From Selenomonas sputigena (lineage in GTDB: Bacteria; Bacillota; Negativicutes; Selenomonadales; Selenomonadaceae), in contig NZ_CP110383.1 in the NCBI RefSeq assembly GCF_026015965.1, positions 2,367,255 to 2,431,254 of the forward strand: 64,000 bases of DNA, read 5' to 3'. Under the pieces are notes generated by a model, which saw only the letters and a list, made by a program, of their open reading frames with translations, was not told the DNA's origin and searched no databases. Of this stretch, positions 1-64,000 are shown piece by piece. The translations under genes were made by a program, and so were the position numbers. Numbering within the stretch: position 1 is the first letter of the stretch; the number at the start of each line of letters is the position of its first letter.

Positions 1-335
1 AGGCTTGCGGATGCTGGATCGCCTTCGAGCGAATAGCAGAAACAAGACTCAAGATGCCCACCTGCGAGTCGCAGGTTTTAGACATATAAAGCAAACGACA
101 TTTTGGACATCTGCTTTGAAAAGGGGTCGCTAGAAGATTTATGGCTGGTGGTCTCTTTTCGCCTTGTGTGGAGTCTGTAAAGCAGCCTTTCCAGTCGGAT
201 GCTTTACAGGCTCTATGCTTTTTTGTGTAGCTTAGCGTGAACCCCCAAGGGGTCGAGCCGAAGGTGTAGGATGATTTGCGAGGTTTTGCTAAGGACGATG
301 CACAATGGCCGCGAAGCGGATGTTGGTGCGGGCAT
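1..335. other. Left-edge non-coding region
   Basis: No convincing protein gene. Around 50-90 there is a short hairpin, CCTGCGAGTCGCAGG, set in a sequence (AAGATGCCCACC before it, TTTTAGACATATAAAGC after it) that reminds me of the 3' end of a structured RNA such as 6S RNA, but only part is in view and I cannot fold it. Around 178-216 the halves GTAAAGCAGCC and GATGCTTTAC could pair. A degenerate copy of the promoter-like interspersed repeat lies at 239-268. This is weak evidence for an RNA gene running off the left edge. Confidence 0.25.
239..268 (-). repeat. Degenerate promoter-like interspersed repeat
   Basis: On the minus strand this reads CCTTCGGCTCGACC, then CCTTGGGGGTTCACG. That is a diverged copy of the repeat at 4891-4959, 23270-23331, 30035-30190 and 39998-40166. 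It points left, away from dinB. The changes (TCGACC for TTGACC, CACGC for CATGG) make promoter activity less likely here. Confidence 0.4.
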
Positions 336-1496
336 CTATTCTTTCTTCGGATTTTTGTCGATGAGCGGCGCTTTGGTGATGATGCTTTCACCGAAGCGCT
401 TTTTCAGTGCGTCGATTGCGCCGTAGAGGCGCTCTTTTTTTTCGTCGCGAAAGAGCGACGGTAGGGCGCTCGGCTCGAAGTTCTCGCCCGTGACGCCGAG
501 GAGGCGGATGCCGCTCTTGATGCCGAGCTCGCGGAAGAGGTCGCGTGCCGTCTGGAAGATCGGCTCGTCGTGCGCACTTGCTTCAAAGAGCGTGCGGCTG
601 CGCGTGAAGGTCGTGAAGTCGGCGCGGCGCACCTTGAGCTGGATCGTGCGTGCGGCGACGCCTGCGAGGCGCAGCCGCCAGCCGACCTTCTCGGCGAGCG
701 CCAAAAGCTCGCGCTCGGCTTCTTCGGCGCTTTCGAGGTCGCGCTCGAAGGTCACTTCCTTGCCGATGGATTTCGCCTCACGGTCAGGCTCGACGCGCCG
801 CTCGTCGCGCCCGAAGGAAAGTTCCTTCAAGGCATGCGCCGCGCGTCTGCCAAGGCTGCGTGCGAGCTTCTTTTCGTCGGCCTGCTGCATCTCGCCGATG
901 GTCTTGATGCCCTGCGCGAGGAGTTTTTCTTCCGTGTGCCTGCCGACGCCCCAGAGGCGGCGCACGGGAAGCGGTGCGATGCGCCGAACGGCGTCTTCTG
1001 CGCGAATCTCGACGAGTCCGTCGGGCTTTTCGAGGTCGCTCGCAAGCTTGGCGAGGAACTTGTTCGGCGCGATACCGACGGAGGCGACGAGCGCGGTTTT
1101 TTCGCGGATTTCCGCCTTGAGCCTTTGGGCGAGGACGCGCGGGCTGGGCGCGAGAAGCCCCATGCCCGTGACGTCGAGGAAGGCTTCGTCGATGGAAAGC
1201 GGCTCGACGAGCGGCGAGTAGCGCGAGAAGATGGCGAAGATCTCGGCGGAGACGGCGCGATAGAGCGCGTAGTTTCCCTGTACGAAGATGCCGTCGGGAC
1301 AGCGGCGGCGCGCCGTCGCCATGGGCATGGCCGAGTGTACGCCGCTTCGGCGCGCTTCGTAGGAGGCGGTCGCGACGACGCCGCGCGAAGAAAGCCCGCC
1401 GACGATGACGGGCTTTCCTCTGTATTCGGGGTGCTCACGCTGCTCGATGGCGGCGAAGAAGGCGTCCATATCGACGTGAAGAATCGTGCGCTGCAT
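336..1496 (-). CDS. dinB: DNA polymerase IV (Y-family)
   Basis: Translesion DNA polymerase of 386 residues, the normal length for the family. The N-terminus carries the Y-family metal-binding motif (HVDMDAFFAAIEQ, about residues 7-19), and the second acidic motif follows as LSIDEAFLDVTG near residue 100. The helix-hairpin-helix thumb (residues about 165-230) and C-terminal little-finger domain (about 240-345) are present. The ATG follows a GGGAGG ribosome site. It lies 71 nt downstream of the SNF2 helicase gene on the same strand, so the two are probably co-transcribed. A LexA-like box sits upstream of the pair, which fits DNA-damage control. Confidence 0.95.
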   Translation of the reverse strand: MQRTILHVDMDAFFAAIEQREHPEYRGKPVIVGGLSSRGVVATASYEARRSGVHSAMPMATARRRCPDGIFVQGNYALYRAVSAEIFAIFSRYSPLVEPLSIDEAFLDVTGMGLLAPSPRVLAQRLKAEIREKTALVASVGIAPNKFLAKLASDLEKPDGLVEIRAEDAVRRIAPLPVRRLWGVGRHTEEKLLAQGIKTIGEMQQADEKKLARSLGRRAAHALKELSFGRDERRVEPDREAKSIGKEVTFERDLESAEEAERELLALAEKVGWRLRLAGVAARTIQLKVRRADFTTFTRSRTLFEASAHDEPIFQTARDLFRELGIKSGIRLLGVTGENFEPSALPSLFRDEKKERLYGAIDALKKRFGESIITKAPLIDKNPKKE

Positions 1497-1567
1497 TTTA
1501 TTCGCCTCCCTGTGCGTTGTGCGGGAAAAGGGAAATCGGAGAGGCTTTTCGGCTTCCCCGATTCATT

Positions 1568-4500
1568 TTATTGGAAAAGGGCGGTGATTTCCTCCTCCGA
1601 CAGCTTTGAGAGGAAGTTCTCGCCGGGCTGGATCATCTGGTCGATCAGCGCTTTTTTCTTTTCCTGCAGTTCATAGATCTTTTCTTCGATCGTGTCCTTC
1701 GTGATGAATTTCAGCACCTGCACGTTGTTTTTCTGACCGATGCGGTAGGCGCGGTCGGTCGCCTGATCTTCGACGGCGGGATTCCACCACGGGTCGTAGT
1801 GTATGACCATGTCGGCGCCCGTGAGGTTCAGCCCCGTGCCGCCCGCTTTGAGCGAGATGAGGAAGAGCGGCTCTGCGCCCGCGTTGAAGTCGCGCACGCG
1901 GCGCATGCGCTCAAGGGCGGGCGTCGAGCCATCGAGGTAGGCATAGCTGAGATTCATGGCGTCGAGGCGCGCGGCGATGTGGCTTAGCATCGTCGTGAAT
2001 TGCGAGAAGATGAGGATGCGATGTCCGGCAGCGACGGCGTCGGCGACGACTTCTTCGAGCATGTCGAGCTTGCCCGAGCCGCCCGTGTAACCTTCGAGGA
2101 AGAGCGCAGGGTCGCAGGCAATTTGGCGAAGGCGCGTGAGAATCGCGAGGATCTTGATGCGCGATTCGCCGAAGCCGTGCGCCTTGAGTTCGGCGGCGAA
2201 CTCCTTCTTCGCCTGCACGAACCATGCGTGATAGACCTTCCGCTGCTCGTCCGTCATCTCGTTCGTCATCTTGCGCTCGACCTTGTCGGGCAGTTCTTCG
2301 AGCACGTCCTTCTTGAGGCGGCGCAGGATGAAAGGCGAGATGTAGCGCAGGAGGTCGGCGCTCGCGTGCGGATCTTTGGCGCGTACGATGGGCGTCTCGA
2401 ACTGCGATTGGAAATGCCTGCGGCTCTTGAGGTAGCCGGGCATGAGGAAGTCGAAGATCGACCAGAGTTCCGTCAAGCTGTTCTCGATCGGCGTGCCCGT
2501 CAGAGCGAAGGCGGCATCCGCCCGGAGCTTTTTTACCGCCTTTGCTGCCTGCGTCGCGGGGTTCTTGATCTGCTGCGCCTCGTCGAGGAAGATATGGCTG
2601 AAATGCTCCTTCTCGTAGAGGTCGATATCACGGCGCAGCATGTGGTACGTCGTGATGATGACGTCGGCGTCCTTCAGAGCGGGCGAAAGAGCCGCCTCGC
2701 GTTCCGCCTTTGTGCCGGCGACGATGGAAGCCTTGAGCTCGGGCGCGAACTTTTCGATTTCTTCGAGCCAGTTGTACATCAAAGACGTCGGCGCGACGAC
2801 GAGGGCGGGCGGCCTCCCTTCCTCGCGGTGCGCGAGCAAAAAGGCGATGACCTGCAGGGTCTTGCCGAGTCCCATGTCGTCGGCGAGGATGCCGCCCAAG
2901 CGATAGGCGGCGAGCGTCGAGAGCCACGAAAAGCCCGTCTGCTGGTAGTCGCGCAGCACGCCCTTGAGCGTTTCGGGCGGTTCGATGTCGGCGTCGACGG
3001 GATTCTTGATGTCGCGCACGATGCTCTTGAAGCGCTTGCTTCGCGCGAGGCGGATGCTCTTGTCCTCCTTGGCGAGCGCGTCGAGGTAGAGCGCCTGGCG
3101 AAGCGGCAGGCGGATGTTCTGCGCATCGGTCGCCTTCTTGATGCCGGTGCTCTCGATGAAGTCGGCGAGGCCTGCGAGCTGCTGGTCGCCGAGCGTCACG
3201 AAGGTGCCGTCCTTGAGCCTGTGGTAGACCCTCTTCTCGCGGTACGAGCGCAGCACGCCGATGAGCTCGGCAAAGTCGAGCTGCGCCGCGTCAAAGGTCA
3301 CATCGAGGAGGTTTTCGTCGTTGACCGAGACGCCGATCGTCACGGGGGGCATGCGGCGCACGGGCTTTTCGTGGAAGGCGTCGGCGTAGTAGACGTCGGT
3401 GATCTTGGAAAGCTCGGGCAAGGCTTCGTCGAGGAAGAGGAAGCTCTGCGCCTCGTCACTCTGCACGAAGCGGCCATCCTTGGGCAGGAAGTCATAGGTG
3501 TCGAAGAAGGCGAAGATCGCCGCCTCGCCCGCCGCATCGCGGATGAGGCGGCGGCCGCTAGGCGCTTCCTGTGGCGCTTTGCCCGCGAGCGGGTTGAACT
3601 TCATTTCATCATAGTGAAATTCGAGACGCGCGGCGATGCCGTCCCCGTAGTAGTCGAGGTAGACGGCGGCGGAAAGCGGCATGATCTCGTAGCGTTCGGC
3701 GAAGGCGGGCGCGATCTCGACTTCGGCGACCTTCTCGATCTCGGGCAGGATTGTGCTGAAGAAGGCGGGGATGTCCTGCGCGGAGATGGAGAGCGAGCGC
3801 GAGGAGCCGAAGGCTTCGAGCAGCGGGTGCAGGGCGGCGGAGAAGGAGGGCGGTACATGGTAGATCGTATCTTCGACGAGCAGGAAGTGCGCGTCGTCGT
3901 CCAGACAGCAGACTTCGTCCGTCATCATCATGAGGCGGCCGCTGCCCGACCTCTCGGCAAGTCCCAATTCGAGGGCGGGTGTTCCCTCGACGATCTCGAC
4001 GGTACGCTCCTCGTGTATGTCCGTCCTTGCTTGAAATGGGGCATTGGCTTCCTGCATGAGCGAGAGGAAGCGCACGAGTGCGCTCGGCGTGAGCTTGACC
4101 GCCTTGCCTTCGAAGATGGTTCCGCTCAGGCGCGCGCCGTATGCGCCGCCGTAGTAGAGGCTGCTCACTTCATCCTTCCAGAGGTCGAGCAGGAAGCGCC
4201 AGAGCATCGTCGAGACGCCGGGCGCGAAGGCCGCCGTCTGCGGGTCGACGGTCAGCTTCTTGCCGAATTCGATGGGCGTGCCGGCGAGGAAGGAGCGCAT
4301 GAATTCCTGCATGCTGCGCATGACGTAGAGCCGCTCGCGCCCGATGCGGAACTCCAGCCAGCAGTTGGAGCGGCCGTAGTGGCGCTCGAAGAAGAAGTGT
4401 GGCTCAAGGAAGATGGGCGCCTCGCGAAGAGCGGCGGGCAGAAGCTTCTTCGGTGCGTTCAGGTGCGCGTGCTTCTTGGCGCGTGCGAAGCAGTCGAAGA

Positions 4501-4843
4501 GGCGTCCTGTGGGTTTTCGGTACGGCCCGGATGTGGCGGCGCTCTCGCCTTCTTCTTCGAGCTGGCCTGCCTGTATGACCTTCAAGAGTGCGACGACATG
4601 TTTGCAGGCGCCGTCGTAGAGGGCGGCAGCGGGGCATGTGCAGTCGTAGGCCTCGATTTTCTCGCCCGTCTTGTCGAGGCGCACGCGCACCTCGTAGTCC
4701 TCCGAGCCTTCGACGGTAGCGACGTAGATGGAGGTGCCGGGGCGGCGCAGGAGCTTCGCCACGCGCCCATCCTTGAAGTAGCGGCAGCCCTTGCGGTATG
4801 ACATATCGTTGGACAGCTCATGTATGGCAGAGTCTTTGAGCAA
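1568..4843 (-). CDS. SWIM zinc-finger SNF2-family helicase
   Basis: Large Swi2/Snf2 DNA translocase of about 1091 residues. An N-terminal SWIM zinc finger (CTC about 18 residues before CKH, near residue 70) precedes a long middle region and a C-terminal helicase core. Core motifs are DDMGLGKT (Walker A), DEAQ (Walker B), LTGTP (motif III), AGGTGLNL and DRAYRIGQ (motifs V and VI). It probably remodels protein-DNA complexes in repair or transcription. The frame opens at 4864 (GTG), but AAAGGAG lies just inside that opening and is well spaced for the TTG at 4843, so I use the TTG. dinB follows on the same strand. Confidence 0.9.
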   Translation of the reverse strand: MLKDSAIHELSNDMSYRKGCRYFKDGRVAKLLRRPGTSIYVATVEGSEDYEVRVRLDKTGEKIEAYDCTCPAAALYDGACKHVVALLKVIQAGQLEEEGESAATSGPYRKPTGRLFDCFARAKKHAHLNAPKKLLPAALREAPIFLEPHFFFERHYGRSNCWLEFRIGRERLYVMRSMQEFMRSFLAGTPIEFGKKLTVDPQTAAFAPGVSTMLWRFLLDLWKDEVSSLYYGGAYGARLSGTIFEGKAVKLTPSALVRFLSLMQEANAPFQARTDIHEERTVEIVEGTPALELGLAERSGSGRLMMMTDEVCCLDDDAHFLLVEDTIYHVPPSFSAALHPLLEAFGSSRSLSISAQDIPAFFSTILPEIEKVAEVEIAPAFAERYEIMPLSAAVYLDYYGDGIAARLEFHYDEMKFNPLAGKAPQEAPSGRRLIRDAAGEAAIFAFFDTYDFLPKDGRFVQSDEAQSFLFLDEALPELSKITDVYYADAFHEKPVRRMPPVTIGVSVNDENLLDVTFDAAQLDFAELIGVLRSYREKRVYHRLKDGTFVTLGDQQLAGLADFIESTGIKKATDAQNIRLPLRQALYLDALAKEDKSIRLARSKRFKSIVRDIKNPVDADIEPPETLKGVLRDYQQTGFSWLSTLAAYRLGGILADDMGLGKTLQVIAFLLAHREEGRPPALVVAPTSLMYNWLEEIEKFAPELKASIVAGTKAEREAALSPALKDADVIITTYHMLRRDIDLYEKEHFSHIFLDEAQQIKNPATQAAKAVKKLRADAAFALTGTPIENSLTELWSIFDFLMPGYLKSRRHFQSQFETPIVRAKDPHASADLLRYISPFILRRLKKDVLEELPDKVERKMTNEMTDEQRKVYHAWFVQAKKEFAAELKAHGFGESRIKILAILTRLRQIACDPALFLEGYTGGSGKLDMLEEVVADAVAAGHRILIFSQFTTMLSHIAARLDAMNLSYAYLDGSTPALERMRRVRDFNAGAEPLFLISLKAGGTGLNLTGADMVIHYDPWWNPAVEDQATDRAYRIGQKNNVQVLKFITKDTIEEKIYELQEKKKALIDQMIQPGENFLSKLSEEEITALFQ

Positions 4844-4890
4844 GACGATCTCTCCTTTGCGCACGGCGCACGGCTACGGTAAGCTACATG

Positions 4891-4959
4891 CCCTTACAGA
4901 AACCTAGCCAATCGGTCTGCGCCCTTTGGGCTTGATCTCTTGGGGTTTCATGGTAATAT
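4891..4959 (+). repeat. Promoter-like interspersed repeat, copy A
   Basis: Begins CCCTTACAGAAACCTAGCC and continues through a GCCCTTTGGGC hairpin to TTGATC, 16 nt, TAATAT. The last part reads as -35 and -10 elements with an upstream TG (ATGGTAATAT). It faces the glycosyltransferase at 5116. Other copies are at 23270-23331 (minus), 30035-30190 and 39998-40166. Confidence 0.7.
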
Positions 4960-5035
4960 AGAAAACGAGAATGGTTTATTGAAGAATGGAAGGAAGCCGC
5001 CGTACATCCGCTGCAGCGGCTTATCATATCTTTTC

Positions 5036-5064
5036 ATTATAGCAGACGCAATCGCCGCCGTAAA
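5036..5064 (-). promoter_or_regulatory. Predicted promoter for SNF2-dinB
   Basis: On the minus strand TTTACG (5059-5064) and TATAAT (5036-5041) are 17 nt apart, a sigma-70-type arrangement pointing to the SNF2 gene about 190 nt downstream. Confidence 0.55.
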
Positions 5065-5083
5065 CTTTGCCGCAGACTTCTTT

Positions 5084-5095
5084 GAACGTATGTTC
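5084..5095. promoter_or_regulatory. LexA-like operator
   Basis: GAACGTATGTTC fits the core of the Gram-positive LexA/DinR box (GAAC, four bases, GTTC, with RNRY centre). It lies 19 nt upstream of the predicted SNF2-dinB promoter -35 and 20 nt before the glycosyltransferase start. A DNA-damage polymerase in the leftward operon makes SOS control plausible, though a box upstream of the -35 is not the commonest position. Confidence 0.45.
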
Positions 5096-5115
5096 AGCGA
5101 GGCAGGAGGAACATC

Positions 5116-6195
5116 ATGGATCTATCCCGCGCACGCATCCTCATCATACGCTTGAGCGCCATCGGCGACGTGCTTCATGCGACGCCCGTCGCGCGGGCGC
5201 TTCGCCGTGCGTTGCCTGCGGCGCATATCGCGTGGCTCGCGAGTCCGCCCGCCGACGAACTCCTCGCCGCATGCCCTGAGATCGACGAGCTGCTCGTCTG
5301 GGATAGAAGGCCCTTCGACCGCGCCGTGGCGCACGGGCGCTTTCTGGAGGCTTTTCGCCTGCTTCGTGAGGCTCGCGCGCTTCTCGCGCCGCGCCGCTTC
5401 GACATCGCGCTTGACGTACAGGATCTCCTCTTGACGGGCATTCTCGCGCGTCTTTCGGGTGCGCCGCGCCGCATCGGCGTGCGTGAGCGCCACGAGGGCG
5501 CGGGCTTCTTCATGACGGAGAAGGCGCCGAAGATGGCGGAGCCGCACAAGGTGCGCCGATACCTCGCTTCCCTTGCACCGCTCGGCATCGTGCATGAGGA
5601 AACGCGCATCGCGCTTCAGCTTCCTGCTGCGCTCGCGGGATTCGCCGCGCCCTTTTTCGCCGCACGCGCCATCGCGCCCGATCGCCCGATCTTGCTCGTG
5701 AGCCTTTGCACGACGTGGCAGAGCAAGGAGTGGCCGCCCGAGCGCTTCTGCGCCGCGCTCGCTGCTCTTCCGGAAGATGTGCAGATCGTCTTTTTGGGAA
5801 GCGGTGCCGATCGCCCCGTCATAGAGGAAGCGAGGAAGACGCTTGAAGCATCATGGCGCGGCAAAGCTGTCTCCGTCGCAGGTGAGACGAGCCTCCTTGA
5901 GACGGCGGCGCTGATGAAGGAAGCGACGCTCCTCCTGTGTCCCGACACCGGCCCCCTGCATATCGCCGCTGCCGTCGGCCTGCCGACGCTGAGCCTCTGG
6001 GGGCCGACGCGTCCGACGATCTACGGCCCTCTGCACGGACGCAACTTCTTCATCGAGTCGCCGTACCCGTGCGCCCCCTGCTGCAAGACGCGTTGTCCCT
6101 CGGGCACGAACGCCTGCATGAAGGCGATCGAAGCGCAGGATGTGGCGAAAAGGCTCGGCGAGGTGTTGGAGATGATGCGGCGGGATAAGGTGTGA
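5116..6195 (+). CDS. Family 9 glycosyltransferase (LPS heptosyltransferase type)
   Basis: 359-residue GT-B enzyme of the ADP-heptose:LPS heptosyltransferase family, which adds heptose to the lipopolysaccharide core at the inner face of the cytoplasmic membrane. The N-terminal Rossmann domain opens with ILIIRLSAIGDVLHATPVA (about residues 8-26). The C-terminal nucleotide-sugar domain carries the family signature CPDTGPLHIAAAVGLPTLSL (about residues 275-294) followed by WGPTRP. The start is preceded by AGGAGGAA. Repeat copy A upstream may supply its promoter. It indicates an outer membrane with LPS. Whether it is heptosyltransferase I, II or another transferase cannot be told from sequence alone. 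Confidence 0.85.
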   Translation: MDLSRARILIIRLSAIGDVLHATPVARALRRALPAAHIAWLASPPADELLAACPEIDELLVWDRRPFDRAVAHGRFLEAFRLLREARALLAPRRFDIALDVQDLLLTGILARLSGAPRRIGVRERHEGAGFFMTEKAPKMAEPHKVRRYLASLAPLGIVHEETRIALQLPAALAGFAAPFFAARAIAPDRPILLVSLCTTWQSKEWPPERFCAALAALPEDVQIVFLGSGADRPVIEEARKTLEASWRGKAVSVAGETSLLETAALMKEATLLLCPDTGPLHIAAAVGLPTLSLWGPTRPTIYGPLHGRNFFIESPYPCAPCCKTRCPSGTNACMKAIEAQDVAKRLGEVLEMMRRDKV

Positions 6196-6291
6196 AGGCG
6201 CAAGGCGTTGATTGCCGTTCCCTTGCATGCGAGAGAGATTTTTTATATAATTTTGGAAGAGATTTGGCGTGATGCGGAAAGGAGAATCCTC

Positions 6292-6576
6292 ATGTTGTAC
6301 AGCCGACTCTATAAAAATGAAGTGCCATGGTCGTTTTATATAACGAAACAATATGATGATCGTGACGGGGGGGACAATCTTGCGATTCGTGTTGAGCGGG
6401 GGGACGATGACAACGCTTTTTCCGAGTGGCGGCTTCCCGATGTCGCCTGTGAGAAATCCTTTGGCTTTTCGGAAGATGATTTGCTCGTCATAGAGAAATT
6501 TCTTCAGGACAATGAATCCATTATATGGGATGACTGGCGCAAGGAGATGAGGGAACATGCCAAAAGCCCTGCTTGA
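6292..6576 (+). CDS. Small acidic hypothetical protein
   Basis: 94 residues, acidic, no signal peptide or membrane segment, and no family I recognise. The ATG at 6292 follows GAAAGGAG at good spacing; the longer opening at 6208 lacks one. Its 3' end overlaps the next gene by 20 nt, so the two are probably translated together. DUF4160 proteins often sit beside a small partner (commonly DUF2442) in toxin-antitoxin-like pairs, and this may be such a partner, but it does not look like DUF2442. Confidence 0.65.
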   Translation: MLYSRLYKNEVPWSFYITKQYDDRDGGDNLAIRVERGDDDNAFSEWRLPDVACEKSFGFSEDDLLVIEKFLQDNESIIWDDWRKEMREHAKSPA

Positions 6577-6829
6577 ATATATGGGGTACTGCATCTATTT
6601 TTGGATTGGAGACGGAGAAGAGCCAGTTCATGTCCACGTCAGTAAAAAAAGACAGCGGCAAGACGCCACGAAGTTTTGGGTCATGTCTGATTCCGTTGAA
6701 CTTGCAAGGGATACGGGAAGCGTGGACGCGTGTGATATGAGAGATCTGTTGCGTTATCTGAGGAAAAATCGCGAAACGATTCTTTCTGCATGGTTGCGGG
6801 TATTCAAGCGGGCGGAAGTCAAACGATAA
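6557..6829 (+). CDS. DUF4160-like protein
   Basis: 90 residues. An N-terminal segment (YFWIGDGEEPVHVHV, about residues 13-27) resembles the aromatic/acidic/histidine signature of DUF4160, and the C-terminal helix with a terminal tryptophan (RETILSAW) also fits. Molecular function is unknown; the family is usually found in two-gene units. It starts inside the end of the preceding gene and precedes the hairpin at 6934. Confidence 0.6.
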   Translation: MPKALLEYMGYCIYFWIGDGEEPVHVHVSKKRQRQDATKFWVMSDSVELARDTGSVDACDMRDLLRYLRKNRETILSAWLRVFKRAEVKR

Positions 6830-6933
6830 GCAAAGAGAATAGATCTGCATGCCGTGTGAGGCATCTTGCGCATAGCGGTGTGAATATGCTGTCTATACGT
6901 AGCAAATGTAAGTCGTGTCACCATCGGTACATG

Positions 6934-6964
6934 AAAAGCCCCCGAGTTGGAGTCGGGGACTTTT
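6934..6964. terminator. Bidirectional rho-independent terminator
   Basis: An A-run, a CCCCCGA/TCGGGG-type stem, then a T-run. It can end the DUF4160 gene on the plus strand and the 42-residue ORF (stop at 6980) on the minus strand. Confidence 0.7.
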
Positions 6965-6979
6965 CTCATAAGACAGGGG

Positions 6980-7108
6980 CTAGTGCCCAGGCTCGTTGCT
7001 GTCGTTCCTCCCATCGAGCCGTTTTCTTATGTAATTGGCTATGCCAGCCAGGAGGGAGAGGATAAAGAGACGGCGAAGGAAGAATGGCCGTAATGCTTCT
7101 CTTGACAA
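6980..7108 (-). CDS. Small hydrophobic peptide, 42 residues
   Basis: Starts at TTG (7106-7108) after a GAGGA-type ribosome site and ends at TAG (6980). A cationic start (about residues 1-13) is followed by one membrane segment (about residues 14-27, FILSLLAGIANYI) and a hydrophilic tail RKRLDGRNDSNEPGH. The pattern, a short membrane helix then K/R-x-LD and a polar tail, resembles a family of small single-helix peptides common in Firmicutes. A terminator lies 15 nt after the stop. Its first codon overlaps the nuo promoter on the other strand. Function unknown; a toxin-like or regulatory role is possible. Confidence 0.45.
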   Translation of the reverse strand: MSREALRPFFLRRLFILSLLAGIANYIRKRLDGRNDSNEPGH

Positions 7109-7130
7109 TATTCCTCATAAATCCTATACT
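7102..7130 (+). promoter_or_regulatory. nuo operon promoter
   Basis: Consensus TTGACA (7102-7107), a 17-nt spacer and TATACT (7125-7130), 61 nt before nuoA. A near-perfect sigma-70-type promoter for the whole operon. Confidence 0.8.
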
Positions 7131-7191
7131 AATAGTTATCACGAGCCATTATGATATAACCAATATTTATCAATAAAAAGGGGGAGTTTCT

Positions 7192-7545
7192 ATGGGAGAA
7201 TTTGGCGGACTCGGGCTCTTTTTCGTCGTGGTGCTTATTTTTCCTTTCCTGGTTCTCGCGCCCGCGCGCATCCTGCAGCCGCGCCAGCCGACGCCGGAGA
7301 AGCAGAAGCCGTATGAGTGCGGCGTCGATACGGTCGGATCGAGCGATGTGCAGTACCACGTCGGCTACTTCCGCTACGCGCTCGCGTTCCTCCTCTTCGA
7401 CGTCGAGGCGGTGTTTCTCTATCCGTGGGCGGTGTCGTTCAATCGGCTCGGACTTTTCGCATTTTTGGAAATGTTTGTCTTTCTTGGAATCTTGGCACTT
7501 GGTCTTTGGTATGCATGGAGGAAGGGGGATCTCGCATGGAAGTAG
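7192..7545 (+). CDS. nuoA: Complex I subunit A
   Basis: 117-residue membrane subunit of complex I, three predicted transmembrane helices. The loop between helices 1 and 2 has the family signature [20 protein letters not shown] (about residues 37-56), and the second part has [20 protein letters not shown]. The ATG follows AAAAAGGGGG. It is the first gene of an 11-gene operon and its 3' end overlaps nuoB by 10 nt, implying translational coupling. Confidence 0.95.
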
Positions 7546-8045
7546 TGGACGTCGTTCCTGCCGCGCTCCGGGAGAATGTGATCGTGACTTCGGTCGATGC
7601 GATTTTCAAGTGGGCGCGCTCGCGCTCGATCTGGCCGCTGGCCTCGGGGCTTGCGTGCTGCGGCATCGAGATGATGGCGACGGCGGCGGCGCGCTTCGAC
7701 CTCGCGCGCTTTGGCTACGAGGTCTTCCGCGCCTGTCCACGCCAGGCCGACCTCCTGATCGTCGCGGGCACGCTGTCGTGGAAGATGGCGCCGGCTCTCA
7801 TCCGTCTCTACGAGGAGATGCCCGAGCCGAAGTACGTCATCGCGATGGGCAACTGCAACCTTAATGGCGGGCCTTTCACAGATACCTACTCGACGGTCAA
7901 GTGCCTCGATGAAGTGCTTCCTGTAGACATCTATCTGCCGGGCTGCCCGCCGCGTCCTGAGGCGCTGATCGACGCGATGATGAAGCTGCGCGACAAGATT
8001 CAGCATCCCGATCTTGCGAAGCGAGCGGGAGGTGAAGCGCGATGA
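7536..8045 (+). CDS. nuoB: Complex I subunit B (cluster N2)
   Basis: 169 residues, carrying the terminal 4Fe-4S cluster N2 that passes electrons to quinone. Visible motifs are [17 protein letters not shown] (about residues 30-46, with the tandem cysteines), a third cysteine in [15 protein letters not shown], and the fourth in [11 protein letters not shown] (about residues 135-145). The start lies within the end of nuoA and the stop overlaps the nuoC start by 4 nt. It belongs to the peripheral arm with NuoC, NuoD and NuoI. Confidence 0.95.
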
Positions 8046-8539
8046 GGACGCGGTATTTTTCCAAGGAGCGACTGACAAAGATTGTCGAGATCTTCCCCAA
8101 AGCGACGTTCGACGCGGAAGCGCAAGAGCCTGCGCTCATCGTCACGGCGGCGGACTTTCCCACCGTACTGCGCGCTCTCAAGGAGAGGGAGGGCTTCGAC
8201 CGCCTCGGCAATCTCACGGCGGTCGACTGGAAAGATCATATCGAGATGGTCTATCATCTCTACAATATGGAAGAGAATGTAAAACTCGAGATGAAAGTCG
8301 CGCTCGACAGCGCCGCGCCCGTCATCGAGTCGGCGACATTGCTGTATCCGGGGGCAGAGTTCGAGGAGCGCGAGGTCTACGACCTCATGGGCGTGGAGTT
8401 CTTGGGTCATCCCGATCTTCGAAGAATTCTCATGCCCGACAACTATCCCGCGCATCCTCTGCGCAAGGATTTCGTCGCGCCTGTGCCGAAATTGGAGGGA
8501 GGAAAGCTCGTATGGCTGGAAAAAGCACCTACATCCTGA
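8042..8539 (+). CDS. nuoC: Complex I subunit C (30-kDa type)
   Basis: 165-residue peripheral-arm subunit. The family core is visible as [14 protein letters not shown] (about residues 60-73) and the later [20 protein letters not shown] (about residues 109-128) with PLRKDF. It is a separate protein, not a NuoCD fusion. Its 3' end overlaps nuoD by 28 nt. Confidence 0.93.
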
Positions 8540-9609
8540 ACATGGGGCCGCAGCACCCGAGCACGCATGGCGTGCTGCAGGTCGAACTCGAGCTTTCAGG
8601 CGAGCGCATCGAGCGCGCGAAGCCGATTGTCGGCTACATCCATCGCGGCATTGAAAAGCTCATGGAGTCACGCACATATGCGCAGAGCCTGCCCTATACG
8701 GACAAGCTCGACTACGTTTCGGCGATGAACAACAACCTCGCATGGTGTACGGCGGTGGAGAAGCTCGCGGGCATCCGCGTGCCGCTTCGCGCCGAGTATC
8801 TGCGCGTCATCGCGGCGGAATTGAACCGCATCGCGAGTCATCTCGTCTTCATCGGCACGCTTCTCAATGATCTCGGCGCGGCGACGGCCTTCATCTATGC
8901 GTTCCGTGACCGCGAGAAGGTGCTCGACCTCTTCGATCTCCTCTGCGGTGCACGCATGTCGACGAGCTACATCCGCTTGGGCGGCGTCTCCTATGATGCG
9001 ACGGACGAATTCATCGAGAAGGCGCAGGCTTTCCTCGACTATGTGCCCGAAATGCTCGAAGAATACGACAATCTCATCACGGGCAACGAAATCTTCTATG
9101 CGCGCATGAAGGGCGTCTCGCCCATGACGGCGGAGGAGGCGAAGTCCTTGTCGCTGTCGGGTGCGAACCTGCGTGCGACGGGCGTCGCCTACGACATCCG
9201 CCGCGTCGAACCGTACTGTGTCTATGACCATCTCGACTTCGAGGTGCCCGTCGGCACGATCGGCGACGATTGGGATCGCTATGAGGTGCGTCTCAAGGAG
9301 ATGGGCGAGAGCGCGAAGATCATCCGCCAAGCGCTGAAGGATATGCCTGCAGGGGAGTTCAAGAAGAAAGTATCGCCGAATCTTCGCCCGCCGAAAGGAT
9401 CGGTCTACCACCGCGTCGAGAACACGCGCGGCGAGCTGGGCTTCTACATCGTGAGCGACGGCACGGCGAAGCCTTACCGCGTACATATCCGCCGGCCGTC
9501 CTTCGTGAACTTGCAGGCGCTCGATTCCCTGTGCCGCGGCACGCTGATCGCCGACTCCGTTGTCGTCTATTCGACGCTCGACCCGCTGATGGGCGAGGTC
9601 GACTGCTAG
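8512..9609 (+). CDS. nuoD: Complex I subunit D (49-kDa type)
   Basis: 365-residue subunit that forms the quinone-binding cavity with NuoB. It opens with the family signature MGPQHPSTHGVLQ (about residues 11-23), followed by VGYIHRGIEKL (about residues 42-52) and GARMSTSYIRLGGVSYD. The C-terminus ends STLDPLMGEVDC, close to the usual D-P-x-x-G-E-x-D-R ending but with Cys in place of Arg. The start ATG follows a GGAGGGAGGAAAG ribosome site inside nuoC. Confidence 0.93.
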   Translation: MAGKSTYILNMGPQHPSTHGVLQVELELSGERIERAKPIVGYIHRGIEKLMESRTYAQSLPYTDKLDYVSAMNNNLAWCTAVEKLAGIRVPLRAEYLRVIAAELNRIASHLVFIGTLLNDLGAATAFIYAFRDREKVLDLFDLLCGARMSTSYIRLGGVSYDATDEFIEKAQAFLDYVPEMLEEYDNLITGNEIFYARMKGVSPMTAEEAKSLSLSGANLRATGVAYDIRRVEPYCVYDHLDFEVPVGTIGDDWDRYEVRLKEMGESAKIIRQALKDMPAGEFKKKVSPNLRPPKGSVYHRVENTRGELGFYIVSDGTAKPYRVHIRRPSFVNLQALDSLCRGTLIADSVVVYSTLDPLMGEVDC

Positions 9610-9620
9610 GGGGTGCAAAG

Positions 9621-10658
9621 ATGGAAACGGGCATCGTCTATTCCTATATCAACGAACTGCGGCTCTTCCTGACGGGGGCGCTCGGCGACGCTTTCCTCGC
9701 CGAGGTCGTCATGACGCTTCTCGGCATCGCCGTCCTTCTTGCAATCGTCATGACGGCGGCTCTCGTATTCACCTTCGGCGAGCGCAAGGTCTGTGCCTTC
9801 ATCCAGGTGCGCTTTGGGCCGAACCGCGTGGGGCCGGGAGGACTCCTGCAGCCCGTGGCGGACGCCATGAAGCTCCTCAGCAAGGAGGACATCATGCCGG
9901 ACGGCGCCGACCGCATCGTCTGGAGTCTGTCGCCGATCCTCGTCTTCGTGCCGGCGGCCTTGATTTACGCCTTCTATCCGTTCGATGCGGGCGTCGTCTT
10001 CGCCGATGTGAACATCGGGCTGTTCCTCCTGCTCGCCATCTCGGCGCAGGCGGTTCTGCCGTTCTTCATGGGCGGCTTCGCGTCGAACAGCAAGTATGGC
10101 CTCATCGGCTCGATGCGTGCCGTCGCGCAGCTTCTGACGTACGAACTGCCGCTCGGCTTCGCGCTCATGGGCGTCGTCATGCTCACGGGCTCTCTCGATA
10201 TGAGCCGCATCGTCGAGGCGCAGGCGGACTGCTGGTACATCTTCAAACAGCCGCTCGCGTTCCTCATCGTCTTCATCTGCATGATCGCTGAGAGCAATCG
10301 TCCGCCGTTCAACATCCTTGAGGGCGAGTCGGAGATCATCGCCGGCCCATTCACGGAGTACAGCGGCATGCGCTGGGCGCTGTTTTTCCTCGCGGAGTTC
10401 GCGAATCTCCTTTCCATCGCGATTCTCGTGACGACGCTCTTCTTGGGCGGCTGGCAGGGGCCGGCTTTTCTGCCGGGCATCTTCTGGTTCTTCCTCAAGG
10501 CGGTTCTCATGGTCGTCATCTTCCAATGGGTCGGCTGGACGTTCCCGCGCTTTCGCATCGACCATCAGATCGCCTTCGGCTGGAAGCTTCTCCTGCCTGC
10601 GGCGATGCTCAACGTCCTCTTGACGGGCGTCGGCATGATGCTCTGGCAGATGTTTTAG
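9621..10658 (+). CDS. nuoH: Complex I subunit H
   Basis: 345-residue polytopic membrane subunit at the junction of the two arms, about eight helices. Signatures: GERKVCAFIQVRFGPNRVGP (about residues 54-73), then LLQPVADAMKLLSKEDIMP, and the conserved acidic loop ESNRPPFNILEGESEIIAG (about residues 224-242). ATG at 9621, 11 nt after the nuoD stop. NuoH follows NuoD directly, which leaves no room for nuoE, nuoF or nuoG. Confidence 0.95.
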   Translation: METGIVYSYINELRLFLTGALGDAFLAEVVMTLLGIAVLLAIVMTAALVFTFGERKVCAFIQVRFGPNRVGPGGLLQPVADAMKLLSKEDIMPDGADRIVWSLSPILVFVPAALIYAFYPFDAGVVFADVNIGLFLLLAISAQAVLPFFMGGFASNSKYGLIGSMRAVAQLLTYELPLGFALMGVVMLTGSLDMSRIVEAQADCWYIFKQPLAFLIVFICMIAESNRPPFNILEGESEIIAGPFTEYSGMRWALFFLAEFANLLSIAILVTTLFLGGWQGPAFLPGIFWFFLKAVLMVVIFQWVGWTFPRFRIDHQIAFGWKLLLPAAMLNVLLTGVGMMLWQMF

Positions 10659-10688
10659 GAAGCGTTTCGGCGAAAGGAGTGAGGAACT

Positions 10689-11108
10689 TTGTGGGGCAAA
10701 GGATTGATCAAGGGCCTCGACGTGACATGGGGTCACTTCTGGGGCAAGAAAGAGACCGTTTCCTATCCCGAGGAAAAGATTCCGATGACCGAGCGCTTTC
10801 GCGGCGGACATCTGGCGATGGAGACGGAAAAGTGCATCTCGTGCCGCCTATGTGCGACGAGCTGTCCGAACAAGGCGCTCGACCTTCATATCGTGACGGA
10901 CGAGGCGAAGAAGCGCCACATGGCGGAGTACTGGCATGACATCGGACGCTGCATCTATTGCGGGATATGCGTCGAGGTTTGCCCGACGCAGGCGATTACT
11001 TGGAACAAGAATTTTGCGATTGCGACGTACTTCAAGGAGGATTTGAAGTACGATGCGGTGGCGGAAGAAAGGGAGAAAAAGAAGGAGGGGGGCGAGCCGC
11101 ATGAGTGA
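10689..11108 (+). CDS. nuoI: Complex I subunit I (two 4Fe-4S clusters)
   Basis: 139 residues with two ferredoxin motifs, CISCRLCATSCPNKAL (about residues 48-63) and CIYCGICVEVCPTQAI (about residues 87-102), binding clusters N6a and N6b. Starts at TTG (10689), nine nt after AAGGAG. Because NuoEFG are missing, NuoI is the likely docking point for the electron donor, for example reduced ferredoxin. That is known for some 11-subunit complexes and is inference here. The stop overlaps nuoJ by 8 nt. Confidence 0.93.
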   Translation: MWGKGLIKGLDVTWGHFWGKKETVSYPEEKIPMTERFRGGHLAMETEKCISCRLCATSCPNKALDLHIVTDEAKKRHMAEYWHDIGRCIYCGICVEVCPTQAITWNKNFAIATYFKEDLKYDAVAEEREKKKEGGEPHE

Positions 11109-11604
11109 TTTCCTGAATGCAGGCGCCTTTTATCTCTTGGCGGCCGTCACGCTCGCGGGCGCGCTCGGCGTGGTGCTCGCGAAGAAGCTCGTCCATGCAG
11201 CGCTCCTCCTGACCGTCACGTTTATCGGCGTCGCGTGCCTCTACTTCCAACTCGGCGCGGACTTCCTCGGTGCGGCACAGCTCATGATCTACGCGGGCGG
11301 CGTCGCCGTGCTCATCGTCTTGGGCGTCATGCTCACGCGCCATGCGCCGGGCGAGGAGACGAGTCCCGACAATGCGCGATGGTTCGCCGCGCCCGTCGCC
11401 GCCGCTCTCTTCTTCGCCGTTGTATTCTCTGCCATCTATGTGACGCCGTTCGCGGAGGTCATGGAAGCGCCTGTCGGCAACTCGATTGAAAAGCTTGCCG
11501 ACCTCATGCTCGGCGAGTATGCGATAACGTTCGAGCTGGCGGCGACGCTCCTTCTGGCGGCTCTCGTCGGCGCGATTGTTTTGGCAAAGGAGGAAGGACA
11601 ATGA
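11101..11604 (+). CDS. nuoJ: Complex I subunit J
   Basis: 167-residue membrane subunit with about five helices. The conserved third-helix segment reads LGADFLGAAQLMIYAGGVAV (about residues 51-70). It overlaps nuoI at the 5' end and nuoK by 4 nt at the 3' end. It forms part of the proton-pumping membrane arm. Confidence 0.9.
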   Translation: MSDFLNAGAFYLLAAVTLAGALGVVLAKKLVHAALLLTVTFIGVACLYFQLGADFLGAAQLMIYAGGVAVLIVLGVMLTRHAPGEETSPDNARWFAAPVAAALFFAVVFSAIYVTPFAEVMEAPVGNSIEKLADLMLGEYAITFELAATLLLAALVGAIVLAKEEGQ

Positions 11605-11912
11605 GCGTAGGACTCCTGCATTATCTCATACTGGCGGCAATCCTCTTTTCCATCGGCCTCTTTGGCCTCATCCAAAAGAGAAACCTCATCGTCGTGCTCA
11701 TGAGCATCGAGCTGATGCTGAACGCGGCGAATCTCAATCTCGTCGCCTTCAATCGCTTCCTGCCGGTCGATGCGCTCGAAGGGCAGCTTCTGGCCATCTT
11801 CTCTCTGATGGTCGGTGCGGCGGAAATCGCCGTGGGGCTTGCGCTCGCGTTCCGCATCTACCATGACAGTCATACGATTTCACTCGATGCGCTGCAGCGC
11901 ATGAAAGGCTAG
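11601..11912 (+). CDS. nuoK: Complex I subunit K
   Basis: 103-residue subunit with three membrane helices. It contains the conserved RNLIVVLMSIELMLNAANLN (about residues 26-45), including the membrane glutamate needed for proton transfer in the family, and a second helix with a glutamate (GAAEIAVGLALAFRIY). It is an MrpC-type antiporter homologue. Starts ATGAGC overlapping the nuoJ stop. Confidence 0.93.
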   Translation: MSVGLLHYLILAAILFSIGLFGLIQKRNLIVVLMSIELMLNAANLNLVAFNRFLPVDALEGQLLAIFSLMVGAAEIAVGLALAFRIYHDSHTISLDALQRMKG

Positions 11913-11920
11913 GGGGTGGC

Positions 11921-13825
11921 ATGATGTTTTCCTCTTTCGCCCTGCACCATGCGTGGCTCATACCGCTCCTGCCGGGAATTGCCTTCGTCCTCGCGGGCTT
12001 TCTGCGCGCCCTGGGGCGCCTTGCGGCGGCGCTCGTCGTGGCCGCAATCGCCGCGAGCTTCGCGCTCTCAGGCGGCGTGATCGCCGAGGTTCTCTCCACG
12101 CCGATCACGGTAGAAGCGCCGTATGTCGCGAAGACCGCTTGGATGACGGTCGGCAGCCTCGTCCTGGAGATGGGCGTCCTCGTCGATCCCATCACGGCGA
12201 TGATGCTCTTCGTCGTCACGACGGTATCGCTTTGCGTCGCCATCTATTCCGTCGGCTACATGAAGGACGATCCCGGCATGGGGCGCTTCTTCTCGTTCAT
12301 CTCGCTCTTTGTCGCGTCGATGCTCGGGCTCGTGCTCGCGTCGAACTTCCTGCAGCTCTACGTCTTCTGGGAGGGCGTCGGACTCTGTTCGTACCTTCTG
12401 ATCGGTTTCTACTATCAGCGCGTATCGGCGCGGGAGGCCGCGAAGAAGGCGTTCATCACGACGCGCGTCGGCGACTTCGGTCTGCTCCTCGGCATCCTGC
12501 TCTTGCAGATTCACTTCGGCACGCTCGACTTTTTGAACCTGCGCATGCTCGTGCCGCTTGAGGTCTTGACGCTCGGCACGGTATTCTTGACCGTCGCGGG
12601 CTTCCTTATCTTCATCGGGCCGATTGGAAAATCGGGCCAATTCCCGCTGCACGTCTGGCTGCCCGACGCGATGGAAGGCCCGACGCCCGTCTCCGCGCTC
12701 ATTCATGCGGCGACGATGGTCGTCGCGGGCGTCTACCTCGTCGCGCGTTCCTATTTCATCTTCGCGGCGTCGCCCTTCCTCATGGATTTGATCGCCTGGG
12801 TCGGCGGTTTCACGGCGATCTTCGCCGCGAGCATCGCCTTGACGCAGCGCGAGATCAAGCGCATCCTCGCCTATTCGACGGTCAGCCAGCTCGGCTACAT
12901 GATGCTCGCGCTCGGCGTCGGCTCGCTGACGGCCTCGATGTTCCATCTCATGACGCACGCCTTCTTCAAGGCGCTCCTGTTCCTCTCGGCTGGCGCCGTC
13001 ATGCACGCGCTCGCCGACGAGGCGGACATCTTCCGCATGGGCGGGCTCTGGAAGAAGATGCCGTGGACGTTCGCCGTGATGACGATCGGCGTTCTCGCGA
13101 TCTCTGGTCTGCCGCCTTTCGCGGGCTTCTTCTCGAAGGATGAGATCCTCTTTGCGGCGGCGGAAGTCTCGACGCCGCTCTACGTCCTCGCGACCGTCAC
13201 AGCTTTCATGACGGCGCTCTACATGGCGCGGCTGCTCTTCGTCGCCTTCCTCGGCGACTGCCGCACGGGCACGGCGTACCACGCGCACGAAGCGGGCTGG
13301 TGGATGCGCTTGCCGCTGCTCATCCTCGCGGCGCTCGCCGTCGTCAGCGGCTTTTTGGGTCATGCGTGGGGCTTCGGCTCTTGGGTCTACTTTGGACACG
13401 CGCACGAGGGCGCGATCGATCCGACGGTCGCCGGCGTTTCTACCGCTTTGACGCTCCTCGCGCTCGCCATCGCCTACCTCGTCTATGTGAAGAAGGTCGT
13501 TTCTGCCGATGCAATCGCAGAACGGCTCGGCATTTTCTACACGCTCAGCTATCACAAATACTACATCGACGAGATTTATGCGGGGCTTCGCAAGGTCTTC
13601 GTCGACGGCTGCGGCAGGGTCTTCTACTGGATCGACATCTACATCGTCGACGGCATCGTGAACCTTCTCGCGCTTTTTGTACGCCTCTTGAGCGGCGTCC
13701 TCTCCTTCTTTGAGACGGGGCAGACGCAGTTCTATGCGACGGTCGTCATCGTCGGCGCTGTCCTGCTCGCGCTTCTGGGTGTTTACTGTGCGGGCGGCAC
13801 AGCTTTCGTGGGAGGTGGCTTCTGA
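11921..13825 (+). CDS. nuoL: Complex I subunit L (antiporter-like)
   Basis: 634-residue membrane subunit, the usual NuoL length, with about 16 helices and the long C-terminal lateral helix. Signatures include FFSFISLFVASMLGLVLASN (about residues 123-142), FLIFIGPIGKSGQFPLHVWL (about residues 228-247) and PDAMEGPTPVSALIHAATMV. Two adjacent ATG codons are possible starts; I use the first, after GGGGGTGG. The stop shares one base with nuoM. Confidence 0.95.
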   Translation: MMFSSFALHHAWLIPLLPGIAFVLAGFLRALGRLAAALVVAAIAASFALSGGVIAEVLSTPITVEAPYVAKTAWMTVGSLVLEMGVLVDPITAMMLFVVTTVSLCVAIYSVGYMKDDPGMGRFFSFISLFVASMLGLVLASNFLQLYVFWEGVGLCSYLLIGFYYQRVSAREAAKKAFITTRVGDFGLLLGILLLQIHFGTLDFLNLRMLVPLEVLTLGTVFLTVAGFLIFIGPIGKSGQFPLHVWLPDAMEGPTPVSALIHAATMVVAGVYLVARSYFIFAASPFLMDLIAWVGGFTAIFAASIALTQREIKRILAYSTVSQLGYMMLALGVGSLTASMFHLMTHAFFKALLFLSAGAVMHALADEADIFRMGGLWKKMPWTFAVMTIGVLAISGLPPFAGFFSKDEILFAAAEVSTPLYVLATVTAFMTALYMARLLFVAFLGDCRTGTAYHAHEAGWWMRLPLLILAALAVVSGFLGHAWGFGSWVYFGHAHEGAIDPTVAGVSTALTLLALAIAYLVYVKKVVSADAIAERLGIFYTLSYHKYYIDEIYAGLRKVFVDGCGRVFYWIDIYIVDGIVNLLALFVRLLSGVLSFFETGQTQFYATVVIVGAVLLALLGVYCAGGTAFVGGGF

Positions 13826-15351
13826 TGGACTTTCCCGTTTTGTCGGTCATCCTGCTCACGCCGTTGGCGGCGGCGCTTCTCCTTTGCTTCTTGAACCGCG
13901 AGTCGCGCTCCGCCATCCGCATCGTGGCGGCTGCCGCCATGGCGTTCTCGTTCGCTCTTTCCGTTTGGGCGTACTTCGGCTATGACCTCGCGGCGGGCGG
14001 CATGCAGTATACGGAGCGCGTGCCGTGGATCACCGATCTCGGCGTTTCCTACGCGCTCGGCGTCGACGGCATCTCCTTGCCGCTGCTCCTCTTGACGGAG
14101 CTGATCGGCGTGTCGGCGGTCTTTTCCTCGTGGCATGTCGAGGAGCGCTCGAAGGAGTTCTTCATCCTGCTGCTCATCTTGATCGCAGGCGTCACGGGCA
14201 CCTTCGTCGCCAACGATCTCTTCATCTTCCTCTTGTGCTACGAGGTCGTCGTCATCCCGATCTACATTCTCGTCATTCTCTTCGGCTCGACGAAGCGCGT
14301 GACGAAGGAATACGCGGGCATGAAGCTCACGATCTACCTGCTGCTCGGCTCGGCATTCCTGCTCGTCGGCGTCGTCTGGCTCTACCTCACGGCGTTCCCC
14401 GCAGGAAGCCGCACGTTCGACATGCAGATGCTCGCGCTCGCGGCGCAAGGAGGACACTTCAGCCCGGGCTTCCAGATCGGCGCATTCTTACTGCTCCTCA
14501 TCGGCTTCGGCTCGCTGCTTTCCATGTTCCCGTTCCACAGCTGGTCGCCCGACGGCTACGCGGGCGCACCGACGGCGGTGTCGATGATTCATGCGGGCGT
14601 TCTGAAGAAGATCGGCGGCTACGGCCTCATCCGCATCGGGCTTCTCGTGCTGCCTTTGGGTGCGAAGTTCTGGGCGCCCTTGATTGCGTTCCTCGCGATG
14701 TGCAACGTGCTCTACGCCGCTTACATCGCGCTCGTGCAGAAGGACTTGAAATACGTCGTCGGCTACTCGTCGGTGTCGCACATGGGCTATGTGCTCTTGG
14801 GCTTCGCGGCATTGAATGTCGTCAGCGTTTCGGGCGCGGTTGCCAACATGGTGGCGCACGGCGTGATGAGCGCACTCTTCTTTGCGATGATCGGCTTTAT
14901 CTACGAAAAGACGCATCTTCGCACGGTTGACGATCTCAAGGGGCTTGCCTACCAGATGCCGCGCCTCGCGACGGGCTTCATGCTCGCGGGCATGGCGTCC
15001 TTGGGACTGCCGGGACTCATCGGCTTCGTGCCGGAGTTCACAATCTTCGTCGGCGTATTCGCCGAGTTCCCGATTCTCGCGGTGCTCGCTATCGCCGGCA
15101 TCATCTTCACGGCGCTCTATGTGCTGCGGCTTCTCGCCAAGGTGCTCTTCGGTCCGGCGGACAAGAAGTTCGACGCGTACCGCGACATGCGCGGCGCGGA
15201 GCTTGTGCCGCTCGTGCTCTTGGGCGTCGCTCTCGTGGGCTTCGGCGTGTTCCCGCATCTCCTCATGGGGCTGATTTCGACGGGGACGGAGCCTTTGCAG
15301 CCAATGCTTGACCAGTTGAGCCGGATCGGCTTCTTTTTAGGGGGGGACTGA
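13825..15351 (+). CDS. nuoM: Complex I subunit M (antiporter-like)
   Basis: 508-residue proton-pumping subunit with about 14 helices. Family segments include ALGVDGISLPLLLLTELIG, the membrane glutamate in FLLCYEVVVIPIYILV (about residues 135-150), and FPFHSWSPDGYAGAPTAVSM (about residues 232-251). It begins in the nuoL stop codon (TGATG) and is two nt from nuoN. Confidence 0.95.
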   Translation: MDFPVLSVILLTPLAAALLLCFLNRESRSAIRIVAAAAMAFSFALSVWAYFGYDLAAGGMQYTERVPWITDLGVSYALGVDGISLPLLLLTELIGVSAVFSSWHVEERSKEFFILLLILIAGVTGTFVANDLFIFLLCYEVVVIPIYILVILFGSTKRVTKEYAGMKLTIYLLLGSAFLLVGVVWLYLTAFPAGSRTFDMQMLALAAQGGHFSPGFQIGAFLLLLIGFGSLLSMFPFHSWSPDGYAGAPTAVSMIHAGVLKKIGGYGLIRIGLLVLPLGAKFWAPLIAFLAMCNVLYAAYIALVQKDLKYVVGYSSVSHMGYVLLGFAALNVVSVSGAVANMVAHGVMSALFFAMIGFIYEKTHLRTVDDLKGLAYQMPRLATGFMLAGMASLGLPGLIGFVPEFTIFVGVFAEFPILAVLAIAGIIFTALYVLRLLAKVLFGPADKKFDAYRDMRGAELVPLVLLGVALVGFGVFPHLLMGLISTGTEPLQPMLDQLSRIGFFLGGD

Positions 15352-15353
15352 GC

Positions 15354-16775
15354 ATGGATTTTTCAGCAATCGGCATGGAGCTTGGTCTTCTTGCGCTCGC
15401 CCTGCTCTTTTTGGCGATGGGCGTGCTGCTGCCGAAGAAGGAATCGCGCACGAGTCTCGCGGCGATCTCGGTCGTCGCGCTTCTCGCGCTCTTCGCCTAC
15501 GGCTTTTCCTTCTATCGGGGCGGCGAGGCGGCGTCCTTCTACGCGGGGCTTTACGTCGTGGACAATTACGCCGTCTTCTTCAAGCAGCTCTTCATTTTGA
15601 GCGCGGCGCTTGTCGTGCTCTTTTCGAGCGACTATGTCGAAAGGCTTCTGCGCTCTCGTGCGGAGTTCTATGCGATCCTCGTCTTCGCCGTGCTTGGCAT
15701 GTGCGTCATGGCTTCGGCGAACGACTTCCTCACGCTTTACATCGGGCTGGAGCTTATGACGATCTCCTTCTATGTGTTCGTCGGACTCCGCCAGCGCGAT
15801 GCGCTTTCGAGCGAGGCGGCGATCAAGTACCTCGTCTTGGGCGCGGCGGCGTCCGCGATCCTCTTCTTCGGCGTCAGCCTCATCTACGGCGCTGCGGGCA
15901 GCCTGCGCTTTGCGGCGGTCGTGAGCAGCCCGCAGCTCTTCACGCCGCTCGGCATCGTCGGAATGGCGCTCGTCTTTGCCGGCATCTTCTTCAAGCTGTC
16001 GATGATACCGTTCCACATGTGGGCGCCCGACGTCTACGAGGGCGCGCCCGCGCCTGTCGCCGCGCTCCTCGCCATGGGGTCGAAGGCGGCGGCTTTCGCC
16101 GTGCTCCTGCGCCTTGTCTTGGCGGTATTCCCGCCGTTGGGTGGCATGTGGCTCTCGCTTTTGGCCATTCTCGCTGCCGTCTCGATGGTCGGCGGCAATG
16201 TCATGGCGATCGTGCAGGACGATGTGAAGCGCATGCTCGCATATTCTTCCATCGCGCAGGTCGGCTACATGCTCGTCGGCGTCGTCGCGGCGGATGCGGC
16301 GGGCATGAAGGCGCTGCTCTTCTACCTCGCGCTCTACGCCTTTGCGAACATCGGCGCTTTCGCCGTGCTGACCGCCGTCGAGGCGCAGCGCGGCAAGCCC
16401 GACATGGCGAACGTCGCGGGACTCGCGAGAACTGCGCCCGTCCTCGCCGCCGTCATGACGATCTCGCTGCTCTCGATGGCGGGCATCCCGCCGACGGCGG
16501 GCTTCGCCGGGAAGCTCTACCTCTTCACGGCGGTCGTCGATCAGGGCGGCCTGTGGCTCGCCTTCGTCGGCTTCATCATGTCGATGATCTCCGTCTACTA
16601 CTACCTGCTCGTCGTCAAGGCGATGTACCTCGGCGAAGGCCCGAAAGAACCCGTAAAGATCTCGGGCGCACTTCGTGCCTGCGTCCTCGTGAGCGTCGCT
16701 CTGACGCTCGCCCTCGGCGTCTATCCCGAGCCTTTGGCGAACCTCACGAACTTTGTGGCGGCGACGTTCTTTTGA
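15354..16775 (+). CDS. nuoN: Complex I subunit N (antiporter-like)
   Basis: 473-residue membrane subunit, last gene of the operon. Conserved segments are FLTLYIGLELMTISFYVFVG (about residues 124-143), the lysine-containing FKLSMIPFHMWAPDVYEGAP (about residues 213-232) and the helix MLAYSSIAQVGYMLVG. With NuoL and NuoM it makes up the three antiporter-like pumps. A strong terminator follows 13 nt after the stop. Confidence 0.95.
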   Translation: MDFSAIGMELGLLALALLFLAMGVLLPKKESRTSLAAISVVALLALFAYGFSFYRGGEAASFYAGLYVVDNYAVFFKQLFILSAALVVLFSSDYVERLLRSRAEFYAILVFAVLGMCVMASANDFLTLYIGLELMTISFYVFVGLRQRDALSSEAAIKYLVLGAAASAILFFGVSLIYGAAGSLRFAAVVSSPQLFTPLGIVGMALVFAGIFFKLSMIPFHMWAPDVYEGAPAPVAALLAMGSKAAAFAVLLRLVLAVFPPLGGMWLSLLAILAAVSMVGGNVMAIVQDDVKRMLAYSSIAQVGYMLVGVVAADAAGMKALLFYLALYAFANIGAFAVLTAVEAQRGKPDMANVAGLARTAPVLAAVMTISLLSMAGIPPTAGFAGKLYLFTAVVDQGGLWLAFVGFIMSMISVYYYLLVVKAMYLGEGPKEPVKISGALRACVLVSVALTLALGVYPEPLANLTNFVAATFF

Positions 16776-16788
16776 CGGATGGGAGAAA

Positions 16789-16822
16789 ACAGCCCTGCGG
16801 CTTGTGCCGCAGGGCTGTTTTG
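16789..16822 (+). terminator. nuo operon terminator
   Basis: AACAGCCCTGCGGC, a short loop, then GCCGCAGGGCTGTTTT. The same stem recurs after CRISPR arrays 1 and 2 and after deoC. Confidence 0.85.
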
Positions 16823-16860
16823 CTGGGGGGCGTGCCTTCCGCGCACGCTGTCACGCACAT

Positions 16861-17108
16861 GGTTGACAGCAATGCGTTTCCATGCTATACTTTGTTACAG
16901 TGAAGGAAGAGATTTTGGGGAAAATGCCATGAGTTTTAGATTTTTCCCGTGGACAAAAGTTTCCTTGATATTACAGGGGTTGCGGACGTTTTCAGCCGAT
17001 TTTGGCGACAAAAAAATCCCGCGGGGTTGCGGCGATTTGCCAAAAAGAGCGATCCGTTTAGAAAACCCGCTTCTGGGTTCAGCTGTCCCAAGGGCTGTGA
17101 GGGACGGT
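16861..17108 (+). promoter_or_regulatory. CRISPR leader 1 with promoter
   Basis: TTGACA (16863-16868), 17 nt, TATACT (16886-16891): a near-consensus promoter about 220 nt before the first repeat. The leader is almost identical to those at 18706-18954 and 21966-22214, from the promoter through to the first repeat. It contains an AACCCGCTTCTGGGTT hairpin near 17067. Unlike leaders 2 and 3, the sequence just upstream of the promoter is not shared. Confidence 0.85.
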
Positions 17109-17508
17109 ATTGCATGCAATCCATACCGCTTGCGGTATTGAAACTCCATTTTCCGTCCTTATCAACCACAATCTGCCAAATTGCATGCAATCCATACCGC
17201 TTGCGGTATTGAAACTCATCGATGTCCTCTCTAACATCAACGAGATCATCCATTGCATGCAATCCATACCGCTTGCGGTATTGAAACACGAATTCTGTTT
17301 GGGAGAGCGTATAATGTCCTGATTGCATGCAATCCATACCGCTTGCGGTATTGAAACACCGTCACGGGATGGCCTTCGAAGCCTTCAAACTCAATCGTAT
17401 TGCATGCAATCCATACCGCTTGCGGTATTGAAACCGAAGGGAATAGTTCCCCTCCATTTCCAGATAGCCATTATTGCATGCAATCCATACCGCTTGCGGT
17501 ATTGAAAA
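17109..17508 (+). CRISPR. CRISPR array 1: six repeats, five spacers
   Basis: 36-nt repeats start at 17109, 17180, 17252, 17322, 17399 and 17473. Spacers are 35, 36, 34, 41 and 38 nt. Each repeat is the 12-nt palindrome ATTGCATGCAAT, then CC, then ATACCGCTTGCGGTAT (a 7-bp inverted repeat around TT), then TGAAAC. The first five repeats look identical; the last ends AAAA in place of AAAC, marking the leader-distal end. The ATTGAAAC tail is common in type I-B and III repeats. Transcription is to the right from the leader promoter. No cas gene for adaptation or interference is adjacent. Confidence 0.97.
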
Positions 17509-17545
17509 AGGACAGATTCGTGCAGAATCCCTAAGAGGATGAAAA

Positions 17546-17578
17546 GAAGCCCTGCGGCAGAGCCGCAGGGCTTCTTTT
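17546..17578 (+). terminator. Terminator after array 1
   Basis: GAAGCCCTGCGG, loop, CCGCAGGGCTTC then TTTT, 37 nt after the last repeat. The intervening 37 nt (AGGACAGATTCGTGCAG onward) is repeated after array 2. Confidence 0.8.
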
Positions 17579-17697
17579 GTTATGGGTCACTGTCCGTATT
17601 TTGGGGTGCAGCCCACTTCAGCCAGTCGGGGTCTTCGTGGTCGAGATACTTGTCTGAAAGCGTGAGTATCTGGTAGATCAGCTTGAAGTTTGCTTTG

Positions 17698-18588
17698 TCA
17701 AACACGTTGGCTAACCAGAGCCGCATACTTCGCACGCTCGTCAGCCGGAATTTGCAGCACATCCATCGCCTTTTCTACGGAAAAATTCATGCTGTGCATC
17801 ACGTTGCGGATGGAGGTGGTCAAGCCTTCCTGTCGTCCTTCCTGCCGTCCTTCCTGTCGTCCTTCCTGCCTTCCATCCGCTCTCGCCTCTTCAGCGCGAA
17901 TCTCTAAGGCGCGTTCCTGATTCCAAGCAAAATTCAACATATCGAAGACCTCCTCCTGCTTCTGACGAAAATAATCCTCCAGATAATTATGTGCGATACA
18001 GTATCGCACAGACTCGCTTATAGCAGTTTCAAGCGCACTTCCGCTCTTGAGCCTTTCTCTCACCTTGGCGACGAAAACGCTGTAGCTTTTGAGCGCATGG
18101 CTTTTTTCCAGGATCGGACGATTCGGCTTGTCATTGATATTGAGGACTTTGACTGCAAGATCTATGTCTCCCCTGTAGTCATCAAAAGCATCTGACAGGT
18201 GCAGCGTCCATAGATCTGGCATTTCCACCTCACCGTTGTAGAATACATAAAACTTCGGTGCAGGCAAGGGGATCAATCTTTTCCGATAGACCGCATCGGC
18301 ATCCACATAGCGACGATAGATTTCTGCCAGATACATGAGCATTCTCAATGGCATGTTCGCATTGATCGTGCTTTGATGCTCGGTCAGGAGAACATGCTGA
18401 TTGCCGACGATAAAACCTACGTCATTCTTGATGCCTGAGAAAAGCGTTTCATTGATCGTGGCGAGCGTTATATCGCTGGCTGTCGTTTTAATGCCAAGAA
18501 GCGCCTCATAGATTTCTGGCAGTCTGTCTGCGTTGTTGAAGATGTCGCGAAAAAGAGAATCCCGGTATGCACGCTGCGGTTTCCTCAT
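17698..18588 (-). CDS. Rpn family / PD-(D/E)XK nuclease transposase-like protein
   Basis: 296-residue protein of the recombination-promoting nuclease (Rpn, transposase-like PD-(D/E)XK) family. It opens with SLFRDIFNNADRLPEIYEAL. The nuclease core segment VLLTEHQSTINANMPLRMLM (about residues 86-105) is typical of the family. The C-terminus has a tandem GRQE repeat (about residues 240-257) encoded by 12-bp DNA repeats, then a conserved tail AMDVLQIPADERAKYAALV. The ATG at 18588 follows AAAGGGGG. It lies between arrays 1 and 2, opposite to their direction. Its first 26 codons are duplicated upstream of the CARF gene, and a truncated relative lies at 51907. Confidence 0.8.
   Translation of the reverse strand: MRKPQRAYRDSLFRDIFNNADRLPEIYEALLGIKTTASDITLATINETLFSGIKNDVGFIVGNQHVLLTEHQSTINANMPLRMLMYLAEIYRRYVDADAVYRKRLIPLPAPKFYVFYNGEVEMPDLWTLHLSDAFDDYRGDIDLAVKVLNINDKPNRPILEKSHALKSYSVFVAKVRERLKSGSALETAISESVRYCIAHNYLEDYFRQKQEEVFDMLNFAWNQERALEIRAEEARADGRQEGRQEGRQEGRQEGLTTSIRNVMHSMNFSVEKAMDVLQIPADERAKYAALVSQRV
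17822..17870. repeat. 12-bp tandem repeats inside the Rpn gene
   Basis: About four 12-bp units (CCTTCCTGTCGT with C/T changes) encode the GRQE repeats. Multiples of 12 keep the frame, so copy-number change would lengthen or shorten the linker without a frameshift. Confidence 0.8.
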
Positions 18589-18609
18589 CGAACTGCCCCC
18601 CTTTATCAT

Positions 18610-18639
18610 ATTATACTATAAGCCGCGCCATCCGGACAA
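18610..18639 (-). promoter_or_regulatory. Rpn gene promoter
   Basis: On the minus strand TTGTCC (18634-18639), an 18-nt spacer and TATAAT (18610-18615), about 22 nt from the ATG. Confidence 0.6.
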
Positions 18640-18705
18640 GGAGTGTTGGTGGTTTCGGCTGTATCATCCTGCGCATCGAAGCGCTCTCGACGCCCTCATG
18701 TACAC

Positions 18706-18954
18706 GGTTGACAGCGGACATATTTCCATGCTATACTTTGTTACAGTGAAGGAACGAATTTCGGGGAAAGTGCCATGAGTTTTAGATTTTCCCCGTGGAC
18801 AAAAGTTTCCTTGATATTACAGGGGTTGCGGACGTTTTCAGCCGATTTTGGCGACAAAAAAATCCCGCGAGGTTGCGGCGATTTGCCAAAAAGAGCGATC
18901 CGTTTAGAAAACCCGCTTCTGGGTTTAGCTGTCCCAAGGGCTGTGAGGGACGGT
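18706..18954 (+). promoter_or_regulatory. CRISPR leader 2 with promoter
   Basis: TTGACA (18708-18713), an 18-nt spacer and TATACT (18732-18737). The rest of the leader follows leader 1 with few base changes. Confidence 0.85.
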
Positions 18955-19277
18955 ATTGCATGCAATCCATACCGCTTGCGGTATTGAAACGCTTATAATC
19001 CCGCTTTTGCAACAATGGAAGCATCAGATTGCATGCAATCCATACCGCTTGCGGTATTGAAACAAAATCTGTTATGATTGACCATGGAGATGGTATTCAA
19101 TTGCATGCAATCCATACCGCTTGCGGTATTGAAACACATCATCGCGTTTGCACGCCTCTTTAACGATGGTTATTGCATGCAATCCATACCGCTTGCGGTA
19201 TTGAAACTTGACAAAGCCGCCCTGCCGACTAAAGCGCGGCCATTGCATGCAATCCATACCGCTTGCGGTATTGAAAA
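18955..19277 (+). CRISPR. CRISPR array 2: five repeats, four spacers
   Basis: Repeats start at 18955, 19028, 19100, 19172 and 19242, with the same 36-nt sequence as array 1; the last again ends AAAA. Spacers are 37, 36, 36 and 34 nt. The third spacer (19136-19171) shares about 23 nt, with one mismatch, with the last spacer of array 3. The second spacer (19064-19099) can be read as SVMIDHGDGIQ, close to the M23 metallopeptidase motif, so it may target a phage lysin or tail gene. The 3' flank matches that of array 1. Confidence 0.97.
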
Positions 19278-19317
19278 AGGACAGATTCGTGCAGAATCCC
19301 TAAGAGGATGAAAATAA

Positions 19318-19340
19318 GCCCTGCGGCAGAGCCGCAGGGC
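19318..19340 (+). terminator. Decayed terminator after array 2
   Basis: The stem GCCCTGCGGC/GCCGCAGGGC is kept, but the T-run seen after array 1 is replaced by CGGTATATG, so termination may be weak. Convergent transcription of the csx20-like gene ends nearby. Confidence 0.5.
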
Positions 19341-19504
19341 CGGTATATGTATGCAGTTTTCCTAGCAGTGTATGTGTCTTTCGAGCAGCGGCAGCGCTTC
19401 CTCGAAAGGCGTCCTTAGATCCTGTGCCCGCCGGGCTTGCTGTATCCTTCTTCCTCCATGACGTTCCTCATGGCCGGCCTCGCGGCAAAGACTCGTCCGG
19501 ACGC

Positions 19505-19867
19505 TCACCGATACTCGCGAAACCGCGTGAAGACGAAGCGGCTGATCTTGCGTGCCGAACCGTCTTCCGCCTGCTCCTCGATCGCCTCCCTGCGGCTCGT
19601 TGCCGCAAGGACAGTTACGCCCGCCGCACGCAGGAGGTTCACGAGATGGTAGACGTAGGTGAACTCGCCCTGACACAATACGGCGCAAGGCTTCTCCGCC
19701 AAGATCTTCGCGGCATTCTCCGCAGCGACTTTCGCGACGCGCTCCTCGTCCCAATCCGCCCCGATGTCGGGAAACGGCAGATCCTCGATCTCGCCCCAAG
19801 TGCGCGCCGCCTCTTTCTGCGCCGTCGGCCACTTCGCCGAGGCATGGTTCGTATGGTTGATGAACAT
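19505..19867 (-). CDS. Csx20-like small CRISPR-associated protein
   Basis: 120 residues. An N-terminal beta strand ends in an NH motif (MFINHTNHASAKW), and the C-terminal half has a nucleotide-binding-like pattern: CQGEFTYVYHLVNLLRAAGV (about residues 64-83), ATSRREAIEE, and a final RFVFTRFREYR. The G-E/D-F, A-T-x-R-R and F-x-x-F-R-x-Y pattern is what I recall for Csx20-type proteins, small Rossmann-like CRISPR accessories proposed as ring nucleases that degrade cyclic oligoadenylate. The ATG follows AGGAGGAA, 11 nt after the CARF gene stop, so the two form an operon. The function is inferred. Confidence 0.6.
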   Translation of the reverse strand: MFINHTNHASAKWPTAQKEAARTWGEIEDLPFPDIGADWDEERVAKVAAENAAKILAEKPCAVLCQGEFTYVYHLVNLLRAAGVTVLAATSRREAIEEQAEDGSARKISRFVFTRFREYR

Positions 19868-19878
19868 GCAGCTTCCTC

Positions 19879-21738
19879 CTATGCGTTTCTAAGCCTTTCG
19901 ATGTAGGCGGCGATCTCTTCTTCCAGCCGGTCGTTTTCCGACGCACCTTGATTTCTGCGAGCCGTAGGCGCATTTTCGGCAGCGTGGTTCGTATCGTTGC
20001 GACCTTGGCGGATGAAATAGAAACCGCGCAAAAAATCGACGGCTTCCTCCGTCGCCTTCTGCGTATACATCAAAAGTTTCCCGTGGCCCGATAGCATCCT
20101 GCGGTAGCAAGCTTCCCGGCGCAGCCATTTCTCTTCGGGAGATTGTTGCTTCTTCGCGGTGCGTCTCTTTCTGGAGGTTGGATTTTTTCTGGCGCACGCC
20201 TCTCCACATTTCTTGCCGTCTATGCCCAGCGCGGTGAAAATATCCTCATTCGAGCTGCCTGCCAAGCGCCGCAAAATCTCTTCATGAAAAAACTTCTTCT
20301 TCGGCGATGGATGCAAAATGGCGATGGTACGGTCGATGATGGCATTGCGCGTGCGGAAATCTATCTGTCGCAAATCATAGTTCCGCCATTTGGAGGCGAT
20401 TTCATCGTAAGCGGCAAAAAAACTTTGCACGCCTCGTTTCATTTCCGGCGGCAAGTCCTCGACTCTTGTGCGAACTCCGCTGCTCAGTATCGTGCGAAGG
20501 AGGTTCGTCATTTCCTTGAAGGAAGCGTTATGGAAATCTCCTTCTGGAACAGACGTCGTCGGCGATTTCACTTCTTTGCTTTCCGTCACCTGGCCATACG
20601 AATTGATGAACTCCTGCTGCCAGCTCCGCATTCCCGCGCCGGAATCGCCGCGCTCTTGGCATTGCTCGATGACCTCTTCATCCTCCGTATAGCAGATTTT
20701 CTTCTCCACCAAGATCGCCGGAATCCACTCCGTGCAAAGTGTCATTGCTTGCTGCAGGAATTTCTTCTGCACGCACCACGCGATGATGTCGAGGCGACGA
20801 TCCGATTTCTCGCCCGACGCATTCTTGATGACAGAGCCGTATTCTCCCTCGATGACGCCGAGGATGTGCGAGAACATCTCCTCTTCGATGGAAGCGGGCT
20901 TCGACTGGCGAAAGGCGCGAATCTTCTCGGCGAGATCGGTCATCTCGTCTTCGATGACGCTCGTGCGGCAGATGCGTATGGCGTCGGAAAAGCGCCGCAT
21001 GGCGGCAAAGAGCGTGGAAAAATCCTCGCTGTGACGCGGACTGCGGCTGAAATACTCCTCCAGAGCCTGTACACTGCCGTACTTCTGGAACTCGTCCGCA
21101 CCCGCGACGAGGTCGAACATGCGGCGAATATCATCCGTCAGATGAACGCGGCTCTCCCCGCCCCGAACAAGATCCGAATATACGACATGCCCCATGCGGA
21201 TGCCCATGTACTTCGACAACTGCATGACGACGAGCAGCATCATCGCCGCATAGCGAAAGCCGCCCGTCATATCGGCATGAAGGACGAGCTCTGCCTCAGG
21301 CTCTTTTTCGTGCACGCGTTCGGCAAAGGCGCGAACACGCTCCGCGATGCCCGCAATGCTGCGCATCGAATCCTCGATGCCCATTTTCGAATATTCGCTG
21401 TCCTCGAACACCTGCGCGAGCTCCGGGTACTTCCTCGCGCTCTGCGCCTTCAAAAGCTCGACGGCGGACATCGACTCAGAACCGTATTTCTCCATCAGTG
21501 CCAGCCAATCTGCCGAATTCCGCGTCACCTTCTCGCGCGCTTGATCTGTCTCGATCAGAATGATTTTCGCCAAGCCGCCTTCCGCCCGCAGCAGAGACTG
21601 CAGCTGACAAACGGCGGCTTCGTTCGTCTGCATGCACGAAAATATCTCCTTCCCATCGACGCTCCGATATTCGACGTTCGTCGGATTATTCGCCAACTGA
21701 CTCACGAAAGCCACCATCACATGAACATTTTTCGTCAT
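19879..21738 (-). CDS. CARF-HEPN ribonuclease (TM1812/Csx1-Csm6-like)
   Basis: 619 residues. The N-terminal Rossmann-type CARF domain has a D-x-T-G-G-F-R motif (HADMTGGFRYAAMMLLVVMQ, about residues 154-173), which binds cyclic oligoadenylate in TM1812/Csx1 families. The C-terminus has a HEPN RNase motif, R580-N-D-T-N-H585. Together these indicate a cOA-activated RNase. ATG at 21738 follows GGGGGAAGG. The reading frame stays open for 41 more codons, through a remnant of the Rpn gene start to a GTG, so an N-terminally extended form is possible. The promoter is the duplicated Rpn promoter. No cas10 is nearby, so the signal must come from elsewhere. Confidence 0.85.
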   Translation of the reverse strand: MTKNVHVMVAFVSQLANNPTNVEYRSVDGKEIFSCMQTNEAAVCQLQSLLRAEGGLAKIILIETDQAREKVTRNSADWLALMEKYGSESMSAVELLKAQSARKYPELAQVFEDSEYSKMGIEDSMRSIAGIAERVRAFAERVHEKEPEAELVLHADMTGGFRYAAMMLLVVMQLSKYMGIRMGHVVYSDLVRGGESRVHLTDDIRRMFDLVAGADEFQKYGSVQALEEYFSRSPRHSEDFSTLFAAMRRFSDAIRICRTSVIEDEMTDLAEKIRAFRQSKPASIEEEMFSHILGVIEGEYGSVIKNASGEKSDRRLDIIAWCVQKKFLQQAMTLCTEWIPAILVEKKICYTEDEEVIEQCQERGDSGAGMRSWQQEFINSYGQVTESKEVKSPTTSVPEGDFHNASFKEMTNLLRTILSSGVRTRVEDLPPEMKRGVQSFFAAYDEIASKWRNYDLRQIDFRTRNAIIDRTIAILHPSPKKKFFHEEILRRLAGSSNEDIFTALGIDGKKCGEACARKNPTSRKRRTAKKQQSPEEKWLRREACYRRMLSGHGKLLMYTQKATEEAVDFLRGFYFIRQGRNDTNHAAENAPTARRNQGASENDRLEEEIAAYIERLRNA

Positions 21739-21771
21739 AGAATCCTTCCCCCAAAAAGCCACTCGCAAATG

Positions 21772-21849
21772 TATTTCCAGCAGTCTGTCTGCGTTGTTGA
21801 AGATGTCGCGAAAAAGAGAGTCCCCGTATGCATGCTGCGCTTTCCTCAT
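21772..21849 (-). pseudogene. 5' remnant of a second Rpn gene
   Basis: 26 codons (SLFRDIFNNADRLLEI at the end) match the start of the Rpn protein at 18588, then similarity stops and the CARF gene leader begins. It is in frame with the CARF gene. Confidence 0.8.
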
Positions 21850-21869
21850 AGAACGGCTCACTTTTTCAT

Positions 21870-21899
21870 ATTATACTATAAGCCGTGCCATCCGGACAA
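21870..21899 (-). promoter_or_regulatory. Promoter captured by the CARF operon
   Basis: TTGTCC (21894-21899), 18 nt, TATAAT (21870-21875) on the minus strand: the same promoter as at 18610-18639, now upstream of the CARF and Csx20-like genes. Confidence 0.55.
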
Positions 21900-21965
21900 G
21901 GAGTGCTGGTGGCTTCGGCTGCATCATCCTGCGCATCGAAGCACTCTCACCGCCCTCATGTACAC

Positions 21966-22214
21966 GGTTGACAGCGGACATATTTCTATGCTATACTTTG
22001 TTACAGTGAAGGAAGAGATTTTGGGGAAAATGCCATGAGTTTTAGATTTTTCCCGTGGACAAAAGTTTCCTTGGTATCACAGGGTTTGCGGACGTTTTCA
22101 GCCGATTTTGGCGACAAAAAAATCCCGCGAGGTTGCGGCGATTTGTCCAAAAGAGCGATCCGTTTAGAAAACCCGCTTCTGGGTTCAGCTGTCCCAAGGG
22201 CTGTGAGGGACGGT
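21966..22214 (+). promoter_or_regulatory. CRISPR leader 3 with promoter
   Basis: TTGACA (21968-21973), an 18-nt spacer and TATACT (21992-21997), then a leader very similar to leaders 1 and 2. Confidence 0.85.
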
Positions 22215-22536
22215 ATTGCATGCAATCCATACCGCTTGCGGTATTGAAACATAAAAGATGTTTTTTATAATGAAAGGAGTGGTTTATTGCATGCAATCCA
22301 TACCGCTTGCGGTATTGAAACATGATCACTTCTCCTTTTCAAAATAAGAATAAACAAATTGCATGCAATCCATACCGCTTGCGGTATTGAAACGCCGCCG
22401 TATCGGCGTGGCCGATATACGACTCAAATTGCATGCAATCCATACCGCTTGCGGTATTGAAACCTTGCACGCCTCTTTAACGAGGGTGGAGGTCAAGTAA
22501 ATTGCATGCAATCCATACCGCTTGCGGTGTTAACAC
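22215..22536 (+). CRISPR. CRISPR array 3: five repeats, four spacers
   Basis: Repeats start at 22215, 22286, 22358, 22428 and 22501. Spacers are 35, 36, 34 and 37 nt. The last repeat is degenerate after GCGGT (GTTAACAC in place of ATTGAAAC) and marks the distal end. The final spacer (22464-22500) overlaps in content with the third spacer of array 2. The 3' flank differs from arrays 1 and 2. Confidence 0.97.
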
Positions 22537-22542
22537 AAAGGG

Positions 22543-22577
22543 GCTGTCGCACATAAATCATGTGCGGCAGCTTTTTT
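22543..22577 (+). terminator. Terminator after array 3
   Basis: GCTGTCGCACAT, a 5-nt loop, ATGTGCGGCAGC, then six T. A second G/C-rich hairpin (CCTCC...GGAGG, about 22592-22619) follows. Confidence 0.8.
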
Positions 22578-22633
22578 CATGCATAAAAAAGCCTCCGCCC
22601 TAGCAAAAGGGAGGAGGCGGGTGTAAAAAAAGA

Positions 22634-22673
22634 GGGCTGTTGCATGAGTCGAATTCGACTCATGCAACAGCCC
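22634..22673 (-). terminator. Perfect 40-bp palindrome, hsp20 terminator
   Basis: GGGCTGTTGCATGAGTCGAA followed exactly by its reverse complement, with no loop. On the minus strand a T-run follows, so it can terminate hsp20. Confidence 0.75.
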
Positions 22674-22686
22674 CTTACGCTAAACC

Positions 22687-22706
22687 TTCAGGACATACGT
22701 TCAGCC
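22687..22706 (+). repeat. Left inverted repeat flanking hsp20
   Basis: TTCAGGACATACGTTCAGCC; its partner at 23417-23436 is inverted with one mismatch. A shorter copy, AGGACATATGTACAGC, lies at 23336-23351. Confidence 0.6.
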
Positions 22707-22729
22707 ACTAACCGAATCAGATCTCCGCG

Positions 22730-23188
22730 TCAGTGGATCTCAATCTGCTTGCGTTGAGGCTCGCCCGCTGTTTTTGGCAGCTTCACCTGCAGTACACCGT
22801 CCTTGAACTCCGCGTGGATATTCGCTTCGTCGATGCCGTCGATGTAGAACGAGCGGCTGACCTCGCCCGTGTGACGCTCACGGCGGATGTAATTGCCCGC
22901 CTCATCCTTCTCGTCCTTCGACTCGTCGTGCGAGGCGGCAACGGTCAGATAGCCGTTTTCATAGTGCAGAGCGACGTCTTCCTTCTTCATGCCTGGCAGA
23001 TCGGCAGTCAGTTCGTAATGATCGTCCATCTCCTTGACGTCCACCTTGAAGGCGGCAGCGCCCCAATTCGCGGCGGGAAAGCCGTCGCGGAAGAAAGAAT
23101 CGCGCATCGCGTCGAAGAGTGCGAACGGATTCGCGCTGCTGCGCTCCGCGAGATCATGACGTCCGGCAAAAGGTACCAGTCCAAACAT
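22730..23188 (-). CDS. Small heat shock protein (Hsp20/alpha-crystallin)
   Basis: 152-residue holdase chaperone that binds unfolding proteins in the cytoplasm. A short N-terminal region (FDAMRDSFF) leads to the alpha-crystallin domain from about residue 45: FKVDVKEMDDHYELTADLPG, then LHYENGYLTV and the conserved FKDGVLQVKLPK near the C-terminus. The true start is the ATG at 23188, nine nt after AAGGAG; the frame stays open 35 codons further but without a ribosome site. The 5' untranslated region is long (about 265 nt if the upstream promoter is used). Confidence 0.93.
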   Translation of the reverse strand: MFGLVPFAGRHDLAERSSANPFALFDAMRDSFFRDGFPAANWGAAAFKVDVKEMDDHYELTADLPGMKKEDVALHYENGYLTVAASHDESKDEKDEAGNYIRRERHTGEVSRSFYIDGIDEANIHAEFKDGVLQVKLPKTAGEPQRKQIEIH

Positions 23189-23269
23189 AACAATCAACTC
23201 CTTGAAATTCATGCGGCGGCACGGCTCTCTATGCCGTCGTTCATTGTTTGCATTACCGAAGGTGTTCTT

Positions 23270-23331
23270 TACCATGAAGCCCCGAGAGGTCAAGCCGAAG
23301 GCGCAGACCGATCGGCTAGGCTTCTGTAAGG
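23270..23331 (-). repeat. Promoter-like interspersed repeat, copy D
   Basis: On the minus strand it contains GCCTTCGGC then TTGACC, 16 nt, TAAAGA, preceded by TG. It faces hsp20, 80 nt upstream of its start. Confidence 0.7.
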
Positions 23332-23416
23332 CGTGAGGACATATGTACAGCGTGCCTCCTTGATGACACCGTTGTCAGAAGCGGCGGTGGAAGCAAGTCC
23401 TGCCGCTCTGCTTCAC

Positions 23417-23436
23417 GGCTGAACATATGTCCTGAA
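23417..23436 (-). repeat. Right inverted repeat flanking hsp20
   Basis: Reverse complement TTCAGGACATATGTTCAGCC, 19 of 20 identical to 22687-22706. The 750 bp between them hold hsp20 and its upstream region but not its terminator. Confidence 0.6.
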
Positions 23437-23459
23437 AGTTTGCTCACCTTCTGATTCTT

Positions 23460-23496
23460 ATTATATACATAAAAGTCAAAAAGTCAATAGGTCAAA
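23460..23496 (-). promoter_or_regulatory. hsp20 promoter with three RGTCAA direct repeats
   Basis: TTGACT (23482-23487), 16 nt, TATAAT (23460-23465) on the minus strand. On the plus strand AGTCAA, AGTCAA and GGTCAA start at 23474, 23482 and 23490, exactly 8 bp apart and overlapping the -35. This looks like an operator. It recalls CtsR half-sites, but the CtsR period is 10. Confidence 0.55.
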
Positions 23497-23522
23497 AAGA
23501 AAAAGTTTAATTTTTTTGCCGC

Positions 23523-23906
23523 TCATCCTTGTGGATACACGCTGACTTCCACGAGATTGCCGTCGGGGTCGCGCAGATAGATGCTGTCGATGCGCCCCCG
23601 CGCTCCCGTGCGCTCGACGATGCCGAGTTCGATGGGGGCGCCCTTCGCCTCAAACTCGCGCTGGATGTCCTCGATCGATCCGTCAGCAATCAGACAGAGG
23701 TCAAGACTGCCGCAGGTCGGATGCTTTGCGGCAGGTTGGAACTCGCCCTTTTGCACATGGATGTTGAACTTCGCATTGCCGAAATGCAGCGCATGGCGGC
23801 CGTCCCTTTCGCGATGCTCCATGCCGAGCACGCCTTCGTAGAAGGCAAGGCATTGTGCGAGATCCTGCGTCGTGATGACGATGTGGTCGATGTGCTTGAT
23901 GGTCAT
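23523..23906 (-). CDS. VOC-family (glyoxalase-like) protein
   Basis: 127 residues with the paired beta-alpha-beta-beta-beta units of the vicinal oxygen chelate fold. HIDHIVITTQDLAQCLAFYE (about residues 5-24) provides the first metal-ligand histidine, and IYLRDPDGNLVEV (about residues 111-123) the C-terminal glutamate. This arrangement is common to dioxygenases, glyoxalases and fosfomycin-resistance proteins. The substrate cannot be assigned. ATG preceded by GAAAGGAG. Confidence 0.85.
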   Translation of the reverse strand: MTIKHIDHIVITTQDLAQCLAFYEGVLGMEHRERDGRHALHFGNAKFNIHVQKGEFQPAAKHPTCGSLDLCLIADGSIEDIQREFEAKGAPIELGIVERTGARGRIDSIYLRDPDGNLVEVSVYPQG

Positions 23907-24210
23907 TCGAGACTCTCCTTTCGAGCAGATAGATTATTCATATTTATTCTACCATAGGTTTCTGACAAATGGAATATCTATCATCCTGCATTTGCCATAA
24001 TGATTCAGTCTTGGAAAGTCCACTAATATCCTGTATCTCCGAGAGTCCCATGAAGCTCTTTTGTATCCAGAGGCATAAGCATAATTTATGCAACTGTGTA
24101 TAAAATGTATTTGCGAGAAAATTCCCGTTATAGTATGCTTAAAATGTAGGATGTAACACGGACATGCGGCTGCCGCAGGAAAGCGGGCAGCGCAGACGGG
24201 AGGTTTTCCA
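23907..24210. other. pfl upstream region
   Basis: AT-rich, with no gene seen. It holds the predicted pfl promoter at 24111-24139 and a small inverted sequence GCATAAGCATAATTTATGC near 24073-24091. An FNR/CRP-type site might be expected here but I do not see a clear one. Confidence 0.4.
24111..24139 (+). promoter_or_regulatory. Predicted pflB promoter
   Basis: TTGCGA (24111-24116), 17 nt, TATGCT (24134-24139), about 70 nt before pflB. Confidence 0.5.
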
Positions 24211-26463
24211 ATGACCAAGGCAGAGTGGCAGGGATTCAACGGCGGACTTTGGCAGGAGGAGATCAATGTTCGCGACTTCGTGCAGAGGAACTACACGCCC
24301 TATGACGGCGCAGAAGATTTCCTCGCCGCGCCGACGGAGGCGACAAACCGCCTCTGGCAGAAGCTGCAGGAGCTGCAGCGTGCCGAGCGCCGGAAGGGCG
24401 GCGTGCTCGACATGGACACGGACATCGTCTCGGGACTGACCTCGCACGGCGCGGGATATATCGACGAATCGCTCAAAGATCTGGAACGAATCGTCGGCCT
24501 GCAGACGGACAAGCCGTTGAAGCGTGCCTTCATGCCCTACGGCGGCATCAAGATGGCGGAAGAGTCGTGCAGGAACTACGGCTACGAGCCGAGCGAGCGC
24601 CTGCACGAAATCTTCACGAAGTACCACAAGACGCACAATCAGGCAGTCTTCGACGCCTACACGCCGGAGATTCGCCGCGCGCGCCACAGCCACATCATTA
24701 CGGGCCTGCCCGACACCTATGGCCGCGGGCGCATCGTCGGCGACTATCGCCGCGTCGCGCTCTACGGCATCGATCGCCTCATCGAGGCGAAGAAGGCCGA
24801 CCATGCGGAAATCGGTTCGGACGGCGTCATGTCCGACGACGTCATCCGCCTGCGCGAGGAAGTGGCTGAGCAGATCCGTGCGCTCGGCGGCATGAAGGAG
24901 ATGGCGGCAATCTACGGCTTTGACATCTCGCGTCCTGCGCGGACGGCACAGGAGGCCGTACAGTGGCTCTACTTCGGCTACCTCGCCGCCATCAAGACGC
25001 AGAACGGCGCGGCGATGAGCGTCGGGCGCATCTCGACCTTCCTCGACATCTACATCGAGCGCGACATGAAGGAAGGCAGGCTCACGGAAGCTGAAGCGCA
25101 GGAGCTGATCGATCACCTCGTCATGAAGTTCCGCATGGTGAAGTTCGCGCGCATCACGAGCTACAACGAGCTGTTCTCGGGCGATCCCGTCTGGGCGACC
25201 CTTGAAGTCGCAGGCATCGGCATGGACGGGCGCTCCATGGTCACGAAGAACGATTTCCGCTTCCTGCACACGCTTGAAAACATGGGGCCTGCGCCCGAGC
25301 CGAACCTCACGGTGCTCTACTCCGAGGCTCTGCCTGAATCGTTCAAGCGCTATGCGGCGAAGATCTCCATCGACACGAGTTCCATCCAGTACGAGAACGA
25401 CGACGTGATGAAGCCCGCGTGGGGCGACGACTATTCGATCTGCTGCTGCGTCTCCGCCACGCAGACGGGCAAGGAAATGCAGTTCTTCGGCGCGCGCGCC
25501 AACCTCGCGAAGTGCCTGCTCTACGCCATCAACGGCGGTATCGACGAGAAGACGGGCGAGCAGATCGCGCCGGCTTTCGCGCCCGTGCGCGCGGACGTGC
25601 TTGACTACGACGATGTGCTGGCGAAGTTCAGCCGCATGATGGAATGGCTCGCCTCCGTCTATGTGAACGCGCTGAACCTCATCCAGTACATGCACGACAA
25701 ATATTATTACGAAGCGGCGGAAATGGCGCTCATCGACACCGACGTGCGCCGCACCTTCGCGACGGGCATCGCAGGCTTCTCGCACGTCGTCGATTCGCTC
25801 GCCGCCATCAAGTATGCGCGCGTGCGTCCCGTCTACAGCGAGCGCGGCTACGTCGTCGATTACGAGGTCGAGGGCGACTTCCCGCGCTACGGCAACGACG
25901 ACGACCGCGCCGACGACATCGCGCGCTGGCTCCTCAAAACCTTCATCGAGAAGGTTCGTGCCCGCCACACCTACCGCAACTCCGAGCCGACGACCTCGAT
26001 CCTCACGATCACCTCGAACGTCGTCTACGGCAAGTATACGGGCGCCATGCCCGACGGAAGGAAGGCATGGACACCGCTCGCGCCCGGCGCAAATCCGAGC
26101 TACGGTGCGGAAAAGTCGGGGCTGCTCGCCTCCTTGAACTCCGTCACGAAGCTACCCTACGAGTGGGCGCTCGACGGCATCTCCAACACGCAGAGCATGA
26201 CGCCCGAATCGCTCGGACACACGGAAGAGGAGCGCATCGATCAGCTCGTGCGCGTGCTCGACGGCTACTTCACGCAGGGAGCGCACCACCTCAACGTCAA
26301 CGTCTTCGACCGCGCGAAACTGCTCGATGCCGTCGACTACCCCGAGAAGGAAGAATATCAGAACTTCACGATCCGCGTCTCGGGCTACGCCGTGAAGTTC
26401 ATCAGCCTCACGCGCGAGCAGCAGATGGACGTCATCGCACGCACCTTCCATGAGGCCATGTGA
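24211..26463 (+). CDS. pflB: Formate C-acetyltransferase (pyruvate formate-lyase)
   Basis: 750-residue glycyl-radical enzyme converting pyruvate and CoA to acetyl-CoA and formate, the main anaerobic pyruvate outlet. The active-site cysteines lie in [12 protein letters not shown] (about residues 409-420) and the radical glycine in RVSGYAVKF near residue 725. The length is close to the roughly 750-760 usual for PFL. The CCVSAT sequence favours true PFL over the related diol dehydratases, which have a single cysteine. Its activating enzyme follows and overlaps its 3' end. Confidence 0.95.
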
Positions 26464-27211
26464 CGGCGTGCCGTTCGGCCGCATCCGCTCCGTCGAGAGC
26501 TTTGGTTCGGTCGACGGCCCCGGCCTTCGCTACATCGTCTTTCTTGCGGGCTGCCGCCTGCGCTGCCTCTACTGCCACAACCCCGAGACATGGGGCGCTG
26601 CGGGGGCGGAGGAGAAGAGCGCCGAAGCCGTGCTCGCCGCCGCGCTGCGCTTTCGTCCCTATTGGAAGGGCGGCGGCGGCATCACCGTCTCGGGCGGCGA
26701 GCCGCTCGTGCAGGCGGACTTCGTCGCGGGACTTTTCCGCCTCGCAAAAGAGGCGGGCGTCTCCACCTGCCTTGACACGGCGGGCGAACCGTTTTCGCGC
26801 ACGGACGACGCCGTCCTTCGCGCCGTCGCCGCAAGCGACCTCGTGCTGCTCGACATCAAGCACATCGATCCCGAGAAGCATGAAGCGCTCACGGGCAGAC
26901 GCAACGAGAACATCCTCGACTTCGCACGTTATCTGGCCGAAGAAAAAAAGCCCGTATGGCTGCGCCACGTCCTCGTGCCCGGCCTTACGGACGATGCGCT
27001 TTCACTCAACTGCCTCGCACGCTTCGTCCGAAGCCTCGGAAACGTCAAGCGCTTCGAGGTTCTGCCCTATCATGCCATGGCGCGAGCGAAGTATGAAAAA
27101 CTTCATATTCCCTACCCGCTGCCCGAGACGCGCGAGCCGCGTACCGATGACATCCGACGCGCCGAGGAAATCCTCGGCACCGCCGACTATCAAGGCTGGC
27201 GAAGGAAATAG
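26450..27211 (+). CDS. pflA: Pyruvate formate-lyase activating enzyme
   Basis: 253-residue radical SAM enzyme that installs the glycyl radical on PflB. The radical SAM cluster motif is CRLRCLYC (C35, C39, C42), preceded by the PFL-AE signature [35 protein letters not shown] follows near residue 80. It overlaps the pflB end by 14 nt. An alternative GTG start at 26468 would shorten the protein by six residues. Confidence 0.93.
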
Positions 27212-27214
27212 GCG

Positions 27215-27257
27215 CTCCCTGCCGCAGCAGCTTTTCGCTGCTGTGGCAGGGAGTTTT
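27215..27257 (+). terminator. pfl terminator
   Basis: CTCCCTGCCGCAGCAG, loop, CTGCTGTGGCAGGGAG then TTTT, just after pflA. Confidence 0.8.
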
Positions 27258-27444
27258 GCTTACAGCGAATCTTACAATTTGATTTTTTAATTATTCATAT
27301 TATTCTCTCTTCATATTTTTATCTATATTTTACCGGTTTGCCATGTACCGCAGATTACACGAAAGGGTTTTATGCTATCCTTGTAGAAAGGATATAAAAG
27401 GACTAGGATTCGTAAAGATTCAACAGAGAAAGGGGAAAAATAAC

Positions 27445-28512
27445 ATGAAAGTATCATGGAAGAAACTCCTCACGGCAGCAAGCGCCGCGCTTCTCTGCGG
27501 CGCACTCCTCACGGGCTGCGGCGGTTCGGGCGGCTCGGGCGGCTCCGATGGCTCGGGCGGCGGCATGCTCGGCAGCAAGAGCCTCGGCCCTGACGCGCCG
27601 AAGGAAGTCGTTGCCCAGCTCAAGCTTGGCGACAAGGACGTGCCGCTCTACGAGTACAAGGGTGCGGCGCTCCCCGAGAAGCTTCAAGGCTTTCATTCCA
27701 ACCTCGCCGTGACGAAGGACGCCATATACGGCATCAGTTTCGTCGCCGCAAGCAAGGAATTCCATCTGCAGAAAATGAACCTCGAGAATGGCGCCATCAC
27801 CTCGGTGGAAGATCTCGGCAATGTAGAAAATGAGCCGATCACTTCAGATGGCACAAACATCTATTTCATAACCAAGAAGGACGACAACATCGGCGTCTAT
27901 GACGGCAACGCCGTATCGAACTTTAGCAATAAGGACGCGGCCGTCATACGCGCCATTTTCGGCGAGAAGACCGCCTATACGAGCGGCACTTTTGTATCAC
28001 GCAGCGGCATCATGGCCGGCACGATCTCCAAGGACGGCACGAAAGACATGAAGTCCGTGCTCCCGAAAGATGAGTTTGCCAAACTCCAAGATGCCAAGGA
28101 TGCAAGTGCAGAAAAAAATTCGTTCCTCGCCTGCGCAGATAAAGACGGCTTCTACATCACGACGCTCGCCACGCATGGTGGGGACAGCGGAAAGTGGACC
28201 GAGCCTCTGCACATGTACGGCCCGGACGGCAAGAAGATCCGCACCTTCGAGTGTAACGAAGGCATCCCCGATTCGGCGGAAAAGCGCAAGATTTCCGAGC
28301 GCCAATCCATCGCGACGAAGGACTACGTCGTGTTCTACGATAGAGGCTTCCTGCGTGTCTTCAACAAAAAGGACGGCAAGTATGTCGGCGACGTCGAGCT
28401 GAAGATCAACGGCAAGAACATTGAGCCTGCCGGCGCCGCAGTCGACGATGAGAACCACATCTACTTCATCGATCACAAGACGGACGCGAACATCTACCGC
28501 ATCGACCTCTGA
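27445..28512 (+). CDS. Putative lipoprotein
   Basis: 355 residues. A lipoprotein signal peptide ends in the lipobox LLTGC (Cys about residue 26), followed by a glycine/serine-rich linker GGSGGSGGSDGSGGG. The rest is soluble, with repeated strand-like segments (DAIYGISFV, GTNIYFITKKDD, NHIYFIDHK) suggesting a beta-propeller-like fold. No family recognised. ATG at 27445 follows AGAAAGGGG; the 102 nt of upstream open frame lack a ribosome site. Two more exported proteins follow closely. Confidence 0.75.
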   Translation: MKVSWKKLLTAASAALLCGALLTGCGGSGGSGGSDGSGGGMLGSKSLGPDAPKEVVAQLKLGDKDVPLYEYKGAALPEKLQGFHSNLAVTKDAIYGISFVAASKEFHLQKMNLENGAITSVEDLGNVENEPITSDGTNIYFITKKDDNIGVYDGNAVSNFSNKDAAVIRAIFGEKTAYTSGTFVSRSGIMAGTISKDGTKDMKSVLPKDEFAKLQDAKDASAEKNSFLACADKDGFYITTLATHGGDSGKWTEPLHMYGPDGKKIRTFECNEGIPDSAEKRKISERQSIATKDYVVFYDRGFLRVFNKKDGKYVGDVELKINGKNIEPAGAAVDDENHIYFIDHKTDANIYRIDL

Positions 28513-28531
28513 TAACGAAGGGGGCGCTTCC

Positions 28532-29413
28532 ATGTCAGCAAAAAAATTCGCTTGGGAAAGAGCGCGGACGCTCGTGTCCGTCCTCTGCCTCCTGCTCATT
28601 ACAGTCTTCATGACAGGATGCTTCAAGGGCGAAGCGAACCTCACGATCCGCGCCGACGGCTCCGCCGCCTTGAAGACGCGGCTTCTCGGCACGGATTTCC
28701 TCAAGGAGGCGATCATCGAAGCGACGAATGAGATGAAGAAGAAAGACTCTGCCGCTGTCGTCAAAGAAATCAGCGAAGGCGACAAGACGGGTTTCGAAAT
28801 CACTTCGGAATACCCCGACATGAAGACGCTCGCCGAAAAGGGCGGCGACCTCTTCACGCGCCGTGACGGCAAGGCGGCGGGCATCCAGCAAAAGAAGACG
28901 TGGTTCTACGACGCCTACGCACTCGATCTCTACGCAGGCCCTAGTGAAACAGGAAATGATGCCAATGGCGACGATCCTGCGGCTGCCGCCATGATGAAGG
29001 GCTTCCTCGATCAGATCCATTACGAGTTCTGCCTGACGCTTCCTGAAGCACCCGAAAAGCACAATGCGGACCGCACGGAAGACGGCGGAAAGACACTGCG
29101 CTGGGATCTCGCCCCGACGCTCACCGCAGGCGGCGACAAGCACATACAAGCGGAATTCCGTCTGTGGAACAAGCCGCACATCATGCTGACCGCCGCAGTC
29201 GCCATCGTCTCCCTCGCGCTCGCCGTCCTCTGCTTCATCCTCAGGCAGAAGAGCGCACCAGAAAAGCGCGGTATGAAGCAGATCCTCGCCATCGTCTTCG
29301 CCGTCCTCGCGCTCGTCGTCTTCGCCTTCTCCGCATGGCAGCTGACAGCGGCTTTCGGATTTGCAGCAGAGGATTCGATCTCGCCCGCATACGTCAAGGA
29401 CGTGGCAAAGTAA
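28532..29413 (+). CDS. Membrane-anchored lipoprotein, LppM-like
   Basis: 293 residues. The N-terminal signal ends in the lipobox VFMTGC (Cys about 30). A soluble domain follows that starts EANLTIRADGSAALKTRLLG, a pattern seen in LppM/DUF3153-type proteins. Two C-terminal hydrophobic segments (about residues 218-235 and 246-268) suggest membrane anchoring. It is 19 nt from the preceding lipoprotein, so probably in the same operon. Confidence 0.65.
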   Translation: MSAKKFAWERARTLVSVLCLLLITVFMTGCFKGEANLTIRADGSAALKTRLLGTDFLKEAIIEATNEMKKKDSAAVVKEISEGDKTGFEITSEYPDMKTLAEKGGDLFTRRDGKAAGIQQKKTWFYDAYALDLYAGPSETGNDANGDDPAAAAMMKGFLDQIHYEFCLTLPEAPEKHNADRTEDGGKTLRWDLAPTLTAGGDKHIQAEFRLWNKPHIMLTAAVAIVSLALAVLCFILRQKSAPEKRGMKQILAIVFAVLALVVFAFSAWQLTAAFGFAAEDSISPAYVKDVAK

Positions 29414-29459
29414 TCGGCGGCATCGAGCCGATCTCCGACAATAAGAAAGGATCTTCTCT

Positions 29460-30011
29460 ATGAAAATCAGAGCATTCTTTTTTACGCTGCTCCTCGCATT
29501 CCTCCTTATTCCCGCCGCAGGCGGTGCAGCAGGGCTCGCGGACGAGGAGATGGAGCTCGGCGGCATTCGGCTCGGCGATACGATGGAGGAGGTCGAGGCA
29601 TTCTACGGCGAAGGCGATCACATCGCGGACGGCGTGACGGAGTGGGGTGGCACGACCGTCCACATCTTCGCTTGTGACTACGGCGATTCCCTCGTCGTGC
29701 AGTACCGCGATGAAGGTGACGCCTGCCGCGTCATCAGCGTGCATCTCGGCGTGAACGACGTGAACAAGTACAGCCAAAGGCCGTCCGATGAGGCTAAGAT
29801 GATCGAGACGCCGAGCGGCATCCATCTGGACAGCACGATTGAGGACTTGGAAGCTGTCTACGGCTATATCCCCAAGCCCGAATGCGGGCATACCGCACCG
29901 CCCGTCTGCGGCTATTTCTACGACGGCGCAGACGCCGTGCTCGCCTTCTACATCTGCCGGGAGTACAGCCCCGGCATCCGTTCGATCTGGCTGCACGAGA
30001 AGTGGACATGA
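29460..30011 (+). CDS. Secreted hypothetical protein
   Basis: 183 residues with a cleavable signal peptide (about residues 1-25). The mature part has two similar segments, GGIRLGDTMEEVEAFYG and SGIHLDSTIEDLEAVYG, so it may be an internal duplication of a small SmpA-like domain. No catalytic motif seen. It follows the two lipoprotein genes after 46 nt. Confidence 0.65.
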   Translation: MKIRAFFFTLLLAFLLIPAAGGAAGLADEEMELGGIRLGDTMEEVEAFYGEGDHIADGVTEWGGTTVHIFACDYGDSLVVQYRDEGDACRVISVHLGVNDVNKYSQRPSDEAKMIETPSGIHLDSTIEDLEAVYGYIPKPECGHTAPPVCGYFYDGADAVLAFYICREYSPGIRSIWLHEKWT

Positions 30012-30034
30012 GATAGGGTATTCCTTTATACAAA

Positions 30035-30190
30035 ACCAATCGGTCTGCGCCTTTTGGCTTGACCTCTTGGGGTTTCATGGTAAGCTACACGCACAAACGT
30101 CCACTTTGTGGACATTGTGCGCCGCCCTTACAGAAGCCTAGCCGATCAGCCTGCGCCTTCGGCTTGACTTCTCGGGGCTTCATGGTACAC
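30035..30190 (+). repeat. Promoter-like interspersed repeat, double copy B
   Basis: Two copies separated by a hairpin segment (CGCACAAACGTCCAC / GTGGACATTGTGCG). The second copy ends TTGACT, 16 nt, TACACT with an upstream TG, 40 nt before deoC, giving a plausible promoter for it. Confidence 0.75.
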
Positions 30191-30227
30191 TCTGAATATG
30201 GGAGATTTTGTATAGGGAGGAAAGCTT

Positions 30228-30872
30228 ATGGAGTTGGCAAAGTATATTGACCATACACTGCTTAAGACGGATGCGCAAAGGGCGGATGTGATGAAGCTCA
30301 TCGAGGAGGCGAAGGCGTATCATTTCGCTTCGGTCTGCGTGAGTCCGATCTGGGTATCGTATGTGTCTGAAGCGCTTCGAGATACCGGGATCAAGACGTG
30401 CACGGTCATCGGCTTTCCGCAGGGGGCGACGCCGTCCGCGGTCAAGGCATTCGAGACGAAGCAGGCGGTCGCGGACGGCGCGGACGAGGTCGACATGGTC
30501 ATCGCGGTCGGCAAGCTCAAGGACGGTGACGACGCTTATGTGAAAGCGGACATCGAGGACGTCGTTCGAGCGGCGAGAGGAAAGGCACTGACGAAGGTCA
30601 TCATCGAGACATGCCTCCTGTCCGACGAGGAGAAGCGCCGCGCATGCCTTTTGGCGAAGGAGGCAGGAGCGGACTTTGTCAAGACGTCGACGGGATTTGC
30701 TGCAGGCGGCGCAACGGCAGCCGATGTGAAGCTCATGCGCGAGAGCGTGGGAGAGGCGATGGGTGTTAAGGCGGCGGGCGGCGTCCGAACCCGAGCGGAC
30801 GCCGAAGCGATGCTTGCCGCCGGAGCGACACGGCTCGGCACATCGAGCGGCGTGAAGATCGTCGAGGGATAA
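30228..30872 (+). CDS. deoC: Deoxyribose-phosphate aldolase
   Basis: 214-residue class I aldolase that splits 2-deoxyribose-5-phosphate into acetaldehyde and glyceraldehyde-3-phosphate. [12 protein letters not shown] (about residues 5-16) is the family start. The Schiff-base lysine lies in [14 protein letters not shown] (about residues 146-159), with KAAGGVRT following. It stands alone, with a repeat-derived promoter in front and a strong terminator behind. Confidence 0.95.
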
Positions 30873-30940
30873 GAAAAGAGACGAGGCAGAGGTCTGCCGT
30901 TGTCAGGCAGGCATGCATTGCCGCCTTTCGCTAGAGTAAA

Positions 30941-30978
30941 AAACAGCCCTGCGGTGCGAGCCGCAGGGCTGTTTTTTT
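30941..30978 (+). terminator. deoC terminator
   Basis: AAACAGCCCTGCGG, short loop, CCGCAGGGCTGTTTTTTT; the same stem as after nuoN and the CRISPR arrays. It may also serve the converging gene at 31005. Confidence 0.85.
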
Positions 30979-31004
30979 CCGTAGGAAGCGCTATAGAGCT
31001 GCGC

Positions 31005-32486
31005 CTATTTCACGTTCGATATATGCCAAAGCTCGTCCTTCTCGTTGCTGCCGCATAGTGTGAACTTACGTTCGTCGATGTCAGCGTAAGCGGCAAACTC
31101 CTCTTTCACAGGTGTTTCTCTCGGGCACAGGACGTAGAATTCGCTGAGTGCTGAAAGATCCTCGATGGCGTAAAAGGGCATGATGTTCGTCGCCGTCCAC
31201 GTGCCTGGCTTTGGTGCGTTTCGCTCGACATCTTCACGTGTCTTCAACAGATATATGGTCTTGTCCGAATAGAACGTGCAGCCGACGCTGTATGTGTGCT
31301 CGCGGTAGCTCATGACGGGTATGTGCGCGGGAAGATCGTGCACGAGAGCAGCGGCGGGTGCGCCGCCTCTCTCTCGGCACATGGGAACGGCGACGAGGAC
31401 GAAGAGGGTCAGATAGAAGACCCCGAAGGCGACGATGAAGATGCTCATGCGCTTCCTGTCGAAACCGCCGAGGAGGCGCGCCGCTAGGATGGCGATGGGG
31501 AAGACCGAAGGGAAGGTGTAGGTCGGATATTTCGTTGCCATGCATTGATAGACGAGAATCGTGCCGAGCGCCCAGACGAGCAGGAAGAGTGTGTCCTTTT
31601 CCGCGAAGGCGCGGCGAAGGGCGGCTTCTCGCTCTTGCCAGATTTTTTTTGCCGTACACCAGACGAGCGGCAAGGACCATGGGAAGAAACTCGCGAGGAA
31701 GATGAGGATGTAGTAGTACCAAACATTCTGTCCAGGATGTTCGGAGACGGTCGCGCGCAGGAAGTTATGCGTGCCGAAGAACGTCTCAAGGAAGACTGCG
31801 CCGTGCAGGCTGTACATGGCATAGTACCAACTGCCTCCAACGAGCAGGAAGAGAATCATGCCGCCGCCCCAGTGAAGGTGAAGAAGCTCCTTCGCATCCT
31901 TTCGGAGCACGAGGTAGACGGCAAGCAGGAGTCCCGGCAGCAAAAAGCCGATCGGCCCCTTCGTGAGGACAGCGAGTCCTGCGAAGAAGAAGGCGGCGTA
32001 GTAGCGCACACGTTTTCCTGATTCGTAGCCGAGGTAGAACGAGACGAGCGTAGCACTCATGAAGAAGAAGAGCGTCATGTCCGTGATGATCGCCTTGCCG
32101 ACATACCAGAAGCCGACGGAGCTGGCGAAGAGTCCGCCCGCAAGAAGGGCCGTCCGATGTCCGTAGAGGCGGCGCGCAAAGAAGTAGAGAAGCGTGAGGC
32201 TCAAAAGCCCCATGACGGCGCTCGGGAAGCGCAGCGCGAACTCATTGACGCCGAAGATGAGACATGAGGCGATCATCTCCCAATAGAAGAAGGCGGGCTT
32301 GTCGTACCAATAGTTGCCGAAGATACGCGGTGAGAGGTAGTCGCCGGAGGCGACCATCTCCTTCGCTGTCAGCGCGTAGTTCGATTCGACGGGATCGGTG
32401 ACGGCGAGACTGCCGTTTGCTGCCAGCAAGATGATTGCCCCGAAGATGAGCAGGAGCAAGAATTCCTGCTTCTCACGTTTGACCAT
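31005..32486 (-). CDS. GT39/ArnT-like lipid-linked sugar transferase
   Basis: 493-residue polytopic membrane protein of the dolichyl-phosphate-mannose mannosyltransferase/ArnT superfamily. It begins with a membrane helix, then the luminal loop with the catalytic D-x-E motif (VTDPVESNYALTAKEMVASG, about residues 29-48) and the family segment YWYDKPAFFYW. At least ten helices can be seen, and a soluble C-terminal domain follows. Such enzymes add sugars from polyprenyl phosphate to lipid A or proteins on the outer face of the membrane. The acceptor is unknown. Confidence 0.85.
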   Translation of the reverse strand: MVKREKQEFLLLLIFGAIILLAANGSLAVTDPVESNYALTAKEMVASGDYLSPRIFGNYWYDKPAFFYWEMIASCLIFGVNEFALRFPSAVMGLLSLTLLYFFARRLYGHRTALLAGGLFASSVGFWYVGKAIITDMTLFFFMSATLVSFYLGYESGKRVRYYAAFFFAGLAVLTKGPIGFLLPGLLLAVYLVLRKDAKELLHLHWGGGMILFLLVGGSWYYAMYSLHGAVFLETFFGTHNFLRATVSEHPGQNVWYYYILIFLASFFPWSLPLVWCTAKKIWQEREAALRRAFAEKDTLFLLVWALGTILVYQCMATKYPTYTFPSVFPIAILAARLLGGFDRKRMSIFIVAFGVFYLTLFVLVAVPMCRERGGAPAAALVHDLPAHIPVMSYREHTYSVGCTFYSDKTIYLLKTREDVERNAPKPGTWTATNIMPFYAIEDLSALSEFYVLCPRETPVKEEFAAYADIDERKFTLCGSNEKDELWHISNVK

Positions 32487-32576
32487 GATCGTATTTCCTC
32501 CATTCAGCGAGTCTTGGATGTTTTCCCTGCGGCAGGCTGGGGGATCGTGCCGGGATGGCCGTCTAGTTTGCGATTC

Positions 32577-33113
32577 CTAACTGATGTAGGATATGCGGCT
32601 CTCGTTGCGCGGCTCGGGATCGGACACGTCGCCTGCGGCGTAGCCGAGCGCGAGATGGCCGATGCCGACGTATTGGCCGGGGCGGAAGAATATGCCGGCG
32701 CGCGAGAGAATCTCCTGCCCGAGAGGCTGTTCGAGTTCTTCCTTGGCGCGGTGAATCCAGCATGTATGGATGTCGAGTGATTCGGCGGCGAGCATCATCG
32801 TGGCGATGGCTATGCTGCCGTTGCACAAATAGTTCACATCGTCTTTGTCCGCGATGACGAGCAGGATGACAGGCGCACCGTAGAAGGGGTCGAAGCCCTT
32901 CTTCCAATGGCCGATCTGACAGTTCAGTTCAACGAGTTTTTCACGCATGACCTTGTCCGTGATGACGATCGTGCGCACGGATTCGCTGCCCATGCTGCGC
33001 GGCGCATACAGCCCCGCCTCGACGATGTCGCGCACGATGTCGGCGGGTGGCATTGTCGGCAGGAAAGCGCGCACGCTGCGCCGCTTCTTGATCGTTTCCA
33101 TGACTTCGTTCAT
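32577..33113 (-). CDS. Nitroreductase-family flavoprotein
   Basis: 178 residues, FMN-dependent NAD(P)H oxidoreductase fold. The N-terminal signature IKKRRSVRAF (about residues 8-17) supplies FMN-phosphate contacts; APRSMGSESVR follows near residue 37, and HLALGYAAG near the C-terminus is the usual family ending. The substrate is unknown. ATG at 33113 follows AAGAGG. Confidence 0.88.
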   Translation of the reverse strand: MNEVMETIKKRRSVRAFLPTMPPADIVRDIVEAGLYAPRSMGSESVRTIVITDKVMREKLVELNCQIGHWKKGFDPFYGAPVILLVIADKDDVNYLCNGSIAIATMMLAAESLDIHTCWIHRAKEELEQPLGQEILSRAGIFFRPGQYVGIGHLALGYAAGDVSDPEPRNESRISYIS

Positions 33114-33254
33114 CGTTGTGCCTCTTTTCTTGCAGGATGATAATTCTTCTTTGGGATGATTGTCTTGATTTTCTTGCGTCATTATAACATAGTTTTCGAT
33201 GTTATGCGACTATTGGGGGTGGAAAAGGGAATTCTTGGGAAGTTTTAAGGGAAA

Positions 33255-33423
33255 GGGCTTGTCGGACGTGGGAAAAAGGATTCGTAGCCCAGCAGAGCTG
33301 GACAACGATTTCTAAGATTCGCCTGCGCCCTTTGGGCTTGCCGGACGTGGGAAAAAGGATTCGTAGCCCAGCAGAGCTGGACAACGAAATCTAACATCCG
33401 CCTGCGCCCTATCGGGCTTGTCG
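33255..33423 (+). repeat. 79/80-bp tandem repeats before pyk
   Basis: Units start at 33255, 33334 and (partial) 33414 with GGGCTTG(T/C)CGGACGT. Each contains AGCCCAGCAGAGCTGG and ends CCTGCGCCC. The junction resembles the hairpin and TTG part of the promoter-like repeat family. The partial third unit supplies the -35 of the pyk promoter. Confidence 0.85.
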
Positions 33424-33446
33424 GACGTAAGATTTCGTAGTACAAT
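33418..33446 (+). promoter_or_regulatory. Predicted pyk promoter
   Basis: TTGTCG (33418-33423), 17 nt, TACAAT (33441-33446), 43 nt before pyk. Confidence 0.6.
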
Positions 33447-33489
33447 AAAAGCATGAAAATATCTTGTATGCATGGATGGAGGATGAAGT

Positions 33490-34908
33490 ATGCTTAACAA
33501 GAAGACGAAGATCGTTTGCACGCAGGGGCCGTCTACGGATGCGCCGGGCATGGTGGAGAAGCTCATTGAGAACGGCATGAATGTCGCGCGCTTCAACTTT
33601 TCGCATGGTACGCATGACGAGCATTTGAAGCGCATCAACCGCGTGCGTGAGGCGGCGAAGAAGATGGGGCGCGTCGTCTCTCTGCTGCTCGACACGAAGG
33701 GGCCGGAGATGCGCCTCGGCGAATTCAAGGACGGCTCGGTCATGCTCGAAGCGGGAAAGCCGTTCGTGCTGACGTACGACGACGCACCGGGCGATGAGAC
33801 GAAGTGCTCGGTCAATCACAAGAAGCTCTACACGGAGGTCAAGCCCGGCGACAAGCTGCTCCTTTCCGACGGACTCGTCGAGCTGAAGGTCGAGAAGATC
33901 CAGAGCAAGGACATCGTGACGACGATCTTGAACTCGGGCAAGATGAGCACGAGGAAGCGCGTCGCGGCGCCGGGAGTTCCCCTCGGGCTGCCGCCGATCT
34001 CGGAGCAGGACAAGAATGACATCCTCTTCGGCATCGAGCAGGACATGGATTTCATCGCAGCGTCGTTCATCCAGCGCGCTGATGACGTGAAGGAGATCCG
34101 CAAGCTGCTCGAAGAGCACAACGGCAGGATGGAGATCTACCCGAAGATCGAGAACCTTGAGGGCGTGAAGAACTTCGACTCGATCCTGGAGGTCTCGGAC
34201 GGCATCATGGTCGCGCGCGGTGATCTCGGTGTCGAGATTCCGGCCGAGGATGTGCCTCTGATTCAGAAGGAGATCATCGCGAAGTGCAACAAGGCGGGCA
34301 AGCCTGTCATCGTCGCGACGCAGATGCTCGAATCGATGACGACGAATCCGCGTCCGACGCGCGCCGAGGCTTCGGACGTCGCGAACGCGATCCTCGACGG
34401 CACGGACGCCATCATGCTGTCGGGCGAGACGGCGAGCGGCGATTATCCGGCGGAAGCGGTTCAGACGATGGCGACGATCGCGCTTCGCACGGAGTCCTCG
34501 CTGCATTATAAGAAGATGTATCAGGGCACGGGTCTCGAAGACCTCAAGTCGCGCACGCGTGCGGTCGCCCATGCGACGGTGCAGATGGCGATGGAGCTGG
34601 ACGCCGACGCGATCATCACGCCGACGGTCAGCGGCTATACGGCGCGCATCATCTCGCACTACCGCCCGAAATCCCTCATCGTCGCCTACACGCCCGATGC
34701 AAAGGCGATGCGCCAGCTCAATCTGCGCTGGGGCGTCTACCCCATCAAGGCGGCGGGCATCTGGCCTGACGAGGGCGAGATGATCGCGAACGCGACGGCG
34801 GCGGCGGTCGAAAAGGGCTGCGTCGAGCGCGGCGATCTGACGATCATCACGTCGGGCATCAAGTCCGAAGAGGGCAATACGAACGCGATCCGCGTCTACA
34901 CGATTTAA
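33490..34908 (+). CDS. pyk: Pyruvate kinase
   Basis: 472 residues; converts phosphoenolpyruvate and ADP to pyruvate and ATP. It has the N-terminal KTKIVCTQGPST and MNVARFNFSHG segments, DTKGPEMR, the active-site region MVARGDLGVEIP (about residues 239-250), and ATQMLESM. The C-terminal domain is present but there is no extra PEP-utiliser-like domain as in some Firmicute pyruvate kinases. The ATG follows GGAGGATGAA. Confidence 0.96.
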   Translation: MLNKKTKIVCTQGPSTDAPGMVEKLIENGMNVARFNFSHGTHDEHLKRINRVREAAKKMGRVVSLLLDTKGPEMRLGEFKDGSVMLEAGKPFVLTYDDAPGDETKCSVNHKKLYTEVKPGDKLLLSDGLVELKVEKIQSKDIVTTILNSGKMSTRKRVAAPGVPLGLPPISEQDKNDILFGIEQDMDFIAASFIQRADDVKEIRKLLEEHNGRMEIYPKIENLEGVKNFDSILEVSDGIMVARGDLGVEIPAEDVPLIQKEIIAKCNKAGKPVIVATQMLESMTTNPRPTRAEASDVANAILDGTDAIMLSGETASGDYPAEAVQTMATIALRTESSLHYKKMYQGTGLEDLKSRTRAVAHATVQMAMELDADAIITPTVSGYTARIISHYRPKSLIVAYTPDAKAMRQLNLRWGVYPIKAAGIWPDEGEMIANATAAAVEKGCVERGDLTIITSGIKSEEGNTNAIRVYTI

Positions 34909-34966
34909 CCGCGTTCCACAGCGGCCTTTCGCTCCTGCGCGTGAGAAAGTTTCTCGCGATTTTCGC

Positions 34967-34995
34967 TTGCGGCGTACGATAGGCTGTGCTATAAT
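34967..34995 (+). promoter_or_regulatory. rpmE promoter and long leader
   Basis: TTGCGG (34967-34972), 17 nt, TATAAT (34990-34995). The leader of about 115 nt to rpmE has hairpin halves (CCCAGCGATGGG, GCGAGCGCATAGTTCGC) and may be an autoregulatory L31-type leader; that is inference. Confidence 0.6.
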
Positions 34996-35118
34996 GATGG
35001 AACGGCGGGCGTATGCCCGCAAAAGGCTTTGACCCAGCGATGGGGGAAGGTCGGACCAAGCGAGCGCATAGTTCGCTTGAATGCATTACCCGTCTGGGAA
35101 AAAGTGAGGTGTATAGGA

Positions 35119-35319
35119 ATGAAGGAAGGGCTTCATCCGGAATTCTTCGAGGCGACGGTGACGTGCGGCTGCGGCAACACGTTCAAGACCGGGTCGACGA
35201 AGAAGGAACTGCGCGTGGATGTCTGCTCGAAGTGCCACCCGTTCTTCACGGGTCGTCAGCGCGATGTCGCTGCCGGCGGACGCATCGAGAAGTTCAACAA
35301 GCGCTACGGCAAGCAGTAA
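35119..35319 (+). CDS. rpmE: 50S ribosomal protein L31
   Basis: 66 residues, the zinc-binding (C+) form: CGC at about residues 16-18 and CSKCH at about residues 36-40. It has the N-terminal MKEGLHPEF and C-terminal IEKFNKRYG segments of the family. ATG at 35119 lies after GTGAGGTG. Confidence 0.95.
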
Positions 35320-35327
35320 GGTGCTGG

Positions 35328-35357
35328 GGCAGGGCAGAAATGCCCTGCCTCTTCTTT
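35328..35357 (+). terminator. rpmE terminator
   Basis: GGCAGGGCA, GAAA loop, TGCCCTGCC, then TCTTCTTT. Confidence 0.7.
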
Positions 35358-35433
35358 ATGTGATACAAAAGAGTTTTTCGCAGGCGAGCCGCTGCTGTTT
35401 CGCCTGCGAAACAGGATATGAGGAGGAAATTCT

Positions 35434-36393
35434 TTGGACGAAAAACTCATGGTCGGCGGGCAGGCGGTCATCGAGGGCGTGATGATGCGCGGACCCGCTC
35501 GTTCGGCGACGGCAGTGCGCACGCCCGACGGCAGGATCTCCGTCGAGTCGAAGGAGGTGCGCTCCTTCTCCGACCGCTTCCCCGTCTTTAAGAAGCCATT
35601 CCTGCGCGGCACGGTCGCGCTCGTCGAGTCCCTCGTCATCGGCATCCGCTCACTTTCGTGGTCGGCGAAGATGGCGGGCGAGGAGGAAGAGCAGCTCTCC
35701 GACAAGGAGCTGGCGGGCACGATTGCCGTCGCCTTCGTGCTCGCCGCCGTGCTCTTCATCGCATTGCCGACGGGAGCGGCGAAGCTCTTTCATGCGTGGT
35801 CGGACGATCCCGTCTTTTTGAACCTCGCCGAGGGCTTCTTGCGCCTCTTCATCTTTCTCGCCTATATATGGGGCATCTCGCGCATGAAGGACATTCAGCG
35901 CGTATTCCAGTACCACGGCGCGGAGCATAAGACGATTTTCTGCTTCGAGGCGGGGCTTCCGCTGACGGCGGAGAACGCGCAGAAGTTCGAGCGCTTCCAT
36001 CCGCGCTGCGGCACGTCGTTCCTCCTGATCGTCATGCTCGTCTCCATCTTCGTTTTCGCCTTCCTTGGCTGGCCCGATCTCTGGCTGCGCATCGTGAGCC
36101 GCATCGTGCTGCTGCCCGTCGTCGCGGGGATCTCCTACGAGGCGATCCGCCTGGCAGGCAGAAGTAAGAACACTTTTGTGCACGCGCTCTCTCTGCCCGG
36201 ACTTTGGCTGCAGCGGCTGACGACGCGCGAGCCGGACGCTTCGATGCTCGAAGTTGCGATCGAGTCGCTGAAGGCGGCGCTGCCCGAGGATAAGATTCCT
36301 GCGGGAAGCGCCGATTATCGCAAGACGGCGGATTCGGAAACGGCTGTGTACGAAACGCCTGCGGCTGCTTTTGCTGCGGGCGAGGGAAAGTGA
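35434..36393 (+). CDS. YqhQ-like DUF1385 membrane protein
   Basis: 319 residues. The N-terminus has the DUF1385 signature VGGQAVIEGVMMRGP (about residues 7-21), and the centre has YHGAEHKTIFCFEAG and HPRCGTSFLL. About four membrane helices. Function unknown, but the gene often stands between rpmE and prfA in Firmicutes, as here. The start is TTG after AGGAGGAAAT. prfA begins 12 nt after the stop. Confidence 0.88.
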   Translation: MDEKLMVGGQAVIEGVMMRGPARSATAVRTPDGRISVESKEVRSFSDRFPVFKKPFLRGTVALVESLVIGIRSLSWSAKMAGEEEEQLSDKELAGTIAVAFVLAAVLFIALPTGAAKLFHAWSDDPVFLNLAEGFLRLFIFLAYIWGISRMKDIQRVFQYHGAEHKTIFCFEAGLPLTAENAQKFERFHPRCGTSFLLIVMLVSIFVFAFLGWPDLWLRIVSRIVLLPVVAGISYEAIRLAGRSKNTFVHALSLPGLWLQRLTTREPDASMLEVAIESLKAALPEDKIPAGSADYRKTADSETAVYETPAAAFAAGEGK

Positions 36394-36405
36394 GGAAGAT
36401 GCGAC

Positions 36406-37473
36406 GTGCTGGACAAGCTCCATGCCGTAGAGGAAAAATATCGCGAGCTTGAGTCGCTGATCAGCGATCCGGCGGTGCTTGCCGACATGCCGAAGTGGCA
36501 AAAGCTGAGCCGCGAGCACGCACAGCTCGCTCCCGTCGTGGAGAAGTACCGCGAGTACAAGAAGGTGCGCGAGGGGCTTCTTGAGGCGAAAGCGATCTTC
36601 GACGACAATCCCGACGCGGACATGCGCCGCCTCGCCGAGGACGAGATCGCCGAACTGCGCCCGCGCTTGGAGGCGCTGGAGCATGAGCTGCCGATCCTCC
36701 TTTTGCCCAAGGATCCGAACGATGCGAAGAACGTCATCGTCGAGATCCGGGGCGGCGTAGGCGGCGAGGAAGCGGCGCTCTTCGCGGGCGACCTCTTCCG
36801 CATGTACGCACGCTACGCCGAGCGGCGCGGCTGGCGCGTCGACGTCATCGACAAGAACGCGACGGAGATCGGCGGATTCAAGGAGATTTCCTTTTCCGTC
36901 GACGGCGCGGGCGCGTACAGCTTTTTGAAGTACGAGAGCGGCACGCACCGCGTGCAGCGCGTGCCCGTCACGGAGTCGAGCGGGCGCATCCACACGTCCG
37001 CCGTGACGGTCGCGGTTTTGCCTGAGGCCGAGGAAGTTGAGGTCGAGATCGCGCCCGCCGACCTTCGCATCGATACGTACTGCGCTTCGGGCGCGGGCGG
37101 CCAGTACGTCAACCGCACGGAGACGGCGATCCGCATCACCCATCTGCCGACGGGCATCGTCGTGCAGTGCCAGGACGAAAAGTCGCAGCTCAAGAACAAG
37201 GAAAAGGCCATGCGCGTCCTGCGTGCGCGCATCTTGGAGGCGGCGCGCGAGGAGCAGGCGGCGACGGTCGCCGCCGACCGCAAGAGTCAGGTCGGCTCGG
37301 GCGACCGCAGCGAGCGCATACGCACCTACAACTTCCCGCAGGGGCGCGTGACCGATCACCGCATCGGTCTGACGCTGCACAAGCTCGCGGCCGTGCTCGA
37401 CGGGGACTTGGATGAGCTTCTGGCCGCGCTGATCACGGCGGATCAAGCGGAAAAGCTCAGGCAGGCCCAGTGA
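36406..37473 (+). CDS. prfA: Peptide chain release factor 1
   Basis: 355 residues; reads UAA and UAG stop codons and triggers peptide release. The GGQ loop is in [19 protein letters not shown] (about residues 229-247). The domain II motif [10 protein letters not shown]-like sequence ([14 protein letters not shown]) is at about residues 111-124. The start is GTG after GAGGAAG. Its stop shares a base with the prmC start (TGATG), so its product and its methyltransferase are co-expressed. Confidence 0.95.
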
Positions 37474-38348
37474 TGGCGCACGAAGTCTGGACGATCGGCT
37501 CGATCCTCTCGTGGACACAGGGCTACTTCACGGAAAAGGGCATCGAGACGCCGCGCCTCGATGCCGAAGTGCTTCTCTCGCATGTGCTCAAAAAGGAGCG
37601 CATATACCTCTACGTCCATTTTGACGAGCCGCTGGAAAAGGAAGAGCTTGCGGCGTTCCGCAAGGCGGTCGCTGAGCGTGCGCGGCGCGTGCCGACGGCC
37701 TACATCACGGGCAGGCGCGAGTTCATGGGGCTGGATTTCGCCGTGTCGAGGGCGACGCTGATTCCGCGTCCCGATACGGAGATCCTTGTGGAAGCGGCCA
37801 TCGAGAGATTGGGACGGCTGGCAGAGAATGGGAGAAAGCCCCTGCGTTTCGCTGACATCGGCACGGGGACGGGCGCGATCGCGCTCTCGGTGCTCAAGTA
37901 CGCTTCGGAAGACGTCGCGGCGGATGCCGTCGACATCTCGGGCGCGGCGCTCGCCGTCGCAAGAGAGAACGCCGAGCGGCTGGGACTCTCTGCGCGCGTG
38001 CATTTTTATGAGGGTGATCTTCTCGCGCCGCTTTCCCATGCGGCATACGATGCGATCCTCTCGAACCCGCCCTACATCCCCGACGCCGACATCGAGCGCC
38101 TTGCGCCCGAAGTGCGCAGCTATGAGCCGATGACCGCGCTCAAGGGCGGTGCGGACGGTATGGACTTCTACGCGCGTCTTGTCGAGGCGGCGCCGCAGCA
38201 TTTGCTGGCGGGTGGCTTCCTCGCCGTGGAGGCGGGCATCGGTCAGGCGCAGAAGATTCGCGCCTTGGCGAAAGAGCCTTGGGGCGATGTCGAGATCTTG
38301 CCGGATCTCGCGGGCATCGAGCGCGTCGTCGTGCTGTGGAGAAAATGA
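37473..38348 (+). CDS. prmC: Release factor glutamine methyltransferase
   Basis: About 291 residues; methylates the glutamine of the GGQ motif in release factors. It has an N-terminal helical domain, a SAM-binding motif (DIGTGTGAIALSVL, about residues 128-141) and the catalytic NPPY in ILSNPPYIPDADI (about residues 192-204). ATG at 37473 overlaps the prfA stop. Confidence 0.93.
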   Translation: MAHEVWTIGSILSWTQGYFTEKGIETPRLDAEVLLSHVLKKERIYLYVHFDEPLEKEELAAFRKAVAERARRVPTAYITGRREFMGLDFAVSRATLIPRPDTEILVEAAIERLGRLAENGRKPLRFADIGTGTGAIALSVLKYASEDVAADAVDISGAALAVARENAERLGLSARVHFYEGDLLAPLSHAAYDAILSNPPYIPDADIERLAPEVRSYEPMTALKGGADGMDFYARLVEAAPQHLLAGGFLAVEAGIGQAQKIRALAKEPWGDVEILPDLAGIERVVVLWRK

Positions 38349-38442
38349 GGCTGCGCCGCGCAAGCGGCGCTTTTTGCATGTGATTTTCGCACCGCTTCCG
38401 GAAGGTGCGAGGGCGTGTGCGGTTCGCCGGACAGGGGAGGAA

Positions 38443-39576
38443 ATGTCTGTGTTTTCAACAAAGGTTCTGCCGCCGACAGCAGCCGCCATCGAGGAGGCGG
38501 CGCATCTTCTTCGTGCGGGCGAGGTCGTAGCCTTTCCGACGGAGACGGTCTACGGACTCGGCGCGAACGGCTTCGACGCCGCCGCCTGCACGAAGATCTA
38601 CGAGGCGAAGGGGCGGCCTTCGGACAATCCGCTGATCCTGCACATCGCGCACCGCGCCATGCTCGACGAAGTGGCGCTCGACGTGCCCGAGATGGCGGAG
38701 CATCTTCTGGCGGCATTTGCGCCCGGGCCTCTGACCTTGGTGCTGCGCCGCCGCGCCGCTGTGCCCGATCGCATCACGGGCGGCCTCGCGACGGTCGGCG
38801 TGCGCATGCCGGAGAATGACGCCGCGCTCGCCCTGATTCGTGCAACGGGCTTTCCTCTGGCCGCGCCGAGCGCCAACACGTCGGGCAGGCCGAGTCCGAC
38901 GACGGCGGAGGCGGTGCTCGAAGACCTCGCAGGGCGCATCCCGCTGATTCTCGACGGCGGCCCGTGTCGCTTCGGCGTCGAATCGACGATCGTCGATGTG
39001 ACGGGCGAGGCTGCCGTCATCCTGCGTCCCGGCGCCATCACGCGCGAAATGCTCGAAGAGGTCGTCGCCGACGTACGGCTCGACCCGGGACTCGCCGCGC
39101 AGGAGCGTGCGGCGCAGATGAGCGTCAGCGCGGTGTGCCCTGCGGCGGCGAACGGCGCGGAAGCAGGGGAGACGGCTGACGTGCATACGGTCGCCGCCGC
39201 ACCGCGAGCGCCCGGCATGAAGTACACGCACTATGCGCCGCGAGCGCCGCTGACCTTGCTCGCCGCCCCGCCCGCTGACTTGCCCGCCGCCTTTCGCGCG
39301 GCGCTCGCCGAAGCGGCGGGCAAGTCGGTCGGCCTCATCGTGACGGATGAGACAGCGGCGGCGCTTGCAGGCGAGGCGGAAGAAGACTTTGTCGTGCGTC
39401 TCGGTGCGAGAAAAGACGTGCGTGCCATCGCCGCGCATCTTTACGAAGCCCTTCGCGCCTTCGACGAAAAAAAGGTTGACTTCATCCTCGGCGAAGCGCT
39501 CGACGAAAGCGGCTTGGGACTCGCCATCATGAACCGCCTCAAGAAGGCCGCAGGGTATCGGATTCGCCGCTTTTGA
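38443..39576 (+). CDS. Threonylcarbamoyl-AMP synthase (Sua5 type)
   Basis: 377 residues; makes threonylcarbamoyl-AMP from threonine, bicarbonate and ATP for the t6A tRNA modification. The N-terminal YrdC domain contains VVAFPTETVYGLGANGFD (about residues 28-45) and PLAAPSANTSGRPSPT. The longer C-terminal Sua5 domain begins after the PGMKYTHYAPRAP linker (about residues 257-269). ATG follows GGGGAGGAA. This is the Firmicute ywlC position after prmC. Confidence 0.93.
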   Translation: MSVFSTKVLPPTAAAIEEAAHLLRAGEVVAFPTETVYGLGANGFDAAACTKIYEAKGRPSDNPLILHIAHRAMLDEVALDVPEMAEHLLAAFAPGPLTLVLRRRAAVPDRITGGLATVGVRMPENDAALALIRATGFPLAAPSANTSGRPSPTTAEAVLEDLAGRIPLILDGGPCRFGVESTIVDVTGEAAVILRPGAITREMLEEVVADVRLDPGLAAQERAAQMSVSAVCPAAANGAEAGETADVHTVAAAPRAPGMKYTHYAPRAPLTLLAAPPADLPAAFRAALAEAAGKSVGLIVTDETAAALAGEAEEDFVVRLGARKDVRAIAAHLYEALRAFDEKKVDFILGEALDESGLGLAIMNRLKKAAGYRIRRF

Positions 39577-39622
39577 ACGGCATGTGATATAATGGGGACA
39601 AGTGAATGAGGAGGGGATAATC

Positions 39623-39970
39623 ATGGACAGCCGATTCATGCCCGAGGTGCTGCAGGCCGTGCCGGGCGACGGATATGTCATCTATGCGTATTTCAACGAC
39701 GGCACCGTGCGCCGCTACGATGCGGCGAAGCTCGTGCAGAAGGGCGGCGTCTTCGCGCGCCTCAAAGAGCGCGCATTCTTCACCGCCGCCCTGACGGTCA
39801 TGAACGGCACGGCGGCATGGGACGTCACGGGGACGCGCGATGCGGCGCAGTGCATTGATATAGATCCGTTCGTCCTCTATGAGTCTCCTGTCGTACCCGA
39901 CCCGTTGGAACGCGCGCATACCCCAGGAGATCATGCTTGTGCGATGAAAGTTGATGCTGAAAACACCTGA
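39623..39970 (+). CDS. DUF2442 protein
   Basis: 115 residues. YVIYAYFNDGTVRRYDAAKL (about residues 19-38) and the later AAWDVTG and IDIDPFVLYE fit DUF2442, small proteins often paired with DUF4160. The window's DUF4160 gene is far away at 6557, so the two are not paired here. ATG at 39623 follows GAGGAGG. Confidence 0.75.
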   Translation: MDSRFMPEVLQAVPGDGYVIYAYFNDGTVRRYDAAKLVQKGGVFARLKERAFFTAALTVMNGTAAWDVTGTRDAAQCIDIDPFVLYESPVVPDPLERAHTPGDHACAMKVDAENT

Positions 39971-39997
39971 AATTATAGGGAGTAAAAGCAAAGTTGC

Positions 39998-40166
39998 CCC
40001 ATCTGTCTGTGTCTTTGGTTTGATTTCTTGGACTTTCACGCTAATTTTAGAGGAGCGTAAACTACACGCACAAACGTCCACTTTGTGGACATTGTGCGCC
40101 GCCCTTACAGAAGCCTAGCCAATCGGTCTGCACCTTCGGCTTGACCTCTTGGGGCTTCATGGTAAA
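39998..40166 (+). repeat. Promoter-like interspersed repeat, copy C
   Basis: A degenerate copy at 39998-40043 is followed by the CGCACAAACGTCCAC hairpin segment (40066-40099) and an intact copy (to 40166). The intact copy ends TTGACC, 16 nt, TAAAAT with an upstream TG, and faces the MarR gene. Confidence 0.75.
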
Positions 40167-40300
40167 ATTTTGTGGGACAAGGTGGATTTTCTTGGAAAAC
40201 CGTAGTATAATACTACTTAGAAATAGCGCTTTTTCGCTGATGTGGAAAAAGTGGAATTTTAGAAATGGGCATTATATCCTACTGCAGGGGAGGGTCTGTT

Positions 40301-40729
40301 TTGCAGCCAAGCGATATGGGAACGATCATTGCTTTGATCTATCGGTACAGCCAGAGTTACTTTAACGAGAAGTTGAAGAAGTATGGTCTGGGCAACGGAC
40401 AGTATGTGTTCTTGCTGCACCTTCTCGACCATGAGGGAATCAATCAGGAAACCTTGGCGCACATGGTGAAGATCGACAAGACGACGGCGGCGCGCGCCGT
40501 GGCGAGACTCGTCCATGCCGGCTATGTGAGCCGCACGGTCAGCGACAAGGATCGCCGCGCCTATGTACTGCGCACGACGGAGAAGGCGCAGACCGTGAAG
40601 AAGGCGTTGAAGAAGACGATGGATGACTGGTACAAGATCTTAGTGCAGGATTTCTCCCCGGAGGAGTGCCGCCAATTCGACAGGTTGGTGAAGCAGGCCG
40701 TAGAGAACGCCGCAGCGCAGGAAGTTTGA
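40301..40729 (+). CDS. MarR-family transcriptional regulator
   Basis: 142 residues, winged-helix repressor type. The DNA-recognition region reads MVKIDKTTAARAVARLVHAG (about residues 55-74) followed by the wing VSRTVSDKDRRAYVLRTT. The start I choose is TTG after GGGGAGGG; an upstream ATG (40265) has no good ribosome site. It is a single gene before a strong terminator, next to the PTS gene on the other strand. Its ligand is unknown. Confidence 0.88.
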   Translation: MQPSDMGTIIALIYRYSQSYFNEKLKKYGLGNGQYVFLLHLLDHEGINQETLAHMVKIDKTTAARAVARLVHAGYVSRTVSDKDRRAYVLRTTEKAQTVKKALKKTMDDWYKILVQDFSPEECRQFDRLVKQAVENAAAQEV

Positions 40730-40737
40730 TGCCATTG

Positions 40738-40777
40738 AAAAGCCCCGAAGAATCGCATGCGATTCCTCGGGGCTTTT
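40738..40777 (+). terminator. marR terminator
   Basis: AAAAGCCCCGA, GAATCG/CGATTC stem, CTCGGGGCTTTT. Confidence 0.8.
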
Positions 40778-40903
40778 CGTGTATTTTGCGTATGATTCCA
40801 ACCTTTCTTTTGCTATTATAGATTTTCGTGCATGGATGTCAAGCGCGCCCGTGGAAGGGAGCGCTCGGCGTCCCTTTGTCTTTCAGTGAATCTTTGATTT
40901 GGC

Positions 40904-43099
40904 TCAGCAGCTGCCGACCTCGTCGAGCGCCTTGGCTTCGCCCGTCTTCGTGAGGTTTACGGCTCTTCCTTCGCCGAGTCCCGTGAAGATGACGAGGCAG
41001 GCGTCGGACTTTGCATGTTCCTTGATGTAGGCGTCGTCGAAGGTCATGAGGCGGTCGCCTTTCTTTACCTTCTGTCCGCCTTCGACGAAGACCTCGAAGC
41101 CCTGCCCGCCGAGTGCGACGGTATCGACGCCGATGTGCAGCAGGTATTCCGTGCCGTCAGCGGCCTTCATGCCGATCGCGTGCTTCGTGTCGAAGACGAA
41201 GACGACTTCGCCGTCCTCGGGCGCGTAGACTGTCTCTTCCGTCGGGTAGACGAAGTAGCCGTCGCCCATCATCTTGCCCGCAAATGCCTCGTCGGGCGCT
41301 TCCTCGATCGGATGCACCGTGCCTGCGACAGGCGTGAAGAGCGTGTGTGCGGCAGTTTCACCGGCAGACGCTTCCTGCGCGCCCGACTCTTGTGCCGAGG
41401 TGTTTTTCTCAGGCACGTTTGTCGCAGAAGCTTTTTCCGTCGGCTCTGCAGCGGCCATCGCTTCCGGCTCGACGTCGGGGGCTGTTTCGAGGTACGTCTC
41501 AAGATTCGACTTGATGACGGCGACCTGCGGGCCATAGATGACCTGCACGCCCGTGCCCTTGACGATGACGCCGACGGCGCCCGTCGCCTTTAAGAGCTTC
41601 TCGTTGACGAGTGAGGAATCCGCGACCGAGCAGCGAAGGCGCGTCGCGCAGCAGTCGACGGAAGTGATGTTCCTCTTGCTGCCAAGGCCGCGCGCGATTG
41701 CCGCGCTCTTGGCATCGGATGCGCCCGCGCCGGACGCTGCTCCCGCCGCGCCTTGCTGCGCCTGGTAGTCAGCCTTCGAATAGAGCTTCGTCTCCTCGTC
41801 GTCGTCCTCGCGGCCCGGCGTCTTGAAGTCGAAGTGGCGGATCATCCACGAGAAGATGAAGTAGTAGAGGAAGAAGTAGACGACACCGACGGGAATGATG
41901 TACATCCAGCCCGTCTTCGCCTCTCCCTGCAGGATGCCGAAGATGAAGAGGTCGAGGAGACCGCCCGAGAATGTCAGGCCGACGGCGATGTTGAGGATGT
42001 GCGCGATCATGTAGGCGGCGCCTGCGAGCGCGACCTGCACGGCGAAGAGCGCGGGTGCGACGAAGAGGAAGGAGAACTCGATCGGCTCGGTGATGCCCGT
42101 GAGCATCGAGGTCAGAGCCGCCGAGAGCAAGAGGCCGCCCGCGACCTTCTTCTTCTCGGGACGCGCACAGCGGTACATAGCGAGCGCCGCGCCCGGCAGG
42201 CCGAAGATCATGAAGATGAACTCGCCCGAGAAGTAGCGCGTCGCATCCGAGCTGAAATGCGTGACATCGGGCGAAGCGAGCTGGGCGAAGAAGATGTTCT
42301 GACCGCCCTGGACGAGCTGGCCGTCGATCATCATCGAGCCGCCGACGCCCGTCTGCCAGAACGGCAGATAGAAGACGTGGTGCAGGCCAAAGGGGATCAG
42401 AGCGCGCTTGATGATGCCGAAGATCAGCGTGCCGATGTAGCCCGTGCCCGTCACGAGGCCGCCGAGCGCGAAGATGCCCTGCTGGGCGAGCGGCCAGACG
42501 AAGTACATGGCGATGCCGACGAAGAGGAAGACGATCGTCGAGATGATGGGCACGAAGCGTGAGCCGCCGAAGAACGACAGCGCGTTCGGCAGCACGATCT
42601 TGTGGTACTTGTTGTGCAGCCAAGCGACGCCGATGCCGACGATGATGCCGCCGAAGACGCCCATCTGAAACGAGAGGATACCGCAGCTCGGCGCGATCGT
42701 GCCTTCGAGCACCGAGGGCGCGATCGTTCCGTCCGCAAGGATCTGGCCGCCGATTTTCAGCATGGCGTTGCACGCTGTGTGCATGACGAAGAAGGCAATC
42801 ATGGCAGAAAGCGCCGCGACCTCCTTCTCCGCCTTCGCCATGCCGATGGCGACGCCGACGGCGAAGATGATCGGCAGATTGCCGAAGATCGTGCTGCCCG
42901 CGCTCGCCATGATGGAGAGAAGCGCGTGAAGCGGCGTTCCTGCACCGAGTACGGCGGTAAGTCCGTACGTCTCGATGGTCGTGGCGTTCGTGAACGACGC
43001 GCCGAGCCCCAAGAGTATGCCAGCGATCGGCAGGATGGCGACGGGCAGCATGAAGCTGCGTCCGACGCGTTGGAGTACACCGAAAATTTCGTCTTTCAT
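40904..43099 (-). CDS. PTS glucose/GlcNAc-type EIICBA transporter
   Basis: 731-residue fused phosphotransferase permease. Domain order is EIIC (about residues 1-420, polytopic, with GITEPIEFSFLFVAP), EIIB (about 465-540, phosphorylated cysteine in SVDCCATRLRC) and EIIA (about 590-725, phospho-histidine region EYLLHIGVDTVALGGQGF). It imports and phosphorylates a sugar, most likely glucose or N-acetylglucosamine; the sequence does not settle which. An alanine- and glutamate-rich linker joins EIIB and EIIA. The ATG follows GGAAAGGAGG. It is divergent from cstA. Confidence 0.9.
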   Translation of the reverse strand: MKDEIFGVLQRVGRSFMLPVAILPIAGILLGLGASFTNATTIETYGLTAVLGAGTPLHALLSIMASAGSTIFGNLPIIFAVGVAIGMAKAEKEVAALSAMIAFFVMHTACNAMLKIGGQILADGTIAPSVLEGTIAPSCGILSFQMGVFGGIIVGIGVAWLHNKYHKIVLPNALSFFGGSRFVPIISTIVFLFVGIAMYFVWPLAQQGIFALGGLVTGTGYIGTLIFGIIKRALIPFGLHHVFYLPFWQTGVGGSMMIDGQLVQGGQNIFFAQLASPDVTHFSSDATRYFSGEFIFMIFGLPGAALAMYRCARPEKKKVAGGLLLSAALTSMLTGITEPIEFSFLFVAPALFAVQVALAGAAYMIAHILNIAVGLTFSGGLLDLFIFGILQGEAKTGWMYIIPVGVVYFFLYYFIFSWMIRHFDFKTPGREDDDEETKLYSKADYQAQQGAAGAASGAGASDAKSAAIARGLGSKRNITSVDCCATRLRCSVADSSLVNEKLLKATGAVGVIVKGTGVQVIYGPQVAVIKSNLETYLETAPDVEPEAMAAAEPTEKASATNVPEKNTSAQESGAQEASAGETAAHTLFTPVAGTVHPIEEAPDEAFAGKMMGDGYFVYPTEETVYAPEDGEVVFVFDTKHAIGMKAADGTEYLLHIGVDTVALGGQGFEVFVEGGQKVKKGDRLMTFDDAYIKEHAKSDACLVIFTGLGEGRAVNLTKTGEAKALDEVGSC

Positions 43100-43174
43100 G
43101 ACAGCGAAAACCTCCTTTCCGGGGAATTGCTGGATTCATCCATACCTCCCCAACAGAAGAAATATTACGTTTTG

Positions 43175-43204
43175 ATTATACCGCAAAGGGAAGAAGATTG
43201 TAAA
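43175..43204 (-). promoter_or_regulatory. PTS gene promoter
   Basis: TTTACA (43199-43204), 18 nt, TATAAT (43175-43180) on the minus strand, about 76 nt from the start. Confidence 0.6.
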
Positions 43205-43252
43205 GGTGGGAATGTTAAGAAGAATCGTTGATTTTGATATCTACTGGGAAAG

Positions 43253-43304
43253 TTTACAAGTTGACACTTTACAAGTTGACACATAAGGCAAAGCGTGCTA
43301 TATT
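43253..43304 (+). promoter_or_regulatory. cstA promoter with 15-bp tandem repeat
   Basis: TTTACAAGTTGACAC occurs twice in tandem (43253-43267 and 43268-43282). The second copy provides TTGACA (43276-43281), then 17 nt and TATATT (43299-43304). The tandem sits over the -35 and could be an operator or a duplicated -35. Confidence 0.65.
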
Positions 43305-43350
43305 ATCCTTCATACCTATTCATTCATTTTTTAGGAAAGAAGGATTCATC

Positions 43351-45033
43351 ATGAATGCACTGATGCTTGTCGGGTGCGCCATCGCTGTCTTTCTCGCCGC
43401 CTACACTATCTACGGACGGTGGCTCGTGAAAACGTGGGGCATCGACGAAACCGCCGCGACGCCGGCGCAGAGATTCGAGGATGGGCAGGACTACGCGCCT
43501 GCCTCGCGCTTCACCGTCTTTGCGCATCAATTTTCCTCCATCACGGGCGCAGGCCCCGTCACGGGCCCCATCATCGCCGCCATGTTCGGCTGGCTTCCGG
43601 CGTTCCTCTGGCTGCTTGTCGGCGGCGTCTTCTTCGGCGCGGTGCAGGATTTCAGTGCGCTCTATGCGTCGGTGCGCAACGAAGGGCGCTCGATGGGCAT
43701 GCTCATCGAACAGTACATCGGCAAGACGGGGCGCCGTCTCTTCCTGCTGTTTTGCTGGCTCTTCACGCTGCTCGTCATCGCCGCCTTCGCCGACATCGTC
43801 GCGAACACGTTCAACGGCTTCGGCAAGGACGGCAGCCTCGCCGTACCGAATGCAGCGGCGGCCTCGATCTCGATGCTCTACATCTTCGTGGCGATGGGCT
43901 TCGGACTTTTCATCCGCCGCATGAAGCCATCGGGCGCAGTGAAGTTTTTTGTCGCCATCGCGCTCATCGTCGCCATGCTCGCCGTCGGTATTTCTTATCC
44001 GCTCTACTTTGATGCGACGGTTTGGCGCTACGTCGTCTTTGCCTACTGCTTCATCGCCGCCGTCCTGCCCATGTGGTTCTTGATGCAGCCGCGTGACTAC
44101 CTGAGCGTCTTCCTGCTCCTCGGCATGGTCGCGGGCGCCGTCCTCGGCGTGCTCATCACCAATCCTGTCATCGAGATGCCCGCCTTCGTTGCCTTCGAGG
44201 TCAAGGGGCAGTCGCTCTTTCCAATCCTCTTCATCACGATTGCCTGCGGCGCTGTCTCGGGCTTCCACAGCCTCGTTTCTTCAGGCACAAGCTCGAAATC
44301 CATCGAGAACGAGCGCGACATGCTGCCCGTTGGCTACGGCGCCATGCTCGTCGAATCGCTTCTCGGCGTCGTCGCCCTCGTCATCGTCTGCTCGGCGGCG
44401 ACGGGCGAGCATCTGCCGGACGGCACGCCGTTCCAGATCTTCGCGGGCGCTGTCTCGGGATTCTTCGTGGAGTTCGGTCTGCCGAAGCATGTCGCCGCCT
44501 GCATCATGACGATGTGCGTCTCGGCGCTCGCCATGACGACGATCGATTCCGTCGCACGCATCGGACGCATGTCCTTCCAGGAGCTTCTCGCCCCGTCGGA
44601 GGGCGAGGCGGAAGGCGCTGCCGCGAAGCTCCTGCGCAACAAGTACGTCGCGACGGCAATCACGCTCGCTCTCGGCTATCTGCTGTGCCTCGCGGGCTAC
44701 ATGAGCATCTGGCCGCTCTTCGGTGCGGCGAACCAGCTGCTCGCATCCCTCGTCCTCATCTCCATCGCCGTCTTCCTGCGCACGACGGAACGCAAGGGCT
44801 GGATGCTCTACGTCCCCATGACCTTCATGTTCCTCGTCACGATGTCGGCGCTCGTCATGAGCGTCTATGGCATCATCGGCAAGCTTATGAACGGTGGTTT
44901 CGTCTTCTTGGTCGACGGGCTGCAGCTCCTCCTCGCGCTCGCACTGATGACGCTCGCGCTTCTGGTCGTCAAGCACTGTGCCGCTGAACTCGTCACGGGC
45001 AAAGCCGAGCATGAGGCGCGTACCGATATGTGA
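43351..45033 (+). CDS. cstA: Carbon starvation protein CstA family transporter
   Basis: 560 residues, about 16 membrane helices, a peptide/pyruvate transporter family. The signature region HQFSSITGAGPVTGPIIAAM (about residues 61-80) and the SGTSSKSIENERDMLPVGYG loop (about residues 311-330) are clear. ATG at 43351 follows GGAAAGAAGG. It is shorter than E. coli CstA, like the short Firmicute members. Substrate is not assignable from sequence. Confidence 0.9.
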   Translation: MNALMLVGCAIAVFLAAYTIYGRWLVKTWGIDETAATPAQRFEDGQDYAPASRFTVFAHQFSSITGAGPVTGPIIAAMFGWLPAFLWLLVGGVFFGAVQDFSALYASVRNEGRSMGMLIEQYIGKTGRRLFLLFCWLFTLLVIAAFADIVANTFNGFGKDGSLAVPNAAAASISMLYIFVAMGFGLFIRRMKPSGAVKFFVAIALIVAMLAVGISYPLYFDATVWRYVVFAYCFIAAVLPMWFLMQPRDYLSVFLLLGMVAGAVLGVLITNPVIEMPAFVAFEVKGQSLFPILFITIACGAVSGFHSLVSSGTSSKSIENERDMLPVGYGAMLVESLLGVVALVIVCSAATGEHLPDGTPFQIFAGAVSGFFVEFGLPKHVAACIMTMCVSALAMTTIDSVARIGRMSFQELLAPSEGEAEGAAAKLLRNKYVATAITLALGYLLCLAGYMSIWPLFGAANQLLASLVLISIAVFLRTTERKGWMLYVPMTFMFLVTMSALVMSVYGIIGKLMNGGFVFLVDGLQLLLALALMTLALLVVKHCAAELVTGKAEHEARTDM

Positions 45034-45088
45034 CGGATTGACGAAAACAGCTTGTCAGGATCCTGCTCCTCTGCTATAATAGTCCTAT

Positions 45089-45155
45089 GGGAATCTCTGA
45101 TAAATTCAGCCCCCGTCTTCACATATCTGGGCGACCTCATTTTATCAGCGCTTCC
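45089..45155. repeat. 67-bp MITE-like repeat, copy 1
   Basis: Ends GGGAATCTCTGATAAA and TTTATCAGCGCTTCC are imperfect inverted repeats of each other. Copy 2 lies inverted at 50440-50507. Flanked by TAT on both sides, a possible target duplication. Confidence 0.6.
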
Positions 45156-45288
45156 TATATCTTCCAGAGGAGCAGCCGCGATTCTGCGGCGTCCGCCGGA
45201 CGCACGGTGCGCGGCATATATGCAAGCGAGACCTTGTCCCGTAGCCGGGGTGGGGTCTTTTTCGTATAGGGAAAGGAGAGTCTTCTCT

Positions 45289-46158
45289 ATGAATACGATA
45301 AAAACAACGATCTTGATGGCGCTCATGATGATCCTTCTCGTCGTCTTGGGCGGCGCGATCGGCGGCAAGGGCGGCGCGATGCTGATGTTCGTCGTCTCTT
45401 TGGCGATGAATTTCTTCTCCTATTGGTTCAGCGACAGCATCGTGCTCCGCATGTACGGCGCGCGCCCGCTGACGGAGAGGGAAGCGCCCGAGCTTTATCA
45501 TCTTGTGGCAGATCTTGCCGCGCGCGCGGGTCTGCCCATGCCGAAGGTCTGTCTGGTCGAATCTATGACGCCGAACGCCTTTGCGACGGGGCGCAGTCCT
45601 TCACACGCCGCCGTCGCCGTCACGCGCGGTATCGTCGGCATGTTGAGCCGCGAGGAGCTTTCGGGCGTGCTCGCGCATGAGCTTTCGCACATCAAGCACC
45701 GCGACACCCTGATCTCGACGATTGCCGCCGCTATGGGCAGCGCGATTTCCATGCTTGCCTACATGGCGCAGTGGAGCGCGATCTTCGGCCGCTCGGACGA
45801 CGACGAGGGCGCAGGCGGCATCGTCGGCACGCTTCTCGCCGTCCTCGTCGCACCGCTCGCGGCGACGCTCATTCAGCTCGCGATCTCGCGCTCTAGAGAG
45901 TACGACGCCGACAAGTCGGGCGGCGAGATCTGCGGCAATCCGCGCTATCTCGCGCGGGCGCTCGAAAAGATCTCCGGCACGGTACAGTCCATGCCGCCGA
46001 TGCGCGAGGCCGAGGCGCAGCCTGCGACGAGCGGCCTCTTCATCGTCAACCCTCTCGCCGGCTCGCGCCAGGCCTTCGTGAACCTCTTCTCCACGCACCC
46101 CGCGACCGCCGAGCGCGTCGCCCGACTCGAAGAGCAGGCGCGGCTTCTGGGGCGGTGA
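45289..46158 (+). CDS. htpX: M48 membrane metalloprotease HtpX
   Basis: 289 residues. Two N-terminal helices precede the zinc-protease domain. The zinc ligands are in LAHELSHIKH (about residues 127-136), with two further membrane segments and the third ligand glutamate in RSREYDADKSGG (about residues 202-213). It degrades misfolded membrane proteins in stress. ATG follows GGGAAAGGAGAG. Confidence 0.92.
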   Translation: MNTIKTTILMALMMILLVVLGGAIGGKGGAMLMFVVSLAMNFFSYWFSDSIVLRMYGARPLTEREAPELYHLVADLAARAGLPMPKVCLVESMTPNAFATGRSPSHAAVAVTRGIVGMLSREELSGVLAHELSHIKHRDTLISTIAAAMGSAISMLAYMAQWSAIFGRSDDDEGAGGIVGTLLAVLVAPLAATLIQLAISRSREYDADKSGGEICGNPRYLARALEKISGTVQSMPPMREAEAQPATSGLFIVNPLAGSRQAFVNLFSTHPATAERVARLEEQARLLGR

Positions 46159-46233
46159 CGGATTGCCTACCGTCAGCCGGATGTGCTGCAAGCAGCAGGA
46201 AAGTTGTAACGATACCGTGTAAGATACGAGAAG

Positions 46234-46266
46234 AGCCCTCAAGCTGGAAGTCTTGGGGGCTTTTTG
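46234..46266 (+). terminator. htpX terminator
   Basis: AGCCCTCAAG, loop, CTTGGGGGCT and a T-run. Confidence 0.65.
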
Positions 46267-46380
46267 TTGTGTCAGCAGAATTCCTACAAGAAAATCAGAT
46301 TTTTTCCGCTACTTTTCCCGTTCTCTATATGAAATAATACTGAGCAAGAACATTTCGATTCCAAGAAAGGAGATTCATTC

Positions 46381-47733
46381 ATGCTTGCTTTCCTCAACAA
46401 AATTTTCCTCACGGCGCCGGATGCGCCGCCCATGCAGGATGCGGAGAAGGCGAAGAGCATCTTCTACAGCCTGCGTTGGCGCGTCTTCGCTTCCATCACG
46501 ATCGGCTACGCCTTCTACTACATCATCCGTCAGAGCTATTCCGTCATCAAGAAGCCGCTCCTGGCGTCGGGCGCGGTCGATCCCACGCAGGTCGGCATCA
46601 TCGGTTCGATCTTCTTCGTAACGTACGGTCTTGGCAAGTTCACGAACAGCTTCCTCGCCGACCGCATGAACAACAAGCGGTTCTTCGCCTTCGGTCTCTT
46701 CATGTCGTCCGTGACGATGGCGGCGATGGGTCTCGTGAACTCGTTCGTGCCGCTCGCCGTGCTCTGGGGCATCAACGGCTGGTTCCAGTCCTACGGCGCA
46801 GGGCCGTCGATTGTCTCCTTGAACCAATGGTTCAGCAACCGTATGCGCGGCACGCTTTACGGCGTCTGGTTCACGAGCCACAACCTCGGCTCGTCGTTCG
46901 CCTACTTCGCGATCGCGGCCATCGTCAGTGCCTACAGCTGGTCGATGGGCTTCATCGCGGCCGGCCTCATCTCGCTCGTCGGCACCATCTTCATCTACCT
47001 CGGCATGAGCGACCGTCCCGAGACGCGCGGCTTGCCGAATGGCGCTGTTCTCTACGGCGAGAAGACGCAGGCGCAGGTCGATGAGGAAAAGACGCGCTCC
47101 GTCGGCTCGATGCAGTGGAACGCCGTCGTCAAGAACCCCGCCGTCTGGATTCTCGGTCTCTCATCTCTTTGCGTTTACATCGCACGCTACGCGGTCGAGA
47201 GCTGGGGCGTCGTCTATCTGACGAGTCATAAGGGCTACGACATCATGGGTGCGGCGGGCGTCATGGCGTACATGCAGGTCGCGGGCATCTTCGGCGCACT
47301 TCTCTGCGGCTGGATCTCCGACCGCTTCTTCCACTCGAAGCGCAACATGCCGGCGCTCATCTACGGTCTTCTCTACACGGCTTCGATCGCGGGCTTCGTC
47401 TGGGCGCCGCAGTCGTTCTACATGGACCTCTTCTGCATGACCTTCTACGGCTTCACGATGGGTGCGCTCGTCTGCTACATGGGCGGTCTCATGGCAGTCG
47501 ACATCGTGCCGAAGCGCGTCACGGGCGCGGCGATGGGCATGATCGGTCTCCTGTCTTACGCGGGCGCCGCGATCCAGGAGTTCGTCACGGGCAAGCTCAT
47601 GACGATCACGACCGTCGGCGGCGAGAAGATCTACGACTTCGGCTATGCCACCGAATTCTGGGTTGGCGCAGCGCTCCTCTCGACGCTGCTCGCACTCCTC
47701 GTCTGGAACGCGAAGCCGCAGGACGAAGCGTAA
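46381..47733 (+). CDS. Organophosphate:phosphate antiporter (MFS, UhpT/GlpT/PgtP type)
   Basis: 450 residues, 12 predicted helices. The N-terminal region has YAFYYIIRQSYSVIKKPLL, and the family loop is FVTYGLGKFTNSFLADRMNN (about residues 80-99). It exchanges phosphate for a phosphorylated three- or six-carbon compound. Hexose phosphate, glycerol phosphate and phosphoglycerate carriers all share these features, so the substrate is open. It stands alone, with its own ribosome site (AAGAAAGGAG). Confidence 0.85.
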   Translation: MLAFLNKIFLTAPDAPPMQDAEKAKSIFYSLRWRVFASITIGYAFYYIIRQSYSVIKKPLLASGAVDPTQVGIIGSIFFVTYGLGKFTNSFLADRMNNKRFFAFGLFMSSVTMAAMGLVNSFVPLAVLWGINGWFQSYGAGPSIVSLNQWFSNRMRGTLYGVWFTSHNLGSSFAYFAIAAIVSAYSWSMGFIAAGLISLVGTIFIYLGMSDRPETRGLPNGAVLYGEKTQAQVDEEKTRSVGSMQWNAVVKNPAVWILGLSSLCVYIARYAVESWGVVYLTSHKGYDIMGAAGVMAYMQVAGIFGALLCGWISDRFFHSKRNMPALIYGLLYTASIAGFVWAPQSFYMDLFCMTFYGFTMGALVCYMGGLMAVDIVPKRVTGAAMGMIGLLSYAGAAIQEFVTGKLMTITTVGGEKIYDFGYATEFWVGAALLSTLLALLVWNAKPQDEA

Positions 47734-47748
47734 ATTACGGGAAATAGC

Positions 47749-47795
47749 AGAGCCGCCCTCTGGAAGCGAGAATGCTTCCAGAGGGCGGCTCTTTC
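47749..47795. terminator. Shared bidirectional terminator
   Basis: AGAGCCGCCCTCTGGAAGC, loop, GCTTCCAGAGGGCGGCTCT then TTTC. It lies between the converging antiporter and chemoreceptor genes. Confidence 0.8.
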
Positions 47796-47804
47796 TGTAT
47801 ACGG

Positions 47805-49199
47805 TCACATGGCCTTCAGTTGATCCAAGGCGCCTAGGACTTCTTCAGAAACGCTTTCGATTTCCGGCAGGAGGCTTCGCACCTTGTATTCGTTGTGACT
47901 GTTGTAGGCGTCGATGGCTTCGGCGCAGAGCTTGTGGAAGCGTGCGTGCGACGCGTCGAGATTTTCAAATACAGGCGTGCCGCCGTACTTTGTGCGCCCT
48001 TCGCCCGAATACCATTGACCGAGGCGGCATGTTTCATGGTTAATGACATCGGCGGAGTTGAGCTGCAGGTTGCCGAGGAGCATCTGGTTGATGCGCGCGA
48101 ACCAGATCAGATGGTCGGTCCTGGCGAGGTCTAGGAGCTCATTCGAGGTGAGCGAGAGGCCGTTCTTGAGGAAGTTCGTGCGCACGGTGCTCGATTCCAT
48201 GAGCACATGGAAGAGCCCTGTGTTGCATTCTTTTGACTCGTTCTTCGCCGTGTGCATGTTGTCTACCGCCTGATTCAGCGACGCCGTCATCTCCTCGAAA
48301 GACGCCGACTGCTGCTCTGCGAACGGCGCGAGCTTTTCCATCGCCGTACTGATGTCCGTGAAGGTGTCGCGGATTGCGCCTGCCTGCTGCTCCGTCGCCT
48401 CTATGTTCTCCGAATTCTTCGTGAAGGTTTCGTCCATCGAGTCGAATTGCCCGCCGAGGTTCTTGACCTCGCTTTGGATCGACGTGAGCTGGGCGCGGAT
48501 CTCCTCGACCGACTCTTTCGACTGTACGGCGAGCTTTCGGACTTCTTCAGCGACGACGGCGAAGCCGCGCCCGTGTTCGCCCGCACGTGCCGCCTCGATG
48601 GAGGCGTTGAGGGCGAGCAGGTTCGTCTGCTCGGAAATGCCGTTGACCGTCGCCACGAGCGTGTTGATGTTCGCCGTCGAACTCGTCAGCTTCTCCATGC
48701 GCTGCACCATGAGGCTGATGCTCTCGCCGACGACCTTGTTGCCGGCAGACATCTCCATGATCGTCTCGCCTGCTGCATTCATCGTAGTCTGTCCCGAATT
48801 CGTCTGATCGGCGATCTCGGTCGACATGGAGGCGATGTCGTTGATCGACTCCGCCAGAGTGCGTATGACGCTCATGACTTCCTGCACTCCGCTCGCGATG
48901 TCCGTTAAGTTGAAGGACAGCTTGTTGAGCATGATGGAGGCATGAATCTGGCTTGCGAGGCTGTTGTTCAGCATCAGCGTGATGTCGTGCGCCTGCTGTT
49001 CCTGCTGTGCGGCGAAAGCCTGCAGAGCTGCCGCCAAGGGCTGCAGGGAGGCATCCCTCACCTGGGGCGGCGGGGTTTCGAGCTTGCCCGAGGCAAGCGT
49101 CTTCAGATATTGCTCCAATCTCCGAATGTCGTCCGCCGCTCCCTGGGATTGTGCAGCGGCGGGCATGGCTGTGGCTTTCTCTTTCTGAAAGAAGCCCAT
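47805..49199 (-). CDS. Soluble methyl-accepting chemotaxis protein with CZB domain
   Basis: 464 residues, no membrane helix. A coiled-coil N-terminus leads to the signalling domain, whose conserved tip reads [20 protein letters not shown] (about residues 189-208) and [15 protein letters not shown]. The C-terminus has a chemoreceptor zinc-binding (CZB) domain: [22 protein letters not shown] and [10 protein letters not shown] (about residues 364-434). Such proteins are thought to sense zinc or oxidants such as HOCl. The ATG at 49199 follows GAAAGG. No che gene is in the window. Confidence 0.92.
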
Positions 49200-49548
49200 G
49201 ATACACCAACCTTTCTCTTCCGATTTTCTCGGATGGGTTTCTTCGGGAAGCGCTGATGGATGCAAGCCATCGCCTTGGTGCTACCAGTGTTCCATAAGCA
49301 AAGACTCGTGCCACAATTCTTCTCCTTTCTTGCTCTATCGTTAAAAAACAATTTCTGGAAAAGGTTCTTTAGGGAAGAATATATAGGACGATTCTACATC
49401 TTATATACGAAGAAAAGACCTAAGAAACTTTTTGCACAGGAGGGAGATATATCCTCCTTTTCTGCTGCATGTATGCCCGCGAGACGCAAGAAGAAACTTT
49501 CGTCGGATAAAAGTGTCGAAAGATGCCATGAGAAAAGGAGTGGGGAAA
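49200..49548. other. MCP-amidase intergenic region
   Basis: Divergent upstream regions. A minus-strand start at 49314 (GTG after AAAGGAG) opens with ARVFAYGTL, which recalls gamma-glutamylcyclotransferase starts, but the similarity stops at once, at a CATCAGCGCTTCC sequence that matches the end of the MITE-like repeat. Probably a gene remnant or chance. No clear promoter seen. Confidence 0.3.
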
Positions 49549-50142
49549 ATGCGTGTATTTTTGAATCCGGGGCACGACCTTCTGTACGACAGCGGCGCCG
49601 TCAATGCGGAGCTGGGGCTTCGAGAGTGCGACGTCGCCGCCGACATCGGCGAGCGCGTGAAGCTCTATCTGGAGCTTGTCGGCATCGAGGTGTTCCTCAT
49701 GCAGAGCGACAATCTCGCTTGGGAGAGCCGCCATCTTGAGCGCTGGAATGCCGCCGTGACGGACGAGGCGAACAAGTGGTGCGCCGACATCTTCATCAGC
49801 CTGCACTGCAACGCGGCGGACGGCGAGGCGCACGGCACGGAGACGCTCATCTATGAGCGCGGCACGAGGGCGGAAAGACTCGCGCGCGCCATCGGCTGGC
49901 AGATCACGACGTCGCTCGGCACGACCGATCGCGGCGTCAAGGAGTGCCCTGAACTCATCGTACTGCACGCGACGGCGATGCCCGCCGTCCTCGTCGAGAT
50001 GGCGTTCATCGACTATCTGCCCGAGGCGCAGCTGCTCACGGAGAAGGCCGACGTTTTCGCACGCGCCATCGCGCGGGGCGTCACGGACTACGAGACGGAA
50101 ATGCAGGCAGGGGAGAGCGGGGCGTCCGCGATCTCCGAGTGA
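49549..50142 (+). CDS. N-acetylmuramoyl-L-alanine amidase (Amidase_3)
   Basis: 197 residues; a zinc hydrolase cutting between MurNAc and the peptide stem. Zinc ligands are in NPGHD (about residues 6-10), the following glutamate (ELGLRECDVA, about residues 21-30) and SLHCNAADG (about residues 84-92), and the catalytic glutamate is in VLVEMAFIDY. No signal peptide, which is unusual for a wall enzyme; it may be a prophage-like or cytoplasmic form, or exported by another route. ATG at 49549 follows AAAAGGAGTGGGG. Confidence 0.85.
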   Translation: MRVFLNPGHDLLYDSGAVNAELGLRECDVAADIGERVKLYLELVGIEVFLMQSDNLAWESRHLERWNAAVTDEANKWCADIFISLHCNAADGEAHGTETLIYERGTRAERLARAIGWQITTSLGTTDRGVKECPELIVLHATAMPAVLVEMAFIDYLPEAQLLTEKADVFARAIARGVTDYETEMQAGESGASAISE

Positions 50143-50157
50143 GGATCGGACACACGG

Positions 50158-50205
50158 CAGCAGCCCCCGACGTTGAAAAAGCAGCGTCGGGGGCTGCTGT
50201 TATTT
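50158..50205 (+). terminator. Amidase gene terminator
   Basis: CAGCAGCCCCCGACG, loop, GCGTCGGGGGCTGCTG then TTATTTTATT. Confidence 0.8.
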
Positions 50206-50439
50206 TATTGGAAGGGTACTCAGCCGCACATCTTGCCAAAATCTGCTCCATCGGTCGCATCTTCGACATAGTTTGGGACTTCAGGATAGAATATGAATCT
50301 TTTTCATGTTTTGCTTGCCCCCCCAGCAAGATATGTTATCATTATCAACGAGCAGACTGCAAGCGGGGATATTCTTGAGGGAACGTGGATACTCGGAAGC
50401 TCCCCCTTGGATGGTCTGACCACAGTTCATTTCCATCTA

Positions 50440-50507
50440 GGAAGCGCTGATAAAATGAGGTCGCCCAGATGTGTGAAGATGGGTAGCTGAATGTATCAGT
50501 GATTCCC
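50440..50507. repeat. 67-bp MITE-like repeat, copy 2 (inverted)
   Basis: Reverse orientation relative to 45089-45155. Shared core CTGGGCGACCTCATTTTATC and the terminal inverted repeats are kept. It lies 24 nt upstream of the porin gene and may form part of its leader. Confidence 0.6.
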
Positions 50508-50530
50508 CTATTTCAAAGGAGGAGTTTTTC

Positions 50531-51850
50531 ATGAAGAAGTCTCTGACAGCCGCCTTGACGACGGCACTCGTCGTCGGCGCGGCCTCGACGACCTTTGCGG
50601 CGGCGAACCCGTTCAGCGACGTCCCTGCCGATCATTGGGCGTACGACGCAGTCGCACAGCTCGCCGATGACGGCGTCATCGAGGGCTACGGCGACGGCAC
50701 GTATCGCGGACAGAACGAGATCACGCGCTACGAGATGGCGCAGATGGTCGCCAAAGCCATGGCGAAGGAAGACCAGGTCAATGCCCAGCAGAAGGCGATG
50801 ATCGACCGCCTCGCCGCTGAATTCAGCGAAGAGCTGAACAACCTTGGCGTGCGCGTCGCGAATCTCGAAGACCGCGTCGACAACGTCAAGTGGACGGGCG
50901 AGCTGCGCTATACGTATGAGAAGACAGGCGGAGAATTCATGGGTAAGTATGAAGGCGGTGCGCAGACGAACCATGAACTTCTCTTCCGCTTGGAGCCGGA
51001 GGCCACGGTCAACGACCATTGGAAGGTCAAGGCTCGCCTCGACGCCGCTTGGAATCCCAGTACGGATTCGTCGGATGAAGACCATGACAGCAAAGTATCG
51101 CTCAAGCAAGCCTACGCTGAAGGCACATACGGCACGACGGTCATCGATGCCGGCAAGCTGCCCGTCTTTACGGAGCAGGGCGTCCTCATCGACGACGATT
51201 TGTCCGGCGCTGCCGTGACCTTCGGTGCGGAGCAGCCGTTCTCAGGCACGCTCTTCGTGGGACGCTACGACCTCGCACATTCCGCCTTGGGTGACGAGGT
51301 GAAAGAAGCACGGGAGAGGGGCTTCACTGGCAGGACTTGGGCGAACGTGCAGATAGTGAACCTCAACTGGAATCCGTCGGAGAAGTTCCACGTTGGTGCC
51401 GACTACATGCGTATGAAGACCAAGGATAACTTCGCTGGATCGGACGCAACGTCGACTTGGGGTCTTGGCATGAAGTGGCGTCCCGAGAGCACGGTCGCTC
51501 TTTCGGGCGGCTATTGGAAGAACACGAGCGATGAGTCCGCCGAGGTCAAGAACGAGCATCTGAAATCCTACAATATCGAGCTTGCCTACAAGGGGGCAGA
51601 GCCGGAGAATCCGCGTACGTTCGGCCTCCACCTCGCATACCGTTACCTCGGTGGTGGCTCGGTGCTCGCCCCGACCTTCGACGGTGCAATGTGGAACACG
51701 AAGGGCTGGGAAGTCGGTGCAGAGTACACCTTTGCCAAGAACATCGTCGGCACGCTCATCTACTTTGACGGCGATCAGATCTACTCGGCAGAGCCTGAAG
51801 GAAAAACCGGGCAGAAGAAAGGTTTCGCCCGCGTCGAATACTTCTTCTAA
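50531..51850 (+). CDS. SLH-domain outer membrane porin (OmpM type)
   Basis: 439 residues. A signal peptide (to about TTFAAA, residue 24) is followed by one S-layer homology domain (about residues 27-80, NPFSDVPADHWAYDAVAQLA and GYGDGTYRGQNEITRYEMAQ), a short coiled coil (about residues 85-115), and a beta-barrel region of alternating strands ending in an aromatic-terminal strand (FARVEYFF). The SLH domain tethers the outer membrane to peptidoglycan polymers in Negativicutes, and the barrel forms a pore. This is a strong lineage marker. ATG follows AAAGGAGGAG. Confidence 0.92.
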   Translation: MKKSLTAALTTALVVGAASTTFAAANPFSDVPADHWAYDAVAQLADDGVIEGYGDGTYRGQNEITRYEMAQMVAKAMAKEDQVNAQQKAMIDRLAAEFSEELNNLGVRVANLEDRVDNVKWTGELRYTYEKTGGEFMGKYEGGAQTNHELLFRLEPEATVNDHWKVKARLDAAWNPSTDSSDEDHDSKVSLKQAYAEGTYGTTVIDAGKLPVFTEQGVLIDDDLSGAAVTFGAEQPFSGTLFVGRYDLAHSALGDEVKEARERGFTGRTWANVQIVNLNWNPSEKFHVGADYMRMKTKDNFAGSDATSTWGLGMKWRPESTVALSGGYWKNTSDESAEVKNEHLKSYNIELAYKGAEPENPRTFGLHLAYRYLGGGSVLAPTFDGAMWNTKGWEVGAEYTFAKNIVGTLIYFDGDQIYSAEPEGKTGQKKGFARVEYFF

Positions 51851-51867
51851 GCTGGAACGAACAGCGG

Positions 51868-51904
51868 AGCCGCTGCACAGGATTCTGTGCGGCGGCTCTT
51901 TTTT
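51868..51904 (+). terminator. Porin gene terminator
   Basis: AGCCGCTGCACAG, GATT loop, CTGTGCGGCGGCT, then a T-run. Confidence 0.8.
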
Positions 51905-51906
51905 GT

Positions 51907-52497
51907 ATGCGAGTCTCATGGTATAATATAAAAAGGCGCACGCGCTACTACCAGTCGATGATCGATGCCGACCTTCTGGAGACAGGTGCTGATTATGACG
52001 ACCTGAACAAGACCATCATCATTTTCATCTGCCCGTTCGATCCTTTCGGCAAAGGGCGGCATATCTACACTTTCCGCAACTTCTGTGCAGAGGACAAGAC
52101 ACTTGAGTTATCCGACGACGCAGCGAAGATATTCCTGAACGCCAAGGGCACGCTGAACGATGTGGATGAAAGCATCAAGGCATTTCTCGACTATGTGAAC
52201 GGTATCGTATGCAATGATCCCCTCGTGCGGGCAATCGACGAGGAGATTCGGAGGATCAAGGAAGAGAACGAAGAGAGGGTGAGCTACATGACTTTCGCGA
52301 TGAAGATGATGGAGGAGCGAAAAGAAGGCTTTAAGGAAGGAAAAGCTGAAGGAAAAGCTGAAGGATTGGCTGAAGGATTGGCTTCTTCTATTCGCAATAT
52401 GATGAAAAATATGGGCATTTCACTGGAAAAGGCGATGGACGTACTGCAGATTCCTGTGGACGAACGTGCGAAGTATGCCGCACTCGTCAAGGATTGA
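51907..52497 (+). pseudogene. 5'-truncated Rpn/PDDEXK-transposase gene
   Basis: Homology begins at RRTRYYQSMIDADLL (about 51931), which is internal to full-length members, so the N-terminal part is missing. It keeps the conserved central segment (ICPFDPFGKGRHIYTF), a GKAEGKAEGLAEG repeat (about 52330-52385) and the C-terminal tail KAMDVLQIPVDERAKYAALV, which nearly matches the Rpn protein at 17698. The ATG at 51907 lies in the porin terminator region, so translation is doubtful. Confidence 0.7.
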
Positions 52498-52527
52498 GCG
52501 TACATGATACGATACTTCAAGATATAT

Positions 52528-52572
52528 AAAAAGGCTGCGCATCGTCGAATCCGACGTATGCACAGCCTTTTT
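52528..52572. terminator. Bidirectional terminator
   Basis: AAAAAGGCTG, CGTCG/CGACG stem, CAGCCTTTTT; shared by the converging Rpn fragment and response regulator genes. Confidence 0.75.
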
Positions 52573-53222
52573 CATTTCTTCCCCAATATATTGTGCCTGA
52601 GCGCGTAGTCGACGAGTTCCGAGTTCTGCGTGCAGTCGAGCTTCTGCAGGAGGCGCGTCTTGTAGGTGGATACGGTCTTGATCGACAGGTAGAGCTTGTC
52701 GGCGATGGTCGAGAGCGAGTAGCCGTGCACGATGAGTTCGAGGACTTCGCGCTCCCTGGCGGAAAGCGCGGCGGGCTCTTCAGGCTCTTCGAGCGCGCCG
52801 TCGATCAGAAGCTCCGCCTCGCGCTCGCCGAGGTAGCGCCCTCCTGCGGCGACGGTGCGCAGGGCGCGGAAAAGCTCGGCGTCGAGCGTGTCCTTGCACA
52901 AATAGCCGTTCGCGCCCGCACGCAGGCACTCGCAGACGTACTGGCGCTCGCTGTGCATCGTGAGGATGAGGACGCGCACGGCGGGCTGCATCGCCTTGAG
53001 GCGGCGCAGGCACTCAAGGCCGCCCATGCGCGGCATCGAGAGGTCGAGGAGCGCGATGTCGACGGGAGTCTTGGCCGCCTTTTCGAGCGCTTCCTCGCCG
53101 TCGGACGCTTCGGCGACGACGCTGAAATCTTCCTCGGACGAGAGAAGCAGCGACAGACCTTTGCGCAGCACGCGATGATCGTCGGCGAGCAGGATGCGCA
53201 GCGGTTCTTTCTTGTTTTCCAT
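52572..53222 (-). CDS. NarL/LuxR-type response regulator
   Basis: 216 residues. The receiver has the acidic pair D14-D15 and the phospho-acceptor D60 in ALLDLSMPRMGG, with the lysine in YLCKDTL. The C-terminal LuxR helix-turn-helix (about residues 150-210) reads LSAREREVLELIVHGYSLST. ATG shares one base with the histidine kinase stop (TGATG). Confidence 0.93.
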   Translation of the reverse strand: MENKKEPLRILLADDHRVLRKGLSLLLSSEEDFSVVAEASDGEEALEKAAKTPVDIALLDLSMPRMGGLECLRRLKAMQPAVRVLILTMHSERQYVCECLRAGANGYLCKDTLDAELFRALRTVAAGGRYLGEREAELLIDGALEEPEEPAALSAREREVLELIVHGYSLSTIADKLYLSIKTVSTYKTRLLQKLDCTQNSELVDYALRHNILGKK

Positions 53223-54466
53223 CACGTTTCTCCTCCCTTCTTGCGCGGCAGGCACAGGAAAAGGCGCGTGCCCGCGCCTGGCGCACTCTCGACGGAGAAG
53301 CTGCCTTCGAGAAGCTCGGCGCGCTCTTTCATGCTCACGAGGCCGAGGTGGCGGTCGAGACGCGCCCTCTCCGCCGTGTCCTTCTCGAAGCCCACGCCGT
53401 CGTCGGCGATTTCCACGCATACTTCCTTTGCCGTCGCGCGAAGCTTCACGCTCGCCTCACGTGCGTGTGCGTGGCGCACGATGTTCGTCAGCCCCTCCTG
53501 TACGGAGCGATAGATGACGAGTGCGAGCGTGCGGTCAAGTCCTGTGAAATCGCCTTGCGTCTCCCATCGCACGGTCAGATCTTCGTGCGTGCGGCGCAGG
53601 GTGTCGATGTACTTCTCAATGGCAACGAGGAGGCCGAGGTCTTCGAGGAGCGGCGGATGAAGATCGACGGCGAGCTGCTTCAGGCCCTGCAGCGCCTCGC
53701 TCGTCAGTTCCCGCGCCTCCTGCAGCAGTTCCCGCTGCTCGGGCGTCGCGAGCTTGCCGTGCAGGATGCGCAGATAGGCGAGGATCGACGCCATCGACTG
53801 GCTCGTTTCGTCATGCAGCTCGCGCGAGATGCGCCGCCTCTCGTCCTCACGCGCCGAGAAGAGCTGGCCGATGAGCCAGAGGCGAAGCCGTTCCTTCTGC
53901 TGCAATGCGCCGAAGAGCTTCGCGTAGCGCGTCGCGAGGAACGTCGCGAGGAGCGCGAGCGCGAGAAGCACGAGGAAAAGCTCGAAGCCGCGCCGCTCGA
54001 CGAGGGCGCGCGCCTCGCGCTCGGTGAGGCCGATGCGCAGATAGCCCGTGATGCCGTCGTCGATCGGATAGAGGATCTCGCGGATCGGCCCATCGGTGCT
54101 GCTGTAAATATGCGGCTCCAAATCGTCCTTTTCACGAAGCGGCAGCAGTCCTTCGGGCAGGCCATCGGCGAAGGTGCTCGCGAGGATGCGCCCGTCGGGG
54201 TACGTCACGAGGATGTAGCGCACCTCGGGATTCTTTTCCAGCGTGCGCTCCAACTGGTCGGAAATCGTGAAGCGGTCGTCGAGGAGGATGTCGCTCGCGA
54301 TGACCGCGCCGAGCGCCGAGGCGATCTCGCGCCCCGAGCGGTTCAGCCCTTCGATCAGCGTCGCCCGCAGGGTCACGAGGAAGAACGCGCCGAGCAGGAG
54401 TCCGCAGAGCAGCACGCTGCCGACGAGGAGGATGTTGAAGCGGACGGTCAGGCTTTGCTTTTCCAT
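53222..54466 (-). CDS. NarX/LiaS-type sensor histidine kinase
   Basis: 414 residues. Two membrane helices (about residues 12-35 and 162-182) flank a periplasmic sensor region of about 125 residues. A HisKA_3 dimerisation box (REDERRRISRELHDETSQSM, about residues 209-228) carries the phospho-histidine in ELHDE, and HATPase_c follows with ADDGVGFEKD. No HAMP is obvious. Its start is one nt from the stop of the PhnD-like lipoprotein gene, so the three proteins are probably one signalling unit. Confidence 0.92.
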   Translation of the reverse strand: MEKQSLTVRFNILLVGSVLLCGLLLGAFFLVTLRATLIEGLNRSGREIASALGAVIASDILLDDRFTISDQLERTLEKNPEVRYILVTYPDGRILASTFADGLPEGLLPLREKDDLEPHIYSSTDGPIREILYPIDDGITGYLRIGLTEREARALVERRGFELFLVLLALALLATFLATRYAKLFGALQQKERLRLWLIGQLFSAREDERRRISRELHDETSQSMASILAYLRILHGKLATPEQRELLQEARELTSEALQGLKQLAVDLHPPLLEDLGLLVAIEKYIDTLRRTHEDLTVRWETQGDFTGLDRTLALVIYRSVQEGLTNIVRHAHAREASVKLRATAKEVCVEIADDGVGFEKDTAERARLDRHLGLVSMKERAELLEGSFSVESAPGAGTRLFLCLPRKKGGET

Positions 54467-54467
54467 G

Positions 54468-55382
54468 TCACTCTCCCGAAAGGCGCTCGTGCGCGAGAAA
54501 CTTCTGCCGCAGAGGCTCGTAAAGCCCGCCGTCGGGCGGCACGAAGCGGTCGATGACCGCCGACTGCAGCACGGGACGCATGGCTTCGTCGTCCGCCATC
54601 TCATAGAAGATGCGGCGAAGCTGCTCCTTTTCCTCGGGCGCGAGGTTCTGCCGCACGACGACGGGGCCGGTCGGAGCGACGGCAAGCTCATCGATGATGC
54701 GCACCTTCGCGGCGAGCTGCGGATTCGTCTGCTCGATATGCTCATAGATCTGGTTGTCGATGCTCGCTCCATCGGCGAGGTGGTTGGCGACCGCCCAGAT
54801 CGACTTGTCGTGGTGGTGCGTGTAGAAGATGCGCCCGAAATACTGCTCGGGCGTCAGCCCTTCTTCGAGCAGGCGGTAATCGACGGCGAGCCTGCCCGAA
54901 TGACTGAGCGGATCGACGAAGGCGAAGACGCGTCCTTTGAGCGAGGCGAAGTCCTCGATTTCGCTGTCGGCGGCGACGATGACGAAGGTGCGGTAGAGGA
55001 TCGTGCCCTTCGTCTCGACCATGGCGAGAAGTTCGATCGGCTCGTGGCCGCGGTACGCCGTATAAGCGCCCGTCGAGAGGAAGGCGACGTCGGCTTCGCC
55101 CGCCGCGACGAGTTGATCAAGCTCGGCCGCGCCGCGCTTCTGTACCATGGTGACGGGGCGGCCGAGCTTCTCGGCGAGGTAGGCGGTCATACGTTCATAG
55201 GGGCGGCGCGTCTCCTCGGGACTCATGACAGGCGCGAAGGCGATGACGAGCGGGCGCTCTGCAGCAGGTGCGGCAGGCGCGGCCGCATGACGCGCAAAGT
55301 CGATGAAGCCTTTCTCATCGCCGCAGCCTGCAAAAAGGAGCGCGAGGGCGGCGAGGATCAGCAGGACTGCCTTCTTGGCCAT
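54468..55382 (-). CDS. PhnD-like periplasmic binding lipoprotein
   Basis: 304 residues. The signal peptide ends in the lipobox LFAGC (Cys about residue 20). The body is a PhnD-type type II periplasmic binding protein: VIAFAPVMSPEETRRPYERM (about residues 46-65), VTMVQKRGAAELDQLVAAGE and DVAFLSTGAY. This family binds phosphonates or phosphate in transporters, but here no permease or ATPase is near and the gene precedes a kinase, so it more likely feeds a ligand signal to the kinase. Confidence 0.85.
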   Translation of the reverse strand: MAKKAVLLILAALALLFAGCGDEKGFIDFARHAAAPAAPAAERPLVIAFAPVMSPEETRRPYERMTAYLAEKLGRPVTMVQKRGAAELDQLVAAGEADVAFLSTGAYTAYRGHEPIELLAMVETKGTILYRTFVIVAADSEIEDFASLKGRVFAFVDPLSHSGRLAVDYRLLEEGLTPEQYFGRIFYTHHHDKSIWAVANHLADGASIDNQIYEHIEQTNPQLAAKVRIIDELAVAPTGPVVVRQNLAPEEKEQLRRIFYEMADDEAMRPVLQSAVIDRFVPPDGGLYEPLRQKFLAHERLSGE

Positions 55383-55448
55383 ACTGTCACCTCCTTGCGA
55401 ATGTTCGCATCTTCTGCGGGCTTTGCACGAAACGAGCCGCGCACCTTC

Positions 55449-58400
55449 TCAGAGCTTCGCGCGGATCTCTCGCAGTTTCGCCGCCGAAAGCCCGCCCGCC
55501 AGAGCGGCGCGGTGACCTTCGTAGTAGCCTTGCGCTTCCCTTTGCACATGGGCGAGCGCCGCCTCGAATACGGCGCGGCTGCCCGAAAGCACGCGCTCTT
55601 CGAGGCGTGCGCCCTCTCTTTCGAGATAGGCGCTGACCATGGGGCGAAGCCTTTCCTTGAGCGATTCCGCCATGATCTTGCTGCCGCCCTTTTCGAAGAA
55701 CTGTGCGGGGCTCTTGAAGAGCGCAAGTTCCTTGGCGAAGACCTGCGGCTCGACGTCGGCGAACGCCGTCGGAAACGAGAGGTCAAAGTCAAACTCCGTC
55801 GCTTCCACGCCGAAGGAGAAGTCGCGCTCGCCCTCGGAGAGCGTCTTTGCGAGCGTCTCCTGCAGTTCTTTGCCGCGCTTGGCGAGGAAGCGCTCCAAGC
55901 GCACGGCGGTCGCACGCATCTCCTGCGCGAGGTCGAAGCCGAGGCTCGCGAGAAGCTCCTTCATCGCCTTTTGGAGACTCGCTTTGCCGTGCTCGCGGCC
56001 GAGCGTCGCGGCGTTGAAACTCAGGCGGAACATGTCCTCATAGCGCAGGAAGACGCGCTCCGCGACGTAATAGAGAAGCTCCGCCTGCTCCTGCGCGGCG
56101 CGTTTTTCGATGCCTTCGCTGCTCTCTTTTTCGAGAATGTCCTTCGCCCGCGCCGCGTTCTTTTCGAGCGATTCGCGCCGCTCGGCCTTCTTCTCGGCGC
56201 TTTCCTCGCTCTCTTCGATGAGGCGGCTCAAGAGCGTTTGGGCACGCGCATAGTCGCCTTCGGCGGCGCGTACGGCAAGGCCTGCGAGGTCGTGGAAAAT
56301 GAAGTGGTGGAAAGCGTTCTCGAACTGCGTGCCGCGATGCTCGCCCGCGAGCTTTTCCTTGAGGATCGCAAGGCTCGATACGGCATGAAGGCGCGGCCTC
56401 TTGATGCCGAAGCGCGAGAGGTTCGCGCGCACATAGGCGAGCACGTCGCTCGCGTCCTCCTCGCTCTCAGCGAGGTCGATGGCGTTGACGATGAAGAACA
56501 TCTTGTCCATCTCGAAGGCGTCCTTGACGCGCCCGAGCTGCACGAGGAATTCGCTGTCGGCATGGGAAAAGGCGTGGTTGTAATACGTGACGAAGAGGAT
56601 GGCGTCGGATTGGCGGATGAAGCGGAAGGAGAGGTCGGTGTGACGCGCGTTGATGGAGTCGGCGCCCGGCGTGTCGACGAGCGTGACGCCCCGACGCGTG
56701 AGGTCGCAGTCGCTATAGATCTCGATCTCCTCGACGAAGCATGCCTTGTCCTCGTCGACCGCGTAGGCGGAGAAGTCTTCGAGCGTGCAGTCGAGCCACG
56801 CGCCCGCCTTGCCCTCGAACATCGCGCGTCCCTTCTCGTAGGCGCGCAGGAAGGCCTGCTGCTGGCGCAGGTCGCTCGCGCGCGTCAGCACGTCCTCGAC
56901 GAGCGCGGGCGCTTCCGCGAGAGCCTTCGCCTCGCGCTCGAAGGGCGCAAGGGCGCGGTTCAGATCGGCGAGCAGCATCGCTTCGTCCTTCAGGTGGACG
57001 CGCACCGTGCCGTGCGGCTTTTCCTTCGTCACGGGCAGGATCTTCTGTATGACGGCGGTCGTCGGGTTCGGCGAGACGGGCAGAAGGTTCTCGCCGAGGA
57101 GCGCATTCGCAAAGGACGACTTGCCCGCGCTGAACGCGCCGAAGAGCGTCACGAGATAGCCGTGCCCTTCGAGCCGCTCGGCACGCAGGGAGAGCTCTTC
57201 GGCGAGCCGCGAAAGCCCCGGCACGTCCGCGACGAGTTCGCCCGCGCGGCGAAGGCGCGGCGCCCATGCCGCAAGGTCTGCCCGCGCGGCGTCATCGGCA
57301 GGCAAAGCGGCAGCGCCCGCCTGCATTTCCTCCGCTTCCGCCGCCAGAGACGCAGCCTCGGCCGGCGCGTCCTTTTGCACCGCGCGCCCTGCCGCGTTGT
57401 CCGCCGCGCTCGGCGTGCCGTCGCCCTCTACGATCTCGACCGCCTGAGGCGCGAGCGTGAAGAGCGCAGCGTCTGTCGTGTCCGTGCGTTCCTCGCTCGC
57501 GAGAAGCTTCGCCAAGGCTTCCCGCTTCGCCTGGACGCGCTTCTTCGCCTGCCGCACGGCGAAGAGCGCTGCGACTTCTTCGGCCATGCCCGAAAGCTCT
57601 GCCTCGATGGCGGCGAGGCGCACGCCGTTCCGCTCCTCCATGCGTGAGAGGAGATCGTCTCCGACGGCGGCGAGACGCGAGCGCGCGCACTCTTTGACCG
57701 CCTTTTCGAGCGCGGCCGTGTAGTTCAGCACATAGCTGCCGTCGTAGCTCGTGCTCGCGCCTTCTTTTTGATTCTTTTCCAGCACATCTTCTTCAGGCAG
57801 AGCCGTGAAATTCTCGGCGAAGGCGGCGGCCGCCCCGCCCTCGATGTGTCGGTCGCGCGCAAAATCCTTCAGATACGTTGCGATGTGCCAATCGACCTGC
57901 AGCCGCACCTTCTCCGCGAGAGCCTGCCACAGGCGCTCGCGGCGGGCAGCACGCTCCGCCGCCGTCTTCTTGCCGCGCCCAAAGAAGCCGACCTTGAAGC
58001 CGGGCGAGGAGGCTTCGAGGTAGAGACGCGCCAGTTCGCGCACCTCGTACGGCATCATGTAGGCGCTGGCGAGGATCTTTTCGATCCCTTCGTTGAAGGC
58101 GGCGCGTCCGTCCTCACGCAGACTCTGCGCCTCCTGTTCCAAGGCGCGGCTGCCCGCCCAGAGCGCGTCGCGCTCCGCGACCGACAGAGGTTCGAGCACG
58201 CGGCGGGCGTCGGCAAGCCCTTTTTCCTCTGCTTTTTCCTCGCGGCTTACGGCATCGGCGCAGATCTTTTCGAGAGAGCGGGCGATCGATTCTTCGAGTG
58301 CCGCCGCACGATTTTCGAGCGCATCGCGCAGGAAGGCCTGCATCGCCTTGAAGTCGTTGTGCGCGTGCGACTCGTCCTTCATCGAGGTGAAGAAGACCGC

Positions 58401-59081
58401 CTCGGGCGCGACGCCCCATGCGGCGAACGCGTCCTTGACGCCGGCAGCAAACGCGGCGAAGGAAAGCTCTTCCTCGCGGTGCTTGTCGATCTGGTTGATG
58501 ACGAGCGCGACGCGCTTTCCCGCTTCCGTCAGCGATTTCGTGAAGAGAAAACTCTCCTCCGACTGCACATGGTTGTAGTCCATGACGTAGAAGATGAGGT
58601 CGGCGAGGTGGATTGCCTCCTCCGTCGCCAGGCGGTGCGCGGCGTCGGTCGAGTCGATGCCCGGCGTATCCATGAGCACGACGCCCGCAGGAAGAGATGC
58701 GGCCGCCGTCGAGATCTCGATGCTCTCGATCGCCGTTCCGTCGCGGCAGAACGATTTCACGAGGTCGTAGTCGTAGGGCGCGAGGTAGCGGCGCGGCTTG
58801 CCGTCTCTAAAGCGTGCCTCGGCGTACTCTTCGCCGTGTCTGACGTAGACGAGGTTCGCGCTCGTCGGTATGGGACTCGACGGCAGGAGCATCGCGCCGA
58901 GGAGGCGGTTGATCATGCGCGACTTGCCCGCCGAAAAATGACCGCAGAAAGCGACGCCGAATTCGCCGCGCACGAGCTTTTCGGCAAGCTGGCGTACCTT
59001 GCGGGCGCTCGCCGCATCGCCCTCGGCTGCAAAATGATCGTAAAGCCGCAGCAGTCGGCTCTTCAAGATGACGCTTTGCAT
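55449..59081 (-). CDS. Double dynamin-like GTPase (DynA type)
   Basis: 1210 residues with two dynamin-like units in one chain. Unit 1: P-loop GHFSAGKS (residues 47-54), DTPGIDS, and NQID as G4. Unit 2: P-loop [10 protein letters not shown] (about residue 645), DTPGADS, and NAID as G4. Each is followed by long helical stalk regions. In Bacillus DynA this architecture supports membrane fusion and repair. Both G4 motifs depart from N-K-x-D. ATG at 59081 follows AAAGGAGG. Confidence 0.9.
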
Positions 59082-59184
59082 AGATCCTCCTTTGACTTCG
59101 CCCTTGCTTTCTGCCGCTGCATGGATTACGATGGAAGTCAGAAAGTCTTGCATGAGCGGCAAACCTGCAGGGAAAGGAATCAAA

Positions 59185-60603
59185 ATGATAGAAACTCTTC
59201 AAAACCTGAAAAAAGAAGGCATACGGCTCTACTATTTCCTGCCGGACTTCCAGGCGCCGGAAACTGTATGGCGCACGGTATTCGAGCGATACGTCAAAAT
59301 CTTTTGCGCGGCAGACAACGTGGCGCTGCTGCTTGACTTGTCCGCCGCAGAAGGCGCTCAAGAGCCGCTGGCGCAGTTCAGTCAAGCGCTTGACGCGCTC
59401 GGCGACGACGCGCCGGCGGTACTGACCTTCGAGGGTGAGGCGGCGCTGTCTTCTGCCGCGCTTCGTCTGGCGGACGTCTTGATCCTCACGAGAGAAGAGC
59501 GTTCGCTGCGTCTCTTGAACCGCCTCGAAACGCAGCCGCGAATCCTTTACGGCGGCGATGCGGCGATCTTTTCCCGTGACGAAGCACGCGGGGACGATGC
59601 GCATTTCGATGTGTCCGTCTGCATTCTCACCTATCGGTCGGATTTTCTGAAGCTCAAAAGGACGCTCGCCTCCGTCGTTGAGCAGAAGGGCTGCTCGTTC
59701 GAGATCGTCATCGCCGATGACGGCTCGGAAGATTTCCCGAGGAAGGCCATCGAAGACGATCTCGCTTCTAAGGGATTCACAGCCTACAAGATTCTTCAAG
59801 CACCCAAAAATCAAGGTGTCGTGCGCAATGTATACCGCGCTTTTTCCCATGCACGAGGGAAGTACATCAAGAACATCTCTCCTGGCGATTACCTGTACAG
59901 CGACCATGTATTGGCCGACATGTTCCGTTTCATGGAAGAGAGCGGGTATCCGGCCGCCTTCGGACGCGCCTGCTATTATCGTGAAGAGGGCGGGCAGTAT
60001 CATATATTGGATGAAATGCACCCGCGGAATTTAGAACCGTATGAAAGGAACGATTTCGCCGCAGCAAGAAGGGCGCATCTTCTATGTCAGGATTACCCGA
60101 TCGGCGCCGCCTTCATGACGCGCCGCAAGCTTCTCATGCAGTACACGAAGCCCCTGCTGGGCAAGGCGGTTCATCTCGAAGACCGCGCCTACACCCTCAT
60201 GATCGCCGACGGCATCGACATCGGCTTCTGGAATCACAACCTCATCTGGTACGAGTACGGCAGCGGCATATCGACGAGCACGGACGAACGCCGACAGGCG
60301 CAGGTCATCAAGGACAATCAAGCGTGCTTCGCGCTGATCGCCGAAAAGCATCCGGAGCTTTCCGGCTGGTGCAAGTGGCACATCTTCAACGAAGAAGATA
60401 TGGAAGATGCGTGGCTCGCCTACTACGAAGAAGTGAAAGACTACTATCAAAAGGTCGATGCGTCCGTCGCCGAAGCGAAAAGAGCCGGGCGATGGATATA
60501 TCTGCAGGACATCGAGCCGAAAGCGCTGGAAAGGATTGTTCAGGCGCAGGTCATTTTGCCTCCTATAGACGCATCGAAATCTTCCGCCACGTCTCCTTCG
60601 TGA
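59185..60603 (+). CDS. Family 2 glycosyltransferase
   Basis: 472 residues. An N-terminal region (about residues 1-135) of unknown function precedes a GT-A domain that starts [20 protein letters not shown], with the nucleotide-sugar motif [11 protein letters not shown] (about residues 172-182) and [13 protein letters not shown], where a D-x-D-type region is expected. It probably adds a sugar to a surface polymer. Start ATG at 59185 follows GGAAAGGAA. Its last 41 nt overlap the DUF169 gene on the other strand. Confidence 0.8.
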
Positions 60604-61282
60604 GGAAGCTTCCCTCCGCCTCACGCTCCATCTCCAGGAAGCGGCTGTACGGTATCCCAAAAGAAAGCATATCCTTCGGGATGCACTTCCTCGCCGAAGG
60701 ATCGGTCAGCCCGATGAAGCAGCTCTTGCCGCCGTCCTGCTCCTCGGTCACCGGATAGAGCACCGCCTGGGCGCATCCCGCACCGAAGAGCAGCTTGACG
60801 TTGTCCTGCGTCCTCTTGTCGTAGTTCGCGAGCGTAGCAAGAACCGAGATCTGATCGGCATTGACGAGGAAGATCACTGCGAGCGGGCGCTCATCGGGCA
60901 GGACATCTCGCAAGGGCTTACAGACGACATAGGGCTTACCGTCATGACGCTTGATGTTCTCGATGAAGTCCCGCGCCAATTCCGGAGTTTTCTTGTAGAA
61001 CTCGCCTTCTCTGCCGATATGCTCGCCTCCCGTTGAGAGGAAGTATTCGATCCAACCGTGCGGGTAATCCTGAAAGCCCAATCCCGTCTTCGCACCGAGA
61101 CAGGCGGTCGTCTTTTCAGCAAAAACGGCCGTCTTTCCCTTGCTTGCGGTCACAAGCAAGGCGACCGAGCATCCCCTGACGCCTTCCTTGAACTGCACGG
61201 CGTTCTCAGGCGCTGCATCGGCATGAAGCACTGCTACGGGTTGGTTTTTCAGATGGATCAGTTTTGCGATTTTGCTTTCCAT
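60563..61282 (-). CDS. DUF169 family protein
   Basis: 239 residues. The N-terminus [20 protein letters not shown] (about residues 10-29) and a GCSVALL segment with a following cysteine ([13 protein letters not shown]) match DUF169, a family of unknown function often found in anaerobes. Several conserved cysteines suggest redox or metal binding. ATG preceded by AAAAGGAG. Confidence 0.82.
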
Positions 61283-61375
61283 GGATGGTCACTCCTTTTG
61301 CTAAAACAAATCGCTGTGCGAGCCTGTCCTCGTGAGATACAAGATCAAGGTTTCTTCAATAATATTGTTCCGTCG

Positions 61376-62827
61376 TCACCAATTCTTCTTCGACCGCCAG
61401 AACGACGGGTAGAGCATGACGAGCAGCGTGAAGAATTCGAGCCGGCCGAGCAGCATGGCGAAGCACAGGATGCCCTTCGTGAAGTCGGATAGTCCCGCGT
61501 AGTTCTCCGTCGCGCCCGCAATGCCGAAGGCAGGGCCGACGCAGCCGACGGTCGTTACGCTGATGCCGATGGCGTCGAAGGTCTTGATGTTGTCCGCCGT
61601 CATGAGTACGGCGAAAAAGGCGATGGCAAGGACGTAGAGGAAGAAGAAGACCGCCGTGCGGTGGAGTGTCGCCTCGTCGACGCTCGCGCCGTTGATGCGC
61701 ACGGGCGTCGTGACGCGCGGGTGAAGCTTCTCCAGAATGATCGTGCGCACCATGCGAAAGAGCACGAGGATGCGCGCGATCTTCAGTCCCGCCGCCGTCG
61801 AGCCGACGCAGCCGCCCGTGAGCATGAGGAGAATCAGGATGCCTTTGGAAAAGCCTGGCCAAAGTTCGTAGTCGGCGGAGACGAAGCCCGTCGTCGAGAG
61901 CGACGTCGCCTGAAAGAGCGCGAAGCGCAAAGCGTCGGGCACGTTGTAAAGCCCTCGGTAGAAAAGATTCGCCGCGATGAGCAGCACGGCGCCGCCGACG
62001 ATGCCGAGGTACGCCTTGAACTCGGAGTTGCGCCACAGCACCTGTGGCCCTTTCTTGTAAACCCGGTAGTAGAGCCCGAAGCTGCCGCCCGCGATGAACA
62101 TGAAGAGCGACATCCATAGCTCGATGGCAGGACTCTTGAAATGCGCGGCGCTCGCGTTGTACGTCGAGAAGCCGCCCGTGCCGATCGTCGACATCGCATG
62201 GTTGACGGCGTCGAGCGCACTCATGCCGCAGGCGAAGAAGGCGAGAAACGCCGCGCCCGTCAGGACGACGTAGATGCGAAAGAGTACGCTCGTGAGGTTC
62301 TTGAGGCGCGGCAGGACGCGCTCCGAACCCTGGGCGCTCGATTCGGCGTTGTACATCGTGATGGCGCTCTGCCCCGTCGCGGGCAAAAGAGCGATGAAGA
62401 TGACGATGATGCCGAGGCCGCCAAGCCAATGCGTGAGGCTTCGCCAAAGGAGCACGCCCTGAGGCAGGGCCTCGATGTCTTCGACGACGGTCGCGCCCGT
62501 GCCCGTGAAGCCCGATATGCTCTCAAAGACGCCGTCGAGGTAGCCGAGATAGCCGCCCAGAAGGTACGGCAGCATGCCGAGGAAGGTCGCCAGAAGCCAG
62601 CCGCCGCCCGTGATGGCGATGCCCTCGCGAAGCGTCAGACGTTCGCCCGGCTCTTTTCCTGCGCGGCGAAGCGCCGTGCCCGCCGCTGCACTCAAGAGGG
62701 CTGTAGCGAAGAGCGGCAAGCGAGAGGATTCGGCGTACCACAGGGAAACGGCAAGCGGCACGAGGAAAATCAGCCCTTCGGCCTGCGCGATGCGCCCCAA
62801 AAAGTACGCCACGACCTTGATGTCCAA
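61376..62827 (-). CDS. trkH: TrkH/KtrB-type potassium transporter
   Basis: 483 residues, four M1-P-M2 repeats of the potassium-channel-like superfamily. Selectivity-filter segments are visible as SGFTGTGATVVED, MSTIGTGGFST, TSLSTTGFVSAD and VTTVGCVGPAFG. It imports K+ with a TrkA/KtrA-type regulatory subunit, which is not in this window. It lies 18 nt after the phosphorylase gene. Confidence 0.92.
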   Translation of the reverse strand: MDIKVVAYFLGRIAQAEGLIFLVPLAVSLWYAESSRLPLFATALLSAAAGTALRRAGKEPGERLTLREGIAITGGGWLLATFLGMLPYLLGGYLGYLDGVFESISGFTGTGATVVEDIEALPQGVLLWRSLTHWLGGLGIIVIFIALLPATGQSAITMYNAESSAQGSERVLPRLKNLTSVLFRIYVVLTGAAFLAFFACGMSALDAVNHAMSTIGTGGFSTYNASAAHFKSPAIELWMSLFMFIAGGSFGLYYRVYKKGPQVLWRNSEFKAYLGIVGGAVLLIAANLFYRGLYNVPDALRFALFQATSLSTTGFVSADYELWPGFSKGILILLMLTGGCVGSTAAGLKIARILVLFRMVRTIILEKLHPRVTTPVRINGASVDEATLHRTAVFFFLYVLAIAFFAVLMTADNIKTFDAIGISVTTVGCVGPAFGIAGATENYAGLSDFTKGILCFAMLLGRLEFFTLLVMLYPSFWRSKKNW

Positions 62828-62845
62828 AGGAGAAGCCCTCCCTTT

Positions 62846-63697
62846 CTACCCTTTGTCGGACGCCTCGTTGTAAACGTCCTTCAACAGTGTTTCCTTGCGA
62901 AGCGCGAGGCACTCGCAATGGCGCTCCTTCGCCGCTGTTTCCCGAATCGTTTCTGCGAGCACCTCGCCGATCATCGGTGCGTCGTCGTAGAAGATGTCCT
63001 TCATCGTGCCGTACGACCACTTGGGGCGGATGCCCTCGCCGTAGTTCACGACGTAGTAAAGCCCCGCGTAGCACGCGCCGATCTCCCGCGCGAGGTAGAC
63101 CTCGGGGCAGATGCTCTGCCCGATGATGTCGGCATGGCCGTTGAGCATGGCGACTTCGGCAGGACTCTCGAAGTGGCGTCCGTCCGTGCACGCGTAAATG
63201 CCGCGGTCGAAGATGCGCCCTGAAAAGCGCTTCTTCGTCGCCGCCAGAAGCGAAGCGCGAAGTTCGGGGCAGAGGGCGTCGCGCATGATGAGCAGATACC
63301 TGCCGTCGAGCATGACGTCCTTGCGGTTCGAGAGGTCGAGATAATCGTCGGGAATCAGGAAGTCGCGCGGATCGAGCAAATGATTGGCCGTGCCGACGCC
63401 GCCCTCGGAGAGGACGCGCACGACGCCAGCCTCGCGGAAGACCCAGAAGACCTGGCGCGAAGCGTCGGCTCGCGTCACGCCCGAGCGCCAGCCGTGCATG
63501 CGGCACGAGAGAGCGCGCACCTCGCCGACCGAGAACAGACGAAAAGCAGGGCTTTTTCCGTAGGGCGTGTCGAAGATGAGATTGTCGGCGAGAATTTCTA
63601 TATCCTCATCGGGAAGACGCGCGGGAAAATCGCTCGAAAGCGTGCCCGAGCCGCCGACGACGCCGAACGATGCGGCGGGAATTTCTTGCTGTGCCAT
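62846..63697 (-). CDS. MTAP/PNP-family nucleoside phosphorylase
   Basis: 283 residues. The start FGVVGGSGTL is the nucleoside phosphorylase phosphate-binding loop of the MTAP type. EGGVGTAN and the C-terminal CPEVYLAREIGACYAGLYYV are the other family segments. Substrate: methylthioadenosine or another purine nucleoside. It begins directly after the mqnC stop (TAAATG), so it may split an aminodeoxyfutalosine-like intermediate of menaquinone synthesis, which is inference. Confidence 0.82.
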   Translation of the reverse strand: MAQQEIPAASFGVVGGSGTLSSDFPARLPDEDIEILADNLIFDTPYGKSPAFRLFSVGEVRALSCRMHGWRSGVTRADASRQVFWVFREAGVVRVLSEGGVGTANHLLDPRDFLIPDDYLDLSNRKDVMLDGRYLLIMRDALCPELRASLLAATKKRFSGRIFDRGIYACTDGRHFESPAEVAMLNGHADIIGQSICPEVYLAREIGACYAGLYYVVNYGEGIRPKWSYGTMKDIFYDDAPMIGEVLAETIRETAAKERHCECLALRKETLLKDVYNEASDKG

Positions 63698-64000
63698 TTA
63701 TTCGCTCCTTTCGCTGAAGGTTTTCAGTACGCGGTACTCCGTATCGCGCTGCGCGGCTTCTCTGCCCGCGCCTTGAATCAGACGCACCATCTTCTGAATC
63801 GACATCTCGTAGCGCGTGCCAGCCGCCTTGACGACGTTTTCTTCGAGCATGATGCTGCCGAGGTCGTCCGCACCGAAGCCCAGCGTCAGCTGCCCGATGC
63901 GCTCGCCCTGCGTGACCCACGAGCCTTGGATGTGCGCGATGTTGTCGAGGTAGAGGCGCGTCAGAGCCAGCGTCGTCAGGTAGTCCCACGAGCTTGTCTT
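63698..64000 (-). CDS. mqnC: Cyclic dehypoxanthinyl futalosine synthase, 3' part
   Basis: C-terminal 100 residues; the start is outside the window. SSWDYLTTLALTRLYLDNIA leads to SWVTQGERIGQLTLGFGADD and GSIMLEENVVKAAGT, the characteristic C-terminal end of MqnC. This radical SAM enzyme cyclises dehypoxanthinyl futalosine in menaquinone synthesis. The product menaquinone is the likely electron acceptor for the complex I encoded earlier. Confidence 0.88.
   Translation of the reverse strand, partial: KTSSWDYLTTLALTRLYLDNIAHIQGSWVTQGERIGQLTLGFGADDLGSIMLEENVVKAAGTRYEMSIQKMVRLIQGAGREAAQRDTEYRVLKTFSERSE

Follow-up and report, generated by a model that had tools for sequence, protein, structure and literature searches.

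Organization of the CRISPR locus

The window, a 64,000-nt stretch of the Selenomonas sputigena genome, contains three short CRISPR arrays on the forward strand, arranged in the order array-Rpn-array-[Csx20, CARF-HEPN]-array (locus C). Array 1 (17109..17508; six repeats, five spacers) follows a leader at 16861..17108, whose TTGACA-17-TATACT promoter occupies 16863-16891. On its 3' side lies a long stem with a T-run (17542..17578), resembling an intrinsic terminator. An Rpn-family gene of the PD-(D/E)XK nuclease / anti-phage family (17698..18609, reverse strand; 303 aa) comes next, and its promoter-like site (TTGTCC-18-TATAAT, 18610..18639, reverse strand) is divergent from the leader of array 2 (18706..18954; promoter 18708-18737). 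Array 2 (18955..19277; five repeats, four spacers) is followed by a 3' flank in common with array 1 (19278..19340, forward strand), in which the stem is truncated at 19340. The reverse strand then carries a Csx20 ring-nuclease gene (19505..19867; 120 aa), recognized by its PADLOC profile, and a Csx1-like CARF-HEPN gene (19879..21738; 619 aa), recognized by PADLOC, motifs and fold. Upstream of CARF-HEPN, on the same strand, are a remnant of an Rpn 5' end (21773..21861) and a second copy of the Rpn promoter-like site (21870..21899), divergent from the leader of array 3 (21966..22214; promoter 21968-21997). Array 3 (22215..22536; five repeats, four spacers) ends with a degenerate repeat, and is followed by hairpin and palindrome elements (22538..22674) that resemble the sister species' DNA beside an IS1182-like transposase, as well as a stretch upstream of array B1.

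The preliminary description had stated that no cas genes lie between the arrays, which does not hold, since the Csx20 and CARF-HEPN genes are located between arrays 2 and 3. The ORFs of the array region that were scanned with profiles included no effector-complex gene; the other ORFs of the window were inspected by eye. Between 16 and 24 kb, seven Rfam matches to known structured RNAs were obtained, none at the gathering score.

Signalling and nuclease genes

The CARF-HEPN protein combines a CARF domain with the HEPN RxxxxH motif, as in Csx1-like effectors, and matched PADLOC at 4e-241. Its CARF ADMTGG and HEPN RNDTNH (R-N-x-x-N-H) motifs were invariant in all 13 aligned rows, comprising the window protein and 12 proteins chosen from 30 loci. 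The sole PDB sequence match of the profile was IFT81 (E 0.00045), taken as unrelated; therefore, a fold search was used, in which the model matched the cA4-binding Csx1-Crn2 (Z 15.3, 374 aligned, rmsd 4.6) and Foldseek gave 1.3e-10. Csx20 matched its PADLOC family profile (6.9e-37), and scored 48 bits (1.5e-12) with NCBIfam CAS_Csx20, below the cut-off of 70. A passage of PMC12409355 describes a Csx20 from another organism that degrades cA4. In domain order, motifs, fold and gene pairing, the two genes resemble Csx1/Csm6-type CARF-HEPN effectors accompanied by Csx20. PADLOC holds a CARF-HEPN-Csx20 fusion model, whereas two separate genes are present in the window. Unlike known examples, this pair sits between two arrays, preceded by an Rpn gene's promoter and truncated 5' end.

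The Rpn protein was assigned with Pfam PF04754 (25.5 bits, cut-off 21), and its TIGR01784 match (2.1e-10) falls below that model's cut-off. Four GRQE repeats are found near its C-terminus, and four-residue repeats in this position are among the features that part of PMC10327210 gives for Rpn toxin-antitoxin anti-phage genes. In contrast to known Rpn genes, this one is linked to CRISPR arrays and is mosaic between loci; its anti-phage role here is putative.

Repeats, spacers and loci of the III-D system

As described earlier, one 36-nt repeat (ATTGCATGCAATCCATACCGCTTGCGGTATTGAAAC) runs through all three arrays of the window. Together, they contain 16 near-identical, regularly placed repeats and unique spacers of 34-41 nt, as expected of CRISPR arrays, and their interior repeats are identical. 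In the whole genome, seven arrays with this repeat are distributed over three loci (A, B and C), and all their leaders are related. By our own tally, the 48 genomic matches of the repeat's 3' half are all inside these arrays. Among the 45 spacers, 40 sequences are distinct, with duplicates only within array B1. None is common to any two of the seven arrays, and one spacer of array 2 overlaps one of array 3 by 19 nt on the same strand. We therefore conclude that the arrays gained spacers separately, in agreement with the independent gain proposed before. Target searches outside the fetched DNA covered the spacers of the window, which has 13 of the 45, against 32 at loci A and B. The window arrays matched phages only at E of at least 0.2, and three exact 19-26-nt cores, covering 4 of the 13 window spacers, had no matches in viral contigs.

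Locus A encompasses a III-D operon (Cas10d, Csx10/Cas5, Cas7 and Csx19), array A1, Cas1-Cas2 and the only full Cas6 of its family in the genome. Locus B has the order array-Rpn-array-III-D operon-array, and its operon encodes Cas10d, Csx10 and Cas7, the three components tested there. Both Cas10d proteins keep LGGDDMTF; the GGDD of the Cas10 palm is the motif for cyclic oligoadenylate synthesis. Cas1 adjoins array A1, and a Cas2-like ORF was named by eye. Cas1 matches occur at three places in the genome, one of which (2586279) belongs to another system and could also act on arrays of the window type; position is the sole basis for assigning the locus A Cas1 to the window arrays.

The effector operons at A and B match the III-D models (Cas10d, Csx10, Cas7 fusions, Csx19). 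Because these operons, Cas6 and Cas1-Cas2 are located at loci A and B and not in the window, the window arrays most likely work in trans with both loci. PMC12814883 reports a loose placement of arrays in III-B and III-D systems, and also states that identical-repeat arrays gain spacers at similar rates regardless of their distance from cas genes. Unlike a typical III-D locus, that of the window lacks an effector operon; besides its arrays it has only signalling genes and Rpn, and it would rely on two remote loci.

Leaders, flanks and origin of the copies

The repeated leader with its TTGACA-17/18-TATACT promoter was confirmed at all three places (promoter starts 16863, 18708 and 21968), with 11 of 12 consensus positions and 246-247 nt from promoter start to first repeat. 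Over about 275 nt, the leaders are 90.9% (1-2), 91.2% (1-3) and 94.2% (2-3) identical. A genome search with leader 1 returned seven leader matches (E 3e-53 to 3e-158), which rules out chance likeness. A conserved leader with an intact promoter precedes the array in all seven cases. Given three intact promoters in the window, it is plausible that its arrays would be expressed as separate guide sets.

An assembly artefact is unlikely: the sequence comes from one contig, 4-14% divergence separates the six copies at loci B and C, and no two arrays have a spacer in common.

The preliminary description proposed segmental duplication of a leader-array-Rpn unit. Duplication itself is supported. One reading of it is a plain tandem duplication of one such unit within the window locus, with the CARF-HEPN operon inserted later. 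In line with this, the 3' flank of arrays 1 and 2 is the same for 99 nt from the last repeat with one mismatch, as had been noted, although the supposed common terminator is incomplete, the stem of array 2 having lost its T-run. Leaders 2 and 3 also have upstream DNA in common from 18512 and 21773 onward, as claimed, including the start of Rpn, but at leader 3 only its first ~90 bp. Against tandem duplication, leader 1 is 96.0% identical to leader B1, which lies 258 kb away, and only 91% identical to leaders 2 and 3. Between loci B and C, the Rpn gene body is only 57-82% alike in 17959-18278 (gene dS 0.44), whereas 80-column blocks covering the 5' end of Rpn, the intergenic region and the leader reach 91-100%; leaders may be under constraint and Rpn evolves fast, which confounds the comparison. 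In addition, the junction between CARF-HEPN and the Rpn remnant, with the promoter-like copy (21870..21899) inside the shared stretch, already exists in the sister species. We consider plain tandem duplication unlikely, and simple copying of the whole unit is not supported, given Rpn bodies that diverged next to leaders that remained alike.

The copied unit corresponds approximately to the array transcription unit, plus the Rpn 5' end with its promoter at two junctions, and the copies are mosaics. In a tree of leader sites, grouping is partly by position within the locus and partly by locus. This tree does not pair C2 with B2, so matching unit 2 of the two loci relies on the flanks. Between arrays 2 and 3, locus B has the III-D operon and locus C has CARF-HEPN/Csx20. 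Diverged Rpn bodies, similar leaders, mixed leader grouping and different cargo together point to an array unit that was repeatedly copied or gene-converted, with cargo exchanged between loci, as judged from sequence comparison.

We also weighed whether the leader-array units are themselves mobile elements, moved by Rpn or by a nearby IS1182-like element. The shared ends lie close to promoter and terminator, IS1182-like DNA is found at the locus borders, and Rpn proteins are presented in part of PMC10327210 as DNA endonucleases tied to recombination and horizontal transfer. However, no target-site duplications or terminal repeats were seen by eye at the inspected unit borders, the Rpn genes of loci B and C are the only ones among 15 genomic matches to adjoin a leader, and homologous recombination would suffice. 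Mobility of the units is therefore very improbable.

Comparison with the sister species

In the sister species, CARF-HEPN/Csx20, Rpn and the III-D operon are together in one locus, and array units of a different leader/repeat family occupy the same joints between defence modules. Locus B retains a relic of a leader from that family. Of the four leaders belonging to the sister species' own family, three resemble one another at 89-91% over ~250 nt, and the fourth has only its last 39-48 nt in common with them. Leader-array units repeatedly separate the III-D operon, CARF-HEPN/Csx20 and Rpn from one another, and the other family replaces them in the sister species.

The sister species also contains three arrays of one spacer each and an empty leader of a related family with just one repeat. 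Such remains would suit a reading of the three window arrays as decaying leftovers of homologous recombination, still similar and no longer adapting or used. The window arrays are likewise short (4-5 spacers), array 2 lacks the terminator T-run, and array 3 finishes with a degenerate repeat followed by a repeat element. Decay would, however, be expected to leave old spacers in common and mutated repeats, and what we observed were identical interior repeats, seven intact promoters and different spacers in every array, with arrays 2 and 3 each carrying a spacer from one 19-nt stretch. We regard decay as quite unlikely.

Proposed working of the dispersed system

We consider it likely that the window is a satellite locus of a dispersed type III-D CRISPR system, with processing, signalling and adaptation in trans and copies arising through copying and gene conversion. 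Each array would form a small transcription unit of promoter, ~245-nt leader, array and usually a terminator. The single Cas6 of locus A may cut the transcripts of the window arrays, giving crRNAs predicted to begin with a ATTGAAAC handle, and the III-D complexes encoded at loci A and B would take these up. Upon target RNA recognition, Cas10 would make cyclic oligoadenylate, which is expected to switch on the CARF-HEPN RNase whose gene lies between arrays 2 and 3; Csx20 would break the signal down. Cas1-Cas2 of locus A presumably supply new spacers to all seven leaders. The array unit was probably copied and gene-converted repeatedly between loci, at two junctions together with the neighbouring Rpn 5' end, and the CARF-HEPN/Csx20 operon appears to occupy a former Rpn place, behind that gene's promoter.

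This arrangement is comparable to those of Sulfolobus and Pyrobaculum, where multiple arrays per genome have common repeats and promoters. Excerpts of PMC4390879 and PMC3396285 report, respectively, recombination between arrays of one Sulfolobus cell and a promoter-like element conserved in 37 Pyrobaculum arrays. Unlike in these genera, units of the window type are located at defence-module joints where the sister species has another leader/repeat family. Multi-array type III systems are already known, and the unusual part is the replacement of array units at conserved joints. Our literature search turned up no account of this arrangement, although one may exist. Tentatively, leader-array units and Rpn pieces might serve as exchangeable, recombining and homogenised joints that allow modules to be reshuffled, each module keeping its own small, independently updated spacer set.

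The locus offers a compact natural case in which numerous distant arrays could be supplied by a single locus for adaptation and processing, and in which a signalling module (CARF-HEPN and ring nuclease) is parted from the complex producing its signal. It is also a case for studying how array units multiply and stay alike, and comparing strains of the two sister species would allow the order of events to be tested.

The exact 36-nt repeat had no matches in named genomes. Its half was found in 10 of 189 genomes, two of them the window genome and the sister species; the 3' half occurs in the Selenomonas ruminantium MAG RUG12626 and one uncultured Selenomonadales MAG. Comparison of leaders in other genera covered three of the remaining eight genomes with the repeat half, each of the three having two array regions. 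Leader likeness between the two regions was absent in one of the three, 78% over 310 nt in another and 97% over 259 nt in the remaining one.

A satellite array cluster and the probable dispersed III-D system

The array cluster in the window is real and well preserved, a satellite of a III-D system. Its ingredients are already known, and we infer its function in S. sputigena. Three features together make it a variant worth following: it would depend on one distant locus for processing and adaptation, a cargo slot lies behind the promoter of an Rpn gene, and array units have been replaced at conserved joints between modules. One 36-nt repeat is common to array 1 (17109-17508, 6 repeats), array 2 (18955-19277, 5 repeats) and array 3 (22215-22536, 5 repeats), which together contain 13 spacers of 34-41 nt. 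As the preliminary description proposed, the same leader occurs three times (pairwise identity 91-94%), each copy with a TTGACA-17/18-TATACT promoter 246-247 nt 5' of the first repeat. The proposed common 3' flank of arrays 1 and 2 was also found (99 nt from the last repeat on, one mismatch), but the terminator stem is shared only in part. In array 1, the flank closes with a 17-bp stem and a T-run; in array 2, the likeness ends at 19340, the end of a shortened stem, and the T-run is missing. At 23265-23441 lies an intergenic repeat of about 175 bp, of which the sister-species genome (G001) has over 25 copies, full or partial.

A search of the genome carrying the window (G000, one contig of 2,613,980 bases) with leader 1 returned seven leader-array units, comprising 52 repeats and 45 spacers, at loci A, B and C (the window). 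Locus A (438-451 kb) contains Cas10d, Csx10, Cas7 proteins, Csx19, Cas6 (447369-448169), an array, Cas1 and an ORF identified by eye as Cas2-like. At locus B (2113-2126 kb, minus strand), the order is array-Rpn-array-III-D operon-array, Rpn being a PD-(D/E)XK nuclease/anti-phage family gene. The LGGDDMTF motif is kept in both Cas10d proteins. A Cas6 profile search of G000 identified one full gene and one fragment. Cas1 matched at three places, including 2586279, where cas4-cas1-cas2 belong to another system, I-C-like by eye, and 1840796, where the match is partial. In the simplest reading, the arrays at loci B and C would use the Cas6 and the Cas1-Cas2 of locus A in trans. An excerpt of PMC12814883 describes loose placement of III-B and III-D arrays and a similar spacer gain rate for identical-repeat arrays, whatever their position.

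Among 189 genomes of the family, 54 have a CARF-HEPN relative and 10 the 3' half of the repeat. In a Selenomonas ruminantium MAG, cas1 (assigned by eye) is flanked by two arrays whose leaders are 97% identical; thus, leader duplication is not unique. Separately, Cas6 and Cas1 fragments lie near each other at G000:C1 1839518-1841122 (stretches L044 and L144) and may be what remains of another III-D locus.

Genes between the window arrays

An Rpn-family gene (17698-18609, minus) lies between arrays 1 and 2. The preliminary description reported no cas genes between the arrays, overlooking two between arrays 2 and 3: the ring nuclease Csx20 (19505-19867, minus) and a 619-aa CARF-HEPN protein, a Csx1-like effector (19879-21738, minus). 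Both the ADMTGG stretch of CARF and the R-N-x-x-N-H motif of HEPN were invariant in 13 of 13 aligned rows (the window protein plus 12 picked for full-length matches from 30 loci). For the predicted CARF-HEPN model (mean pLDDT 78.9, pTM 0.52), the best structural match is Marinitoga Csx1-Crn2, which binds cA4 (Z 15.3 over 374 aligned residues, rmsd 4.6; Foldseek E 1.3e-10). Degradation of cA4 by the Csx20 of another organism is described in an excerpt of PMC12409355.

Directly upstream of CARF-HEPN, 21773-21861 codes for the N-terminal ~30 residues of Rpn; a second copy of the Rpn promoter-like site (18639-18610) lies at 21899-21870. This stump and copied site place the CARF-HEPN/Csx20 operon at a former Rpn gene position, behind the promoter of that gene and divergent from leader 3.

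Other related genes were observed. A second CARF-HEPN, 31% identical to that of the window, lies near locus B (G000:C1 2104688-2106580; L031:6689-8581) and adjoins a 740-aa ORF (L031:8506-10728) with no PADLOC match. An Rpn-like ORF at 51907-52497 (plus) matches the window Rpn in its C-terminal part (60% over 65 residues), while its N-terminal part appears different or cut; further C-terminal-only Rpn matches occur at G000 2058034 and 828441.

Comparison with the sister species

The window left flank (14500-16779) corresponds to G001 166770-169049 (98%), beyond which G001 carries other genes, one of them encoding a Schlafen-type helicase domain. Onward, the order is a cut Rpn, an IS1182-like transposase, a second CARF protein, Csx20, CARF-HEPN and an Rpn stump, followed by array, Rpn, array and a III-D operon that shares 95.5% identity with the locus B operon. 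Since the CARF-HEPN/Rpn-stump junction is also found in G001 (window 19486-21923 versus 183291-185729, 90.7%), it is either older than the species split or was transferred along with the module. The right flanks of the window and locus B lie in G001 at 2501 kb and 2397 kb, respectively: a single G001 locus is two loci in G000. WCX/HTH-domain regulator-like genes were noted in G001 between the transposase and CARF genes (L096:9079-10365 and 8163-9224), with none seen at locus C.

The G001 arrays at these joints have one spacer each and another leader/repeat family; their repeat begins TCRCATGTGACCT or a variant, shares its 3' half with the window repeat, and the arrays read the opposite way relative to Rpn. 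About 100 bp of the G001-type leader remain at locus B, immediately past the Rpn 3' end (81-90% identity). These other-family arrays and the leader relic argue that the joints between modules are older than the arrays now occupying them. At 2323983, G001 has an empty leader and a single repeat of the window family.

Origin of the copies

Segmental duplication of a leader-array-Rpn unit had been proposed. The copied leaders and flanks agree with this, but the Rpn bodies are far more diverged than the adjoining leader 2, and the leader of array 1 (C1) is closest to that of unit B1 at locus B (96.0%). Leaders C3 and B3 have four private sites in common; the remaining sites either follow the locus or fit neither position nor locus. 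With FastTree, unit-1 and outgroup leaders split from the rest (support 0.97) and B3 joins C3 (0.90); C2 and B2 are not grouped together. Inside one locus, arrays 1 and 2 end in similar 3' flanks (1 mismatch in 99; 0 in 118); between loci, the flanks differ.

Per 80-column block, loci B and C are 91-100% identical across Rpn and leader 2 at 18279-18954, versus 57-82% in Rpn at 17959-18278, where locus B matches the sister species at 91-100%. Rpn dS (Nei-Gojobori, experimental Biopython module) was 0.44 (B-C), 0.32 (B-sister) and 0.66 (C-sister); between species, it was 0.28 for CARF-HEPN and 0.06 for the neighbouring nuoN. Closely similar leaders and Rpn 5' ends beside diverged Rpn bodies indicate that the array unit, together with the Rpn 5' end, was copied or converted between loci later than the bodies diverged, unless leader constraint explains the likeness. 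Recombination of arrays inside one cell is described for Sulfolobus in an excerpt of PMC4390879.

Spacer content

No targets of the window spacers were found among phages or with three exact cores in viral contigs, covering 4 of the 13. The proposed separate spacer gain is supported: no spacer is common to two of the seven G000 arrays (40 distinct among 45), and arrays 2 and 3 hold overlapping but differing spacers. Array 2 spacer 3 and array 3 spacer 4 have a same-strand stretch of 19 identical nt (E 1.2e-7) and diverge beyond it, so these arrays acquired overlapping pieces of related targets. Two shorter spacer-spacer matches, of 11 nt (E 0.007) and 10 nt (E 0.03), were attributed to chance. 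Array B1 (G000:C1 2125668-2124838) repeats some of its own spacers, one three times, one twice and one three times, which points to recombination between repeats.

Follow-up and report, generated by a model that had tools for sequence, protein, structure and literature searches.

The window, a 64,000-nt stretch of the Selenomonas sputigena chromosome (NZ_CP110383.1, positions 2,367,255 to 2,431,254), encodes a 619-aa protein that sequence profiles and a predicted structure identify as a CARF-HEPN effector of the Csx1/Csm6 type, followed by a 120-aa protein assigned to the Csx20 family. We consider it highly probable that the two constitute an RNase effector and an extrinsic ring nuclease of the type III-D systems of this host, encoded apart from these systems and acting in trans.

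Counted from the ATG at 21738 on the minus strand, the effector gene encodes 619 aa; the mechanical open reading frame is longer (660 aa), its start lying upstream in a remnant of an rpn gene. The protein matches the PADLOC profile CARF2--CARF_HEPN with 800 bits (E=3e-241); Pfam and NCBIfam yielded nothing useful for it, with no NCBIfam equivalog above cut-off, and a sequence search of the PDB gave no convincing match for either protein of the pair. The extent of this reading frame and the 11-nt distance to the next gene are as given in an earlier note on this DNA, and the D-x-T-G-G-F-R and R-N-x-x-x-H motifs that it picked out are indeed present, as D156-M-T-G-G-F-R162 in the CARF domain and R580-N-D-T-N-H585 in the HEPN domain. 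Across 24 homologues, with identities as low as 24%, residues D156, T158, G159, G160, R162, R580, N581, and H585 never vary, and the motif residues are invariant as well in all 30 homologues of a second alignment set, which indicates that the two motifs did not arise by chance. In the AlphaFold2 model, for which homologues were included (mean pLDDT of 85), residues 1-200 are predicted to form a Rossmann-type (α/β) CARF domain, and R580-H585 lie near the end of a helix (563-589) that is followed by another (594-618), as in a HEPN-type helix pair with its R-x4-6-H motif. Both structural elements on which the earlier note staked its reading are thus found in the model. A large helical region (about 240-560) occupies the middle of the protein. 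The best matches of the model in the PDB are Csx1-Crn2 from Marinitoga (E=2e-8), Csx1 from S. islandicus (1e-5), and Csm6 from T. thermophilus (2e-5), and Csx1-Crn2 and some of the matching Csm6 entries are complexes with cA4. In these two families, Csx1 responds to cA4 and most Csm6 proteins to cA6. Compared with its congeneric orthologue, the gene shows a dN/dS of 0.16, that is, purifying selection.

As for the smaller protein, its gene is separated from the effector gene by positions 19868-19878, and its Shine-Dalgarno sequence (TAGGAGG) overlaps the effector stop codon. The assignment to Csx20, which the earlier note had put forward, is borne out by the PADLOC Csx20 profile (124.6 bits, E=7e-37) and by conserved family residues, Q66-G67-E68, S91, R93, F113, and Y119 being invariant across 16 aligned sequences; the match to the NCBIfam model CAS_Csx20 (NF040559), at 48 bits, falls short of the cut-off of 70. 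The AF2 model (pLDDT of 96) has weak matches in the PDB, the best being cA4-bound Cam1 (E=3e-3, TM 0.43). This gene, too, is under purifying selection relative to its congeneric orthologue (dN/dS of 0.16). Calling Csx20 a proposed ring nuclease, as the earlier note did, is outdated, since a representative of the family degrades cA4; the family is also linked especially strongly to Csx1 (PMC12409355).

Features of the window in and around the CARF-HEPN/csx20 pair
Feature	Position	Strand	Evidence
CARF-HEPN effector gene (Csx1-like, 619 aa)	19879..21738	-	PADLOC PDLC01829 (800 bits), invariant motifs, AF2 model, dN/dS
csx20 ring nuclease gene (120 aa)	19505..19867	-	PADLOC PDLC01397, alignment, AF2 model, sequence
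Promoter-like site TTGTCC-18-TATAAT, reads into pair	21870..21899	-	Consensus scan only
Terminator-like hairpin past csx20	19317..19341	-	Consensus scan only
Remnant, 3' end of second CARF-HEPN gene (CARF2)	19377..19436	-	87% identity over 61 nt to congener CARF2
Remnant, 5' end of rpn (PD-(D/E)XK-type) gene, fused upstream of CARF-HEPN gene	21773..21865	-	88% identical to 18512-18604
Intact rpn-family gene (303 aa), slot between arrays 1 and 2	17698..18609	-	Pfam Transposase_31 above cut-off
CRISPR array 1, 6 repeats (repeat ATTGCATGCAATCCATACCGCTTGCGGTATTGAAAC)	17109..17507	+	
CRISPR array 2, 5 repeats	18955..19276	+	
CRISPR array 3, 5 repeats, final one degenerate	22215..22531	+	
Leader-like repeat copy 1	16755..17054	+	Repeat family D3
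Leader-like repeat copy 2	18601..18900	+	Repeat family D3
Leader-like repeat copy 3	21861..22160	+	Repeat family D3

The pair is flanked by CRISPR arrays in the window, as had been noted. Searches of the window found no cas10, so the earlier description of the pair as lacking this gene holds at that scale; the window is small relative to the genome, for which the description fails. The single contig of 2.61 Mb carries two type III-D operons, beside both of which the repeat of the three arrays of the window recurs (at 2.113-2.126 Mb and at 0.449 Mb). The nearer operon, at 2.11 Mb, sits 266 kb from the pair, and the other lies near 0.44 Mb. Both encode Cas10, Csx10, Cas7-type proteins, and Csx19, the 0.449 Mb operon having Cas6 and Cas1 in addition. 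Their assignment to type III-D follows from Csx19 (TIGR03984; 110 and 107 bits, cut-off 35), from matches of both to Csx10 (TIGR02674) that fall below its cut-off, and from PADLOC, which classes both large subunits as Cas10d (391 and 341 bits). A match to the Cas10 palm family PF22335, which hits E. coli as well, was not trusted by itself, and the operons were read directly. The GGDD cyclase motif is intact in both Cas10 proteins, which begin directly with a palm-type stretch, LFDTRSIQKYIF, and therefore, as read from the sequence, appear to be devoid of an N-terminal HD domain. Such a domain is found in only 3% of III-D loci, and III-D systems probably rely on cyclic oligoadenylate signaling (PMC11229360). 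Of the two origins of the activator that the earlier note had offered, a type III system elsewhere is therefore favored by two cyclase-competent operons sharing the repeat; a signal of other origin need not be invoked, and a search of the genome for the SMODS family (CD-NTase, PF18144) gave no match.

The second CARF-HEPN gene of the genome is found near one III-D operon only (locus L023), while no CARF gene is present in the 20 kb read at the other (L024). This paralogue (L031:8688-10577) lies about 8 kb from the nearest cas gene of the 2.11 Mb operon, so the pair is perhaps not the sole effector of that operon and may be one of two outputs. Its end is overlapped by a gene for a 716-aa protein (L031:10577-12724, near 2.107 Mb), possibly an unnamed CARF partner, for which Pfam and PADLOC gave no match; in Anaerovibrio slackiae this protein is found again (L091:6762-8870), next to CARF-HEPN and Csx20.

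We propose that a III-D complex loaded with crRNA from whichever of the arrays sharing the repeat would bind phage RNA, and that its Cas10, with an intact GGDD motif and apparently no HD nuclease domain, would then make a cyclic oligoadenylate. This is most likely cA4, judging from the Csx1-like fold of the effector and from the degradation of cA4 by the tested Csx20 representative (PMC12409355). The diffusible messenger would bind the CARF dimer and activate the HEPN site (R580, N581, and H585), which would cut RNA non-specifically, and Csx20, probably encoded on the same mRNA, would degrade cA4 and turn the response off. Because the messenger is diffusible, the pair may be shared by both operons; moreover, signaling of this kind needs no gene linkage, so separation of the pair from its operon need not have cost function.

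That the pair formerly adjoined a III-D operon is indicated by a congener (G001) in which nuoN, the pair, and a III-D operon all lie within 28 kb. The order there is nuoN (167.6-169.0 kb), then CARF2, Csx20, and CARF1 (181.4-185.5 kb), an rpn fragment, and the III-D operon (187.7-195.7 kb), and the pair is 2.2 kb from cas10, compared with 266 kb in the present genome. The corresponding DNA is 98% identical for nuoN, 91% for the pair (over 2.4 kb), and 96% for the III-D operon, which matches the operon found here at 2.11 Mb over 6.3 kb. While nuoN and the pair are still together in the present genome, homology to the congener ends at 21923, inside an rpn/leader unit, and the hsp20 region, which lies beyond array 3, has its counterpart at 2.50 Mb in the congener. 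The rpn/leader/array unit spanning the break exists in several copies, about 82-87% identical, at both places, which makes recombination between copies the likely cause. A chromosomal rearrangement with its breakpoint in this repeated unit split the pair from its III-D operon.

The neighborhood of the pair shows further traces of change. The CARF2 gene, intact in the congener (L032), is deleted here but for its 3' end, and two WYL-type regulator genes that adjoin the pair in the congener are absent from it in this genome. The rpn 5' remnant, by contrast, is present in the congener too; it therefore predates the split of the two genomes, and we dropped the idea that the pair was recently inserted into an rpn gene. 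The 303-aa rpn-family protein of the window scores 40.9 bits against TIGR01784, below the cut-off of 52.1. At several places in both genomes (17698-18609, 21773-21865, and L023:13352-14257), rpn-family genes or fragments fill the slots between leader-array units, a pattern that looks as if these units and rpn were copied together. A separate dispersed repeat of 108 nt occurs in copies 94% identical at 30080-30187 and 40057-40164, with a shorter copy near 4890. No match was found for the array region in a phage collection or for the pair among plasmids.

A single-protein query over genome contigs retrieved nothing, and a query with the homologue alignment retrieved relatives, mostly in Selenomonadaceae. 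III-D core genes are nearby in 26 of the 44 related loci from public genomes, many of the others ending at contig ends. Csx20 is found in 14 of the 44, in 11 of these within 60 nt of a CARF gene and on the same strand. Among 189 genomes of the family, 54 have a CARF-HEPN relative and 51 a III-D Cas10; 47 have both (Fisher p=5e-32, a value that ignores kinship between genomes), leaving seven with a CARF-HEPN relative and no detectable Cas10 of this one subtype. Six related loci stand alone, no III-D core gene being present in flanks that extend about 9 kb or more in both directions, and the III-D Cas10 query found nothing in two of the genomes behind such loci. The CARF-HEPN relatives at L103 (Mitsuokella sp. 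oral taxon 131) and L099 are alone in about 20 kb, their genomes being negative in this query, which is confined to the III-D subtype. In a closed genome of another genus (G038), a related CARF-HEPN gene and two WYL-type genes are found at 0.39 Mb, 1.7 Mb away from the III-D operon, which sits at 2.08 Mb with a second CARF-HEPN gene and a Csx20 of its own. As read from gene order, effectors and operons have consequently been separated at least twice, independently.

We suggest, with some hesitation, that the pair between the arrays, apart from any cas operon, serves two III-D complexes as a common trans-acting output, which would make it a natural case of inter-locus signaling, and that repeated array/rpn units are recombination points at which effectors and operons are reshuffled. 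A further step, which we take more tentatively still, would be that the pair is a hub for both complexes whose carriage apart was selected rather than accidental. The presence of two Cas10 operons, with a second effector near one of them only and no CARF gene at L024, would fit such selection, as would the independent displacement in another genus and the published finding that loci without an effector are overrepresented in genomes that have several type III loci (PMC11229360). However, rearrangement between repeated array units accounts for the position of the pair without selection, and the sample is small.

It is improbable, in our view, that the pair, once displaced, has become a vanishing relic, poorly expressed or silent since the loss of the operon, CARF2, and the WYL regulators. 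The deletion of the adjoining CARF2 gene, the missing regulator genes, and the rpn fragment upstream of the pair are what decay might leave behind, but both reading frames are intact, every catalytic residue is kept, and a promoter-like site remains. The dN/dS of 0.16 for each gene also speaks against decay, although it is averaged since the congener split and is compatible with a recent onset. Least probable is a stand-alone defense module answering to a non-type III source such as a CBASS-type cyclase: the window without cas10, the six solitary loci, and the two genomes behind such loci without a III-D Cas10 match would suit it, but this genome has two cyclase-competent Cas10 proteins with the same repeat and no SMODS match, and linkage to III-D is seen both in the congener and across the family.

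An effector and ring nuclease of the III-D systems, acting in trans, would bear on a survey from 2024, which counted 133 type III loci expected to signal yet lacking an effector, and raised the question of whether such loci switch on effectors whose genes lie elsewhere (PMC11229360). A closed genome with a displaced pair, set against a congener in which the pair is linked, offers a natural linked/unlinked comparison for this hypothesis of inter-locus signaling, and it illustrates that surveys confined to a few kilobases around cas10 miss effectors. The parts belong to known families in a known combination; what merits keeping is the arrangement, a displaced pair in a genome with two III-D loci that is linked in a congener. 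Like Csx1, a cA4-activated CARF-HEPN RNase (e.g., the S. islandicus protein, PDB 6qzt, among the best structural matches), the effector has a CARF domain, a C-terminal HEPN motif R-N-x3-H, and an association with type III systems, but it is longer, with a large middle helical region, and only about 11% identical in structural alignment. The Marinitoga Csx1-Crn2 fusion (PMC7293037; PDB 8y7g), the top structural match, likewise combines an RNase with a cA4 ring nuclease, whereas here RNase and ring nuclease come from two neighboring genes, with Csx20 in place of Crn2. Both halves of the PADLOC fusion profile CARF2--CARF_HEPN_CSX20 (PDLC01843) are matched (CARF part 83 bits, Csx20 67 bits), by proteins that are unfused here. 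While III-D ancillary modules usually, if not by strict definition, sit beside the cas10 operon, this pair does not. A further counterpart is the III-D effector module of Selenomonadaceae (CARF1, Csx20, CARF2, two WYL regulators, and the III-D operon), with which the pair shares its genes, at 91% DNA identity in the congener; in the present genome CARF2 and the WYL genes have been lost and the operon lies 266 kb away.
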